Below, in pieces: positions 1-64,000 of a stretch of DNA of 64,000 nt. The stretch comes from Tepidimonas sediminis (GTDB taxonomy: Bacteria; Pseudomonadota; Gammaproteobacteria; Burkholderiales; Burkholderiaceae_C): assembly GCF_007556605.1 (NCBI RefSeq), contig NZ_VJND01000003.1, positions 186,001 through 250,000 of the forward strand, read 5' to 3'. Both the position numbers and the translations under genes were made by a program. Below the pieces are notes generated by a model, which saw nothing but the letters and a program-made list of their open reading frames with translations, did not search any database and was not told the origin of the DNA. Each line of letters opens with the position of its first letter. The first letter of the stretch is position 1.

Positions 1-1282
1 GGGCGGCGGCGCGCACCCGGTCCCAGCCTTCCTCCATCTTCACCAGCATCATCTCCACGGCGATGATGGCGTCGTCCACCAGCAGGCCCAGCGAGATGAT
101 CAGCGCCCCCAGCGTGATGCGGTCCAGGTTGATGCCCATGGCCTTGAAGACCACGAAGCTCAGGCCCAGCGTCACCGGCACCGCGATGCCGACGATCAGG
201 CCCGCGCGCAGCCCGATGGCCAGCATGCTCACCGCCATGACCACCGCCACCGCCACCAGAAACTTGATCTGGAACAGGTTGACCGCCTTGGCGATGGCGT
301 CGGCCTGGTTGGTCAGCTGCGTCAGCTCCAGTCCCAGCGGCAGCTCGGCCTTCTCGCGCTCCAGATAGGCGTGCAGGCGCTCGCCGAGCTGCAGGCCGTT
401 TTCCCCTTTGTTCATCACGACGCCGATCAGCACCGCATCCTGACCGCGCGCGCGCACCAGGTAGCCGGGCGGATCCTCGTGGCCGCGGCGGATGGTGGCG
501 ATGTCGCCCAGCCGGATCACCTTGCCGCCGGCGCGGATCGGCAGCCGCGCCAGTGCCTCGGGGTCCGATAGGTCGGCGTCGAGCCGGATGTGCAGGCGCG
601 GGCCGTCGGTTTCCAGCCTGCCGGTGGGCACCAGGCGGTTGCTGGCGTCGATGGCCTCGAAGATGGCCTGCGGCGACAGGCCCAGGTTGACCAGCCGCGC
701 GTTGTCGAATTCCACATACATGCGCTGGGTGCGCTCGCCCAGCAGCAGCGCCTTGTGCACGCCTTCGATGCGCTGGATCTCATCGCGCAGCCGTTCGGCC
801 TCGCGCACCAGCCCATCGTGCGGCAGCTTGGGCGCGGTCAGCGCCAGCAGGCTGAAATAGACGTCGGCGAAGTCGTCGTTGGCCAGCGGGCCGATCACGC
901 CGGCGGGCATTTCGCGCTGCGCGTCCCACATGCGCTTGCGCACCTGGTAGAACAGCTCCGGCACGCGGGCCTGCGGCGTGTAGTCGTAAAACTCCACCTG
1001 CAGCGTGGCCTGTCCGGGGCGGATCGTGGTCTCGATGCGGTAGAGAAATTCGACCTCCTGGATCTTTTTCTCCAGCCGGTCGACCACCTGCTCCTGCAGC
1101 TGCTGCGGCGTGGCGCCGGGCCAGGCCACGTTGACCTGCATCACGCGCACGGTAAAGGCGGGGTCCTCCGCGCGCCCGAGCGTCGCAAAGGCGTAGAGGC
1201 CGCCCAGCACCGACAGGATCAGGAAGAAGAGCGTGACGGCACGCTCGCGCACCGCCAGCGCCGACAGGTTCGGAAAGCTCAT
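1..1282 (-). CDS. RND efflux transporter permease, N-terminal part (cut by window edge)
   Basis: Inner-membrane proton-driven pump subunit of a tripartite efflux system. The first 427 codons are visible: an N-terminal cytoplasmic and first membrane segment (VTLFFLILSVLGG), the periplasmic porter region with a P-G-A-T-P motif after residue 50, then several membrane helices. The last visible part holds the TM4 signature GLLVDDAI, whose aspartates form the proton relay in this family. The ATG overlaps the stop of the adaptor gene (ATGA), so the two are translationally coupled. No outer-membrane factor is visible. The substrate cannot be told. The C-terminal 600 or so residues usual for the family lie outside the window. 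Confidence 0.93.
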   Translation of the reverse strand, partial: MSFPNLSALAVRERAVTLFFLILSVLGGLYAFATLGRAEDPAFTVRVMQVNVAWPGATPQQLQEQVVDRLEKKIQEVEFLYRIETTIRPGQATLQVEFYDYTPQARVPELFYQVRKRMWDAQREMPAGVIGPLANDDFADVYFSLLALTAPKLPHDGLVREAERLRDEIQRIEGVHKALLLGERTQRMYVEFDNARLVNLGLSPQAIFEAIDASNRLVPTGRLETDGPRLHIRLDADLSDPEALARLPIRAGGKVIRLGDIATIRRGHEDPPGYLVRARGQDAVLIGVVMNKGENGLQLGERLHAYLEREKAELPLGLELTQLTNQADAIAKAVNLFQIKFLVAVAVVMAVSMLAIGLRAGLIVGIAVPVTLGLSFVVFKAMGINLDRITLGALIISLGLLVDDAIIAVEMMLVKMEEGWDRVRAAA

Positions 1283-2373
1283 CGCGCGCGCTCCTGCACC
1301 GTCATGCCCGGCTGCAGCAGGTGCGTGCCCAGCGCCACCACGCGCTCGCCGGCCTGCAGCGGCGCGGCCACGACGGCATGGCGGTCGTCCAGCCGCAGCA
1401 CGCGCACCGGCACCGCCTCCAGCTTGCCGTCGCGCACGCGCCAGACGCGCGGCCCCTCGGCGCGCTCATCCAGCGCGCCCACCGGCACGCGCCAGGTGCC
1501 GACCGGGCTGGTGCTCTCTGCGGCGGCGGCCGGCCGGCCCGGCAGTGCGAACTGCGTGCTGACGACGCTGCCCAGCGGCAGCTCCGCCGGCAGGCCGTCG
1601 GCGCGGTAGCGCGCGCGGCGCGTGCGCGCGAGCGTATCCACCATCGGGGCGGCCTCGCGCAGGGCGAGCGGCACCATGCGCCCGTCGGGCAGCCGTGCCT
1701 GACCGGTCGCGGGCGGGGTGACGGTCTCGGGGAAGAACACCTCCACCTCGCGTGCGCCGGCCTGCGCGAGCGTCGCCACCGGCTGGCCCGCCGCCACCAC
1801 CTGGCCCGGCTGGCCGGTGACCTCGGTGACCACGCCGGCCGCGGGCGCGCGCAGCTGCGCGTAGGCGCGGCCGTTGCGCACCTGGCTCAACCGCGCCTGC
1901 GCGGCGTCGCGCCGGCTCGCGGCCTCGCGCGCAGCCAGCTGCGCGCGATCGGTGGCCTGTGCGCTGACGAAACCCTGCGCCGCGAGCGTGCGCACGCGCT
2001 CGAGATCCGCCTGCGCGGTGCGCAGCGCGGCCTCGGCGGCGGCCACGTCGGCCTCGGCGGCGCGCACGGCCTGCTCCAGATCCGCCGGATCCAGCTCGAA
2101 CAGGACCTGCCCGGCCTGCACGCTCTGGCCGGCGTCCACGCGCCGCGCGGCGATGCGCCCGCCGACCTGAAACGCCAGCGGCGCCTCCACCCGCGCGCGC
2201 ACCGTGCCGGACAGGCCCAGCCCTGCCGTCCCCAGCGGTTCCACGGTTGCGGTGGCCACCACGGGCGGGGCGGCCTGCGCGGCGGGGGCGCCGACGCGCT
2301 GGCAGCCAGCGGCCAGCGCCACCATCGAAATCGACACGACCAACGCGCCGAGGCGCAGGGGCTGAGCGTTCAC
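1279..2373 (-). CDS. RND efflux periplasmic adaptor lipoprotein (HlyD/MFP family)
   Basis: Periplasmic adaptor that links the RND permease to an outer-membrane channel. The 364-residue product starts with a short hydrophobic segment ending in a lipobox (ALAAGC), so it is probably a lipoprotein. Next come a barrel-sandwich half (GQSVQAGQVLFELDP), a long Ala/Gln-rich coiled-coil hairpin with many heptads, and the second lipoyl half (APAAGVVTEV). I chose the GTG at 2371-2373 because a GGAGG lies nine bases upstream; a longer frame starting farther upstream crosses the promoter and operator. It is first in an operon with the permease and divergent from the TetR gene. Confidence 0.92.
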   Translation of the reverse strand: MNAQPLRLGALVVSISMVALAAGCQRVGAPAAQAAPPVVATATVEPLGTAGLGLSGTVRARVEAPLAFQVGGRIAARRVDAGQSVQAGQVLFELDPADLEQAVRAAEADVAAAEAALRTAQADLERVRTLAAQGFVSAQATDRAQLAAREAASRRDAAQARLSQVRNGRAYAQLRAPAAGVVTEVTGQPGQVVAAGQPVATLAQAGAREVEVFFPETVTPPATGQARLPDGRMVPLALREAAPMVDTLARTRRARYRADGLPAELPLGSVVSTQFALPGRPAAAAESTSPVGTWRVPVGALDERAEGPRVWRVRDGKLEAVPVRVLRLDDRHAVVAAPLQAGERVVALGTHLLQPGMTVQERAR

Positions 2374-2393
2374 GGGCCTGACCTCCACTTGGC

Positions 2394-2422
2394 TTGGCAA
2401 TTTGTGAACGCAATCGTACACT
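2394..2422 (+). promoter_or_regulatory. Promoter of the TetR gene with embedded palindromic operator
   Basis: TTGGCA (2394-2399), a 17-base spacer and TACACT (2417-2422) form a good sigma70-type promoter. The spacer and -10 hold an imperfect palindrome, GTGAACG (2404-2410), CAAT, CGTACAC (2415-2421), with 6 of 7 paired positions. Its place between the divergent regulator and efflux operon suggests the TetR binding site, which could repress both directions. Transcription would start near 2429, almost at the ATG (2430), so the regulator mRNA may be leaderless. Function is inferred. Confidence 0.6.
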
Positions 2423-2429
2423 AAATGCC

Positions 2430-3092
2430 ATGACCATGCGAAAGGCCGAGGCGCGGGCCACCCCCGGCCGCCCGCCGGATGTGCGCAAGGACGAACTGAT
2501 CCTGGAGGCCGGGCGGACGCTGTTGCTGGCTGGCGGGCCGGCGGCGCTGACGATGGATGCGGTGGCGCGCGCCAGCGGCGTCTCCAAGGCGACGCTCTAC
2601 CGCCGCTGGCCGCACCGCGAGGCGCTGCTGGAGGCGCTGGTGCTGCGCGAGGCGCAGCCGCTGCTGGGCATGCTGGAGACGGTGCCGGCCGACGCCGCCG
2701 GGCTGGCCGCGGTGCTGGAGCGGTTTCTCGAGCAGCTGCTGGCGTTCGTCGGGCGGCCCCCTTACCGTGCCTACCTGCAGGCCATCGCCGCGCTGCCGCA
2801 GTCCCAGGCCGACCTGCAGCGCATCTGGCGCCTGGGGCCGCAGCAGGCGATCGATGCCGTCGCTTCCCTGCTGCGCCGCCACGCCGCAGCCCAAGGGCGG
2901 CGCTGGCCCGGCGCCGCCCGCGACGCCGAAACCCTGATCGGCATGGTCATGGGCATGGAGCTGGCGCGCATCCTCTACCGCCAGCCGCCGCGGCGCGCCG
3001 ATGCGCGCCTGCGGCGCCGGCTCGTGCGGGCGGTGGCGCGGGATTTTCTCGATACGTGGGAAAGCGGCAGGGAGCCGGTGACGAAGCGATGA
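2430..3092 (+). CDS. TetR/AcrR family transcriptional regulator
   Basis: Probable repressor of the divergent efflux operon. The 220-residue product has the family's N-terminal three-helix DNA-binding domain at about residues 20-65 (TMDAVARASGVSKATLYRRW, the helix-turn-helix) and a variable helical C-terminal ligand domain. The start could be ATG 2430 or ATG 2436; neither has a clear Shine-Dalgarno, in keeping with a leaderless transcript from the promoter just upstream. Its ligand is unknown. The divergent pairing with an RND pump is the classical arrangement for local, ligand-released repression. Confidence 0.9.
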   Translation: MTMRKAEARATPGRPPDVRKDELILEAGRTLLLAGGPAALTMDAVARASGVSKATLYRRWPHREALLEALVLREAQPLLGMLETVPADAAGLAAVLERFLEQLLAFVGRPPYRAYLQAIAALPQSQADLQRIWRLGPQQAIDAVASLLRRHAAAQGRRWPGAARDAETLIGMVMGMELARILYRQPPRRADARLRRRLVRAVARDFLDTWESGREPVTKR

Positions 3093-3227
3093 ATCGCGTG
3101 ATGGTGGCGGCGTATATTCCCCCTGATTCCCCCCGAATCCGTGGTCGCCCTAAGGAACGTCTGCACAACCACCCCCTGACCGGGTAGCATGACGCTTGTG
3201 AGGAAGCACACCGCAGGAGCGCCGCCG

Positions 3228-4238
3228 ATGAAGCAAGCCAGCCTGGGAGCAGGGTTCGAGCTGAAGGTCAAGACCACCCGCAAGCGCGAGTTCCTGCGGC
3301 AAATGCAGCAGGTGGTGCCGGGGCGGCGGCTTGAGGCGCTGATTGCCCCGCACATGCCCTCGCCTGGCCCCAAGGGCGGCCGTCCTCCGTACCCGGTGTC
3401 GGTGCTGTTGCGCATCCACTTCCTGCAGCAGTGGTTCGCGCTGTCGGACCCGGCAGCGGAAGAGGCGCTGTACGACGTGCCGGCCTTTGCCGAATTCGTG
3501 GGTCTGGACCTGGGGGTGGACACCGTGCCGGATGAGACCACGATCCTGCGCTTTCGACACCTTCTGGAAGAGAAGAACCTGAGCGAGCGTATGCTGGGCT
3601 TGGTCAACGGCATCCTTACCGAACGCGGGCTGATGGTCAGAAGCGGCACGGTGGTGGATGCCACGCTCATGGCCGCGCCCAGCTCCACGAAGAACCAGAC
3701 GCGCAGCCGCGACCCTGAGATGGCGAGCGGCGATGAGTCGGAGCCGCGAACGACGAAGAAAGGCAACCAGTGGTCCTTCGGCTGCAAGGCGCATGTGGGC
3801 ACGGACGCGGCCAGTGGACTTGCCCACAGCGTGGTGGTCACGCCAGCCAACGTGGCCGACGTCACGCAGGCGCACGCGCTGCTGCACGGCAAGGAACAAG
3901 ACGTCTTTGCCGATGCCGGCTACCAGGGCGTGGACAAGCGCGAGGAGGTGCAGGCTCGTCACCCCAAGGTCAACTGGCACGTGGCCATGCGGCCGGGCAA
4001 GCGCCGCCAGCTCGATCCGACCAGGCCGCTGGGTGCGGTGCTGGATGAGCTGGAAAGCGTCAAGGCGCGCATCCGCGCGCGCGGCGAGCACATCTTCGGC
4101 GTGCTCAAGTGCGTCTTCCGATACACGAAAGTCCGCTACAAGGGCCTGAAGAAGAACGCGGCGCAGATCACCACGCTCTTGATGCTGGCCAACCTGTGGC
4201 TTGCGCGCAGGCGGCTTATGCAGCCCTGCGTGGGGTAA
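3228..4238 (+). mobile_element. IS5-family transposase gene
   Basis: DDE transposase of the IS5 type, 336 residues. The N-terminal region has the family motif GGRPPYPVSVLLR and 'LLRIHFLQQWFALSDPA'. The catalytic triad can be placed at D144 (VVDATLM), D229 (FADAGYQG) and E287 (GEHIFG), all present, and the reading frame is intact. I chose ATG 3228 because an AGGAG sits eight bases upstream; an upstream ATG at 3189 would add 13 residues. The sequence CTAA then GGAACGTCTGC at 3150-3164 resembles an IS5-type target site and left end, but I found no convincing matching right inverted repeat after 4238. Activity is therefore uncertain. Confidence 0.9.
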
Positions 4239-4256
4239 GTGCGTCCAAACAGGGCC

Positions 4257-4330
4257 CACAAGCCCCCTGCGGGGCCGCCAAAGGCCCCTGCGGGGGCCGA
4301 AACGGCCCCGCAAGACCCCCGAAAGGACGC
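4257..4330. repeat. Cluster of GC-rich intergenic hairpins
   Basis: Between the IS5 transposase and the glycosyltransferase gene are three overlapping inverted repeats, such as GCCCCCTGCGGGGC and GGCCCCTGCGGGGGCC, followed by GGGGCCGAAACGGCCCC. They have no U-tract, so they are not typical intrinsic terminators. They could be REP-like elements or structures that block read-through from the insertion sequence. No gene was found from 4239 to 4453. Confidence 0.5.
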
Positions 4331-4453
4331 CGGAATCCATCATGTGAAACCCGCCACTGGCCACGGCGTCAGTAGCGGGGGTTGAGCAGACCTTCCAAAG
4401 GAGCTCGTTGGAAGACGAAATTCGAGGGGCACCTCATAGGCGGGAGAAGCAGC

Positions 4454-6238
4454 ATGATGCTCAGTGTAATCGTGACCACCTACCGGCGGCACCGCCACCT
4501 CATCCGGGCTTTGGTCAGTGTCCTCATCCAGAAAATCAATCCTGATGATGCCAGGTTCGAGGTGATTGTGGCCAATGATGATCCTGATGATCAAATGATC
4601 GATCAGATCGCTCAAATCGTCTCCGGAGAGGTGGCTTATCAGGGATCGTTGCGAGTCATTAATCGGCGTACCGAGGATGTCGGTGGGGTTGCGGCGTCTC
4701 GAAATAGAGCGATAGAGGCAGCCAGAGGGGATTTTTTGCTATTTCTGGATGATGATGATTTTCTTGTGTCGGGTGCTTTGGCTTCTTTTGTATCCTTGCT
4801 CAAGGAGCATGCTTGTGATTTTGTCTATGCCAACCATGTTCACGTGATTGAAGATGCAGATCTGAATGAAATCACCCGAATCAGGAGGGTGCAGCAGGAT
4901 ATTTCGTACAACGATCTGTTGGTCATGAATAGGATCCCCGTGGGATCGTTTGTGATCGCGCGGCGCGTGATCCGTCATTTCTTTGATGAGAAGTATACGA
5001 GTCTTGAGGACTGGGTGTTTCTTTTGGACAATCTTCAGGGTGTTAGGTTGGTTCGTGGAGACTTTGATGCGGTAACAATCTGCCACAGTGTGGACAAGGG
5101 GTACAGGCACCGCAACCGCGAAGGGGGGGTCAGCCGGTTCGTCGAGAACGTATGCCGCCTTTATATCCGGCATCCATCTGTCGAAGTCTTGGAGGCGCGC
5201 CGAGAAGTGCTGGCGAGCGTTGAGCTCCCATCTGTCGCACAGCTTTTTATCGCTGGCGCGGTCTCAGCCCAGAGGGAAGTGGTTCCTCGCGTTGTCTCTA
5301 CCAAGCAAGGGCGGTTTTTGATCGTCAACGAGGATGAGACCATACAGCACTCTTTGGTCTCGCGTGGATTCTTCGAGCCATTGCCCGCGTTGCTTGCTAT
5401 TTTGATTGCTCGCCAGAGCCAGGGGCTGATCATTGATGTTGGTGCCAACGTGGGCAGCTTCGCCGTCCCAGTAGGGTTGTCGATCGGGGGTGAGCGTCTC
5501 GTTGCCATTGAACCGCAGCGCCAGGTGTTTGCGATGCTTGAGGCGAATCTTGTCATTAATGGTATCTTAGGAGTGAGATCCCACCGTGTGGTAGTCGACC
5601 AGGCAACGCGAGAAACCTCGACGCTTCGGGTTCCTATCTTTGATGTCCGCTGCGAAAACTACACCGGGGCGGTGTCGTTCGATCCGGAGGTGATTGCGGT
5701 CCGGTCGGAACTGCCCGGCGTGGCGGAATCTTCCCAGCGAGCCCAGCGGTACGAAGACGTGGCGGTCCGTGGACTCGATCAGCTTCTCCCTGGTGAAAAT
5801 ATAAATTTTATCAAAATCGATGTCGAGGGTATGGAGCAGGATGTCATCCGTTCGGGGTTTGGCTTGATTCAAAGGGAAAGGCCGTTTATCTACTACGAAG
5901 CGTGTCCGATCGAGCGACTTCAGTATCGTAGCCATGCGGTCGCGGAAATGCTCAGGGGGCTGGGCTACCGACTGTTCCCAGTCGGGGGCAATTTCTTCGC
6001 ATGTCATCCTCAGCGTCTCGCTCCGTCGTTGCGTGACGCAATCGGCCTGCTGTTCGATCTAGACTCGCGGGCCCTTGAACACGAGCGTGAGTTGAGTATC
6101 GATCACGGGCTCGCAGCGGAGTTGTTGGCTCGATTTTGCGAGGCGGGCGCTCCGGTCACTTCGATTGTAGACGAAGGGGGCGGGTCAAGCACCAAGTGCA
6201 ACAGCGGAATCACTGAAGGGAGCTGCTGGCGCGGGTGA
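4454..6238 (+). CDS. GT2 glycosyltransferase fused to FkbM methyltransferase
   Basis: Two-domain enzyme of 594 residues, probably cytoplasmic. Residues 3-240 or so form a GT-A family 2 glycosyltransferase: SVIVTTYRR at the start, a nucleotide-site ANDDP near 40, and the metal-binding acidic run FLDDDD at about 97-102. From about 310 an FkbM-type SAM-dependent methyltransferase follows: glycine-rich IIDVGANVGSF near 326 and FIKIDVEGMEQDVI near 450. Likely role: adding and O-methylating a sugar on a glycan or glycoprotein. ATG 4454 has GGGAGA six bases upstream. Codon use is much more AT-rich than its neighbours, especially at 4540-5100, a sign of transfer. The last 15-20 codons run into the end of an IS30 remnant, so the native C-terminus has been replaced. 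Confidence 0.85.
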   Translation: MMLSVIVTTYRRHRHLIRALVSVLIQKINPDDARFEVIVANDDPDDQMIDQIAQIVSGEVAYQGSLRVINRRTEDVGGVAASRNRAIEAARGDFLLFLDDDDFLVSGALASFVSLLKEHACDFVYANHVHVIEDADLNEITRIRRVQQDISYNDLLVMNRIPVGSFVIARRVIRHFFDEKYTSLEDWVFLLDNLQGVRLVRGDFDAVTICHSVDKGYRHRNREGGVSRFVENVCRLYIRHPSVEVLEARREVLASVELPSVAQLFIAGAVSAQREVVPRVVSTKQGRFLIVNEDETIQHSLVSRGFFEPLPALLAILIARQSQGLIIDVGANVGSFAVPVGLSIGGERLVAIEPQRQVFAMLEANLVINGILGVRSHRVVVDQATRETSTLRVPIFDVRCENYTGAVSFDPEVIAVRSELPGVAESSQRAQRYEDVAVRGLDQLLPGENINFIKIDVEGMEQDVIRSGFGLIQRERPFIYYEACPIERLQYRSHAVAEMLRGLGYRLFPVGGNFFACHPQRLAPSLRDAIGLLFDLDSRALEHERELSIDHGLAAELLARFCEAGAPVTSIVDEGGGSSTKCNSGITEGSCWRG

Positions 6239-7050
6239 GCTTGTCCAGCATGGCCTGGCAGCCGGCGATCGGCGGGCGGAAGCCGTGGATGGCACGGGGC
6301 CGATGCCCGAGCCGGTCGGCGATCGCATCGAGCTCTTCCTGGCTGTAGACCGACAGCTTCGTGCCCTTGGGCAGGTGCTGGCGCAGCAAACCGTTGATAT
6401 TCTGATGAAACCGCAAGCGGTTTTGATGAAACCACTTGCGGTTTTGATGAAATCGCGGGCGATTTTCGCGACTGCCCCGCTGCCACGGACTGCGCGGGTC
6501 GCAGAAGCAGACCCGGATGCCGGTGGCCTCGGTCAGCTCGGGATGACGCGCCATTTCCTTGCCGCGGTCGTCGGTCAGGGTCTTGCGCATCGGCTTGGGC
6601 GTCTTGCGCAGCTTGGCGCTGAAGCCCTCCAGGGCCGAGGCTGCGGTGGCGTCCTTGAGCTTGGGGCTGCACACCAGACGCGAGCTGCGCTCCACCAACA
6701 CCCCAACCGCCGAGCGGTTGGCCGCCCCCTTGAGGAGGTCGCCTTCCCAGTGGCCGGGGGAAGCCAGGTCGTTGGCTTTGGGCGGACGCAGGTGGATGCT
6801 GACCGCCTCGGGCAGCTGGCCTCTTCGGTCCTGCCCTCGAGACCGGGGCATGCGCTTGCCTTGCGCACGCCGCAGGCAGGCGATGAGCTCCTTGCGCAGC
6901 TCACCGCGCGGCATCGCATCGATGCAGTTGTCGATGGTCTCGTGCGAGACGCGGCGATCCGGATCGCCGGGCCACATGCGTCTCAAGTGTGCCGGCAATC
7001 TGAGACGGCGACCAGCCCTCCAGCAGGAAGTGGTGCACCACGCTATGAGC
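6180..7050 (-). pseudogene. IS30-family transposase remnant (frameshifted, 5'-truncated, with repeat insertion)
   Basis: The frame 6210-6998 encodes most of an IS30 transposase: VSHETID, a run MPRGELRKELIACLRRAQGK, GHWEGDLL (first catalytic D), LTDDRGKEMARH (second D), SPWQRGSREN (catalytic E). Upstream, WSPSQIAG lies in another frame; one extra base near 6987 breaks the join (the expected A-G-T-L-R-R-M needs one base fewer). The N-terminal helix-turn-helix region beyond about 7050 is absent. Directly after the catalytic E-N, 21 residues are inserted in frame by a triplicated 21-bp repeat. The outer end (GGGTCAAGCACCAAGTGC near 6182) resembles IS30-type termini and lies inside the GT2-FkbM reading frame. 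This copy should not make active transposase. Confidence 0.85.
6401..6463. repeat. Three tandem 21-bp repeats inside the IS30 remnant
   Basis: Units start at 6401, 6422 and 6443 and follow the pattern TNTGATGAAAYCRCNNGCGRT; units one and two each differ at a few positions and unit three is more divergent. Together they make exactly 63 bases, an in-frame insertion in the transposase just after its catalytic glutamate. On the transposase strand they read as F-H-Q-N-R repeats. Confidence 0.85.
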
Positions 7051-7178
7051 GGGCCTAAAGTTCTTCTTCAAGTCGCCGATAGCGTGACTGAGAGGAAGCG
7101 TGAGCTCCCTTGAAGGGGTTTGCTTTCCTTGACTTTTCTCGCCCCCAGGCAAGGTTCGCTCATGGAAAGGGGTAGGTC
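7051..7178 (+). promoter_or_regulatory. Upstream region of the octapeptide-repeat gene
   Basis: This 128-base gap starts where homology to the IS30 transposase stops. It contains a TTGACT (7129-7134), a possible -35, but no convincing -10 at the right distance. The ribosome binding site AAAGGGG at 7166-7172 lies six bases before the ATG at 7179. An out-of-frame ATG at 7162 overlaps it. Confidence 0.3.
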
Positions 7179-9515
7179 ATGTCGATCATCTCAAGCCTGA
7201 CGCCGACTCAGATCGCGGCGCTGACGACCACGCAGATCCAAGGTCTTACGACTGCGGACTTTCAAGCCTTGCGGCGGGATCAGTTGGCTGCCTTCACATC
7301 CGAGCAGATCGCGGCGATCGAGACGGAGGACTTCGTCACGCTCAGCAGCGCGCAGATCGGGGCCTTCAACGCCCAAGCGTTCGCTGAAGCGATGGGCCTC
7401 TATGACATGAAGTACCTGACGACCAGTCAGGTCCGGGGGCTGACCGCAGCCCAGCTCAATGCGCTTGGGGCGGAGATCGGTGAGTGGGACACGGAGGATC
7501 TGGCGCAGCTGACGGCGGTCCAGATCAAGGCACTCAGCACGGCGTCCATTCAGGCGCTGACCAGTGACCAGGTCAAGGCGCTGACGACGGCGCAGGTGGC
7601 GGCGTTGACGGCGGCGCAGGTGGCGGCGATCGAGACGGAAGACCTGAAGGAGATGAGCACGGCGCAGCTGCGGGCGCTGACGGCGGCGCAGGTCAAGGCG
7701 CTGACGACGGATCAGCTCAATGCGCTGTCGTCGGATCAGGTGCAGGCGCTGTCGAACACGCAGATTGCGGCGTTGACGACGACGCAGCTTGCGGGGGTCA
7801 ACACGGACTTTACGAAGAACCTGAGCTCGTCGCAGGTCAAGGCGCTGACGGTGGCGCAGGTGGCGGCGCTGAGCACGGAGCAGATCGCCAGTCTGGATAC
7901 TGAGGACGTGGCGGAGCTGACGGCGGCGCAGATCAAGGCGCTGAGCACGGCCCAGATCAAGGAGTTGACGACGGCGCAGGCGGCGGCGTTGAAGTTCCAG
8001 CAGATTGCGGCGCTGACGGCGGCGCAGGTGGCCGGGCTGGAGACGGAGGACATTCAGAAGCTCAGCACGGCCGCGATCAAGGGGCTGTCGGCGGCGGCGC
8101 TGGGGCAGCTCAGCAGCGACCAGATCCAGGCATTGAGCACGGATCAGCTGCAGCAGCTGGGGGTGTCGCAGATCAAGGGGCTGACGACGGCGGCGGCGCA
8201 GGCGCTGACCAGTGACCAGGTCAAGGCGCTGACGACGGCGCAGGTGGCGGCGTTGACGGCGGCGCAGGTGGCGGCGATCGAGACGGAAGACCTGAAGGAG
8301 ATGAGCACGGCGCAGCTGCGGGCGCTGACGGCGGCGCAGGTCAAGGCGCTGACGACGGATCAGCTCAATGCGCTGTCGTCGGATCAGGTGCAGGCGCTGT
8401 CGAACACGCAGATTGCGGCGTTGACGACGACGCAGCTTGCGGGGGTCAACACGGACTTTACGAAGAACCTGAGCTCGTCGCAGGTCAAGGCGCTGACGGT
8501 GGCGCAGGTGGCGGCGCTGAGCACGGAGCAGATCGCCAGTCTGGATACTGAGGACGTGGCGGAGCTGACGGCGGCGCAGATCAAGGCGCTGAGCACGGCC
8601 CAGATCAAGGAGTTGACGACGGCGCAGGCGGCGGCGTTGAAGTTCCAGCAGATTGCGGCGCTGACGGCGGCGCAGGTGGCCGGGCTGGAGACGGAGGACA
8701 TCGAAAAGCTGACCACGGCCGCGATCAAGGGGCTGTCGGCGGCGGCGCTGGGGCAGTTCAGCAGCGAGCAGATCCAGGCATTGAGCACGGATCAGCTGCA
8801 GCAGCTGGGGGCGGCGCAGATCAAGGGGCTGACGACGGCGGCGGCGCAGGCGCTGACCAGTGACCAGGTCAAGGCGCTGACGACGGCGCAGGTGGCGGCG
8901 CTGACGGCAGCGCAGGTGGCGGCGATCGAGACGGAAGACCTGAAGGAGATGAGCACGGCGCAGCTGCGGGCGCTGACGGTGGCGCAGGTCAAGGCGCTGA
9001 CGTCGGATCAGCTCAATGCGCTGTCATCGGATCAGGTGCAGGCGCTGTCGAACACGCAGATTGCGGCGTTGACGACGACGCAGCTTGTGGGGGTCAACAC
9101 GGACTTTACGAAGAACCTGAGCTCGTCGCAGGTCAAGGCGCTGACGGCGGCGCAGGTGGCGGCGCTGAGCACGGAGCAGATCGCCAGTCTGGATGCTGAG
9201 GACGTGGCGGAGCTGACGGCGGCGCAGGTCAAGGCGCTGAGCACGGCCCAGATCAAGGAGTTGACGACGGCGCAGGCGGCGGCGTTGAAGTTCCAGCAGA
9301 TTGCGGCGCTGACGACGGCGCAGGTGGCCGGGCTGGAGACGGAGGACATCGAAAAGCTGACCACGGACGCAATCAGGGGTCTGTCGGCGGCGGTGATCAA
9401 GCAATTGACGACGGACCAAGTGGCAGCGCTGAGTTCCGATCAGGTTCGGGCCATGACACCGACCCAGATCGCGGCCTTCACCGCTGAACAGATGCCTCAT
9501 CTCAAACTCAACTGA
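7179..9515 (+). CDS. Octapeptide-repeat protein, Ser/Thr-rich, candidate glycosylated structural or surface protein
   Basis: The 778-residue product is almost entirely 8-residue units of the form L-[ST]-x-x-[QD]-[VIL]-x-[AK] (for example LTTAQVAA), about 97 units. Acidic units such as IETEDLKE, LDTEDVAE and LETEDIQK recur at set places. From about residue 128 the octads are grouped in super-units of 27 octads (216 residues, 648 bp), present three times. There is no Sec signal, no membrane segment, no cysteine I could find, and no RTX nonapeptide. S/T-x-x-Q resembles a helix N-cap box, so a repeated short-helix solenoid is possible (inference). I recognise no named family. The GT41 glycosyltransferase next door suggests it may be O-glycosylated. 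Confidence 0.85.
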   Translation: MSIISSLTPTQIAALTTTQIQGLTTADFQALRRDQLAAFTSEQIAAIETEDFVTLSSAQIGAFNAQAFAEAMGLYDMKYLTTSQVRGLTAAQLNALGAEIGEWDTEDLAQLTAVQIKALSTASIQALTSDQVKALTTAQVAALTAAQVAAIETEDLKEMSTAQLRALTAAQVKALTTDQLNALSSDQVQALSNTQIAALTTTQLAGVNTDFTKNLSSSQVKALTVAQVAALSTEQIASLDTEDVAELTAAQIKALSTAQIKELTTAQAAALKFQQIAALTAAQVAGLETEDIQKLSTAAIKGLSAAALGQLSSDQIQALSTDQLQQLGVSQIKGLTTAAAQALTSDQVKALTTAQVAALTAAQVAAIETEDLKEMSTAQLRALTAAQVKALTTDQLNALSSDQVQALSNTQIAALTTTQLAGVNTDFTKNLSSSQVKALTVAQVAALSTEQIASLDTEDVAELTAAQIKALSTAQIKELTTAQAAALKFQQIAALTAAQVAGLETEDIEKLTTAAIKGLSAAALGQFSSEQIQALSTDQLQQLGAAQIKGLTTAAAQALTSDQVKALTTAQVAALTAAQVAAIETEDLKEMSTAQLRALTVAQVKALTSDQLNALSSDQVQALSNTQIAALTTTQLVGVNTDFTKNLSSSQVKALTAAQVAALSTEQIASLDAEDVAELTAAQVKALSTAQIKELTTAQAAALKFQQIAALTTAQVAGLETEDIEKLTTDAIRGLSAAVIKQLTTDQVAALSSDQVRAMTPTQIAAFTAEQMPHLKLN
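7561..9504 (+). repeat. 648-bp tandem super-repeat, three copies
   Basis: The sequence CCAGTGACCAGGTCAAGG recurs at 7561, 8209 and 8857, exactly 648 bp apart (27 octads of 24 bp). Copies one and two show no difference I can find for about 490 bp, diverging first at 8052 versus 8700. Copy three has scattered substitutions and a different last section. This points to recent duplication or gene conversion and to likely length variation between strains. Confidence 0.95.
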
Positions 9516-9584
9516 GGGGGACTGACTTCGCAATCGGGGCAATCCATCTTGCTACCATTGCAGCCCTGATGCTCCCTGGTTCAC

Positions 9585-9623
9585 GCCCGCCTGCGGAAGA
9601 TCGACTTCCGGTGGCGGGCTTTT
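9585..9623 (+). terminator. Intrinsic terminator after the octapeptide-repeat gene
   Basis: GCCCGCC (9585-9591) pairs with GGCGGGC (9613-9619), with an inner stem CGGAAG/CTTCCG, followed by TTTT. It separates the repeat gene from the glycosyltransferase gene 55 bases downstream, so the latter probably needs its own promoter or some read-through. Confidence 0.8.
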
Positions 9624-9678
9624 CGCACGATCCACGCCCGGTGTCCGCAGGCAACGTGCGCGTGGAAAGGGAATCGAG

Positions 9679-11502
9679 ATGACGGCGTCGATTCACCAAA
9701 ACTTGCCTGCGTGGCTGGAGCAGGCGTGGCAGGGCAAACTCTCGCTGCTGGAGCTGACTTCCGCAGCCGAAGGCTTGGTACGGGCGGGCCATCCGGTGGC
9801 AGCCGTGGCCCTTTACCGGGCATGGCTGCGTGTGCCCCGAACCTCCCACGATCATCTGGCCTGGTTCAACCTGGGCGCATTGCTGGCACAGCTGGACGAT
9901 CCCGCCGGCGCCCGTGACGCCTACCTGTCGGCCATCGCCCGTGCCCCCGGCTTTCTGCAGGCTCGCTTCAACCTGGGGCTGGTGTACGAGCGGCTGGGAC
10001 ACAGCGATGCGGCGATCGGCCAGTGGCGCACGGTGGCGCGGCTGGCCTCGGCGGCGGATCCGGACGGTCGCGCGCTCAAGCTGCTGGCGCTCAACAACCT
10101 CGGCCGCCATCTGGAGGACCTCAAGCGCTACGCCGAGGCCAGTGCCGCCCTGACGGAGAGCCTGCTGATCGAGCCCGACCAGCCGGACGTCATCCATCAC
10201 TGGATCTTCGAGCGGGCCAAGCAGTGCCTGTGGCCAGTCCATGAACCGCTGCCCGGCCTTGACGTCGACAAGTTGTGGGCGCACACGTCGGCGCTGGCGA
10301 TGATCGCGATGACGGATGATCCGCAGGCGCAGCTGGCGGCGGCGCAGCGCTACGTGCGCGACAAGCTCGGTGGCGGCATCCGCCCGGCGCTGGCGCAGCC
10401 AAGGGCCCATGGGCACCGACGGATCCGGATCGGCTACTGCTCCTCCGACTTCCGCCAGCATCCGGTGGCGATGCTGACGGCGGAACTGTTCGAGCTGCAC
10501 GACCGCTCGGCGTTCGAGCTCTACGCCTTCGACTGGACGCCCGAGGACGCCTCGCCGTTGCGGCAGCGCATCAAGCGCGCCTTCGACCACTTCATCCGCA
10601 TCGACGGGCTCGATGACGAGGCCGCGGCACGGTTGATCCGGTCGCACGAGATCGACGTGCTGGTGGATCTGCATGGCCAGACCATGGGCGCCCGTCCGGG
10701 CATCTTCACGTGGCGCCCGGCGCCGATCCAGATCACCTACCTGGGCCTGCCGGCGACGACGGGTTTCCCGTTCATCGATTACGTCATCGCCGACCGCTTC
10801 CTGATCCCGCCCGAGATGGCGCCGTTCTACACGGAAAAGCCGCTCTACATGCCCGGGGTCTATCAGGTCAGCGACCGGCGGCGCACGGTGGGGCCGACCC
10901 CGTCGCGGCAGGCCTGCGGCCTGCCCGAGCAGGCTTTCGTATTCTGCTGCATGAACAACAACTACAAGATCACGCCGGCGATGTTCGATGTCTGGATGCG
11001 CATCCTGCAGCAGGTGCCGGCCTCGGTGCTGTGGCTGCTGGCGGACAATGAACAGGCCCCCGAAAACCTCGTGCGCGAGGCGGTGGCGCGCGGCGTGGAT
11101 CCGGCGCGTCTGATCTTCGCGCCGCGCACCAGCCCGGCCGACTACCTGGCCCGCTACGCGCTGGCGGATCTTTTCCTGGACACGTTCCCCTTCAACGCCG
11201 GCACGACCGCCAACGACGCGCTCTGGATGGGACTGCCGGTGTTGACCCTGTCGGGGCGCACGTTCGCGTCGCGCATGGCTGGGGCCCTGCTGACGGCAGC
11301 CGGGGTGCCCGAGCTGATCACCTTTGATGCGGCCACCTACGAGCGGCGTGCCATCGAGCTGGCCAACCGCCCGGACGAGCTGGCCGGCCTGCGTGCCCGA
11401 CTGGCCGAAGCTCGCGAGGCGTCGCCGCTGTTCGACATCCCCGGCTGGGTACAGGCTTACGAGGCACGGCTCAAGGAACTGGTGGCGCAGTTGCCGGCCT
11501 GA
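9679..11502 (+). CDS. TPR plus OGT-like glycosyltransferase (family GT41)
   Basis: Cytoplasmic protein O-glycosyltransferase of the O-GlcNAc transferase/SPINDLY type, 607 residues. Residues 1-170 hold TPR-like helical pairs (AWFNLGALLAQLDDPAGA, ARFNLGLVYERLGHSDAA). The catalytic part starts near 250 with IGYCSSDFRQHPV (the conserved histidine), then DLHGQTMGARPGI near 331, MNNNYKITPAMFDVW (lysine that contacts the nucleotide sugar), and FPFNAGTTANDALWMG followed by GRTFASRMAGALL near 500-545. Such enzymes modify Ser/Thr of partner proteins. ATG 9679 follows GGAAAGGG. GC content is like the core genome, unlike the GT2-FkbM gene. The adjacent Ser/Thr-rich repeat protein is the obvious candidate substrate; this is inference. 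Confidence 0.9.
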   Translation: MTASIHQNLPAWLEQAWQGKLSLLELTSAAEGLVRAGHPVAAVALYRAWLRVPRTSHDHLAWFNLGALLAQLDDPAGARDAYLSAIARAPGFLQARFNLGLVYERLGHSDAAIGQWRTVARLASAADPDGRALKLLALNNLGRHLEDLKRYAEASAALTESLLIEPDQPDVIHHWIFERAKQCLWPVHEPLPGLDVDKLWAHTSALAMIAMTDDPQAQLAAAQRYVRDKLGGGIRPALAQPRAHGHRRIRIGYCSSDFRQHPVAMLTAELFELHDRSAFELYAFDWTPEDASPLRQRIKRAFDHFIRIDGLDDEAAARLIRSHEIDVLVDLHGQTMGARPGIFTWRPAPIQITYLGLPATTGFPFIDYVIADRFLIPPEMAPFYTEKPLYMPGVYQVSDRRRTVGPTPSRQACGLPEQAFVFCCMNNNYKITPAMFDVWMRILQQVPASVLWLLADNEQAPENLVREAVARGVDPARLIFAPRTSPADYLARYALADLFLDTFPFNAGTTANDALWMGLPVLTLSGRTFASRMAGALLTAAGVPELITFDAATYERRAIELANRPDELAGLRARLAEAREASPLFDIPGWVQAYEARLKELVAQLPA

Positions 11503-11556
11503 ATCGGGAGTCAACTCCTGCCCGTTCAGTGGCCGGGCATTCGCTGCCGTCGTCGA

Positions 11557-11844
11557 TCACCCGCCGAGCAGGGCTTGGCGGACGGCGTCGTCGTCCACCC
11601 CCTCGATGGCCAGCCGTTTGGTGCGGCTGGTGTGACCGTGCGTGATGCGCACGCGCGAGCGGGGCACCCCGCATCGCTCGGCCACGAAAGCGATCAGCGC
11701 CTCGTTGGCCGCGCCGTCCACCGGCGGGGCGGCGAGCTGGATCTTCGGCAGACCGCCGTGCAGGCCCGCGAGCCGCGTCTGGCGCGCGCCGGGCTGGCAG
11801 TAGACGGTGAGGGTGGCGGTGACGGCGGGATCGCGCTTGGCCAT
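11557..11844 (-). CDS. DUF167 (YggU-like) family protein
   Basis: Small conserved protein of 95 residues in the DUF167/UPF0235 family, function not established. Visible family features: VYCQPGARQTRLAG near the start, then PPVDGAANEALIAFVAE, and the C-terminal VRITHGHTSRTKRLAIEG. I chose ATG 11844; a TTG at 11868 would add eight residues. Neither start has a clear ribosome binding site. It lies directly downstream of tRNA-Thr on the same strand, after that tRNA's terminator, and is convergent with the GT41 gene. Confidence 0.8.
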   Translation of the reverse strand: MAKRDPAVTATLTVYCQPGARQTRLAGLHGGLPKIQLAAPPVDGAANEALIAFVAERCGVPRSRVRITHGHTSRTKRLAIEGVDDDAVRQALLGG

Positions 11845-11866
11845 GGCCGCGGGCGGGGGCGCCAGC

Positions 11867-11890
11867 AAAAAGCCCGCGCGCAGGCGGGCT
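11867..11890 (-). terminator. Terminator of tRNA-Thr
   Basis: Read on the minus strand, AGCCCGC (11890-11884) pairs with GCGGGCT (11877-11871) around a six-base loop, followed by a run of T. It starts nine bases past the tRNA CCA end. Confidence 0.7.
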
Positions 11891-11898
11891 GGGTATTC

Positions 11899-11974
<76 letters not shown>

Positions 11975-12019
11975 TTGGCGACTTGCCTGTCTCAGGCAGG
12001 CAGTATCGCTGAAACCAAC

Positions 12020-12025
12020 ATTATA
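12020..12025 (-). promoter_or_regulatory. -10 box of the tRNA-Thr promoter
   Basis: A perfect TATAAT on the minus strand, overlapping the TAA stop of fbp. The -35 position reads TCAGCC, which is weak. The tRNA starts 45 bases downstream, after a small hairpin (GCCTG/CAGGC at 11982-11998). Confidence 0.5.
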
Positions 12026-13073
12026 CCGTTGTTGCGGGGGCTGGCTGACCGTCGGCCTCGAGGTGGTAGCGCGTCACGCGCTCGACCTCGTTCTTGGAGC
12101 CGAGGATGACGGCCACGCGGTCGTGCAGGCCCTTCGGTTCGATGTCGAGGATGCGCCGGCGCCCGTCGGTGGCGGCCCCGCCGGCCTGCTCGACGATCCA
12201 GCCCATCGGGTTGGCCTCGTACATCAGGCGCAGCTTGCCGGGCTTGTTGGGTTCGCGCTTGTCCCAGGGGTAGAGGAAGATGCCGCCGCGCGACAGGATA
12301 CGGTGCACGTCGGCCACCATCGAGGCGATCCAGCGCATGTTGAAATCCTTGCCGCGCGGGCCTTCCGCGCCGGCCAGGCATTCCTCGATGTAGCGACGCA
12401 CCGGCGCGGCCCAGTGGCGCCAGTTGCTCATGTTGATGGCGAACTCGCGCGTGTCCTCCGGGATGCGCACCTTGTCCTGCGTCAGCACCCAGGCGCCCTG
12501 TTCGCGGTCGAGCGTGAACATCGCCACGCCGTTGCCGACGGTGAGCACCAGCGTGGTCTGCGGGCCGTAGATGCAGTAGCCGGCGGCGACCTGCTGGCGC
12601 CCGGGCTGCAGGAAGTCGGCCTCGCTGACCGGCTCGATCAGCGTGGGGTCGTCGTGCTGGCGCTTCAGCACCGAGAAGATGGTGCCGATGCTGACGTTGC
12701 AGTCGATGTTGCTGGAGCCATCCAGCGGGTCGAACAGCAGCAGGTACTCGCCCTGCGGGTAGCGGTTGGGGATCGGGTGGATGCCGTCGAGCTCCTCCGA
12801 GGCCATCGCCGCCAGGTGGCCACCCCACTCGTTGGCCTCGATCAGCACCTCGTTGGCGATGACGTCGAGTTTCTTCTGCACCTCGCCCTGGACGTTCTCG
12901 GTGCCGGCCGAGCCGAGCACGCCGCCCAGCGCCCCCTTGCCGACGGCGATGGCGATGCGCTTGCAGGCGCGCGCGACGACCTCCAGCAGCAGCCGCAGCT
13001 CCGGCGTGATGGCGCCGTGCACGCGCTGCTGCTCGATCAGGTAGCGGGTCAGCGAGATGCGGGACTCGGACAT
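12021..13073 (-). CDS. fbp: Fructose-1,6-bisphosphatase class I
   Basis: Gluconeogenic enzyme that hydrolyses fructose-1,6-bisphosphate to fructose-6-phosphate in the cytoplasm. The 350-residue product has the usual length and signatures: metal ligands in SEELD (about 92-96), the core [11 protein letters not shown] at 114-124, and a C-terminal R-Y-H-L-E region. It starts [10 protein letters not shown] after the first residues, typical for proteobacterial FBPase I. It follows pepN on the same strand with a 34-base gap, so the two may be cotranscribed. Confidence 0.97.
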
Positions 13074-13107
13074 GGGGCGACTCCGGGCGGAAGAAGGGAA
13101 GGGGGGG

Positions 13108-15771
13108 TCAGTCGGCCAGCGCGCGCGTGACGACCTCGCGCACGTCGGTGCTGAGCGGCTCGTGCGCGGCCACCGCCTGCAGCGCGGCCTGCGCGGCGCT
13201 GCGGTACGGCTCGGCGAGTTTTTTCCAGCGGTCCAGCGCGCGCGCCAGGCGCGCGGCCACTTGCGGGTTGAAGGCGTCGATCTCCAGCACGCGGTCGCGC
13301 CAGAAGGCGTAGCCGGCGCCGTCGGCGCGGTGGAAGCCCGCCGGGTTGGCGTGGCAGTAGGTGTGGATCAGACTGCGCGCGCGGTTGGGGTTGCGCAGGT
13401 GGAAGTCCGGGTGCTGCAGCAGCGCCTGCACGCGCGGCAGCGCGTCGCCGCCGCGGTCGGGCGCGCCGGCCTGCAGCGCGAACCACTTGTCCAGCACCAG
13501 CTCCTCGTCGCGGAAGCGGGCGTGGAACTGCTCCAGCGCGCGCGCCGCCAGCTCGTGCCCGGCCGTGACCAGGGCGCTGAGCGCCGCGTAACGGTCGGTC
13601 ATGTTGGTGGCGTCCTTGAAGCGCTGGTAGGTCTTGCCGGGCCAGACCGGGTTGCCGTTGTCACGTGCGGCCAGGCACAGCATCTGCAGCGCCAGCCCGG
13701 TGAGCGCCCGCCGCCCGGCGCTGACCGGGTCGGGCCGGTAGGCGCCGTTGTCCTTGTGCTGTTCGTAGGCCCAGACCCAGTCCTCGTGCAGCGCGTGCGC
13801 GAGCTGGCGGCGCATCGCCTCGCGCACCGCGTGGATGCGCTGCGGATCGACCGCGTCGAGCTGTTCGGCGATGTAGGTCTCGGCCGGCAGCGTCAGCACC
13901 AGCTCCTTGAACGCCGCATCCAGCGTCGGGTGGCGCAGCACCGCGCGCATCGCCTCGAGGAACGGCGCGTCGAGCGGCTCGTGCACCGGGCCGTCGGCGC
14001 GCACCGCCGCCAGCGCCCGGCGCAGCGCCAGCTGCTGGCCGGCCTCCCAGCGGTTGAAGGCGTCGGTGTCGTGCGCCAGCAGCGTGCGCAGCTCGTCGTC
14101 CGTCAGCTCGTGCTCCAGGATCACCGGGGCGCTGAAACCGCGCAGCAGCGACGGCACCGGTGCCGCGTCCAGCCCCTCGAAGACGACGGTGGTCTGCGGC
14201 TCATGCAGCACCACCAGCCGCTCGGTGTGCGGCAGCGCGTGGCCCTGCGCATCCAGCAGACCCAGCGCCACCGGGATGACGAACGGCTCCTTGACCGGCT
14301 GGCCCGGCGTCGGCGGGCAGCTCTGCCGCAGCGTCAGCGTGTAGGTGCGCGCCTCTGGGTCGTACTGGCCGCGCGCCTGCACGTGGGGGGTGCCCGCCTG
14401 CGAGTACCAGCGCTTGAACTGCGGCAGCCGGCGCGCCAGCTCGCTGTCGGGGTTGGCGTCCGCCATCGCCTGCGCAAAGTCGTCGCAGGTGACGGCCTGG
14501 CCATCATGGCGCTCGAAGTAGAGCTTGAGCCCCCGCGCGAACCCGTCGCGGCCGACCAGGGTCTGCATCATCCGCACGACCTCGGCGCCCTTCTCGTACA
14601 CCGTGACGGTGTAGAAGTTGTTGATCTCGGCGTACTGGTCGGGGCGCACCGGGTGCGCCATCGGGCCGGCGTCCTCCGGGAACTGCACGGTGCGCAGCAC
14701 GCGCACGTCCTCGATGCGCTTGACGGCGCGCGCCGAGGGGCTGCCGGCCATGTCCTGGCTGAATTCCTGGTCGCGGAAGACCGTCAGCCCTTCCTTGAGG
14801 CTCAGCTGGAACCAGTCGCGGCAGGTCACGCGGTTGCCGGTCCAGTTGTGGAAATACTCGTGCGCCACCACCGACTCGATGTTGGCGTAGTCGGTGTCGG
14901 TGGCGGTGGCCGGGTTGGCCAGCACGTACTTGGTGTTGAAGATGTTGAGGCCCTTGTTCTCCATCGCGCCCATGTTGAAGTCGCCCGTGGCGACCACCAT
15001 GAAGCGCTCCAGGTCCAGCGGCAGGCCAAAGCGCGTCTCGTCCCAGGCGATGGCTGCCATCAGCGACTGCATCGCGTGCTCGGTCTTGTCCAGGTCCGCT
15101 TGGCGAACGTAGATCTGCAGCAGGTGCTCGGTGCCGTGGCGGCTGACGATCGGCTGGCTGCGGCAGACCAGGTCGCCGGCCACCAGCGCGAACAGGTAGC
15201 ACGGCTTGCGGTGCGGATCGACCCACTTGGCGTAGTGGCGTCCGCCGTCCAGCTCGCCGCTGTCGACCAGGTTGCCGTTGGACAGCAGGACGGGATAGCG
15301 CTTCTTGTCGGCGCGCAGCGTCACGGTGTAGGTGGCCATGACGTCGGGCCGGTCGAGGAAGTAGGTGATGCGCCGGAACCCCTCGGCCTCGCACTGCGTG
15401 AAGAAGGTGCCCTGGCTGACGTACAGGCCCATCAGCTGGGTGTTCTTCTCCGGCGCGCAGGTAGTGAAGATCTCCAGCTCGAACGGCTCGGGGCCTTCGG
15501 GCAGGGCCTCCAGCACGAGCTGGCCGCCGTCCATCTTGAAGCTGGTGCCCTGGCCGTTGACCAGCACGCGCGCGAGGTTGAGCTCCTCGCCGTCGAGCCG
15601 CAGCGGCTGCGCCGGCACGTCGGGGTTGCGGCGCACGCGCATGCGGTTGAGCACGCGCGTCTTGGCCGGGTCGAGGTCGAAGGTCAGATCGACGGTGTCG
15701 ATCCAGTAGGCCGGCGGCGCGTAATCCTCGCGGCGCACGAGACGGGGGCTGCCTTCACGCATGGCGGTCAT
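13108..15771 (-). CDS. pepN: Aminopeptidase N (M1 family)
   Basis: Cytoplasmic zinc metallopeptidase that removes N-terminal residues from peptides. The 887-residue product has the exopeptidase motif GAMEN at 268-272 and the zinc motif HEYFH at 304-308 with a downstream second glutamate, matching proteobacterial PepN in length. The start at ATG 15771 (MTAMREG) has AGGA eight bases upstream; ATG 15762 is possible. A longer frame upstream overlaps prfB and is not credible. It lies between prfB and fbp, all on the minus strand with short gaps. Confidence 0.96.
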
Positions 15772-15797
15772 GGGTGCGGTCCTGATGGGGGAGGGGG

Positions 15798-16902
15798 TCA
15801 GACGCCCTGCTTGAGCGAGGCTTCGATGAACACGTCGAGATCGCCATCCAGCACCTTCTGCGGCGTGGAGACCTCGACGTTGGTGCGCAGATCCTTGACG
15901 CGGCTCTGATCCAGCACGTAGCTGCGGATCTGGTGGCCCCAGCCGACGTCGGTCTTGCTGGCCTCCAGCTGCTGCTGCGTCTCCATGCGCTTGCGCATCT
16001 CGAGCTCGTACAGCTTGGAGCGCAGGCGCTGCCACGCCAGGTCGCGGTTGGAGTGCTGGCTGCGGCTGTCCTGCGCGGTGACGACGATGCCGGTGGGGAT
16101 GTGCGTCAGTCGCACCGCGGAGTCGGTCTTGTTGATGTGCTGGCCGCCGGCGCCGCTGGCGCGGTAGGTGTCCACGCGCACGTCGGCGGGATTGATCTCG
16201 ACCTCGATCGAGTCGTCGATCTCCGGGTAGACGAACACCGACGCGAACGACGTGTGGCGCCCGCCGGAGGCGTCGAACGGCGACTTGCGCACCAGCCGGT
16301 GCACGCCGGTTTCGGTGCGCAACAGGCCGAAGGCGTAGTCGCCCTCGACCTTGATGGTCGCGCTCTTGATGCCGGCGGTGTCGCCGGGCTGCTCATCCTC
16401 CACCGTGGCCTTGAAGCCCTTGCGCTCGGCGTAGCGCAGGTACTGGCGCAGCAGCATCTGCGCCCAGTCGCAGGCTTCGGTGCCGCCGGCGCCGGCCTGG
16501 ATGTCGATGAAGCAGTTGTTGGGGTCCGCCGGATTGTTGAACATGCGGCGGAATTCGAGCTTCTCGACCTCGGGCGCGATGCGCGCCACGTCGGCCTCGA
16601 TCGTTTCCAGGCCCGCGTCGTCGCCCTCGGCGCGCGACATCTCGAACAGCTCGGTGTTGTCGGCCAGCTCCTGCGCCAGCCGGTCCAGCACCAGCACCAC
16701 GTCCTCGAGCGACTTCTTCTCCTTGGCCAGCTCCTGCGCGCGCTTGGGGTCGTTCCAGACGCCCGGATCCTCCAGCGCGGCGTTGACCTCCGACAGCTTC
16801 AGCGCCTTGGCGTCGTAGTCAAAGAAACCTCCGCAAGTCGGCGACGCGCTGCGTCAGGTCCTGCAGGCGGTGGGCAAGGGCGTTGAGACGTTCGGCTTCC
16901 AT
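15798..16902 (-). CDS. prfB: Peptide chain release factor 2, with programmed +1 frameshift
   Basis: Release factor that recognises UGA and UAA and triggers peptide release on the ribosome. The first 28 codons from ATG 16902 ([10 protein letters not shown]) end at an in-frame TGA at 16821-16819; a +1 shift at CTT-TGA-C enters the main frame ([13 protein letters not shown]) to give 367 residues. The span of 1105 bases is 3n+1, as expected. The main frame contains the stop-recognition SPF tripeptide ([10 protein letters not shown]) and the catalytic GGQ loop ([10 protein letters not shown]). Annotation that starts at an internal GTG in the main frame would lose the autoregulatory site. Confidence 0.97.
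16818..16833 (-). promoter_or_regulatory. RF2 programmed frameshift site
   Basis: On the minus strand the order is CGGAGG (Shine-Dalgarno-like stimulator), TTT, CTT, TGA, C. The three-base gap between the stimulator and the slippery CTT, and the weak TGAC stop context, are the same as in the known E. coli site. Low RF2 favours the shift, giving autoregulation. Confidence 0.95.
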
Positions 16903-17019
16903 GGGGTATTCCGTGCGTTTGCGTTGACCGTCGACAAACCCGCAATTTTCGCACGTCGAGCGATGCCGTGGGGCGGGGAAAGCGCGGCAGCCGGTGCGCC
17001 AAGGCGGATGCCCGCGCGC

Positions 17020-17904
17020 TCACGACCGGCGGCCCAGCTGTGCCACCAGCATGCCGGCGGTGATCAGCGCCGCGCCGCCCCAGCCGCGCCAGCCGATGGC
17101 CTCGCCCAGCATCCACCAGCCGCCCAGCGCGGCAAACACCCCTTCGCTGCTGTAGATGATGGCCGCGTGCGCAGGATGCGCGTGGCGCTGCGCGATCACC
17201 TGCAGCGTGTAGGCCACGCCGATCGAGAGGATGCCGCCCCAGGCGATGGCGCCGGCGGCGTCCCACAGGGCCGCCGGGCCCATCGGTTCGGCCCGTGCCA
17301 GCGCCACCGCCCACGACAGCGCCGCGGCCACCAGGTACTGCACCACCGACAGCCGCAGCGCGTCGTGGCGCCGGGCGTAGCGGTCCACCAGCAGCACGTG
17401 CGCCGCCCACATCGCGGCGCCACCCAGTTGCAGCCAGTCGCCCGGGGCGATGGAGGCGTCGGGCTTGACGCTGAGGAAGTACAGCCCGGCCGTGGCCAGC
17501 GCCACCGCCAGCCAGACCGGCGCGCCGGCCGGCCGGCCCGCCAGCGCCAGCAGCACCGGCACCAGCACCACGTACAGCCCGGTGATGAAGCCGGCGTTGG
17601 CCACGCTGGTGCCCAGCAGCCCCACCTGCTGCAGGTTGATGGCGACGAACAGCACCCCACCCAGCAGTGCGCCGTCGCGCCACAGCCCGCTGGAGGCCTG
17701 CACCGGGATGGCCGCGAACGGCCCGCCGCGCCAGCGCCACAGCGGGGCGATCAGCAGCACGCCCAGCGTCATGCGCGCGGCGGTGTAGGCGAACGGGCCG
17801 ACGCTGTCCATGCCGAGCTGCTGGGCCACGAAGGTCGAGCCCCAGATGGCGGCCGTCAGCAGCATCAGCGCGTCGGTGGTCCAGACGCGACCGTGACGGT
17901 TCAA
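17020..17904 (-). CDS. DMT-superfamily transporter (EamA domains)
   Basis: Inner-membrane permease of the drug/metabolite transporter type, about 294 residues with ten predicted helices in two EamA repeats. The first repeat starts ALMLLTAAIWGSTFVA and the second AAMWAAHVLLVDRYAR. The substrate cannot be told from sequence. I chose the TTG at 17904 because GGGAGGA lies seven bases upstream and no ATG or GTG fits before the first helix. It is encoded upstream of prfB on the same strand with a 117-base gap, which should hold the prfB promoter. Confidence 0.85.
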   Translation of the reverse strand: MNRHGRVWTTDALMLLTAAIWGSTFVAQQLGMDSVGPFAYTAARMTLGVLLIAPLWRWRGGPFAAIPVQASSGLWRDGALLGGVLFVAINLQQVGLLGTSVANAGFITGLYVVLVPVLLALAGRPAGAPVWLAVALATAGLYFLSVKPDASIAPGDWLQLGGAAMWAAHVLLVDRYARRHDALRLSVVQYLVAAALSWAVALARAEPMGPAALWDAAGAIAWGGILSIGVAYTLQVIAQRHAHPAHAAIIYSSEGVFAALGGWWMLGEAIGWRGWGGAALITAGMLVAQLGRRS

Positions 17905-17963
17905 GCGGATTCCTCCCTTGGATGGTGGATGCGGGCGGCGGGCGGTCGGCGCCCGCGCGCGGC

Positions 17964-18944
17964 TCAGGCCAGGTGGGCCTCGATCAGCGCGGCCACGCGG
18001 GCGGGCTGGTCGTGGTGCAGCATGTGGCCGGCGTCGTCCACGCGCTCGATGCGGTACCGCCGCACCACCTGCAGGCGGCGATGATATTCGGCCAGCGAAT
18101 GCTCGCCGCGCGGAAACCACTGCGCCAGGCTGTCGTCACTGGCCTCCACCACCAGCACCGGCGCCTCGATCGCCGCCCAGGTCGCCAGCACCTCGTCGAG
18201 CCGGTACGGCTGGCTGCTGCGCACCTTGTGCGCGGCATCACCGAGGATCACCCACTCGCCATCGGGGGCGGCGGGATCCAGCGGCCGCGCCCAGTGCTGC
18301 GCCAGCCAGCGCGCGCGCTCGGGCGGCAGACGCCGGTTGGTCTTCATCAGGCGCGCGGCCACGCCCTCCAGTCCCCGGTAGGTCTTCAGCGTGATCTGGC
18401 CGGCGGCGTGGGCCTGCAGCTCGTCCAGCCAGCGCGCCAGGTGCCGCGGCCCCTGTGCCGGCTCGCTGGCCGGCAGGCCGAAGCCTTCCAGGTTGACCAG
18501 CCGGCGCACGCGCTGTGGCCGCACCCCGGCATAGAGCATCGCGACGTTGCCCCCCATGCTGTGGCCGACCACGTCCACCGGCGCATCGGCCGGCCGGCCC
18601 AGCCGCACGTTGACCAGCGCGATGAGCGCATCGAGGTCGCCCAGGTAGTCGGCGAACACGTAGTGATCCGCCAGGCCGTAGGGCGGCGGCTGGTGTTGCG
18701 GCGGCAGTGCCGCCGACTGCGTCAGGCCGAAGCCGCGCCAGTCCGGCGCCACGCACAGGCGCGGCGAGGCCAGCGCATCGACCACGAACTGCCATGACGC
18801 GGCCACGTCCATCCAGCCGTGCAGCAGCCACAGCGGGGGGGTGTCGGCACGGGGCTGGCCCCACCAGCGCAGGTGGTGTCGCAGGCCGCGCAGCGTCTCG
18901 AACGTGCTGTGCGAGGGACGCAGGACTTGATACATTCCCGCCAT
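17964..18944 (-). CDS. Alpha/beta hydrolase
   Basis: Cytoplasmic alpha/beta-hydrolase of about 326 residues, substrate unknown. Visible: the oxyanion-hole strand LLHGWMD near residue 40, the nucleophile elbow GHSMGG near 135, an acid in VVEASDDS and the catalytic histidine in DDAGHMLHH near the C-terminus. Start choice is between ATG 18944 and ATG 18935; the first is nearly divergent with the acyl-CoA synthetase start at 18975, so both genes share a very short promoter region. No pathway is implied by the neighbours beyond a possible link to acyl-CoA metabolism. Confidence 0.85.
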   Translation of the reverse strand: MAGMYQVLRPSHSTFETLRGLRHHLRWWGQPRADTPPLWLLHGWMDVAASWQFVVDALASPRLCVAPDWRGFGLTQSAALPPQHQPPPYGLADHYVFADYLGDLDALIALVNVRLGRPADAPVDVVGHSMGGNVAMLYAGVRPQRVRRLVNLEGFGLPASEPAQGPRHLARWLDELQAHAAGQITLKTYRGLEGVAARLMKTNRRLPPERARWLAQHWARPLDPAAPDGEWVILGDAAHKVRSSQPYRLDEVLATWAAIEAPVLVVEASDDSLAQWFPRGEHSLAEYHRRLQVVRRYRIERVDDAGHMLHHDQPARVAALIEAHLA

Positions 18945-18974
18945 TATTTCGGAGACGACCGGAAGCCCGACGCG

Positions 18975-20759
18975 ATGGCCCGTCCTGCACGCGACAACCC
19001 GACCCTGCCGGCCGACGTCTACGCCCGGCTGCACGCGCAGTTCCGCTGGTGTGTGCCGGCGCGCTTCAACATCGCCGAAGTGTGCGTGCGCCGCTGGGCG
19101 GCACGGCCGGCCACGGCGCACGAGCCGGCCATCATCGAGGACGGTCCGGACCAGCGCCAGCCGCGGCGGTTCACCTGCGGCGAGCTGGCCGCCGAGGCCA
19201 ACCGCCTGTCGCACGCGCTGCGGCTGCTGGGCGTGCAGCGCGGCGACCGGGTGGCCATCGTGTTGCCGCAGCGCTTCGAGACCGCCGTGGCCTACATGGC
19301 CGTGCTGCAGATGGGGGCGGTGGCGGTGCCGCTGTCGCAGCTGTTCGGGCCGGAGGCGCTGGAGTACCGGCTGCAGGACAGCGCCGCCGCCGTCGCGCTG
19401 GTGGACGAGGTCACCGGCCCCGGCGTGCAGGCGGTGCGCGCGCGCTGTCCGGCGCTGCGCCACGTCGTCGGGCTGACCGGCGCGTTCGACACCGACGTGC
19501 TCGACTGGCCCGGCGCGCGCGACGGCCTGCGCCGGCGCTTCGACTTGGTGGATACCGCCGCCGACGACCCGGCGGTGCTGATCTACACCAGCGGCACCAC
19601 CGGCAACCCCAAGGGCGCGCTGATCCCGCACCGCGCGCTGATCGGCAACCTGAGCGGCTTCGTCTGCAGCCAGAACTGGTTCGGCTTCGACCCGTTCGAC
19701 GCGCGCCGGCGCAGCGACGCCGTGTTCTGGAGCCCGGCCGACTGGGCCTGGACCGGCGGGCTGATGGATGCGCTGCTGCCGACGCTTTACTTCGGCCGCC
19801 CGATCGTCGCCTGGCGCGGGCGCTTCGACCCGATCGAGGCCTTCGCGCTGCTGCAGCGTCACCGCGTCACGCACACCTTCCTGTTCCCGACGGCGCTCAA
19901 GGCCATGATGAAGGCCGAGCCACAGCCGCGGCGGCGCTGGCGGCTGCGCCTGCAGGCCATCATGAGCGCCGGCGAGGCGGTGGGCGATGCGGTGTTCGCC
20001 TGGTGCCGCGACGAGCTCGGCGTCACCGTCAACGAGATGTTCGGCCAGACCGAGATCAATTACGTCGTCGGCAACTGCGCGCGTCTGTGGCCGGCGCGGC
20101 CCGGCAGCATGGGCCGCGCCTACCCCGGGCACCGCGTCGCGCTGCTGGACGAGGCCGGCCAGCCGGTGCCGCCCGGCACGGTCGGCGAGGTGGCGGTGCA
20201 CCGGCGCGACGTGCACGGCGACCCGGACCCGGTGTTCTTCCTCGGCTACTGGGGCAACGAGGCCGCCACGCGCGCCAAGTTCACCGGCGATCCGGCCGAC
20301 AGCTGGTGCCGCACCGGCGACCTGGCGGTGCAGGACGCCGACGGCTACCTGTGGTACCAGGGGCGGGCCGACGACGTCTTCAAGTCGGCCGGCTACCGCA
20401 TCGGCCCGGGCGAGATCGAGAACTGCCTGGTCAAGCACCCGGCGGTGGCCAACGCCGCGGTGGTGCCCAAGCCCGACGCCGAGCGCGGCGCCGTCGTCAA
20501 GGCCTACGTGGTGCTGGCGCCGGCCTGGGCCGAGCGGCGCGCGCGCTGTGCCGACCCGGCCGCCGAGTTCGACCCGGCGCTGGTGGCCGAGCTGCAGCAG
20601 CACGTGCGCGGCCGGCTGGCGCCGTACGAGTACCCGAAGGAGATCGAGTTCATCGACGCGCTGCCGATGACCACCACCGGCAAGGTGCAGCGGCGCGTGC
20701 TGCGCCTGCAGGAGGAGGCGCGTGCGCGCGAGCGCGCCGGCGCGGTCGCCGGTGCCTGA
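18975..20759 (+). CDS. AMP-binding acyl-CoA synthetase (acetyl-/medium-chain type)
   Basis: Adenylate-forming enzyme that activates a carboxylic acid to its acyl-CoA with ATP. The 594-residue product has the P-loop-like motif YTSGTTGNPKGA, the A5 motif NEMFGQTEINY, the hinge region RADDVFKSAGYRIGPGE and the C-terminal catalytic lysine in MTTTGKVQRR. Overall it resembles acetyl-CoA or medium-chain acyl-CoA synthetases; the acid cannot be fixed. ATG 18975 is preceded by GGAAG nine bases upstream. An aldo-keto reductase gene follows after 46 bases. Confidence 0.92.
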   Translation: MARPARDNPTLPADVYARLHAQFRWCVPARFNIAEVCVRRWAARPATAHEPAIIEDGPDQRQPRRFTCGELAAEANRLSHALRLLGVQRGDRVAIVLPQRFETAVAYMAVLQMGAVAVPLSQLFGPEALEYRLQDSAAAVALVDEVTGPGVQAVRARCPALRHVVGLTGAFDTDVLDWPGARDGLRRRFDLVDTAADDPAVLIYTSGTTGNPKGALIPHRALIGNLSGFVCSQNWFGFDPFDARRRSDAVFWSPADWAWTGGLMDALLPTLYFGRPIVAWRGRFDPIEAFALLQRHRVTHTFLFPTALKAMMKAEPQPRRRWRLRLQAIMSAGEAVGDAVFAWCRDELGVTVNEMFGQTEINYVVGNCARLWPARPGSMGRAYPGHRVALLDEAGQPVPPGTVGEVAVHRRDVHGDPDPVFFLGYWGNEAATRAKFTGDPADSWCRTGDLAVQDADGYLWYQGRADDVFKSAGYRIGPGEIENCLVKHPAVANAAVVPKPDAERGAVVKAYVVLAPAWAERRARCADPAAEFDPALVAELQQHVRGRLAPYEYPKEIEFIDALPMTTTGKVQRRVLRLQEEARARERAGAVAGA

Positions 20760-20805
20760 ACGCGCGCGCCCGTTTTCCTATCCCCCGTTCAAGGAAGCCC
20801 CACCG

Positions 20806-21867
20806 ATGCAACCCGTCACCCTGGCCGCAGGCGGCCTGTCCGTCTCCCCGATCTGCCTGGGCACGATGACGTTCGGCGAGCAGGTCGCCGAGCGCGACGC
20901 CCACGCCATCCTCGACCGCGCGCTGGAGCGCGGCGTCAACTTTCTCGACACCGCCGAGATGTATTCCGTGCCGGCGCGCGCCGAGACCTACGGCGCCACC
21001 GAGACGATCCTGGGCAACTGGTTCGCCAGCCGCCCCGGCGTGCGCCAGCGCGTGGTGCTGGCCACCAAGGTGGCCGGCCCGTCGCGCGGCATGCCATGGA
21101 TCCGCGGCGAGGCCTCGGGCCTGACCAAGGCCGAGATCCTGGCCGCCTGCGACGGCAGCCTGCGCCGGCTGCGCACCGACGTCATCGACCTCTACCAGAT
21201 CCACTGGCCGGCGCGCAACGTGCCGATGTTCGGCGCGATCACCTTCGATCCGTCCAAGGACCGCCCGTGCGCCAGCATCATCGAGCAGCTGGAGGCGCTG
21301 GACGTGCTGGTGCGCGCCGGCAAGGTGCGCTACGTCGGCCTGTCCAACGAGACGCCGTACGGCGTGCACGAGTTCGTGCGCGTGGCCGAGCAGGCCGGCC
21401 TGCCGCGCGTGGTGACGGTGCAGAACCCGTACTGCCTGATCAACCGCAGCTACGAGAACGGCTTGGACGAGACCTGCCATCGCCTGGGCGTGGCGCTGCT
21501 GGCGTACTCGCCGCTGGGCTTCGGGCTGCTGACCGGCAAGTACGACGACACGGGGTTCGAGCACGCCGGGCCGCCGCAGGGCCGCATGGCGCTGTTCGAG
21601 AGCATGCGCAAGCAGCGCTGGGGCCGGCCGGAGGCGCTGGCCGCGGCGCGGCGCTACAACGCGCTGGCGCGCGAGCATGGCCTCACGCCGGTGCAGCTGG
21701 CGCTGGCGTTCTGCTACCGCAACTGGCGCGTGGCCAGCACCATCATCGGCGTGACGTCGCTGGCGCAGCTGGACGCCTGCCTGGACGCGTGGGACGTGCA
21801 GCTCACCCCGGAGCTGCTGCAGGCCGTCGACCGCATCCGCTGGGAACTGCGCGATCCGGCGCAGTGA
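20806..21867 (+). CDS. Aldo/keto reductase, Tas-like
   Basis: NADP(H)-dependent oxidoreductase of the aldo-keto reductase family, 353 residues, resembling proteobacterial Tas. The catalytic tetrad can be seen: D in NFLDTAEMY with Y, K in VLATKVAG, and H in YQIHWP. The cofactor region near the C-terminus reads [20 protein letters not shown] farther upstream overlaps the synthetase gene; ATG 20806 has AAGGAAG upstream. The physiological substrate is unknown. It sits between the acyl-CoA synthetase and plsY on the plus strand. Confidence 0.92.
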
Positions 21868-21920
21868 GCCCCGCTGGCACAATCGCGTCCGCATCCGCTT
21901 CCGCCGCACAAGGAGGTTTC

Positions 21921-22598
21921 GTGTCCGTACCCGCGCCCTCGATCGCCCCGCTGGTGGCCGCGTTGCTGGCCTACGTGGTCGGCTCGCTGTCGTTTGCCGT
22001 GCTGGTCAGCCGCGCGTTCGGGCTGGCGGACCCGCGTACCTACGGCAGCGGCAATCCCGGTGCCACCAACGTGCTGCGCAGCGGCAGCAAGGCCGCCGCG
22101 GCGCTGACGCTGCTGCTCGATGCGTTGAAGGGTTGGTTGCCGGTGTGGGCCGTCGCCCGCTGGGGGGCGGCGTGGGGGCTGGGGGAGGGGACACTGGCGC
22201 TGGTCGGGCTGGCGGCCTTCCTCGGGCATCTCTTTCCGCTGTTCTTCCGCTTCCGCGGCGGCAAGGGGGTGGCCACGGCCGCCGGCGTCCTGATCGGCTG
22301 GGCGCCGTGGCTTGGCCTGCTGGTGGTGGGCACGTGGGGGGTGGTGGCGCTGGTGTGGCGCTACTCGTCGCTGGCGGCCATCGTCGCGGCGCTGGCCGCC
22401 CCGCTGCTGTACTGGCTGCTGGATGGTGCGCTGTGGACGGTGCGCGCCCCGGTGGGCGCGGCGCTGGCGGCGATGACGGTGCTGCTGCTGTGGCGCCACG
22501 CTGGCAACATCCAGCGCCTGCTGGCAGGACAGGAAAGCCGCATCGGTGGCGCTGGTGCGGCAGCGGCACCGCCGTCCTCGCGCGGGGCACGGCGCTGA
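21921..22598 (+). CDS. plsY: Glycerol-3-phosphate acyltransferase PlsY
   Basis: Inner-membrane enzyme that transfers an acyl group from acyl-phosphate to glycerol-3-phosphate, the first step of phospholipid synthesis. The 225-residue product has the three PlsY motifs: [26 protein letters not shown] and the C-terminal [12 protein letters not shown], with five or six membrane segments. The GTG at 21921 follows a perfect AGGAGG at 21911-21916. The alanine-rich C-terminal tail beyond GNIQRL is longer than usual. Confidence 0.95.
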
Positions 22599-22637
22599 GC
22601 GCGGGCGCGGCGCGCGCCGCGGCCCGGGTGGGGCCCC

Positions 22638-23546
22638 TCAGGCCGCCGGGCGCAGCGCGCGTGCCAGCCGCAGCAGGCGGCCGTGGTGGATGCGCGCGCG
22701 CACCTGCGCGGCCGGCAGTGCGGCCTCCACGGCGGCCTCGGTCGTGGTGCGCGTGTCCAGCGCCTGCGGCTGCGGGATCGGGCGCCCGTCGCGCTCCAGC
22801 ACCGGCGCCACCCACGGCTCGGCCGGGCGCTCGGTGCGGCGCAGCACCACCGCCACGCGCCCATCGTGCAGCCGCACGAAGGCGCCCGGCGGGCACACCC
22901 CGAGCGTCGCCAGCATGGCCGCGCCGATCGCATCCAGCGCCGCGGCGCCCTGCGGCGCCAGCAGCTCCCACATCGCGGCCACGCTGTCGCGGCCATGCCG
23001 GTTCTGCCGCGGGCTCAGCAGGGCCGCGTAGCGGTCCAGCCGCTGCAGCAGCCGCGTGGTCAGGTCGTCGGTGTCGCGATCGTGGTGGTGCTCGACGATG
23101 GCCAGCCAGCGCGGTTCGCGCACCCCGCACTCGCGCAGCAGCTGCGCCGAGCGCGCGGCGTGGGTGTCGATGAGCGCACGTTGACGCGCGTCCGGGCCGT
23201 GCGGCTGGGTGGCCAAGGCGTCCTGCAGCGCGGTCATGCCCACGTTCATCGTCAGCGCGGCGCGCTCCAGTGCCTCGCGCTCGCTGGGCGCCAGCGCCAG
23301 CGCGGGGCCCACGGCGCGTGCCAGCGCCCAGCACACCAGCGCGTGCGCGGCGCTGTAGCCGACGGGCGAGGTGGTGCCGACCTGCACCAGCCACAGCAGC
23401 GCGGCGTCGGCGTCGGCGTCGAAGAGGCTGCGGGCTTCGTGCAGCAGGGCCTCCAGCTGCGCGACGAAGTCGGCCTCGCGCGGCGCCAGCAGCAAGGCGG
23501 CCAGCCGGGTCTCCAGCGCCAGCCAGCGGTCGGTCCAGTCGTCCAT
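22638..23546 (-). CDS. Degenerate HD-GYP-type protein
   Basis: 302-residue protein with the outline of an HD-GYP phosphodiesterase domain but without key residues. Where the HD pair is expected it reads LTMNVGM, and where HHE-x-x-DG-x-GYP is expected it reads EHHHDRDTDDL with no GYP. The following helix (RLLQRLDRYAALLSPR) and the C-terminal part fit the family. It is therefore probably catalytically altered or a binding protein rather than a c-di-GMP hydrolase. The start at ATG 23546 is uncertain (ATG 23591 would overlap murB). It is divergent from murB with only 30 bases between. Confidence 0.75.
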   Translation of the reverse strand: MDDWTDRWLALETRLAALLLAPREADFVAQLEALLHEARSLFDADADAALLWLVQVGTTSPVGYSAAHALVCWALARAVGPALALAPSEREALERAALTMNVGMTALQDALATQPHGPDARQRALIDTHAARSAQLLRECGVREPRWLAIVEHHHDRDTDDLTTRLLQRLDRYAALLSPRQNRHGRDSVAAMWELLAPQGAAALDAIGAAMLATLGVCPPGAFVRLHDGRVAVVLRRTERPAEPWVAPVLERDGRPIPQPQALDTRTTTEAAVEAALPAAQVRARIHHGRLLRLARALRPAA

Positions 23547-23576
23547 CGGGAGCGGGCGGTTTGCGACAATCCCCGC

Positions 23577-24632
23577 ATGGTAGTCGAACATCGCGTGCCG
23601 CTGCAGTCCCTCAACACCTTCGGCATCGCCGCACGGGCGCATCGGCTCGTGCGCGTGCGCGGCGACGACGACGTGCTGGCGCTGCTGCGCCAGCCGGACT
23701 GGCGCTGGCAGGAAACCTTCATCCTCGGCGGCGGCAGCAACATCGTCCTCACCGGCGACCTGCGCCAGCTGGTGATCAAGGTCGAGATCGCGGGGCGGCG
23801 GCTGCTGCACGAGGACGCGCGCGGCTGGCTGGTGGAGGCGGGCGCCGGCGAGCGCTGGCACGACTTCGTCGCCTGGACGCTGCAGCAGGGCTGGCCGGGG
23901 CTGGAGAATCTGGCGCTGATTCCCGGCACGGTGGGCGCCGCACCGGTGCAGAACATCGGCGCCTACGGCGTGGAGCTGCAGGACCGCTTCCACTCCCTCG
24001 ACGCCATCGACCTGGAGACCGGCGCGCGCCTGACGCTCGGCCACGAGCACTGCGCGTTCGGTTACCGCGACTCGGTGTTCAAGCACGCGCGCGCCGGCAC
24101 GCACGGCATGGGTCTGAAGGGGCGCGCGCTGATCACGCGCGTGCGTTTCTGGCTGCCGCGGCGCTGGCGGCCGCAGCTGGGCTACCAGGATCTGCAGCGC
24201 AAGGTGGCCGAGACCGGCATCACCGACCCGACACCGCAGCAGGTGTTCGACTGGGTGTGCGCGATCCGCCGCGCCAAGCTGCCGGATCCGGCCGTGCTGG
24301 GCAACGCCGGCAGCTTCTTCAAGAACCCGACGGTGACGCCCGAGCAGTGCGCCGACATCATCGGCCGCGACCCGCGCGTGGTGCACTACCCGCTGCCGGA
24401 CGGCCGCTTCAAGCTGGCCGCGGGCTGGCTGATCGATGCCTGTGGCTGGAAGGGCAAGACGGTGGGGCGCGCCGGCGTCTACGAGAAGCAGGCGCTGGTG
24501 CTGGTCAACCGGGGCGACGCCCGGCACCCCTGCACGGGGGGCGAGGTGATGACGCTGGCGCGCCTGATCCAGACCAGCGTCTACGAGCGGTTCGGCATCC
24601 GGCTGGAGCCGGAGCCGGTGGTGGTGGGCTGA
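23577..24632 (+). CDS. murB: UDP-N-acetylenolpyruvoylglucosamine reductase
   Basis: FAD- and NADPH-dependent cytoplasmic enzyme that makes UDP-N-acetylmuramate for peptidoglycan. The 351-residue product is of type I: LQSLNTFGIAARA at the start, the FAD loop LGGGSNIVL, IPGTVGAAPVQNIGAYG, and the catalytic serine in NAGSFFKNP, then LAAGWLIDACGWKG. ATG 23577 is the natural family start. The length matches the family. A much longer reading frame upstream is antisense to the neighbouring gene. Confidence 0.97.
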   Translation: MVVEHRVPLQSLNTFGIAARAHRLVRVRGDDDVLALLRQPDWRWQETFILGGGSNIVLTGDLRQLVIKVEIAGRRLLHEDARGWLVEAGAGERWHDFVAWTLQQGWPGLENLALIPGTVGAAPVQNIGAYGVELQDRFHSLDAIDLETGARLTLGHEHCAFGYRDSVFKHARAGTHGMGLKGRALITRVRFWLPRRWRPQLGYQDLQRKVAETGITDPTPQQVFDWVCAIRRAKLPDPAVLGNAGSFFKNPTVTPEQCADIIGRDPRVVHYPLPDGRFKLAAGWLIDACGWKGKTVGRAGVYEKQALVLVNRGDARHPCTGGEVMTLARLIQTSVYERFGIRLEPEPVVVG

Positions 24633-24645
24633 GCCGCGGCGGCGT

Positions 24646-25083
24646 TCAAGCCGCCAGGGCCAGTTCGGCCGCACCCGCTGGGGCCGCCTCGCGCGCCGCC
24701 GGGCGCGGCGCCATGGCCTCCAGCGTTTCCACCATCGGCTGCGCGCTCAAGTGCCCGTCGCGCACCAGCGCGCGAAAGTCCTCCAGGGCGCCCTGGCGCA
24801 TGCGCTCGATGCGCTGCGCGGCGCAGGCGGCGGGCTCGTCGCTGACGCGCTCGGCGGCGGCGAGTACCGACGCCGGCACCCATGCCTGCACGTGGCCGCA
24901 GCTGGGGCACACCAGCCCGCGGCGCTGCGCCACCAGCGTGCCGACGTAGCCGCCGGCCAGCGCGTGACGGCCGTCCCGTGCCCGCGGACAGACCAGAGGA
25001 TGGGCGGGGGAGGGGACGACACCTGCCTGGGCGCGGTTGAGGCGATCGATCAGTTCGGCATCGAACGGCGCGGTGAGCCACAT
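24646..25083 (-). CDS. Conserved hypothetical protein with CPxCG element
   Basis: 145-residue protein that I do not recognise by function. It starts MWLTAPFDAELIDRLN, has a cysteine in LVCPRARDG, then a zinc-ribbon-like knuckle LVCPSCGHVQAWVP, followed by a helical C-terminal region ending in an Ala-rich tail. The start at ATG 25083 has GGAG nine bases upstream; a longer frame to 25146 is less likely. It converges with murB and is divergent from the membrane-anchored hydrolase. Confidence 0.65.
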   Translation of the reverse strand: MWLTAPFDAELIDRLNRAQAGVVPSPAHPLVCPRARDGRHALAGGYVGTLVAQRRGLVCPSCGHVQAWVPASVLAAAERVSDEPAACAAQRIERMRQGALEDFRALVRDGHLSAQPMVETLEAMAPRPAAREAAPAGAAELALAA

Positions 25084-25168
25084 GGACAGCTGCTCCTGGT
25101 AACGGCGGAGAACCGCCGGCACAATCCATTCTGGTGGCCCGGCCACCGGTCGCCAAGGGAAGCTTGCA

Positions 25169-26194
25169 ATGCCAAACGCTTGTTACACGTCGTTACCGAC
25201 CTGGTGCCAAGGGCGCACGCGGCGCTGGCTGACCGCCGCGCTGGCGCTGCTGGCGTTGCTGACGCTGGTCTGGCTGGCCGGTCCGCGCGTGACGTACGGG
25301 CCGGACGAGCCGGCGCCGCGACCGGCGCCGCCGGCGCAGGCGGCGGCGCTGGATGCCTGGCTGGCCGAACGGGAGGCGGCCGTGCCCGGCGTGCGGCCGG
25401 CGGCCGCCAAGGGGATCGTCTGGTACCGCGAACCGGGGCGGCGCACGCCGTGGGCGGTGGTCTACCTGCACGGCTTCACCGCCACGCGCATGGAGACCTA
25501 CCCGCTGGCCGAGCGCGTGGCGCAGGGGCTGCAGGCCAATCTGTTCCACACCCGTCTCACCGGACACGGCGTGCCGGCCGAGGCGCTGCGCCGCGTGACG
25601 GCGCAGGACTGGCTGGCCGACGCGGTGGAGGCGGTGCGCATCGGGCACGCCATCGGCGAGCGGGTGCTGGTCATCGGCACCTCCACGGGCGGCACGCTGG
25701 GAGCGTGGCTGGCGCTGCGGCCGGATGCAGCCGGCGTGCCGGTGGCGGCGCAGGTCTGGATCTCGCCGAACTTCGGTCCGGCCGATGCGCGCGCGGAGTG
25801 GATCCTCGGCCCCTGGGGCTGGGCGCTGACGCGGGCCATCACCGGCGGCACGGTCGGCGCGCCGCACGCCGACGAGCGCCGCAATGCGCACTGGACGCGC
25901 GTCTATCCGGCCGAGGCGCTGGTGCCGATGATGACGCTGGTGCGGCGCGTGCGCGACGGTGCGCTGGATCAGGTGCGCACGCCGGTGCTGGTGCTGGCCA
26001 GCCCGCGCGACCGCACGGTGGACGTGCGCCGCATCGAGGCGGCGGTGGCCCGCCTGGGCGGCCCGAAAAGGCTGGAGTGGGTGGAGGACGCCGGCGACGA
26101 CGAACAGCACGTACTGGCCGGCGAGCTGCGCTCACCGGGCACCACCGAGCGGCTGGCCGCGCGCATCGTGCGCTGGGCGCGGGACGGCGTCTGA
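25169..26194 (+). CDS. Membrane-anchored alpha/beta hydrolase
   Basis: 341-residue hydrolase with an N-terminal hydrophobic segment (about residues 19-38, LTAALALLALLTLVWLAG), which is either a membrane anchor or an uncleaved signal. The catalytic domain has the strand VVYLHGFTATRME, the nucleophile elbow GTSTGG, an acid in LASPRDRTVDV and histidine in DDEQHVLAG. It resembles carboxylesterase or lysophospholipase-like hydrolases; the substrate is unknown. ATG 25169 is preceded by AAGGGA eight bases upstream. It converges with argG. Confidence 0.85.
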   Translation: MPNACYTSLPTWCQGRTRRWLTAALALLALLTLVWLAGPRVTYGPDEPAPRPAPPAQAAALDAWLAEREAAVPGVRPAAAKGIVWYREPGRRTPWAVVYLHGFTATRMETYPLAERVAQGLQANLFHTRLTGHGVPAEALRRVTAQDWLADAVEAVRIGHAIGERVLVIGTSTGGTLGAWLALRPDAAGVPVAAQVWISPNFGPADARAEWILGPWGWALTRAITGGTVGAPHADERRNAHWTRVYPAEALVPMMTLVRRVRDGALDQVRTPVLVLASPRDRTVDVRRIEAAVARLGGPKRLEWVEDAGDDEQHVLAGELRSPGTTERLAARIVRWARDGV

Positions 26195-26233
26195 CGGCCG
26201 GTCCTGCTCCCCGGCGCGCGGGTGGCGGCGCGT

Positions 26234-27610
<1,377 letters not shown>

Positions 27611-27937
27611 TCAGCCGAAGTGACAGACGTAGTGGTACGGTTCGCCTTCGACGCGGATCTGGAAGCTGGACTGCCCCGGCACGGCGAAGCGCTCGCCGGG
27701 GCCGAAGCGCCGCCACGCCGTCTCACCCGGCAGCAGCACCTCGCATTGGCCGGCCACCCCCTCCATCACCTCCGGCGCACCGGTGGTGAAGGTCAGCGTG
27801 GAGGGCAGGATGACGCCGACCGACTTGCGCGTGCCGTCGGGCAGCGTGACGGTGTGGCTGACGCACTGGCCGCCGAAGTAGACGTTGGCCTGCGTGGCGA
27901 CGGTGACGCCGGCCAGGGTGAGGGTGGGGGTGCTCAT
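27611..27937 (-). CDS. ppnP: Pyrimidine/purine nucleoside phosphorylase (PpnP, cupin fold)
   Basis: Small cupin-like enzyme of 108 residues that phosphorolyses nucleosides to base plus ribose-1-phosphate (known for the E. coli homologue). The family outline is clear: ANVYFGGQCVSHTV, then GVILPSTLTFTTGAPEVMEG, the turn GEFF-like GERFAVPGQSSFQI and the C-terminal YHYVCHFG. ATG 27937 is the natural start. It is close to argG, and probably shares its transcript. Confidence 0.92.
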   Translation of the reverse strand: MSTPTLTLAGVTVATQANVYFGGQCVSHTVTLPDGTRKSVGVILPSTLTFTTGAPEVMEGVAGQCEVLLPGETAWRRFGPGERFAVPGQSSFQIRVEGEPYHYVCHFG

Positions 27938-27987
27938 GAGGCGCCGATTGTAGGCGCTGCCTGGCGGCATCCGCGGCGGCGCCGGCC

Positions 27988-28344
27988 TCAGCCGCGGCGC
28001 TGCCAAGCGTCGGGTTCGAAGCCGGCGGTGACGCTGCCGTCGCTCCATTCCACCACCGGGCGGCGGATCACCGTCGGCCGGGCCAGCATCAGCGCGCGGG
28101 CGCTGGCGGCGCCGGTGACGGTGGCGCGCGTCGCCTCGTCGAGCTGGCGCCAGGTGGTGCCGCGGCGGTTCAGCAGCGCCTCCCAGCCCAGCGCCGCGAG
28201 CCAGGCGTCGAGCCGCTCCTGCGGCACGCCCTGCTTCCTGAAGTCGTGGAACGCATGGGCGCGACCCTGCGCGTCCAGCCAGGCACGCGCCTTCTTGACC
28301 GTCTCGCAGTTCGGGATGCCGTACACCGTGATCATGGCCGCCAT
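27988..28344 (-). CDS. ArsC/Spx-type reductase (YffB-like)
   Basis: 118-residue thioredoxin-fold protein of the ArsC/Spx family. The start IT-V-Y-G-I-P-N-C-E-T-V-K-K-A-R carries the single conserved cysteine, and later come HDFRKQGVP and PTVIRRPVVEW, typical of the YffB-like subgroup rather than true arsenate reductases (no operon with ars genes). The start could be ATG 28344 or ATG 28335; the second matches most homologues. It is divergent from folC across 64 bases. Confidence 0.88.
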   Translation of the reverse strand: MAAMITVYGIPNCETVKKARAWLDAQGRAHAFHDFRKQGVPQERLDAWLAALGWEALLNRRGTTWRQLDEATRATVTGAASARALMLARPTVIRRPVVEWSDGSVTAGFEPDAWQRRG

Positions 28345-28408
28345 CGTAGCGCAGCGCGGCCGGCGGCGGGTTGGCACAATGCGCGTCGTCCTGCTCACCG
28401 AGGTTCCG

Positions 28409-29767
28409 ATGATCCCCACCCGTTCCTCCCCAGCCGTCAACGCTACCGAGTCCGCCGGGACGGAGGCCACGCTGGTCTCGTGGCTGGCGCTGCTGGAGCA
28501 GCGGCACGGCCAGCGCATCACGCTCGGGCTGGAGCGCATGCGCGCGGTGGCCGACGTGCTGGGGCCGGCGCTGCAGCCGGCCTGCCCGGTGATCAGCGTG
28601 GCCGGCACCAACGGCAAGGGCTCCACCTGCGCGATGCTGGAGGCCGTCTACCGCGCCGCGGGCTACCGCACCGGGCTCTACACCTCGCCGCATCTGGTGC
28701 ATTTCGAGGAGCGGGCACGGCTGGATGGCCAGCCGCTGGCCGAAGCGCGGCTCGTGCCGTCGTTCGCGGCGGTGGAGGCGGCGCGCCGCGCCGCCGGCGA
28801 CGTGGCGCTGAGCTACTTCGAGTTCACGACGCTGGCCTGCGTGCACGCGCTGCTGGCGCAGCGGCCCGAGGTGCTGATCCTGGAGGTCGGCATGGGCGGG
28901 CGGCTCGACGCCGTCAACCTCTGGGATGCCGACTGTGCGGTCATCACCAGCATCGACCTGGACCACATGGAGTACCTCGGCCCCGACCGCGAGGCCATCG
29001 GCTACGAAAAGGCCGGCATCCTGCGCACCGGGCGCCCCGCCATCGTGGCCGATCCGGCGCCGCCGCGCGGCGTGATCGACCGCGCGCGTGAGATCGGCGC
29101 CGACCTGTGGCTGGCGGGGCGCGACTTCCGCCACGGCGGCGACCGCCAGCAGTGGCACTGGCAGGGGCGCACGCGCCGTTACGCCGGGCTGGCCTTTCCG
29201 GCGCTGCGCGGCGTCAACCAGCTGGTCAACGCCAGCGGCGCGCTGGCGGCGCTGGAGGCGCTGCATGCGCGCCTGCCGGTGACGGCGCAGGCGGTGCGGC
29301 AGGGGCTCGCCACCGTCGAGTGGCCGGGGCGCTTCCAGGTCGTGCCGGGGCAGCCGGTGCTGGTGCTGGACGTGGCGCACAACCCGCACGCGGCCGCCGC
29401 GCTGGCCGAAAACCTCGACGCGATGGGCTTCTACCCGCAGACGCAGGCGGTGTTTGGCGCCATGGCCGACAAGGACGTGGCGCCCATGCTGGCGCGGCTC
29501 GATGCGCTGGTGGATGGCTGGCACTTCTGCGACCTGCCGACGCCGCGCGCGGCCCGGGCCGAGGCGCTGCAGGCCGCCTGGCGGGCCGTCACGCGCCGCT
29601 CCGACGTCACCTCGGCGCTGCACGCGGATCCGGCGGCGGCCTTGCAGGCCGCGCTGGCCGCGGCCGACCCCGCTGGTAGAATCGTGGTCTTCGGCTCGTT
29701 CTTCACGGTGGGCGGCGTGCTGCGACACGGCTTGCCGCGCCTGGGCGCCAAGCACCTGCAGGCCTGA
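28409..29767 (+). CDS. folC: Bifunctional folylpolyglutamate synthase/dihydrofolate synthase
   Basis: ATP-dependent cytoplasmic ligase that adds glutamate to dihydropteroate and folates. The 452-residue product has the Mur-ligase P-loop SVAGTNGKGSTCAML near residue 70, TSPHLVHFEERARLDG, ILEVGMGGRLDAVN, and the C-terminal DVAHNPHAAAALAENL. It leads the run folC-SPOR-cvpA-purF-metZ, a common order in beta- and gammaproteobacteria. ATG 28409 is chosen; a very long frame upstream of it is antisense to argG. Confidence 0.95.
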   Translation: MIPTRSSPAVNATESAGTEATLVSWLALLEQRHGQRITLGLERMRAVADVLGPALQPACPVISVAGTNGKGSTCAMLEAVYRAAGYRTGLYTSPHLVHFEERARLDGQPLAEARLVPSFAAVEAARRAAGDVALSYFEFTTLACVHALLAQRPEVLILEVGMGGRLDAVNLWDADCAVITSIDLDHMEYLGPDREAIGYEKAGILRTGRPAIVADPAPPRGVIDRAREIGADLWLAGRDFRHGGDRQQWHWQGRTRRYAGLAFPALRGVNQLVNASGALAALEALHARLPVTAQAVRQGLATVEWPGRFQVVPGQPVLVLDVAHNPHAAAALAENLDAMGFYPQTQAVFGAMADKDVAPMLARLDALVDGWHFCDLPTPRAARAEALQAAWRAVTRRSDVTSALHADPAAALQAALAAADPAGRIVVFGSFFTVGGVLRHGLPRLGAKHLQA

Positions 29768-29770
29768 CGC

Positions 29771-30436
29771 ATGTTCCAACTCGGCTTCCGCTCGTCACGC
29801 GCCGCCGCCCCGGCGGATGACGGCCCCAGCCTGGAGGCGCTGCGGCGGCAGGCGCGCCGGCGCCTGATCGGTGCGGCGGTGCTGGTCGGGGCGGCCGTCA
29901 TCGTGCTGCCGTGGCTGCTGGAAGCCCAGCCGCGCCCGGTGCCGGTGGACGTGGCCATCGAGATTCCGGCGCGCGACGCCGCCGCACCGTTGCCGGCTCC
30001 CGCCTCGGTCGGCCCCGGCGAGGCGATCGTGCCGGCCGCCGCTGCGCGCCAGGAGGTCGCCGCGCCCTCCGAGCCGGCCGGGCGGCCGGATCCGGCGCCC
30101 GCCGCGCCGGCCGGCGAGGCCGCCGCAGCTCCCCAGGCTCCGGCGCCGGTCACCCCGGTCACCCCGGCCAGCGGGGCCGGCACACCCCCGCCCGCCGAGG
30201 CGCCACGGGTGCGCGTGGTGGTGCAGGTCGGCGCCTACGCCGAGGCCGCGCGCGCGCAGGAGGTGCGCAGGCGGCTGGAGAGCGCAGGCTTCAAGACCTA
30301 CACCCACGTCGCCGACACGCCCCAGGGCAAGCGCATCCGCGTGCGCGTCGGGCCGTTCGACAGCCGGGCCGAGGCCGAGAAGGTGGCCGAGAAGGTCAAG
30401 GCGCTGGGCCTGCCGGCGGCGGTGCTGATGCTGTGA
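29771..30436 (+). CDS. SPOR domain cell-envelope protein (DedD-like)
   Basis: 221-residue inner-membrane protein with an N-terminal anchor (about 32-50, LIGAAVLVGAAVIVLPWLL), a long Pro/Ala-rich periplasmic linker, and a C-terminal SPOR domain from about residue 145 (VVVQVGAYAEAARAQEVRRR to VRVGPFDSRAEAEKVAEKV). SPOR domains bind denuded septal peptidoglycan, so a role in cell division is likely. It starts three bases after folC and overlaps the cvpA region at the stop codon. Confidence 0.92.
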   Translation: MFQLGFRSSRAAAPADDGPSLEALRRQARRRLIGAAVLVGAAVIVLPWLLEAQPRPVPVDVAIEIPARDAAAPLPAPASVGPGEAIVPAAAARQEVAAPSEPAGRPDPAPAAPAGEAAAAPQAPAPVTPVTPASGAGTPPPAEAPRVRVVVQVGAYAEAARAQEVRRRLESAGFKTYTHVADTPQGKRIRVRVGPFDSRAEAEKVAEKVKALGLPAAVLML

Positions 30437-30438
30437 CG

Positions 30439-30924
30439 ATGGCTGCGGTGGACGTGCTGCTGCTGGCCGTGCTGGCCGTCTCGGTGTTGCTCGGTCTGTG
30501 GCGCGGGCTGCTGTACGAGGTGGTGGCGCTGCTGGGCTGGGTGGCGGCGTTCGTCGCGGCCCAGCACGGCGCGCTGCCGCTGGGGCGCGCGCTGCCGTTG
30601 GACGGCTGGGCCGAGCCGCTGCGCTACGCGGCGGGCTTTGCGCTCGTGTTCGTGGGCGTGGCGCTGGCCGGCGGCCTGCTGGCGTGGCTGGCGCAGCGCG
30701 GCGCGGCGGCGGTGGGGTTGCGGCCGGTGGACCGCACGCTCGGTGGCTTGTTCGGCGCGCTGCGCGGGGTGATGCTGTTGCTGGGTCTGGCGCTGCTGCT
30801 GCGCCAGACCCCCTGGGCGCAGGCACCGGCCTGGCGCGCCTCGGTCGGGGCCGCCTGGCTGGAGCAGGGGTTGCTGGCGGCACGCGCCTTCGTGCCGCCG
30901 GAAGTCGCAGTGTATTTCCCTTGA
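30439..30924 (+). CDS. cvpA: CvpA family membrane protein
   Basis: 161-residue inner-membrane protein of the CvpA family (named for colicin V production, molecular role not settled), with four predicted helices: VDVLLLAVLAVSVLLGLWRG with the family's GLWRG element, VVALLGWVAAFVAAQ, a third near FALVFVGVALAGGLLAWL and a fourth near GVMLLLGLALLLRQTP. ATG 30439 is chosen; GTG 30433, overlapping the SPOR stop as GTGA, is also possible. The next gene is purF, the usual neighbour. Confidence 0.9.
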   Translation: MAAVDVLLLAVLAVSVLLGLWRGLLYEVVALLGWVAAFVAAQHGALPLGRALPLDGWAEPLRYAAGFALVFVGVALAGGLLAWLAQRGAAAVGLRPVDRTLGGLFGALRGVMLLLGLALLLRQTPWAQAPAWRASVGAAWLEQGLLAARAFVPPEVAVYFP

Positions 30925-30945
30925 GGGCGGCGAGAGGGCAGGATC

Positions 30946-32460
<1,515 letters not shown>

Positions 32461-32464
32461 GTCC

Positions 32465-33658
32465 GTGGCGTGGCACCCCGAGACCGCCGCGGTGCGCGTG
32501 GCCGTGCCGCGCTCGCCGTACGGCGAGAACGCCGAGGCGCTGTATCTGACCAGCGGCTACGTGCAGCCCAGCGCCGAGGCGGCGGCCGCGCGCTTCGCCG
32601 GCGACGAGGACGGCTACACCTACGGCCGCTACGGCAACCCCACGACCGCCAGCTTCGAGCAGCGGCTGGCCGCGCTGGAGGGGACGGAAGCGGCGATCGC
32701 CACCTCCTCCGGCATGGCGGCGATCCTGATGCTGGCGCTGGGCCTGCTGCAGGCCGGCGACCACGTGGTCTGCTCGCGCTCGATGTTCGGCGCCACGATC
32801 AAGCTGATCGGCAGCGACCTGGCCAAGTTCGGCGTGCAGGCCACCTTCGTGCCGCAGACCGACCTGGACGCCTGGCGCGCGGCGGTGACGCCGCGCACGC
32901 GCCTGCTGCTGGCCGAGACGCCCACCAACCCGCTGACCGAGGTCTGCGACATCGCGGCGCTGGCCGACATCGCGCATGCCGCGGGTGCCTGGCTGGCGGT
33001 GGACAACTGCTTTGCCACGCCGGCGCTGCAGCGCCCGGCCGCGTTCGGCGCCGACATCGTCATCCATTCCGGCACCAAGTTCCTCGACGGGCAGGGGCGG
33101 GTGATGGCCGGCGCGCTGTGCGCCAGCCGCGCGCTGGTGGAGGAGAAATTCCTGCCGGTGCTGCGCAGCGCCGGCATGACGCTGGCGCCGTTCAACGCCT
33201 GGGTGGTGCTCAAGGGCCTGGAGACGCTGCACCTGCGCGTGCGCGCGCAAAGCGCCACGGCGCTGGCGCTGGCGCAGTGGCTGCAGGCCCACCCGGCGGT
33301 GGCGCGCGTCCACCACCCGGGTCTGCCGGGCCATCCGCAGCACGCGCTGGCGATGCGCCAGCAGGGCGGCTGCGGCGGCGCCATCGTCTCGTTCGAGGTC
33401 AAGGCCACGAGCCCCGAGGAGGGCCGCGCGCGGGCGTTCGCGGTGCTGGATGCGCTGCGGCTGGCCTCGCTGTCCACCAACCTCGGCGACACCAAGACGC
33501 TGTGCTCGCACCCGGCCAGCACCTCGCACGGGCGCCTGACCGAAGCGCAGCGCCAGGCTGCCGGCATCACGCAGGCGCTGATCCGCGTCTCGGTCGGCCT
33601 GGAGCACCTGGACGACCTCACCGCCGACCTGGCGCGCGGCCTGGACGCGCTCATCTGA
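32465..33658 (+). CDS. metZ: O-succinylhomoserine sulfhydrylase
   Basis: PLP enzyme that makes homocysteine from O-succinylhomoserine and sulfide in methionine synthesis. The 397-residue product belongs to the Cys/Met-metabolism PLP family: YGRYGNPT near the start, SSGMAAI, ETPTNPLTEVCDI, VDNCFATPALQ, and the PLP lysine in HSGTKFLDGQGR. The GTG at 32465 follows the purF stop by four bases, so translation is coupled to purF. No SAM riboswitch fits in that gap. Confidence 0.94.
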   Translation: MAWHPETAAVRVAVPRSPYGENAEALYLTSGYVQPSAEAAAARFAGDEDGYTYGRYGNPTTASFEQRLAALEGTEAAIATSSGMAAILMLALGLLQAGDHVVCSRSMFGATIKLIGSDLAKFGVQATFVPQTDLDAWRAAVTPRTRLLLAETPTNPLTEVCDIAALADIAHAAGAWLAVDNCFATPALQRPAAFGADIVIHSGTKFLDGQGRVMAGALCASRALVEEKFLPVLRSAGMTLAPFNAWVVLKGLETLHLRVRAQSATALALAQWLQAHPAVARVHHPGLPGHPQHALAMRQQGGCGGAIVSFEVKATSPEEGRARAFAVLDALRLASLSTNLGDTKTLCSHPASTSHGRLTEAQRQAAGITQALIRVSVGLEHLDDLTADLARGLDALI

Positions 33659-33691
33659 CGCGCCAGTGCGACCTTCCGATTCCGATCCATC

Positions 33692-35095
33692 ATGACGCAA
33701 CGAGTCCGCACCCGCTTCGCCCCGTCGCCGACGGGCTTCATCCACCTCGGCAACATCCGCTCGGCCCTCTATCCTTGGGCGTTCGCGCGCGCGCACGGCG
33801 GCGACTTCATCCTGCGCATCGAGGACACCGATCAGGAGCGCTCCACCGACGAGGCGGTGCGCGTGATCCTGGAGGCGATGGAGTGGCTGGGCCTGACCCC
33901 CGACGAGGGGCCGTACTACCAGATGCAGCGCATGGAGCGCTACCGCGAGGTCATCGCGCAGATGCTGCAGGCGGGGCTGGCCTACCACTGCTACATGACG
34001 CCTGAGGAGCTCGACGCCCTGCGCGAGCGCCAGATGGCGGCCAGGCTCAAGCCGCGCTACGACGGCACCTGGCGCCCGGAGCCCGGCAAGGTGCTGCCCA
34101 CGCCTCCCAGCGGCGTGCTGCCGGTGATCCGCTTCAAGAACCCGCTTTCGGGCAGCGTCGTGTGGGACGACAAGGTCAAGGGTCGCATCGAGATCTGCAA
34201 CGACGAGCTCGACGACCTCGTGATTGCGCGCCAGGCGCCGGTGGGCCAGATCGGCGTGCCGACCTACAACTTCTGCGTCGTCGTCGACGACATCGACATG
34301 CGCATCACGCACGTCATCCGCGGCGACGACCACGTCAACAACACCCCGCGCCAGATCAACATCATCCGCGCGCTGGGCCACGAGCCGCCGGTGTACGCCC
34401 ACCTGCCCACCGTGCTCAACGAGCAGGGCGAGAAGATGAGCAAGCGCCACGGCGCCAAGCCGGTGACGTGGTACCGCGATGCCGGCTTTCTGCCCGACGC
34501 GATGATCAACTACCTGGCGCGGCTGGGCTGGAGCCACGGCGACGACGAGATCTTCACGCGCGAGCAGTTCCTGAAGTGGTTCGACCTCGACCATCTGGGC
34601 AGGAGCGCGGCGCAGTTCGACGAGGCCAAGCTGCGCTGGGTCAACGCGCAGCACATGAAGATGACGCCCAACGAGCGGCTGGCGCCGCTGGTGGCCGAGC
34701 AGCTGGCGCGCCGCGGCCTGCAGGCCGACGAGCGGCTGCCCGCGATCTGCGGCCTTTTCAAGGACCGCTGCGACACCACGGTGGCGCTGGCGGACTGGGC
34801 GCAGCCGTATTACCAGGCGCCGACCCCGCGCGCCGAGGATCTGGCGCAGCATGTCACCGACGCGGTGCGCCCGGCGCTGGCCGAGCTGCGCCAGCGCCTC
34901 GCCGACGTGCCGTGGACGGCGGCCGACATCGCCGCGGCGCTGAAAGCGACGCTGGCCAGCCACGGCCTGAAGATGCCGCAGCTGGCCATGCCGGTGCGCG
35001 TGCTGGTCATGGGCGTGGCGCAGACGCCGTCGGTGGACGCCGTGCTGGCGCTGCACCGGCGCGAGGACGTGCTGGCGCGGCTGGCCGCGGCCTGA
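33692..35095 (+). CDS. gltX: Glutamyl-tRNA synthetase
   Basis: Class I aminoacyl-tRNA synthetase charging tRNA-Glu. The 467-residue product has the HIGH-type motif [13 protein letters not shown] at the start and the KMSKS-type loop [11 protein letters not shown] near residue 250. The C-terminal anticodon-binding region is full length. Two tRNA-Glu genes, its substrates, lie just downstream in the tRNA operon. A 33-base gap separates it from metZ. Confidence 0.97.
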
Positions 35096-35166
35096 CGCGG
35101 CCGGCGGGGTGGGGCAGGGCGGCCTCTTTTTTGGCGCCAGGCCCGAAAACGTGTCGGATTTGTGGC

Positions 35167-35172
35167 TATAAT
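35167..35172 (+). promoter_or_regulatory. -10 box of the tRNA operon promoter
   Basis: Perfect TATAAT 69 bases before tRNA-Ala. The -35 position (about 35144-35149, CGAAAA) is poor. A GC-rich segment with a TCTTTTTT run (35123-35130) just upstream may end gltX transcription, but I see only a short GGCC/GGCC stem. Confidence 0.6.
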
Positions 35173-35240
35173 GCAGGTCTCGACAGCGCACGACGCCAAC
35201 GACGCGACAGCGACGCAGCGATCGAAGCTTCGAGTCCCGT

Positions 35241-35316
<76 letters not shown>

Positions 35317-35326
35317 CCGGATATCC

Positions 35327-35402
35327 GACCCTATCGTCTAGAGGCCTAGGACATCACCCTTTCACGGTGAGTACCGGGGTTCGAATCCCCGTAGGGTCGC
35401 CA
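35327..35402 (+). tRNA. tRNA-Glu (anticodon TTC), first copy
   Basis: 76-nt cloverleaf with CCA. Acceptor GACCCTA pairs with TAGGGTC, anticodon loop CTTTCAC in the stem CACCC/GGTG, T arm GGGGTTCGAATCCCC. Identical to the copy at 35502. Confidence 0.97.
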
Positions 35403-35411
35403 AGCACAACT

Positions 35412-35488
35412 GGAGCGGTAGTTCAGTTGGTCAGAATACCGGCCTGTCACGCCGGGGGTCGCGGGTTCGAGCCCCGTCCGCTCCGCCA
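35412..35488 (+). tRNA. tRNA-Asp (anticodon GTC), first copy
   Basis: 77-nt cloverleaf with CCA. Acceptor GGAGCGG pairs with CCGCTCC, anticodon stem CCGGC/GCCGG around CTGTCAC, T arm GGGTTCGAGCCC. Confidence 0.97.
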
Positions 35489-35501
35489 ACGTCCACGTCT
35501 C

Positions 35502-35577
35502 GACCCTATCGTCTAGAGGCCTAGGACATCACCCTTTCACGGTGAGTACCGGGGTTCGAATCCCCGTAGGGTCGCCA
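35502..35577 (+). tRNA. tRNA-Glu (anticodon TTC), second copy
   Basis: Identical in sequence to the copy at 35327-35402, within the duplicated 175-bp unit. Confidence 0.97.
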
Positions 35578-35586
35578 ACCACGACT

Positions 35587-35663
35587 GGAGCGGTAGTTCA
35601 GTTGGTCAGAATACCGGCCTGTCACGCCGGGGGTCGCGGGTTCGAGCCCCGTCCGCTCCGCCA
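35587..35663 (+). tRNA. tRNA-Asp (anticodon GTC), second copy
   Basis: Identical in sequence to the copy at 35412-35488, the last tRNA of the operon. Confidence 0.97.
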
Positions 35664-35669
35664 ACACCG

Positions 35670-35704
35670 ATGACGCCACCCCTGCGGGTGGCGTCATGCT
35701 TTTT
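35670..35704 (+). terminator. Terminator of the tRNA operon
   Basis: Perfect 12-bp stem ATGACGCCACCC / GGGTGGCGTCAT with a CTGC loop, then GC and TTTTT. It lies six bases after the last CCA and faces the convergent gene at 35807, leaving about 100 bases with nothing else visible. Confidence 0.95.
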
Positions 35705-35806
35705 GAAGGTTCTCGCCTCGACGAGGACTGCCAGTCCGGCTGGGCGCGCCAGCGGGTGCGGTGTGCGGATCCGCGACGTGAGCACCGGGGGCCATGACGG
35801 CGGCCG

Positions 35807-37198
35807 TCAACTGTCTGCCAGCTGCCAGAAACTCCATTTGCGGCCATGGTCGCGCCGGACTTCGGCCACGAACCTGGCGTGTGAGCACAGCGGTTCGAGC
35901 GATGGGGTCAGTTGGGCGATGGCCTGCAGCTTGGCCCAGTAGCGCGCTGCATGGCGGTATGCCTGTGACTGCCCGCGCGACAGGATGTCGAGCAGCAGCG
36001 CCCGGTACACGGCCGTGGCGCCGGTCCAGAGTTGGTGCGCCTCGAGCTTCTTGGCCAGCGGCACGAGGAGCTCGTAGAAACGTCCATCGAGCTGCGACGC
36101 CCGTTGCACCAGCATCCCCTGTGCCCCCTCGCCATCGCCGGTCTCCAACAACAACTCGGCTGCGGCGACCGGATCGGGCCAGGCGCGTGCCACGGCACGC
36201 GCGTGCTCGACAGCGGCGGACTGCTGCAGCGGTGGCAGCAGCTCCATCCAATTGCGGAAGTCGGAAATCGTCAGCGTGCGCTCGAACGCCTGTTGCCGCA
36301 GCAGGACCGCCTCGTCGCGGCGGCCGAGCTGCTGCAGCGCCTGCGCGCGCAGCCGCAGGCGTGTGTCCTCATGGCGCTGCCAAGGACCGTCGAGCCAGGG
36401 TAGTGCGTCCGCCGGGCGCCCCACTTCCAGGTAGTGGCGCACGAACGCCTCCTTTTGCAGTTCGTTGGGCTGCGGACTGTGGCGCAGGGTGGCGCGCACC
36501 TGGACGTCCGGGTCCTGCAGGGCTTCGGCAAGCAGGACCATGGCCGTTGCAGGGTGGAACACCCCACGCGGGAGATCCGGTTCGCCCCTTGCCCGGGCGG
36601 CCGCGAGAATCGCATCCTGCTGCGCTTCGTAGCGGGCAACCAGACCGCGCAGATGCGCCTCGTCCAGCAGCAGATTCGCCCGGCGCAGCAGTTCTTCGCG
36701 CGCCCCGTACTCGTCGTGGTCGTACAGGGTGGCCAGCCGCTCGGGCCAGAAGTCGGCCGGTGTCTCGCAGCACGCGGCGCAGCGCAGCCAGAGGCGGCAC
36801 GCCTCGCGCACGGTCTCGCCGACGAGGCCGGCGGAATCGTCGGCGCGTTCGAACCAATGGGCATCGGAGGCAATGTAGTCTTCCACCAGCTCCAGTGCGC
36901 GCATCGGGTCAACCGGCAGAAGCTCGCGCTCGATCTGCGCCAGCCAGTCCTGCTGTTCCTTGAAGAACTGGCGGGCCTCGTCCCAGTCCAAATACCGGCG
37001 GCTGCGTTTCCAGCCGCTCAGCGTCTTGCGGAACGCCGCCGCCAGGCGTTTGCCGTCGCGTGCCACCGAGAGGCGCTCGAGCCTCCTGCGGACGAGCTCG
37101 GATTCGGATGCGAGTTCGAGCAGGATGTCGACCAGCGTGGATGCATCCTGCTGGCGCAGGAAGGCTGCGAGGGTTTCGTTGGCGGGCTTGCGGGGCAT
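35807..37198 (-). CDS. Hypothetical protein resembling DUF6880
   Basis: 463-residue soluble protein without a signal peptide or membrane segment. It starts [20 protein letters not shown] and is helical throughout, with repeated Ala/Leu-rich helices that look like TPR- or HEAT-type units ([34 protein letters not shown]). The layout resembles the DUF6880 proteins often found with SWIM zinc fingers, but I see no zinc finger here; this assignment rests on memory of the family and is moderate. ATG 37198 is chosen because the frame above it runs into the next gene. It is 23 bases downstream of the CheB-CheR-GGDEF-EAL gene on the same strand. Confidence 0.7.
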
Positions 37199-37221
37199 CG
37201 ACCGATGGTAGGCGGGCAACC

Positions 37222-40200
37222 TCAAGCGGATGCAGGCACGGCCACACCGTGTGCCTCGACGAAAGTCACCAGTTCGTCCCACGGCATCGGGCGCGCGAAA
37301 CGGAAGCCCTGCACGTCCAGCGGCGCGTGCGGCGCCAGGAACGCCAGCTGCGCGTCCGTCTCCACGCCTTCGACCACCACGCGCGCGTGCAGCGCGGCGG
37401 CCAGCTCCAGCACCGCGGTGACGATGCGCTCGCTCGGGCCGCCGGTGCCGACGTGGTCGGTGAAGCGCTTGTCCACCTTGAGCTCGTCCACCGGCGTGCG
37501 CAGCAGGTAGGCCAGACTCGAGTAGCCGGTGCCGAAGTCGTCCAGCGCGACGTGGCCGCCGCCCTCGCGCACGCGCTGCAGCCAGGCCAGCGTCGAGGGG
37601 CTGTCGGCCATCCACACCGACTCGGTGACCTCGATGGTGAGGTTGGGCAGCGCGGCGCGGTGCTCCTCCAGCCAGTCGCGCAACGAGGCGTCGCCGAACT
37701 GCGCGCTGGAGACGTTGACCGCCAGCCGCATGCCGTGGCCCCAGCGGCGCGCGACCTCCAGCGCGCGCCGCGCCGCCTCGCGCAGTACCCACGCGCCGAT
37801 GCGGCGGATCTGGCCGCTGGCCTCGGCCACGCCGATGAACTCCACCGGCGAGACCAGGCCGCGCGTCGGGTGGCGCCAGCGCAGCAACACCTCGGCGGCG
37901 CGCACGCGCTCGCCGGGCAGGGTGACGATGGGCTGGAAATGCAGCTCGAAGGCGCCGTCGGCCAGCGCCTGCTCCAGCCCGGCCTTGATGTCGGCCAGGT
38001 GACGCGCGCGGCTTTCCATCTGCGGCGAGTAGAAGCGCATGCGGTCGCGCCCGCTGTTCTTGGCGGCGTACATCGCGGTGTCGGCCATGCGCAGCAGCTC
38101 CTCGGCCGTCTCGCCGTCGCTCGGGTAATTGGCCACGCCGATGCTGGCGCTCAGGCGCAACACGTTGCCGTGCAGGTCCAGCGGCTGGCGCACGGTCTGC
38201 AGGATGCCGTCGGCGATGCGCTCCACCACCAGCGGCGACTGCGGGCCGTCGAGCAGCACGACGAACTCGTCGCCGCCGAAGCGGGCCACGGTGTCGTTGG
38301 GGCGCAGCGCGCGGCGAAGGCGGCCGGCGATCTCCACCAGCACCTCGTCGCCCAGCTCGTGGCCGTGGACGTCGTTGATGTCCTTGAAGCCGTCCAGGTC
38401 GCAGAACATCACGTACAGCGGCCGCAGCTCGCGCTGCGCGCGCAGCAGCGCCTGCTCCAGGCGGTCGCGGTACAGCGCGCGGTTGGGCAGGCCGGTCAGG
38501 GCGTCGAAGTTGGCCTGGCGGAAGATGGTCTGCTCGCGCGCCTTGGCCTCGTCGATGTTTTCCAGCAGCAGCACGACCAGATCGCCCAGCGGCTCCGGAT
38601 GCCGTGCCAGCGAGGCGTGCTGGCGCGCCCAGCGCAGCGCCCCGTCGCGCGCCAGCAGCCGCTGCTCCAGCGGCGGCGACGGCCGTCCGCTGCCCAAGGC
38701 GCGCCAGTGCGTGCGCGCGGCCTGGCGGTCGTCAGGGTGGAGCCAGTCCAGCCAGGCCGAGCCGTGCAGCTCCTCGGCGGTGGCGGCCAGCCGGCCGGCC
38801 AGCGCGGCGTTGGCTTCCAGCACGGTGCCGTCGGGGGCGCACACCGCAATGCCCACGCTCGGGTTGTCCCACACCGCCTGCAGGCGCGCGTGCACGCCGC
38901 GCTCGCGCTGCTCCAGCTCCACCAGCTCGGTGACGTCCAGCAGCGAGGCGGCGATCAGGCGCCGCCCGTCGCCGCCGGGGCTGACGCGCGCGGCGCGCTC
39001 CTGCACGTGCCGCGAGCCGCCCTCGGGGGTGCGCAGGCGGTAGCGCTGCGTCCACTGGTCGCTGCGCTCGTCGTGCCAGCGTGCCTGCACGCGCCCCTGG
39101 TCAGCCGGGTCGATGGCATCGAGGAGCCAGCCCAGTGGGGCCTGGCCATCTTCGCCTGCCGGCTGCGCCAGCCACTCCTCCAGCCGACGCGAGGCATAGA
39201 CCACCCGGCTGCGCAGCACGTCCAGCAGCACCACGCCCTCGTGCAGCGCGTCGGTGAGCGCCGACAGGCGCGCCTGCAGCTCCAGCCGCGCCTCCTCGGC
39301 CCGACGCAGCGCGGTCAGGTCGGTCAGCGCCACCACGTAACCGGTGCGATCGTCGTGCGTGTGCCACGGCACCAGCTGCACCCACAGGCGTGCCCCGGGC
39401 AGTTCCACGCCGCCCTGCCACGGGCCGGCCGCCCCGCGCACCACGTGCTCCACCAGCCCGGCCGGCCAGGCGAAGCGACGCGCATCGAACGTCCACGGCA
39501 GCCCCAGCATCGTCTCGCGCAGGGCCAGCAGCTCGGCGGCCTGCTGGTTGAAGCGCAGCAGGCGCCGTTCGTGATCGAGCACCAGCAGCGCGGTGCCGGC
39601 GCTTTCCTGCACCGCGTGCAGCAGGTCGTTGAGCTGCTGCTGCTCGCGCAGCGAGCGGTCCAGCTCCTCGTTGAGCGTGCGCAACTCTTCGTTGGAGGCC
39701 TCCAGCTCCTCGTTGGACGCCTCCAGTTCCTCGTTGGCGGCCTCCAGTTCCTCGGTGGTGACGCTGAGGGCCTCGTTGAGCTGCTGCAGCTGGCGCTGGC
39801 TGCGCTCCAACGCATCGACGAAGCTCTCCAGCCGCTCCTGCTGCAGCCGCCGCTCGTCTTCGGGCGGCGCGTCGACCGCCTCGGGGGCGGCGGGTGCCGC
39901 CGCCGGCCGCGCCGCGGCGAAGCTCAGGACCACGAAGCGCTCACCACCGGCCTCCAGGCGCGCCCCCTCCAGCACCCGCGGCGGCTGGTCCGCCAGCGAC
40001 GGCAGCGGCACGCGCAGCGCCGCCTCGTCCTCGGTCAGCAAGCGGTGCAGCGCCAGCTGCACGTCGCGCCGCCAGGCCGGGGCGACGAGGTTGGGCAGCG
40101 TAAGCTCCACGGTGGGGCCAGCCGGCCAGTGCATCAACCCCTCCATGGAACCCACGACGTGCAGGGGGTGGCCGTCGCGATCCAGCAGCACGGTCGGTGG

Positions 40201-41814
40201 GGCGTGACGCTCGATCAGGTGTTGCAGCAGCCGGTCGCGCAAATCGTGCTCGAGCCGGTCCACCGGCCGCAGCTGCGGCACGGGCGGCGGCGCCAGTGCC
40301 GTGTCCGCCGGCCGTGCGCCCCGCTGGCGCCGCGCCGGCAGCTTCAGCGCGGGTTCGCCGGCGTCCGGGCGCTTGCGCCAGAGGTGCTCCTGCGTCGACA
40401 CGGGCGCGAACAGCGTGCGCGTGCGCGCCGTCAGTGCCTCGGAGCGGCCCAGCATCAGCAGCCCGTCGGGCAGCAACGCGTGGTAGAGCCGCCGCAGCAC
40501 CTCGTCCTTGGCCGCGCCCTTGAGGTAGATCAGCACGTTGCGGCACGCCACCAGGTCCATGCGCAGGAACGGCAGGTCCTGCAGCGCGTCGTGGCGCGCG
40601 AACACGCAGCGCCGGCGCAGTTCCTGCTGCACGCGCAGCGTGTGCCCGATGCGGGTGAAGTGGCGCTCGCGCCACGCCGGCGGCAGCGTCTGCGCGCTGT
40701 CCTCGTCGAACAGACCGCTGCGCGCCTGATCCAGCGCCGGCGTGCTGACGTCGGTGCCCAGCACCATCCAGTCCAGTGTCAGGCCGAGCTCGCGCAGCAG
40801 GTCGTCGGTCAGCATCGCCAGGCCGTAGACCTCCTCGCCGGTGGAGCAGCCCACCGACCACAGCCGCAGGCTGGCGGCGCCTTCGGCAGCGCGGCGCTGG
40901 ATGCGCTCGCGCCAGGCGATGCGCAGCGCCGCGAACGCGCTCGGGTTGCGCAGCCACTCGGTCACGCCAATGGTGACCGACTGCGCCAGCGCGTGCAGCA
41001 ACTGGGGGTCGCGCTCGGTGGCGGCCAGCAGCTGCGCCAGACTGGTGGCGCCCTGCTGGCGCATCACGCGCTCGAACTGCCGCCGCAGCGTCGCCTCCTG
41101 ATATTGGCCCAGCTCCAGGCCGGTGCTGCTGGCGAGGCGCTGCAGCAACGCCCCGAAGGCGGCACGTTCGTCGGCCAAGGTGCCGGTGGCGGGGGTAGAC
41201 GGCTGGCTGCGCGGATTCAGCAACGCCGCCAGCCGCCGCCCCAGCGCCACCGCGGTGTCGACGTGGTCGGCCAGGCCACGCTCGACGATGGCCTGCGGCA
41301 TCGACGCAAACGGCGCCTCCGAGGGGGCCTCGGCCCACACCGCGCCACCGGCGTCGCGCACCACCCGCGCGCCCACGGCCCCGTCCTGGCCGGTGCCGGA
41401 CAGCACGATGGCCATCGCGCGTGGCCCGAGTGCACGCGCCGCGCTGGCGAACAGCCGGTCCAGCGAGGGCGCCGGTCCTTGGCCCGGGACGCTCGGGTAC
41501 AGGCGCAGCCGCTGGCCCTCGATCTCGACATGGTGCCCCGGTGGCGTCACGTGGATCACGCCGCCGCGCAACGGGGCACCGTCGGTGACCTGTTCCACCG
41601 GCACGCCGGTGACGGTCTGCAGCAGGCGCGTCAGCGCCGACGCTTCGGTGGCGGCGATGTGCTGCGCCACCACGCAGGCAAGGCGCGCGTCGCGTGGCAC
41701 GGCCGCCAGCAGTTCGCGCAGCGGCTCCAGCCCGCCGGCCGAGGCGCCGAGCAAAGCCACCAGCTGGGGGTGGAGGGCGGGGTTCACCTTGGACGTCCTT
41801 GTCGATTGGGCCAT
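37222..41814 (-). CDS. CheB-CheR-PAS-GGDEF-EAL signalling protein
   Basis: A 1530-residue cytoplasmic fusion. Residues 15-200: CheB methylesterase without receiver domain, triad S25 (GASAGG), H52 (AQHIA), D144 (GTGQDGA). About 210-480: CheR methyltransferase ([20 protein letters not shown]). About 655-725: a coiled coil of E-E-L-x-A-x-N repeats. Then PAS domains to about 1090. GGDEF at 1180-1184 (RFGGDEF) is intact, so a diguanylate cyclase is possible. The EAL-type domain reads EVL at 1308 (AEVLLRW), keeping the catalytic glutamate, with [13 protein letters not shown] and VEGVET present. It probably couples methylation-type sensing to c-di-GMP turnover; output direction is unknown. No membrane segment or sensor helix is visible. 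Confidence 0.93.
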
Positions 41815-41833
41815 TGTAGACCCCGCTTACACT
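41806..41833 (+). promoter_or_regulatory. Possible tsaD promoter
   Basis: TTGGGC (41806-41811), a 16-base spacer and TACACT (41828-41833) lie inside the start of the divergent signalling gene. Transcription would begin near 41840, giving an almost leaderless tsaD mRNA. There is no Shine-Dalgarno before ATG 41842, which fits. Confidence 0.4.
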
Positions 41834-41841
41834 TGCGCACC

Positions 41842-42897
41842 ATGTTGTTGCTGGGCATCGAGTCGTCGTGCGACGAGACCGGGGTGGCGCTGGTGCATGC
41901 CGAGCGCGACGGTGTGCCGCGGCTGCTGGGGGCGGCGCTGCACAGCCAGGTCGCGATGCACCGCGACTACGGCGGTGTGGTGCCGGAGCTGGCCAGCCGC
42001 GACCACATCCGCCGTCTGCTGCCGCTGCTGCGCGAGGCGCTGGCGCAGGCCGGCGTGGCGCTGCACGAGGTGCAGGCGGTGGCCTACACGCGCGGCCCCG
42101 GGCTGGCGGGGGCGCTGCTCGTGGGCGCGGGGCTGGCCACGGCGCTGGCCTGCGCGCTGGGCGTGCCCGCGCTGGGCGTGCACCATCTGGAAGGGCACCT
42201 GCTGTCGCCCTTTCTCAGCGCCGACCCCCCGGCGTTTCCGTTCGTCGCGCTGCTGGTCTCGGGCGGGCACACGCAGCTGATGCGCGTCGACGGCGTCGGG
42301 CGCTACGCGCTGCTCGGCGAGACCATCGACGACGCCGCCGGCGAAGCGTTCGACAAGTCGGCCAAGCTGCTGGGGCTGGGGTATCCGGGCGGGCCGGCGC
42401 TGGCGCGGCTGGCCGAGCAGGGCGATGCGGCGGCCTTCGCGCTGCCGCGGCCGCTCATGCACAGCGGCGACCTGGACTTCTCGTTCGCCGGCCTCAAGAC
42501 CGCGGTGCTGACGCAGGTGCGCCGGCTCGGGGCCGAGCTGGAGGCGCGCAAGGCCGACCTGGCCGCCGCCACCCAGGCTGCCATCGTCGACGTGCTCGTG
42601 CACAAGGCGCTGGCGGCCCTGCGCGCCACCGGGCTGAAGCGGCTGGTGGTGGCCGGCGGCGTCGGGGCCAACCGTCGCCTGCGCGCGCAGCTGGACGAGG
42701 CGTGCGCACGCCACGGCTGGCGCGTGCACTACCCCGAGCCGGCGCTGTGCACCGACAACGGCGCGATGATCGCGCTGGCGGCGGCGATGCGCTGGCAGGC
42801 CGGGGGCTGGCCGCCGCAGGGCGAGGGGCTGGCCTTCGACGTGCGGCCGCGCTGGCCGCTGGAGGAAGTGGCGCTGCCGGTGGCGGCAGGGGGCTGA
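41842..42897 (+). CDS. tsaD: tRNA N6-adenosine threonylcarbamoyltransferase
   Basis: Catalytic subunit that transfers the threonylcarbamoyl group to A37 of ANN-decoding tRNAs, acting with TsaB and TsaE (not in this window). The 351-residue product is full length: [13 protein letters not shown] at the start, the metal histidines in HLEGH at 115-119, [27 protein letters not shown] and [13 protein letters not shown], and the last metal ligand in CTDNGAMIA. The start is 28 bases from the divergent CheB-CheR gene. Confidence 0.97.
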
Positions 42898-42997
42898 GCG
42901 GTGTGGCCGTGCGGGAGGGGCCAGCGGAGGTCGCCGCTCGATGCGGGGGCCATGGCGGTCTGCGTCCGCGGCAACCGCTTTGTACGGTGGGGTGTAC

Positions 42998-43024
42998 GCT
43001 GTCGTAATTATGAATTACGACAGC
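42998..43024. promoter_or_regulatory. Perfect 12-bp inverted repeat, candidate operator
   Basis: GCTGTCGTAATT (42998-43009), ATG, then AATTACGACAGC (43013-43024): two perfect 12-base arms with a three-base centre. Directly downstream is TACAAT (43027-43032), a good -10, so the palindrome covers the -35 region (which reads GTAATT, poor). This is a typical place for a dimeric regulator. There is no T-run, so it is not a terminator. The region is AT-rich compared with its surroundings. Confidence 0.75.
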
Positions 43025-43068
43025 GCTACAATGTCGGCCATCGCGATTCCGATGACGATGGAGCAGGC

Positions 43069-44430
43069 ATGACCCGACCCACCTTCGATCCCTGTCCTTC
43101 CCCTTCCCGGCGCAGTGCGCTGCTCCGCCTGCTGGGCGGGGCGGCCGCGCTGGCGCTGCCCCCCATGGCGGTGCGGGCGCGTGGCGCCGCGCCGGTGCGC
43201 GTGGCGCTGATCGAGGCGCTGTCGGGCCCGGTCGGCAACGCCGGCGAGGCGGTGTTGCGCAACCTGGTCTGGGCGTGCGAGCGCGTCAATGCGCGCGGCG
43301 GCGTGGACATGGGCGGCGAGGTGCGCCGGCCGCTGCAGATCGTGCGCTTCGACAGCAAGGGCCAGCCGCAGGAGGCGCTCTCGGCGCTGCAGTCGGCGCT
43401 GGATGACGGCATCACCGTGGTCGCGCAGGGCAACTCCTCGGCCGTGGCGGCGGCGCTGATCGAGGCGATCAACCGCCACAACGAGCGCGAGCCGCAGCGC
43501 CAGGTGGTGTTCCTGAACTACTCGGCAGTCGACCCGGTGTTGACCAATGAGCGCTGCAGCTTCTGGCACTTCCGCTTCGACGCGCACGCCGACATGCGCA
43601 TGGCCGCGCTCATGGAAGTGCTGCGGCAGGACGCAGGGGTCAAGAGCGTCTACCTGATCGGGCAGGACTACAGCTTCGGCCAGGCCGTGCTGCGCGAGGC
43701 ACGCCGCCAGCTGGCGCTGCAGCGCCCGGACGTGCGCATCGCCGGCGAAGAGCTGCATCCGCTGGCGCGCATCAAGGACTTCATCCCGTACGTGACCAAG
43801 ATCAAGGCCAGCGGCGCGCAGGCCGTCATCACCGGCAACTGGGGCAACGACCTGACGCTGCTGGTGCGTGCCGCCCGCGAGCTGGGCTACGAGGGCAAGT
43901 TCTACACGTTCTATGGCAACGCGCTGGGGGCGCCGGCGGCGATCGGCGAGGCCGGCGTCGGCAAGGTGATCGCGGTGGCGGACTGGTTCCCCAACGCCCC
44001 GGGGGAAGCATCGCGCCGGCTGGTGGAGGCGTTCCGCCAGCGCTTCCCGAATCCGGCCGAAGACTACATCCACCTGCGCATGCAGCTGATGATCGAGGCG
44101 CTGGCGCAGGCGCTGACGCGCGCCGCGCGCGCGGCCGGCACCGGCGGGCCGGGCGGACTCCCGCCGGCGGTGGCGCTGGCGCGCGCGCTGGAGCAGGCCG
44201 ACGTGACGCTGGCGGGGCAGCGGCTGCGCATGCGCGCCGAGGACCACCAGGCGCAGCAACCGCTGATGGTGGCCGTGATGGAGCGTCAGGGTGCGCCGGG
44301 CGTGCCATTCGATGTCGAGGGCTCGGGCTACGGCTTTCGGGTGCTGCAGCGCATCGAGGCCGCCGCGGCCGAGCAGCCGCACACCTGCCGCATGGTGCGC
44401 CCGGACGCCACCGCGCCGGCCCCGGTATAA
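43069..44430 (+). CDS. ABC transporter substrate-binding protein (branched-chain amino acid/amide type), Tat signal
   Basis: Periplasmic binding protein of the LivJ-like family, 453 residues. The N-terminus carries a twin-arginine type signal, S-R-R-S-A-L-L-R-L-L-G-G followed by a hydrophobic Ala/Leu run and a likely cleavage after VRARGA. The mature part has the family fold: VALIEALSGPVGNAG, then GITVVAQGNSSAVAAAL, YLIGQDYSFGQAVL and GAQAVITGNWGNDL. No permease or ATPase genes are adjacent, so it is an orphan in this window. GGAGCAGGC precedes ATG 43069. It is followed by rpsO, whose -10 overlaps its stop codon. The ligand is unknown. Confidence 0.88.
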   Translation: MTRPTFDPCPSPSRRSALLRLLGGAAALALPPMAVRARGAAPVRVALIEALSGPVGNAGEAVLRNLVWACERVNARGGVDMGGEVRRPLQIVRFDSKGQPQEALSALQSALDDGITVVAQGNSSAVAAALIEAINRHNEREPQRQVVFLNYSAVDPVLTNERCSFWHFRFDAHADMRMAALMEVLRQDAGVKSVYLIGQDYSFGQAVLREARRQLALQRPDVRIAGEELHPLARIKDFIPYVTKIKASGAQAVITGNWGNDLTLLVRAARELGYEGKFYTFYGNALGAPAAIGEAGVGKVIAVADWFPNAPGEASRRLVEAFRQRFPNPAEDYIHLRMQLMIEALAQALTRAARAAGTGGPGGLPPAVALARALEQADVTLAGQRLRMRAEDHQAQQPLMVAVMERQGAPGVPFDVEGSGYGFRVLQRIEAAAAEQPHTCRMVRPDATAPAPV

Positions 44431-44490
44431 TCGCGGACCTCCCGCATGGTGCGGGATGCACGCGGGCACGTGGCCGGACAGGCAGTCCGG
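44426..44490 (+). promoter_or_regulatory. rpsO promoter -10 and structured leader
   Basis: TATAAT at 44426-44431 overlaps the TAA stop of the preceding gene; the -35 is weak. The leader, about 90 bases, contains two hairpins, CCCGCA/TGCGGG (44441-44455) and CCGGAC/GTCCGG (44474-44490), and then GGAG before ATG 44527. Structured rpsO leaders often bind S15 for feedback control; that this one does is inference. Confidence 0.55.
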
Positions 44491-44526
44491 CTGCCGCCCG
44501 TCGCAAGTTTTTCCGGAGTCGTTTTC

Positions 44527-44793
44527 ATGATCACATCCGACATCAAGGCCAAGGTCGTCGCCGAGCATGCGCGCGGCGAGCGTGACACCGGCAGCCCCGA
44601 GGTGCAGGTGGCGCTGCTGACGGCGCGCATCAACGACCTCACCCCGCACTTCAAGGCGCATCCCAAGGACCACCACGGCCGCCGCGGGCTGCTCAAGCTG
44701 GTCAGCCGCCGGCGCAAGCTGCTGGACTACCTCAAGGCCAAGGACGCCGACCGCTACGTCGCGCTGATCAAGAAGCTCGGCCTGCGCAAGTGA
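44527..44793 (+). CDS. rpsO: 30S ribosomal protein S15
   Basis: Small-subunit protein that binds 16S rRNA early in assembly, 88 residues, the usual size. Family features: [36 protein letters not shown] and [13 protein letters not shown]. It is followed by pnp after 220 bases, the widespread rpsO-pnp pairing. Confidence 0.98.
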
Positions 44794-44847
44794 GCGAGTA
44801 GGCCGTCGCACGATCCGCACGGGTGTGCTGCCCGCCAGTCCCCTGCC

Positions 44848-44883
44848 GGCGCCCCGGGTCATCGCAGGCCCTGGGCGCCGTTT
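44848..44883 (+). terminator. Stem-loop after rpsO
   Basis: GGCGCCCCGGG (44848-44858) pairs with CCCTGGGCGCC (44869-44879) with one mismatch, followed by GTTTG. The short T-run makes it a weak terminator or attenuator between rpsO and pnp. Confidence 0.5.
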
Positions 44884-44930
44884 GCCATGCGGACCCTTTC
44901 CCGTCGTCGCCGCCCAGAGCGAAGCTGTGT

Positions 44931-44969
44931 CATTCCAAGGCCCGCCGCACGGCGGCCGGCGCTGGAATG
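44931..44969 (+). promoter_or_regulatory. pnp leader stem-loop, possible RNase III/PNPase control site
   Basis: CATTCCA (44931-44937) pairs with TGGAATG (44963-44969) and encloses a GC-rich inner hairpin (GCCGC/GCGGC). It lies 45 bases before the pnp start. In E. coli a double-stranded pnp leader is cut by RNase III and then degraded by PNPase for autoregulation; a similar role here is inferred from position. Confidence 0.5.
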
Positions 44970-45013
44970 GCATCGTGTTCTGAGCGGGCGACCCCAACCC
45001 CAGGAGTGAACCC

Positions 45014-47140
45014 ATGAGCCTGTTCCAGAAACACACCAAGACCTTCCAGTGGGGCCGTCACACGGTCACGATGGAGACCGGCGAGATCGCCCGGCAGGCC
45101 ACCGGCGCCGTGCTGCTCGACATGGACGGCACCGTCGTGCTGGCCACCGTCGTCGCGCGCCCTGAGCCCAAGCCCGGCCAGGACTTCTTTCCGCTGACGG
45201 TCGATTACGTCGAGAAGGCCTACGCCGCCGGCAAGATCCCGGGCAGCTTCTTCAAGCGCGAGGGTCGTCCGAGCGAGTACGAGACGCTGACCAGCCGCCT
45301 GATCGACCGTCCGATCCGGCCGCTGTTTCCGGACGGCTTCTTCAACGAGGTGCAGATCGTCGTCCACACGCTGTCGCTCAATCCGGACGTGGACGCCGAC
45401 ATCCCGGCGCTGATTGCCTCCAGCGCGGCGCTGGCCATCAGCGGCATCCCGTTCAACGGCCCGATCGGTGCGGCGCGCGTCGGCTACATCAACGGCGAGT
45501 ACGTGCTCAACCCCGGCCCGGCCGAGCGCGCCAACTCGCGCCTTGACCTGGTGGTGGCCGGCACCGAGGCGGCCGTGCTGATGGTGGAGTCGGAGGCCGA
45601 CCAGCTGCCCGAGGAGGTGATGCTCGGGGCGGTGGTGTTCGGTCACGAGCAGGGCAAGGTCGTCATCGAGGCCATCCACGATCTGGTGCACGTGGCTGGC
45701 AAGCCGGCCTGGGACTGGCAGCCGCCGCCGCGCGACGAGGCCCTCATCGCCAAGGTCAGCGAGCTGGGCGAGGCGCGCCTGCGCGCGGCCTACCAGATCC
45801 GCAACAAGCAGGCGCGCACGCAAGCCCTGCGCGAGGCGTATGCGGCGGTGAAGGCCGGCTTGACGGAGCAGGGCATCGCGTTCGACGAGGTCAAGGTCGA
45901 CGGCCTGCTGTTCGACATCGAGGCGCGCATCGTGCGCCAGCAGATCCTCAACGGCGAGCCGCGCATCGACGGCCGCGACACGCGCACCGTGCGTCCGATC
46001 GAGATCCGCACCGGCGTGCTGCCGCGCACGCACGGCTCGGCACTGTTCACCCGCGGCGAGACGCAGGCGCTGGTGATTGCCACCCTGGGCACCGAGCGCG
46101 ACGCGCAGATCATCGATGCGCTGTCGGGTGAATACCAGGATCGCTTCATGCTGCACTACAACATGCCGCCGTTCGCCACCGGCGAGACGGGGCGTGTCGG
46201 CGCACCGAAGCGGCGCGAGATCGGCCACGGCCGTCTGGCCAAGCGCGCGCTGGTGGCGTGCCTGCCGAGCAAGGACGAGTTCCCTTACACCATCCGCGTC
46301 GTCTCCGAGGTCACCGAGTCCAACGGCTCCTCGTCGATGGCCACCGTCTGCGGCGGCTGCCTGGCGCTGATGGATGCCGGCGTGCCGATGAAGGCGCACG
46401 TGGCCGGCATCGCGATGGGCCTGATCAAGGAGGGCAACAAATTCGCGGTGCTGACCGACATCCTCGGTGACGAGGACCACCTGGGCGACATGGACTTCAA
46501 GGTGGCCGGCACGACGCAGGGCGTGACGGCGCTGCAGATGGACATCAAGATCCAGGGCATCACCAAGGAGATCATGCAGGTGGCGCTGGCGCAGGCCAAG
46601 GAGGCGCGGCTGCACATCCTGGCCAAGATGCAGGAGGCCATCGCCGGGGCGCGCGAGGACATCTCGGTCTACGCGCCGCGTCTGTACACGATGAAGATCA
46701 ACCCCGAGCGCATCCGCGACGTCATCGGCAAGGGCGGCGCCACCATCCGCGCCATCACCGAGGAGACCGGCACGACGATCGACATCGCCGAGGACGGCAC
46801 GATCACGATCGCCTCCACCGACGCCGACCGCGCCGCGCTGGCGCGCAAGCGCATCGAGGAGCTGACCGCCGAGGTCGAGGTCGGCCAGGTGTACGAAGGC
46901 CCGGTGACCAAGATCCTGGATTTCGGCGCGCTGGTCAACATCCTGCCCGGCAAGGACGGCCTGCTGCACATCAGCCAGATCGCCAACCAGCGTGTCGAGA
47001 AGGTCAGCGACTTCCTCAAGGAAGGCCAGATCGTCAAGGTCAAGGTCATCGAGACCGACGACAAGGGGCGCATCAAGCTGTCGATGCGCGCGCTGCTGGA
47101 GCCCGGCACGCAGGGTGCCCAGCAGCAACAGCAGCAGTGA
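45014..47140 (+). CDS. pnp: Polynucleotide phosphorylase
   Basis: Phosphorolytic 3'-5' exoribonuclease of the degradosome. The 708-residue product has two RNase PH domains (first from [16 protein letters not shown]; second with [15 protein letters not shown] and [14 protein letters not shown]), a KH domain ([19 protein letters not shown]) and an S1 domain ([19 protein letters not shown]). It ends in a short polyglutamine tail. AGGAG lies before ATG 45014. A stem-loop in the leader may mediate autoregulation. Confidence 0.98.
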
Positions 47141-47174
47141 CGCGCAGCGCCGCGTCGGCGCACGGAGGACGTGG

Positions 47175-48188
47175 ATGGCTCACTTGATGAACGCGATCGA
47201 GATCAGCGCGCCGGGCGGACCGGAGGCGCTGCGCATGGTGCAGCGTCCACGGCCCGAGCCGCGCGGCGGCGAGGTCCTGATTCGCGTCAGCGCCAGCGGC
47301 GTCAACCGGCCCGACGTGCTGCAGCGCCGCGGTGCCTATCCGCCCCCGCCGGGGGCCTCCGATCTGCCAGGGCTGGAGGTGGCCGGCGTCATCGAAAGCG
47401 GCGACGTCGAGGCCATGGAGGCCGCCGGGCTGCGCATCGGTCAGCGCGTCTGCGCGCTGCTGGCCGGCGGCGGCTACGCCGAGTACTGCGTCGCCCCGGT
47501 GGGACAGGTGCTGCCGGTGCCGCGCGGCTGGAGCGACGTCGAGGCCGCCGGCATCCCCGAGACGTTCTTCACCGTCTGGAGCAACGTGTTCGACCGCGGC
47601 CGCCTGCAGGCCGGCGAAACGCTGCTCGTGCATGGCGGCGCCAGCGGCATCGGCGTGACGGCGATCCAGATGGCGCGCGCCTTCGGCGCGCGCGTCATCG
47701 TCACCGTCGGCAGCCGAGACAAGGCCGCCGCCTGCCTGCGGCTGGGTGCCGAGCACGCGATCCTGTATCGCGAGCAGGACTTCGCCGCCGAGGTGCTGCG
47801 GCTGACGCTGGGGCGGGGGGCCGACGTCATTCTCGACATGGTGGCCGGGCCGTACGTCGAGCGCGAGATCGGCTGCCTGGCCGACGATGGCCGGCTGGTC
47901 ATCATCGCCGTGCAGGGGGGCACCGAGGCGCGGCTCGATGCCGGTCAGGTGCTGCGCCGGCGCCTGACGATCACCGGCTCGACCTTGCGGCCGCGGCCGG
48001 TGGCGTTCAAGGCGGCGATCGCGCGCGAGCTGCACCACCACGTCTGGCCGCTGATCGAGCGTGGCGCCATCCGCCCGGTGGTGCACCGGGTGCTGCCGGC
48101 CTCCCAGGCCGCGCAGGCGCACGCGCTGATGGAGGCCGACACGCACGTCGGCAAGATCATCCTGGACTGGACGGCGCCGCCGTCCTGA
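47175..48188 (+). CDS. NAD(P)H quinone oxidoreductase-like protein (zinc-free MDR family)
   Basis: 337-residue medium-chain reductase of the QOR/PIG3-like group. The GroES-like N-terminus reads [23 protein letters not shown], with no zinc ligands, and the Rossmann part has [21 protein letters not shown] and later [15 protein letters not shown]. Likely an NADPH-dependent quinone or enone reductase; the true substrate is unknown. GGAGG precedes ATG 47175 by six bases. tpiA follows after 20 bases. Confidence 0.9.
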
Positions 48189-48208
48189 ACATGCTGGAGG
48201 ACGCTTTC

Positions 48209-48955
<747 letters not shown>

Positions 48956-49059
48956 AGGCGCGCGACGTCGACGGCGCGCCGGGGGCTGGACGGTGGGAAT
49001 CCGTCCATGGCGGCCCTGGCGCGCGAAGATTGGGTGATGTCACTCCGGAAAGGTGAACG

Positions 49060-49413
49060 ATGAATGTCTTGCATACGTTGCTGGTGATCGTGCAGGTGCT
49101 GTCGGCGCTGGCGATGATCGGTCTGGTGCTGATGCAGCACGGCAAGGGGGCGGACGCCGGCGCGGCGTTCGGCGGGGGTGCCTCCGCCAGTCTGTTCGGT
49201 GCCAGCGGCGGCGCCAACTTCCTGTCGCGCAGCACGGCGGTGCTGGCCACGGTGTTCCTCGCCTCCACGCTGGCGCTGGCCTTCCTCGGCTACCAGCGCC
49301 CCAGCGCGCCGGCCGCCGCCGGCAGCGTGCTGGAGACGCTGCCCGCCGCCCCCGCGGCGCCGGCCGCCCCGGCCGGCGCCGACGGCGGCGCGGCACAGAT
49401 CCCGGGCAAATGA
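49060..49413 (+). CDS. secG: Protein-export membrane protein SecG
   Basis: Small subunit of the SecYEG translocon, 117 residues. Two membrane helices are visible (LLVIVQVLSALAMIGLVLMQ and STAVLATVFLASTLALAFL) with the conserved cytoplasmic loop GKGADAGAAFGGGASASLFG between them. The C-terminal part is an Ala/Pro-rich tail, common in betaproteobacteria. It sits between tpiA and tRNA-Leu, the usual order. Confidence 0.96.
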   Translation: MNVLHTLLVIVQVLSALAMIGLVLMQHGKGADAGAAFGGGASASLFGASGGANFLSRSTAVLATVFLASTLALAFLGYQRPSAPAAAGSVLETLPAAPAAPAAPAGADGGAAQIPGK

Positions 49414-49453
49414 CCGCATCCGGTGCGCCCCATGCCCACGCGCGCACCGGGGT

Positions 49454-49474
49454 GGGGCGGAAATCGCCCCGTTT
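49454..49474 (+). terminator. Possible secG terminator
   Basis: GGGGCG (49454-49459), loop GAAAT, CGCCCC (49465-49470), then GTTT. It sits directly before the tRNA-Leu -10 box. Confidence 0.4.
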
Positions 49475-49479
49475 CCGGG

Positions 49480-49485
49480 TACAAT
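49480..49485 (+). promoter_or_regulatory. -10 box upstream of tRNA-Leu
   Basis: TACAAT, 75 bases before the tRNA. The -35 position reads GCGGAA and is weak. This may be the promoter for tRNA-Leu and, with read-through, for the nuo operon. Confidence 0.4.
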
Positions 49486-49560
49486 GCAGCCATCCGTCGT
49501 CGAGGACGAGAACCTGCCGGTGAGGTACAGCCAGATCCGGCCCTCGGCGATGCTGCCCCA

Positions 49561-49645
49561 GCCGACGTGGTGGAATTGGTAGACACGCTATCTTGAGGGG
49601 GTAGTGGCGAAAGCTGTGCGAGTTCGAGTCTCGCCGTCGGCACCA
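49561..49645 (+). tRNA. tRNA-Leu (anticodon GAG)
   Basis: 85-nt tRNA with encoded CCA and a long variable arm. Acceptor GCCGACG pairs with CGTCGGC, anticodon stem CTATC/GGTAG encloses TTGAGGG, T arm GAGTTCGAGTCTC. Confidence 0.97.
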
Positions 49646-49659
49646 ACCACATCATGACA

Positions 49660-49681
49660 GGCGCCTGCAGGGCGCCTTTTT
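49660..49681 (+). terminator. Terminator after tRNA-Leu, 13 bases before nuoA
   Basis: GGCGCC (49660-49665), loop TGCAG, GGCGCC (49671-49676), TTTTT (49677-49681). It looks like a full intrinsic terminator but abuts the nuoA ribosome binding site (GGAG at 49684-49687), leaving no room for a promoter between it and nuoA. Confidence 0.8.
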
Positions 49682-49693
49682 GCGGAGACGACC

Positions 49694-50053
49694 GTGAGCC
49701 TCGAGCAGTATCTGCCCGTACTCCTGTTCCTTCTCGTGGGCTTTGCGGTCGGAGTACTCCCACAGGTATTTGGTTACCTGCTGGGTCCGAATCGCCCCGA
49801 CCCGGAGAAAAATTCTCCGTACGAGTGCGGCTTCGAGGCTTTCGAGGATGCGCGCATGAAGTTCGATGTGCGCTATTACCTCGTGGCCATTCTGTTCATC
49901 CTGTTCGATCTCGAGATCGCCTTCCTGATTCCGTGGGCGGTGGCCTTCGCCGACATCGGCGCCACCGGCTTCTGGGCCGGGGTCATGTTCCTGACGATCC
50001 TGGTGGTGGGCTTCGTCTACGAGTGGAAGAAGGGCGCGCTGGACTGGGAGTGA
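49694..50053 (+). CDS. nuoA: NADH-quinone oxidoreductase subunit A
   Basis: Membrane subunit of complex I near the quinone site, 119 residues with three helices. The loop between helices one and two carries the conserved [10 protein letters not shown] with its cysteine. GTG start at 49694 with GGAG upstream. First gene of the nuoA-N operon. Confidence 0.97.
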
Positions 50054-50108
50054 GTGCCCGCTGCGCGGCCGCATGCACCGCCGGCGCCGGCCGGCCAGGA
50101 GCTGACGC

Positions 50109-50588
50109 ATGATCGAGGGTGTGTTCAAGCAGGGCTTCCTCACCACCAGCTACGACGCGGTGGTGAACTGGGCCAAGACCGGCTCGTTGTGGCCGATGAC
50201 GTTCGGTCTGGCGTGCTGCGCCGTCGAGATGATGCACGCGGCCACCGCGCGCTACGACATCGCGCGCTTCGGCGCCGAGGTGTTCCGCGCCAGCCCGCGG
50301 CAGTCCGACCTGATGATCGTGGCCGGCACGCTGTGCAACAAGATGGCCCCCGCGCTGCGCAAGGTGTATGACCAGATGGCCGAGCCGCGCTGGGTGATCA
50401 GCATGGGCTCGTGCGCCAACGGCGGCGGCTACTACCACTACAGCTACAGCGTGGTGCGGGGCTGCGACCGCATCGTGCCGGTGGACGTCTACGTGCCGGG
50501 CTGCCCGCCCACCGCCGAGGCGCTGCTGTACGGGATCATCCAGCTGCAGCACAAGATCCGGCGCACGCAGACCATCGCGCGCGTCTGA
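50109..50588 (+). CDS. nuoB: NADH-quinone oxidoreductase subunit B
   Basis: Peripheral-arm subunit that holds the terminal 4Fe-4S cluster N2, which passes electrons to quinone. The 159-residue product has the cluster cysteines in [19 protein letters not shown] and [10 protein letters not shown], all present. ATG 50109 follows nuoA by 55 bases. Confidence 0.98.
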
Positions 50589-50613
50589 GGGGGGCGAGCA
50601 GGAGGGGCATGGG

Positions 50614-51264
50614 ATGACGGCGAGCATGGAGGCTGGACGCTGGGCGGCGCTGGCGCAGCAGACCGAGCGGCCCGCGCCGGAGACGGTGCGCGACGCGGTG
50701 CAGGCGGCGCTGCAGGATTGCGAGGCGCGCGTGACGCTGCAGCGCGGCGAGGTCACGGTGGAAGTGCCGGCGGCGCGCTACCACGAGGCGATGCGCCGCC
50801 TGCGCGACGCCGAGGGGTGCCGCTTCGAGCAGCTCATCGATCTGTGCGGCGTGGACTATTCGACGTACGGCAACGGGGTGTGGGAGGGGCCGCGCTTCGC
50901 GGTGGTGGCGCACCTGTTGTCGGTGTCGCTGAACCAGCGCGTGCGCGTGCGCACCTTCTGTCCGGACGATGATTTTCCGGTGATCGACTCCGTCATCGAC
51001 GTCTGGCCCTCGGTCAACTGGTACGAGCGCGAGGCCTTCGACCTGTTCGGCATCGTCTTCGAGGGTCATCCGGACCTGCGCCGCATCCTGACCGACTACG
51101 GCTTCATCGGCCATCCGTTCCGCAAGGATTTTCCGCTGTCGGGCCACGTCGAGATGCGCTACGACCCCGAGCGGCGCCGCGTGGTCTACGAGCCGGTGAC
51201 GATCGAGCCGCGCGAAATCACGCCGCGCATCATCCGCGAGGACGCCTACGGGGGGCTGCACTGA
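50614..51264 (+). CDS. nuoC: NADH-quinone oxidoreductase subunit C
   Basis: 30-kDa type peripheral subunit, 216 residues, separate from nuoD as in betaproteobacteria. The family signature [20 protein letters not shown] is present, followed by [19 protein letters not shown]. The N-terminal 40 residues are poorly conserved. Confidence 0.97.
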
Positions 51265-51298
51265 CCGGCGCGCCGGTGGCGCCCGAGGTGGATCGGAC

Positions 51299-52552
51299 AT
51301 GGCAGAGATCAAGAACTACACCCTCAACTTCGGCCCGCAGCACCCGGCCGCGCACGGCGTGCTGCGCCTGGTGCTGGAGCTCGACGGCGAGGTGGTGCAG
51401 CGCGCCGACCCGCACATCGGCCTGCTGCACCGCGCCACCGAGAAGCTCGCGGAGCACAAGACGTACATCCAGTCGCTGCCATACATGGACCGGCTGGACT
51501 ACGTCTCGATGATGTGCAACGAGCACGCCTACTGCCTGGCGATCGAGAAGCTGCTCGGCATCGAGGTGCCGATCCGCGCGCAGTACATCCGCGTGATGTT
51601 CGCCGAGATCACGCGCCTGCTCAACCACCTGATGTGGCTGGGCTCGCACGGCAACGACTGCGGCAGCTCCACGATCCTGCTGTACTGCTTCCGCGAGCGC
51701 GAGGATCTGTTCGACATGTACGAGGCGGTCTCGGGCGCGCGCATGCACGCGGCCTACTTCCGCCCCGGGGGGGTCTACCGCGACCTGCCCGACACGATGC
51801 CGCAGCACAAGCCCAGCCGGGTGCGCAGCGCCCGCGCCACCGAAGCGCTCAACCGCAACCGCCAGGGCTCGCTGCTGGACTTCATCGACGACTTCACGCA
51901 GCGTTTTCCCAAGTACCTGGACGAATACCACACGCTGCTGACCGACAACCGCATCTGGAAGCAGCGCACGGTCGGCATCGGCGTGGTCTCGCCCGAGCAG
52001 GCACTGGCGCTGGGCATGACCGGTCCGATGCTGCGCGGCTCGGGCGTGGCCTGGGACCTGCGCAAGAAGCAGCCCTACGAGGTCTACGACCGGCTGGAGT
52101 TCGACATCCCCGTCGGCACCAACGGCGACACCTACGACCGCTACCTGGTGCGCATGGAGGAGATGCGCCAGTCCAACCGCATCATCAAGCAGTGCGTGGA
52201 CTGGCTGCGCGCCAACCCCGGCCCGGTGATCACCGACAACCTGAAGGTCGCGCCGCCGAAGCGCGAGGCGATGAAGGCCGACATGGAGGCCCTCATCCAC
52301 CACTTCAAGCTGTTCACCGAGGGCTTCCATGTGCCGCCGGGCGAGGCGTACGCGGCGGTGGAGCATCCCAAGGGCGAGTTCGGCATCTACCTCATCAGCG
52401 ACGGCGCCAACAAGCCCTACCGGCTCAAGATCCGCGCCCCGGGCTTTGCCCACCTGTCCTCGCTCAACGAGCTGGCGCGCGGGCACATGCTGGCCGATGC
52501 GGTGGCCATCATCGGCACGCTGGACATCGTGTTTGGAGAGATCGACCGATGA
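51299..52552 (+). CDS. nuoD: NADH-quinone oxidoreductase subunit D
   Basis: 49-kDa type subunit that forms the quinone cavity with nuoB, 417 residues. It starts with [18 protein letters not shown], whose histidines line the quinone site, and includes [14 protein letters not shown] and a C-terminal [12 protein letters not shown]. Its stop overlaps the nuoE start (ATGA). Confidence 0.98.
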
Positions 52553-53082
52553 GCACCGACGCAACCCGTTCCGTCGAGCCGATGCCGCTGTCGGAGGCGA
52601 CCCGGCAGCGCTTCGCGCGCGAGGTGGCCAAGTACCCGCCGGACCAGAAGCAGTCGGCGGTGATGGCGTGCCTGGCCATCATCCAGCAGGAGCAGGGCTG
52701 GGTCAGCCCCGCGGCGGAGCTTGCGGTGGCCGACTACCTCGGCATGGCGCCGATGGCGGTGCACGAGGTCACCACCTTCTACAACATGTACAACCAGCAG
52801 CCGGTGGGCCGCTTCAAGCTCAACGTCTGCACCAACCTGCCCTGCGCGCTGCGCGACGGGGCCCGCACGCTGCAGCTGCTGGCCGAAAAGCTGGGGGTGC
52901 AGCCGGGCGGCACGACGGCCGATGGGTGCTTCACGCTGCAGCCGTCGGAGTGCCTGGGCGCGTGCGCCGATGCGCCGGTGCTGCTGGTCAACGACCGGCA
53001 CATGTGCAGTTTCATGACGCCGGAGCGCCTGGACCAGTTGATCGAGGGGCTGCGCGCAGCCGCCGCGGAGGAGCGGGCATGA
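52549..53082 (+). CDS. nuoE: NADH-quinone oxidoreductase subunit E
   Basis: 24-kDa type subunit with a 2Fe-2S cluster, 177 residues. Cluster cysteines are in VCTNLPCAL and in [11 protein letters not shown]. The N-terminal helical part ([20 protein letters not shown]) is typical. It overlaps nuoD and nuoF by ATGA junctions on both sides, showing tight translational coupling. Confidence 0.98.
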
Positions 53083-54431
53083 AGGTCGAGGCATTGCTGA
53101 AGCAGTTTCAGGCCACCGGGGTGCAGACCTGCTTCCACGGTCGCCACATCCAGCCGCAGATCTACGCCGGGCTCGACGGTACCAACTGGCGGCTCAAGGA
53201 CTACGAGGCCCGCGGCGGCTACCAGGCGCTGCGCAAGGTGCTCGGCAAGGACGGCGGGCCGGGCATGACGCCGGATGAGGTCATCGCCGAGGTCAAGGCC
53301 AGCGCCCTGCGCGGCCGCGGCGGCGCGGGGTTCCCCACGGGCCTCAAGTGGAGCTTCATGCCGCGCCAGTTCCCCGGGCAGAAGTACCTGGTGTGCAATT
53401 CCGACGAAGGCGAGCCGGGCACGTGCAAGGACCGCGACATCCTGATGCACAACCCGCACATCGTCATCGAGGGCATGCTGATCGCCGCCTACGCGATCGG
53501 CGCCTCGGTCGGCTACAACTACATCCACGGCGAGATCTTCCAGGTCTACGAACGCTTCCAGGAGGCGCTGGAGGAAGCGCGCGCGGCCGGCTACCTGGGC
53601 GAGAACATCCTCGGCAGCGGCTTCAGCTTCCAGCTGCACGCCCACCACGGCTTCGGCGCCTACATCTGCGGCGAGGAGACGGCGCTGCTGGAGTCCCTGG
53701 AGGGCAAGAAGGGGCAGCCGCGCTTCAAGCCGCCGTTTCCGGCGAGCTTCGGCCTGTACGGCAAGCCGACCACCATCAACAACACCGAGACGTTCGCCGC
53801 GGTGCCGTGGATCATCCGCCACGGCGGCCAGGCCTACCTCGAGGTCGGCAAGCCCAACAACGGCGGCACCAAGATCTTCTCGGTCAGCGGCGACGTCGAG
53901 CGTCCCGGCAACTACGAGATTCCGCTGGGCACGCCGTTTGCCAAGCTTCTGGAGCTCGCCGGCGGCGTGCGCGGCGGGCGCAAGCTCAAGGCCGTGATCC
54001 CCGGCGGCTCCTCGGCGCCGGTGCTGCCGGCCGAGATCATGATGGACCTGACGATGGACTACGACGCCATCGCCAAGGCCGGCTCGATGCTGGGCTCCGG
54101 CGCCGTCATCGTCATGGACGAGACGCGCTGCATGGTCAAGTCGCTGCAGCGGCTCAGCTACTTCTACATGCATGAGTCGTGCGGCCAGTGCACGCCGTGC
54201 CGTGAGGGCACCGGCTGGCTGTGGCGCGTCGTCGACCGCATCGAGCGCGGGCTGGGGCGGCCGCAGGATCTGGAGCTGCTCGACAGCGTCGCGGAAAACA
54301 TCATGGGCCGCACGATCTGTGCGCTGGGCGATGCGGCGGCCATGCCGGTGCGCGGGATGATCAAGCATTTCCGCCACGAATTCGAGTACCACGTCGAGCA
54401 CAAGACCTGCATGGTCCCGGCCTATGTCTGA
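53079..54431 (+). CDS. nuoF: NADH-quinone oxidoreductase subunit F
   Basis: 51-kDa type subunit that binds NADH, FMN and a 4Fe-4S cluster, 450 residues. Visible: the NADH-binding [13 protein letters not shown], the FMN-binding [29 protein letters not shown], and cluster cysteines [13 protein letters not shown] with a distant ICALGDAA. Start ATG 53079 overlaps nuoE. Confidence 0.98.
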
Positions 54432-54444
54432 GGGAAGCCCCGCC

Positions 54445-56592
54445 ATGGTGGAAATCGAGATCGACGGCCAGAAGGTGGCGGTGCCGCCCGGCAGCATGGT
54501 CATGCATGCGGCCGAGAAGGCCGGCGTCTACATCCCGCACTTCTGCTACCACAAGAAGCTGTCCATCGCGGCCAACTGCCGCATGTGCCTGGTCGACATC
54601 GAAAAGGCGCCCAAGCCGATGCCGGCCTGCGCCACGCCGGTGACCATGGGCATGGTCGTGCGCACCAAGAGCGACAAGGCCATCAGGGCGCAGAAGGCGG
54701 TGATGGAGTTTTTGCTCATCAACCACCCGCTGGACTGCCCGATCTGTGATCAGGGTGGGGAGTGCCAGCTGCAGGATCTGGCGGTGGGGTACGGCGGCAC
54801 GCGCTCGCGCTACGAGGAGGAAAAGCGCGTCGTCTTCCACAAGAACGTCGGGCCGCTCATCTCGATGGAGGAGATGAGCCGCTGCATCCACTGCACCCGC
54901 TGCGTGCGCTTCGGGCAGGAGATCGCCGGCGTGATGGAGCTCGGCATGAGCCACCGCGGCGAGCACTCCGAGATCGAGACCTTCGTTGGGGCCACGGTCG
55001 ATTCGGAGCTGTCGGGCAACATGATCGACCTGTGCCCGGTCGGGGCGCTGACCAGCAAGCCGTTCCGCTACGCCGCGCGCACGTGGGAGCTGGCGCGGCG
55101 CAGGAGCATCAGCCCGCACGATTCCACCGGCGCCAACCTGATCGTGCAGGTCAAGGGTGACCGGGTGCTGCGCGTGGTGCCGTACGAGAACGAGGCCGTC
55201 AACGAGTGCTGGATCGCCGACCGCGACCGCTTCAGCTACGAGGCGCTCAACGGTCCGGATCGGCTGACCCGGCCGATGGTCAAGCAGGGCGGTCAATGGC
55301 ATGCGGTGGACTGGAAGAACGCGCTGGAGTTCGTGGCCAATGGTCTGCAGGGCGTGCGCGAGCGCCACGGCGCCGGCGCGATCGGGCTGCTGGCCAGCCC
55401 GCACGCCACTGTCGAGGAACTGGCCTTGGCGCGCGCGCTGATGGCGGGGCTCGGCAGCCCCAACCTCGACCACCGGTTGCGCAGCCATGCCTTCGACAAC
55501 GCGGCACCGGCTGGCCGGGCGCGCTGGCTGGGGCTGCCGATCGCCGAGCTGTCCCAGCTGGAGCGGGCCTTCGTCATCGGTTCCAACCTGCGCAAGGATC
55601 ACCCGCTGTTCGCGCAGCGCATCCGCCAGGCGGCCCGCAAGGGCGCGCAGGTCTCGGCGCTGGTGGCGCAGCGGCACGACTGGGCGATGCCGCTGCACGC
55701 GGTGCTGCAGGCGCCGGCCACGCACTGGGTGGAGGCGCTGGCGCGCGTGGCGGTGGCGCTGGCCGAGGAGCGCGGCGTGGCACGCCCGCTCGGCACCGAG
55801 GCCGTGGCGGCCGACGACACCGCGCGCGCCATCGCCCGTTCGCTGCTGGGCGGCCAGCACAAGGCCGTGTTGCTGGGCAACGCGGCGGCGCACCATGAGC
55901 GCGCCGCCAGTCTGCTGGCGTTGGCGCAGTGGATCGCCCAGCAGACCGGCGCGCGCTGGGGCTACCTGACCGAGGCGGCCAACACCGTGGGCGCGCAGCT
56001 GGTCGGCGCGCTGCCGGGCGAGGGCGGGCTCGATGCGCAGCGCATGCTGGAAGGGACGTTGAAGGCCGTGCTGCTGCTCGGCGTGGAGCCGGGCGCCGAC
56101 ACCGCCGGTGACGGCGCCGCGCTGCGCCAGGCCGAGCTGGTGGTGACGCTGAGCCCGTTCAAGACCAACCTCGACATCAGCGACGTGCTGCTGCCGGTGG
56201 CACCGTTCACCGAAACGTCCGGTTCGTTCGTCAACGCCGAGGGTCGCCTGCAGAGCTTCCAGGCGGTGGTCAAGCCGCTTGCCGAGACGCGGCCGGCGTG
56301 GAAGGTGCTGCGCGTGCTGGGCAACCTGCTGCAGTTGCCCGGCTTCGAGTACGAGACCTCGCAGCAGGTGCTGGCCGCCGCGCTGCCGGGGGTGGCCGAC
56401 GGCGGCTTCGTGCCCGCCGAACGGCTGGACAACGCCACCGCCGCGGTGGTCGACCTCACGCCGGCCGGCCGCGTACCCTGCGTGGCGTCCATTTACCAGC
56501 TGGATGCGCTGGTGCGGCGGGCGCCGGCACTGCAGGCCACGGCCGATGCACGCGCCGCGCGCGCTGAGGCCGCGCAAGGAGTGAGCGCATGA
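54445..56592 (+). CDS. nuoG: NADH-quinone oxidoreductase subunit G
   Basis: 75-kDa type subunit carrying one 2Fe-2S and two 4Fe-4S clusters on the path from NADH, 715 residues. N-terminal cluster cysteines are in [17 protein letters not shown] and later CATPV; then [14 protein letters not shown], and [16 protein letters not shown]. The C-terminal two thirds are a molybdopterin-oxidoreductase-like fold. I chose ATG 54445, preceded by GAGGGAAG; ATG 54424, overlapping nuoF, would add seven residues. Confidence 0.96.
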
Positions 56593-57671
56593 TCGACGCC
56601 ATTTACCAAGGAGGGCTGGGGCTGAGCGACGCCGCCTGGTGGACCCAGGCCGGCTGGCCCGTCGTCTGGATCCTGCTCAAGATCACGGTGCTGCTGGCGC
56701 CACTGATGCTGCTGGTGGCCTACCTGACGTGGTGGGAGCGGAGGCTGCTCGGTTTCATGCAGGTTCGCCTGGGTCCCAACCGCGTCGGGCCGTTCGGGCT
56801 GCTGCAGCCGATCGCCGACGCGCTCAAGCTCCTGACCAAGGAGCTGATCCGGCCCACCGCGGCCAACGGCGGGCTGTTCCGGCTGGGGCCGGTGCTGGCC
56901 ATCATGCCGGCGCTGGCAGCGTGGGTGGCGGTGCCGTTCGGGCCCGACGTCGTGCTGGCCAACGTCAACGCCGGGCTGCTGGTGATCCTGGCCATCACGT
57001 CGATCGAGGTCTACGGCGTCATCATCGCCGGCTGGGCCTCCAACTCCAAGTACGCCTTCCTCGGCGCGCTGCGCGCCTCGGCGCAGATGGTCAGCTACGA
57101 GATCGCGATCGGCTTCTGCTTCCTCGTCGTCGTGATGACCGCCGGCAGCCTGAACCTGTCGGAGATCGTCGCCTCGCAGTCGCGCGGCATGGCGGCCGAC
57201 ATGGGGCTGAACTTCCTGTCGTGGAACTGGCTGCCGCTGCTGCCCATCTTCATGGTCTACCTGATCTCGGCGGTGGCCGAGACCAACCGCCATCCGTTCG
57301 ACGTCGTCGAGGGCGAGGCCGAGATCGTGGCCGGCCACATGGTCGAGTACTCCGGCATGGGCTTCGCGATCTTCTTCCTCGCGGAGTACGCCAGCATGTG
57401 GCTGGTGTCGATCCTGGCGGTGCTGATGTTCCTGGGCGGCTGGCTGCCGCCGATCGACAGCGAGCTCTTCAACGCCATCCCCGGCTGGGTGTGGCTGGGT
57501 CTGAAGACCGCCATCGTCGTCTCGATGTTCATCTGGATCCGCGCCACCTTCCCGCGCTTCCGCTACGACCAGATCATGCGCCTGGGCTGGAAGATCTTCA
57601 TCCCGGTGACGCTGATCTGGTTGCTGCTGGTCGGCGCGGTGATGCAGACGCCGTGGAATCCGTGGAAGTGA
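56589..57671 (+). CDS. nuoH: NADH-quinone oxidoreductase subunit H
   Basis: Membrane subunit that joins the peripheral and membrane arms and lines the quinone channel, 360 residues with eight predicted helices. Features: [28 protein letters not shown], and [20 protein letters not shown] with its conserved acidic residues. ATGA overlap with nuoG. Confidence 0.98.
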
Positions 57672-57685
57672 AGGAGGCACGCCGC

Positions 57686-58195
57686 ATGTCCGCCACCGCC
57701 GTCGCGCCCTTCTCGCTGAAGGATTTCTTCAAGAGCTTCCTGCTGCTGGAGCTGTTCAAGGGCATGGCCCTGACCGGCCGCTACGCGCTGCGGCCCAAAG
57801 TCACGCTGCAGTATCCGGAGGAGAAGACGCCGCTGTCGCCGCGCTTCCGCGGCCTGCACGCGCAGCGCCGCTACCCCAATGGCGAGGAGCGCTGCATCGC
57901 CTGCAAACTGTGCGAGGCGGTCTGCCCCGCCATGGCCATCACGATCGAGTCGGCGCAGCGCGAGGACGGCACGCGCCGCACCACGCGCTACGACATCGAC
58001 CTGACCAAGTGCATCTTCTGCGGCTTCTGCGAGGAGGCCTGCCCGGTCGACGCCATCGTCGAGACGCACATCTTCGAATATCACGGCGAGAAGCGCGGCG
58101 ACCTGTACTTCACCAAGGAGATGCTGCTGGCGGTCGGCGACCGGTATGAGAAAGAGATCGCCGCGGCCAAGGCGGCCGACGCCAAGTACCGCTGA
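57686..58195 (+). CDS. nuoI: NADH-quinone oxidoreductase subunit I
   Basis: Ferredoxin-like peripheral subunit, 169 residues, with two 4Fe-4S clusters in the motifs [16 protein letters not shown] and [16 protein letters not shown]. An N-terminal amphipathic helix ([19 protein letters not shown]) lies on the membrane. AAGGAGG precedes ATG 57686. Confidence 0.98.
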
Positions 58196-58225
58196 ACGAG
58201 GAGCCGCCCCCGGGCCCGAACGATC

Positions 58226-58870
58226 ATGGATTTCGTCGCAGGATTCTTCTACGTCTTTTCGGCGGTGCTGCTGTTGGCGGCGCTGCGCGTCATCACGGCG
58301 CGCAACCCGGTGCACGCGGTGCTGTACCTGATGCTGGCCTTCTCGCAGGCGGCGGCGCTGTGGCTGCTGCTGAAGGCCGAGTTCCTCGGCATCGCGCTGG
58401 TGCTGGTCTACCTCGGCGCGGTGATGGTGCTGTTCCTGTTCGTCGTCATGATGCTCGACATCAACGTCGACGCGATGCGCGCCGGCTTCTGGCGCCACCT
58501 GCCGCTGGCGCTGATCCTGGGCGCGGTGGTCAGCGTCGAGTTGATCGCGGTGGTCTGGGCCGGGTTCCCGACCGCCACCGCCGACGCGACGGTGGCCATG
58601 CGCGCGATGCACGCGCCCGATCACCACAACACCGCCGAGCTGGGCCGGCTGTTGTTCAGCGCGTACCTGTACCCGGTGCAGGTCGCCGCCGTGATCCTGC
58701 TGGTGGCGATGGTGGCGGCGATCGCCCTGACGCTGCGCGGCCGCAAGGACACCAAGACCATCGATCCGGGGCTGCAGGTGCGCGTGAAGGCGACGCAGCG
58801 GCTGCGCGTGCTGTCGGTGCCGCCGGCGCGCGTGGCCGCTGCGGCCCCGAAGCAGGAGGAGGGCGCATGA
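58226..58870 (+). CDS. nuoJ: NADH-quinone oxidoreductase subunit J
   Basis: Membrane subunit of 214 residues with five helices, in the ND6-like position. Conserved [15 protein letters not shown] and [19 protein letters not shown] are visible. The Arg/Ala-rich C-terminal tail after the last helix is somewhat extended. Stop overlaps the nuoK start (ATGA). Confidence 0.97.
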
Positions 58871-59187
58871 GCACGCTGGGCAGTCTGGGGGTCGGCCATT
58901 TTCTCGCGGTCGGCGCGATCCTGTTCGCGCTGTCGGTGGTCGGCATCTTCCTCAACCGCAAGAACCTGATCGTGCTGCTGATGGCCATCGAGCTGATGCT
59001 GCTGGCCGTCAACATCAACTTCGTCGCGTTTGCGCACTACCTGGGCGATCTGCACGGGCAGGTGTTCGTGTTCTTCATCCTGACCGTGGCGGCAGCCGAG
59101 TCGGCGATTGGCTTGGCGATCCTGGTGCTGCTGTTCCGCAACAAGTCCTCGATCGACGTCGAGACGCTCGACACCCTCAAGGGTTGA
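58867..59187 (+). CDS. nuoK: NADH-quinone oxidoreductase subunit K
   Basis: ND4L-like membrane subunit, 106 residues with three helices. The two membrane glutamates of the family are seen in [19 protein letters not shown] and [18 protein letters not shown]. Confidence 0.98.
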
Positions 59188-59225
59188 GGGCCACCCCCGC
59201 AACCCCACCGATCCCCCGAGAGACC

Positions 59226-61256
<2,031 letters not shown>

Positions 61257-61269
61257 GGAGAACGCACGC

Positions 61270-62745
61270 ATGGGTCTGCTGAGTCTGGCGATCTGGACGC
61301 CGATCGCTTTCGGGACGGTGCTGTTGGCGCTGGGGCGCGACGAGCACGCGCGCGCGGTGCGCTGGCTCGCGCTGGTGGGGGCGCTGCTGGGGTTGGCGGT
61401 CACGGTTCCGCTGGTGACGGGCTTCGATGCCTCCTCCGCCGCGATGCAGTTCGTCGAGAAGGCGCCCTGGATCGAGCGCTTCAATGTCCACTACCACCTC
61501 GGGGTGGACGGGATTTCGCTCTGGCTGGTGCCGCTGACCGCGTTCATCACGGTCATCGTCGTGCTGGCCGGCTGGGAGGTGATCACCGAGCGCGTCAACC
61601 AGTACATGGGCGCGTTCCTGATCCTCTCGGGCCTGATGATCGGCGTGTTCGCGGCGCTGGACGCGATGCTGTTCTACATCTTCTTCGAGGCCACGCTCAT
61701 CCCGATGTACATCATCATCGGCATCTGGGGCGGCCCGAACAAGATCTACGCCGCCTTCAAGTTCTTCCTCTACACGCTGCTGGGCTCGCTGTTGATGCTG
61801 GTGGCGCTGATCTACCTTTACAACGTCTCGGGCGGCAGCTTCGACCTGGCGGCGTGGTGGACGCTGCCGCTGCCGGCGGGCGTGCAGACGGCGCTGTTCT
61901 TCGCGTTCTTGGCGGCGTTCGCGGTCAAGGTGCCGATGTGGCCGGTGCACACCTGGCTGCCGGACGTGCACGTCGAGGCGCCCACCGGCGGCTCGGCGGT
62001 GCTGGCGGCCATCATGCTCAAGCTCGGCGCCTACGGCTTCCTGCGCTTCTCGCTGCCGATCACGCCCGATGCCGCGCATCAGTGGGCGCCGTTGATCATC
62101 GGCCTGTCGCTGGTGGCGGTGATCTACGTCGGCCTGGTGGCGCTGGTGCAGCAGGACATGAAGAAGCTCGTGGCCTACTCGTCGGTGGCGCACATGGGCT
62201 TCGTGACGCTGGGCTTCTTCCTGTTCAACGACCTGGGCGTCAGCGGCGGCCTGGTGCAGATGATCGCGCACGGCTTCGTGTCGGCGGCGATGTTCCTGTG
62301 CATCGGCGTGCTCTACGACCGCGTGCACTCGCGCGAGATCAAGGACTACGGCGGCGTGGTGGCGACGATGCCGGCGTTTGCGGCGTTTGCGGCGCTGTTC
62401 GTGATGGCCAACGCCGGCCTGCCCGGCACGGCGGGCTTCGTCGGCGAGTGGATGGTGATCCTGGCCGCGGTGCGCGAGAACTTCTGGATCGGCCTGCTGG
62501 CGGCCACCTCGCTGATTCTGGGGGCGGCGTACTCGCTGTGGATGTTCAAGCGTGTCTACCTTGGCGCGCCGGTGCACGAGCACGTCAAGGCCCTCAAGGA
62601 CATCAGCGCGCGCGAATACCTGATCCTGCTGCTGCTGGCCATCATGGTGCTGTACCTCGGCATCCACCCCAAGCCGTTCACCGACGCGATGGAGCCAGCG
62701 GTGCAGCAGCTGCTCAAGCACGTGGCCGTCTCCAAGCTGGGCTGA
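61270..62745 (+). CDS. nuoM: NADH-quinone oxidoreductase subunit M
   Basis: Antiporter-like proton-pumping subunit, 491 residues, about 14 helices. Conserved elements: YIFFEATLIPMYIIIGIWGG (essential Glu), VKVPMWPVHTWLPDVHVEAP (Lys), and KKLVAYSSVAHMGFV. GAGGAGAA precedes ATG 61270. Confidence 0.98.
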   Translation: MGLLSLAIWTPIAFGTVLLALGRDEHARAVRWLALVGALLGLAVTVPLVTGFDASSAAMQFVEKAPWIERFNVHYHLGVDGISLWLVPLTAFITVIVVLAGWEVITERVNQYMGAFLILSGLMIGVFAALDAMLFYIFFEATLIPMYIIIGIWGGPNKIYAAFKFFLYTLLGSLLMLVALIYLYNVSGGSFDLAAWWTLPLPAGVQTALFFAFLAAFAVKVPMWPVHTWLPDVHVEAPTGGSAVLAAIMLKLGAYGFLRFSLPITPDAAHQWAPLIIGLSLVAVIYVGLVALVQQDMKKLVAYSSVAHMGFVTLGFFLFNDLGVSGGLVQMIAHGFVSAAMFLCIGVLYDRVHSREIKDYGGVVATMPAFAAFAALFVMANAGLPGTAGFVGEWMVILAAVRENFWIGLLAATSLILGAAYSLWMFKRVYLGAPVHEHVKALKDISAREYLILLLLAIMVLYLGIHPKPFTDAMEPAVQQLLKHVAVSKLG

Positions 62746-62789
62746 GCATCCCTCGCAACCGTTTCGTCTGACAAGAAAGCGACCTGCCG

Positions 62790-64000
62790 ATGATCGATGC
62801 CGTCAGTTGGGCCACCGCCACGCCGGAGCTGCTGCTGCTGGCGATGGCGTGCGTGATCGCCCTGTACGACCTGTTCGTCGACTCACCGCTGCGTGATTCC
62901 ACCTACCGCCTGACGCAGCTGACGCTGGGGGTGGTGGCCGCGCTGGAGGGTTACCTGGCCCTCAGTGGCCAGACCCTGATCGGCTTTGGCGGCATGATCG
63001 TCAGCGACCCGATGGGGGCGTGGCTCAAGTGCTTCGCCACCTTGGCGCTGATGGTGACGCTGGTGTACGCGCGTCCGTACGCCGGCGCGCGCGACATGCT
63101 GCGCGGCGGCGAGCTGTTCACGCTGTCGATGTTTGCGCTGCTGGGCATGTTCGTGATGATCAGCGGACACCATTTCCTGGTCATCTACCTGGGGCTGGAG
63201 CTGCTGACGCTGTCGAGCTACGCGCTGGTGGCGCTGCGACGCGACGACGCGCGCGCCACCGAGGCGGCGATGAAGTACTTCGTCCTGGGCGCGCTGGCCA
63301 GCGGCTTCCTGCTCTACGGCCTGTCGCTGATCTACGGCGCCACCGGCAGCCTGCTCGTGCCCACGGTGGCGCAGGCGGTGGCGGCCGGCGTGCGCGAGCC
63401 GATGGTGCTCACGCTCGGGGTGGTGTTCGTGGTGGCCGGGCTGGCGTTCAAGCTCGGCGTGGTGCCGTTCCACATGTGGGTGCCCGACATCTACCATGGC
63501 GCCCCCACCGCGATCACGGTGCTGATCGGCGGCGCGCCCAAGCTCGCGGCGTTCGCGATTCTGGTGCGGCTGCTGGCCGAGGCGCTGCCGGGCGCGGCGG
63601 CCGACTGGGAGTCCATGCTGGCGACGCTGGCCGTGCTGTCGCTGCTGGTGGGCAACCTGGCCGCGGTGGCGCAGCGCAACGTCAAGCGGATGCTGGCGTT
63701 TTCCACCATCGCGCAGATGGGCTTCATGCTGCTGGCGCTGGTGGGCGGCATCGCCGGTGGTGGGCACGCGGGCGAGGCCTGGGGCGCGGCGATGTTCTAC
63801 GTCGTCACCTACGTGCTGACGACGCTGGCCACCTTCGGCGTGATGCTGCTGCTGACGCGCGCCGGCTTCGAGTCGGAGGAGCTGGAGGACTTCGCGGGGC
63901 TGAACCAGCGCAGTCCGCTGTACGCCGGGGTGATGGCGGCGTGCCTGCTGTCGCTGGCGGGGATTCCGCCGCTGGTGGGGTTCTACGCCAAGCTGGCGGT
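62790..64000 (+). CDS. nuoN: NADH-quinone oxidoreductase subunit N, cut by window end
   Basis: Third antiporter-like subunit; the first 403 residues are visible. Conserved: LVIYLGLELLTLSSYALVA, the run VALRRDDARATEAAMKYFVLG, LAFKLGVVPFHMWVPDIYHG and VKRMLAFSTIAQMGF. The last visible part, AGIPPLVGFYAKL, is near the family's C-terminal third. Last gene of the nuo operon as far as visible. Confidence 0.97.
   Translation, partial: MIDAVSWATATPELLLLAMACVIALYDLFVDSPLRDSTYRLTQLTLGVVAALEGYLALSGQTLIGFGGMIVSDPMGAWLKCFATLALMVTLVYARPYAGARDMLRGGELFTLSMFALLGMFVMISGHHFLVIYLGLELLTLSSYALVALRRDDARATEAAMKYFVLGALASGFLLYGLSLIYGATGSLLVPTVAQAVAAGVREPMVLTLGVVFVVAGLAFKLGVVPFHMWVPDIYHGAPTAITVLIGGAPKLAAFAILVRLLAEALPGAAADWESMLATLAVLSLLVGNLAAVAQRNVKRMLAFSTIAQMGFMLLALVGGIAGGGHAGEAWGAAMFYVVTYVLTTLATFGVMLLLTRAGFESEELEDFAGLNQRSPLYAGVMAACLLSLAGIPPLVGFYAKLA

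Follow-up and report, generated by a model that had tools for sequence, protein, structure and literature searches.

The promoter region of an orphan substrate-binding protein gene in Tepidimonas sediminis contains a 13-bp palindromic core that is identical in all 11 Tepidimonas genomes compared and recurs, exactly or in variants, at the promoters of a GntR/FCD regulator (GntR-1) and of the methylmalonyl-CoA mutase genes. On comparison of these sequences, GntR-1, which is encoded on another contig (C1), is probably the protein that binds the core at the binding-protein gene. An earlier note on the same stretch of DNA (64,000 nucleotides, hereafter the window) had read a palindrome with 12-bp arms in front of the gene as the binding site of a protein encoded elsewhere, which might mark a regulon that includes the orphan gene. 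Its observation is right in substance and its interpretation right in outline, as regards an operator, a regulator elsewhere and a regulon, but wrong on the unit of the site: the feature is operator-like, yet the 13-bp core is what has been conserved and the long palindrome has not.

The inverted repeat and its conserved core

The orphan gene encodes a member of the Peripla_BP_6 family (Table 1) with 4xfk as its best match in the PDB (E 1.7e-50). The protein is related by sequence to the periplasmic binding proteins of the Leu/Ile/Val type (PDB 4xfk, 1usg), while its gene differs from the systems of that type in having no adjoining permease gene (by eye). The best score against the NCBIfam models for branched-chain amino acid/urea binding proteins was 54.1 bits, far below the cut-off of 477. 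R14 R15, the twin-arginine pair, shows no variation among 8 aligned orthologues, and the predicted export by the Tat pathway is plausible. The neighbours of the gene, named by eye, are tsaD upstream and rpsO/pnp downstream, which agrees with the earlier statement that no regulator gene is adjacent. An SCDETG motif is found upstream of the gene in 64 of the best 80 of 462 relatives of the binding protein, and the distance between tsaD and the gene is unrelated to the presence of the site (median 123.5 both in the 12 cases with the site and in the 52 without it). Further upstream, at 37222-41814 on the minus strand of the window, a frame of 1530 aa looks by eye like a CheB/CheR-PAS-GGDEF-EAL fusion.

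Table 1. Coordinates of the features discussed, in the window unless a contig is given
Feature	Position	Strand	Basis
tsaD-like gene, upstream neighbour	41842..42897	+	reading frame; start and name by eye
Perfect inverted repeat, 13-bp arms and 3-nt centre	42997..43025	.	sequence; long form strain-specific
Core TAATTATGAATTA, predicted GntR/FCD operator	43005..43017	+	genus conservation; same core at GntR promoters
Predicted -10 hexamer TACAAT	43027..43032	+	sequence; TACAAT or TAGAAT 3' of the core in 11/11 genus promoters
Orphan substrate-binding protein gene, 453 aa, Peripla_BP_6, twin-arginine N-terminus, predicted operator target	43069..44430	+	Pfam PF13458, E 9.9e-72
rpsO-like gene (ribosomal protein S15), downstream neighbour	44527..44793	+	reading frame; name by eye
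GntR-1, FadR-subfamily GntR (FCD) regulator	C1:392510-393154, own genome		GntR and FCD domains

The inverted repeat reads CGCTGTCGTAATT-ATG-AATTACGACAGCG. It is perfect and has a three-base centre as first described, but its arms measure 13 and not 12 bp, and a single base, instead of three, separates it from the TACAAT, with the gene starting 36 bases past this hexamer. When the TACAAT is taken as the -10, the repeat spans about -42 to -14, with its centre at about -28, and it does cover the -35 region, together with the spacer. A repeat with arms of at least 13 bp and a loop of 0-8 occurs once in the window, compared to a single occurrence in all of 40 first-order Markov simulations of 64 kb (mean 0.025). 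For arms of at least 12 bp, the window gives 4 counts at 3 places versus 0.25 in the simulations, which means that the Markov null underestimates palindromes in this window and that the repeat is therefore less surprising than it looks. The claim that a chance match is very unlikely thus keeps its low expected number, but loses part of its force to a null that is too strict for arms of this length. The conservation of the core throughout the genus is stronger evidence than these palindrome statistics. Two further inverted repeats with 12-bp arms lie at 35670 (loop 4) and 49355 (loop 3) of the window.

For the comparison of promoters, a protein search that made no use of the core identified the binding-protein gene in the 11 Tepidimonas genomes, and the upstream sequences were compared. 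A pattern search with TAATTATGAATTA hit each genome exactly once without mismatch, each time in front of the binding-protein gene (11/11), and also returned two copies with one mismatch, both at the mutase gene. The outer arms of the repeat show no conservation in the genus, and the long form belongs to the strain from which the window is taken. This accounts for the outcome of the palindrome scan that the earlier note had advised as a means of finding the regulon and its regulator: the search with TGTCGTAATNNNNNATTACGACA (up to two mismatches) gave a single copy in the own genome and no regulator gene, since the outer arms are strain-specific. Across 60 genomes, matches were obtained in three, namely the own genome, G003 (at the same gene) and G049 (at another place). 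The regulator gene surfaced once the 13-bp core had been defined from orthologous promoters.

In a wider sample, the best 80 of 462 relatives of the binding protein, picked regardless of the site, form together with the 11-genome search the unbiased tests of conservation. The exact core stands upstream in 13 of these best 80 of 462 (Tepidimonas 1, Hydrogenophaga 9, other Comamonadaceae 3), and the remaining 67, which include 4 Hydrogenophaga, reach at most 9/13 matches; the reversed core, used as a control on the same best 80 of 462, reaches at most 10/13, in 3/80. A relative thus has either the whole core at this gene or nothing better than the control. Locus L163 in this material is the same contig as that of Tepidimonas genome G007 (L050). 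Among 25 distinct promoters, the flanks of the core are weakly conserved, save for a preferred G directly before it (20/25, otherwise A), and the -10-like bases after the core are also kept; the rows of this comparison were picked by the exact core, so that the invariance of the core is there by construction and the flanks alone are informative. Locus L202, from a member of the Comamonadaceae, was left out of the column counts. One of the 13 relatives with the exact core, it carries this sequence on the opposite strand, and the orientation of the core is thus not fixed.

The position of the core relative to the -10-like hexamers falls into a small number of registers. Its centre is at -27/-28 in 3/11 and at -36/-37 in 8/11 genus promoters, at -17 in 14/14 Hydrogenophaga-type promoters, where the first two bases of the -10 hexamer also belong to the core, so that the hexamer's score of 4 or 5 of 6 is to some extent a given, and at -26 in 7/8 promoters of a second GntR gene type, GntR-3, described below. 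The promoter L060, from genus g138, has the same 72 bases as L232 (H. taeniospiralis); g138 is taken as Hydrogenophaga for this reason, and L232 was left out of the Hydrogenophaga and GntR-3 spacing count as the same promoter stretch. One genus promoter (L046) has a TATCAT in the -17 register besides its TACAAT at -36. The centres thus all fall within the promoter core and differ from group to group by roughly whole helical turns, as would fit a repressor acting from one face of the DNA. This series of whole-turn spacings amounts to a natural experiment on the placement of a repressor within a promoter.

GntR-1 and the methylmalonyl-CoA genes

In the genus, the matches to the core concentrate at two places, the binding-protein gene and the GntR-1/mutase region, and this argues for GntR-1 as the binder. 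With up to two mismatches, the 11 genus genomes contain 24 matches, of which 11 are at the binding-protein gene, 10 at GntR-1/mutase (in 8 genomes) and 3 elsewhere, compared to 10 matches for the reversed core. The own genome is outside the 10 GntR-1/mutase matches, as both of its copies there are at 10/13 (3 mismatches). Among 349 genomes of the family, all 22 exact matches are at the binding-protein gene or at a GntR gene: 9 in binding-protein promoters (5 of the genus, 4 Hydrogenophaga-type), 5 at GntR-1/mutase and 8 in GntR-3 promoters. The reversed core has 5 exact matches in the same genomes.

A degenerate form, TAATTATKNATNM, has 28 perfect matches in the genus, 11 at the binding-protein gene and 17 at GntR-1/mutase, where they are circular since the form was derived from the GntR-1 operators, so that only the absence of other perfect hits counts. 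Three of the perfect matches are in the own genome, namely the site at 43005-43017 and two overlapping copies at C1:392459-392478. At one mismatch, 28 more genus matches appear, 4 of them at these promoters in G007 and 24 elsewhere; the reversed TAATTATKNATNM gives 40 matches at up to one mismatch. The regulon may therefore be very small, as the own genome has the unmismatched core or degenerate form at two places, the binding-protein promoter and the GntR-1/mutase intergenic region. The three genus matches with two mismatches outside both promoters were found in G000:C35, G005:C78 and G006:C82. The first (G000:C35:81718, L155, own genome) is intergenic and adjoins a terminator-like inverted repeat near a TTATGAATGA stretch; by eye, the second is apparently within a coding frame and the third lies before a LysR-like start.

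GntR-1 is assigned by its domain content. The FCD domain of the own-genome protein was detected at C1:392756-393133 (E 1.1e-27), and both PF00392 and PF07729 are present in the GntR-1 orthologue of L051. In the own genome, the mutase operon is divergent from GntR-1, with two overlapping weaker variants of the core (10/13) in between. The genes on the mutase side encode, by Pfam, MM_CoA_mutase with B12-binding, MeaB, Carboxyl_trans, a biotin carboxylase with PCC_BT, and Glyoxalase_4; the methylmalonyl-CoA pathway set (mutase, MeaB, propionyl-CoA carboxylase subunits, epimerase-like protein) is complete, and to judge from their position these genes form one operon. The genus operator at GntR-1/mutase approximates GCATnnATAATTATnnATGC, a 20-bp even palindrome made of two head-to-head core variants that share TAATTA; L117 and L118 were left out of the upstream comparison of nine mutase loci. 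In G007, the mutase and GntR-1 are on separate contigs and each keeps its own copy of the core (12 and 11 of 13), which also favours GntR-1 as the binder.

The core accompanies GntR-1 beyond the genus. The best core match upstream of 23/23 GntR-1 orthologues, obtained by protein search from several genera and families, is 10-12/13 (11-12/13 in 21 of them), in a set in which L070, the query's own locus, was first found via the core and the match of L087 is far upstream and doubtful. Furthermore, 4/4 Hydrogenophaga-type genomes with the core in front of the binding-protein gene also encode GntR-1, each with 12/13 upstream of the regulator. Conversely, many genomes with GntR-1 have no site at the binding-protein gene, including 4/13 Hydrogenophaga among the best 80 of 462 relatives.

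Within the genus, the mutase was found in the same 9/11 genomes as GntR-1. Neither was found in G003 (73% complete) or G005 (95% complete), both of which keep the site, and this weakens the case for GntR-1 as the binder. By eye, a dusA-like gene adjoins GntR-1 in all 9 genus genomes that have the regulator; in G003 no more than about 90 bases separate this gene from a contig end, on the side where GntR-1 would be expected, and for G005 the search yielded no dusA-like gene, GntR-1, mutase or any FCD protein. The absences are likely assembly gaps, which is the simplest reading, although it is weakest for G005, where the other possibility is a real deletion of the block.

The residues of GntR-1 that would face the operator were compared with published residue-to-base correlations. 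The core, TAATT-ATG-AATTA, is an odd-length palindrome with a 3-nt centre, and it lacks the TKGT/ACMA boxes spaced 2 or 3 nt apart that are usual for the FadR subfamily (PMC4494728); aligned by eye, A/T replaces GT/AC in register. At this box, G/C goes along with Arg28 and Gly59 and is avoided in the presence of Pro40 (PMC4494728). FadR numbering was anchored on the SR-T-P-LRE motif of the recognition helix, and residues were counted in segments found without the core, with identical segments merged and false matches other than GntR left out; loci L053-L069 were selected by the exact core and are not counted for the association between residue and site. Position 28 of GntR-1 is Leu or Met in 17/18 distinct segments (Gln in L091), and Pro40 and Arg59 are present in 18/18. 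By these correlations, residues 28, 40 and 59 fit an A/T operator. Neither Pro40 nor Arg59 is confined to GntR-1, as both are seen in GntR paralogues whose motif matches are weak (L094, L096, L097), and two paralogues with Leu28 and Arg59, L099 and L135, do no better than 10/13. The residue evidence is thus consistent with the proposed operator and not specific to it. The pair of operator and residues (A/T for GT/AC; Leu or Met 28, Arg 59) lends itself to a direct test of the published GntR correlations.

GntR-3 is a second GntR/FCD type whose promoter likewise contains the exact core (L055, L062-L068, position 1501). The divergent gene at most of these loci looks by eye like a PAS-type regulator, and residues 28, 40 and 59 in the HTH of GntR-3 resemble those of GntR-1.

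Other readings of the site

The alternative that survives best is that another regulator binds the core at the binding-protein gene and that the GntR promoters merely share a similar DNA preference, which we regard as unlikely. The 8 family genomes with the exact core in front of the GntR-3 gene itself speak for it, as GntR-1 and GntR-3 seem to read similar DNA, and so does the exactness of the binding-protein site, whereas the genus GntR-1 sites are at 10-12/13; G005, with the site and without a detected GntR-1, points the same way. Set against this is the outcome of the protein search, in which a threshold of E <= 1e-25 gave exactly one GntR-1 hit in each genus genome having any (9/11). A survey of the FCD family in the genus is a second argument: the other FCD regulators (8 proteins in 6/11 genomes) have a core match upstream of merely 6-7/13 in 7 of the 8, L116 being left out since it has no open frame, and the lack of the core at these regulators favours GntR-1 itself. 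GntR-1 as the binder is weakened, in turn, by the GT/AC boxes missing from the core and by the different dyad axes, odd-length at the binding-protein gene versus even, with 20 bp, at the genus GntR-1/mutase.

Instead of a regulator-specific operator, the core could be an A+T-rich element of promoter or architectural type (UP-like, IHF-like or an unusual -35), but this appears very improbable. It is A+T-rich within a window of 70% G+C and overlaps the -35 or -10 region in nearly all promoters examined, as such an element would. However, all 13 positions, including the central ATG, are identical in 11/11 genus promoters, the core has dyad symmetry, its unmismatched copies in the genus are at two kinds of place only, and it is found at three different distances from the -10. 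The weakest reading, which sees in the inverted repeat an RNA hairpin or the terminator of tsaD, is hardly tenable: as RNA, the repeat of this strain does form a strong fold (-21.8 kcal/mol, z -4.4), and 4/5 other genus members folded have a shorter stem at the core, but the folds of these 5 (of 10) are ordinary for their composition (z between -2.0 and 0.4), the repeat has no T-run, 42500-44500 contains 0 terminator-like sites, and the repeat is upstream of the predicted transcript start of the binding-protein gene.

A small upstream ORF that starts from the central invariant ATG (MNY...) was considered and rejected, as its frame is not conserved beyond the ATG (by eye) and it is upstream of the predicted transcript start.

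A possible two-operator regulon and its relation to known systems

With GntR-1 as the binder, a dimer of the regulator would sit on the odd palindrome inside the promoter core and block RNA polymerase at the binding-protein promoter, and it would also block its own and the mutase promoters via the two overlapping head-to-head variants of the core. GntR-1 would come off the DNA in response to a pathway metabolite, such as propionyl-CoA, methylmalonyl-CoA, methylcitrate or an acid like these, and the binding protein would thus be made while substrates that yield propionyl-CoA are used. We tentatively extend this mechanism to a regulon of two operators in Tepidimonas and Hydrogenophaga-type genomes, in which a GntR/FCD sensor of propionyl-CoA/methylmalonyl-CoA controls both the methylmalonyl-CoA pathway and the orphan binding protein through a rigid 13-bp operator that keeps the same helical face (-17, -27, -37) despite whole-turn moves; we hold this wider proposal with less confidence than the identity of the binder. 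If true, the binding protein would capture, or report on, a substrate broken down to propionyl-CoA. The orphan protein would thereby gain a metabolic context in substrates yielding propionyl-CoA, and a candidate regulator, an operator and a second target can be named for the methylmalonyl-CoA pathway.

The proposed system resembles the operators of the FadR subfamily (PMC4494728): the regulator combines GntR and FCD domains, the operator is an A/T-rich palindrome with a 3-nt centre, and it lies in the divergent intergenic region between regulator and operon. Extra half-sites are reported for the subfamily at 7-12 nt from the site centre (PMC4494728), comparable to the 7 bp by which the overlapping copy at GntR-1 is shifted. 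The system departs from the subfamily in its core without TKGT/ACMA boxes, with residues 28 and 59 of GntR-1 differing accordingly. Such a departure has precedent, as the same source names BioR and NanR as other exceptions to the box consensus (PMC4494728).

PrpR (PA0797) of Pseudomonas aeruginosa is likewise a GntR-FCD regulator of propionyl-CoA disposal, and it is described as a repressor (PMC9765439). Repression, as opposed to activation, is likewise the presumed mode of GntR-1. PrpR differs in that it controls the 2-methylcitrate operon and not methylmalonyl-CoA mutase, and the available part of the source mentions no binding-protein target (PMC9765439). PccR of Rhodobacter is, like GntR-1 in our proposal, a dedicated regulator of the methylmalonyl-CoA pathway; it differs from GntR-1 in belonging to the ScfR family and in being reported as an activator (PMC10370305). 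GntR/FCD regulators of propionate metabolism and PccR are thus known, and GntR-1, its unusual operator and the pair of targets are apparently new. The open-access literature searched yielded no description of GntR control of methylmalonyl-CoA mutase in Burkholderiales, nor of the 13-mer core, GntR-1 and its target pair, a statement that extends to that literature and not to everything in print.

The Hydrogenophaga-type promoters share one further element. A sequence of the form TGTCGC-N4-G(C/T)GAC lies 11-14 bases after the core in 14/15 Hydrogenophaga-type rows (L057-L060, L169, L171, L175, L182, L183, L192, L197, L199, L205 and L232, with L060 equal to L232) and in 0/12 Tepidimonas rows. Among the 67 relatives without the core (from the best 80 of 462), it is found in one, 8 of these 67 rows being mis-cut. 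By the -10 assignment, it would start near +3, and the C-to-T changes on its 3' side keep G-U pairing, which points to a possible RNA stem-loop at the transcript's 5' end in Hydrogenophaga-type promoters.
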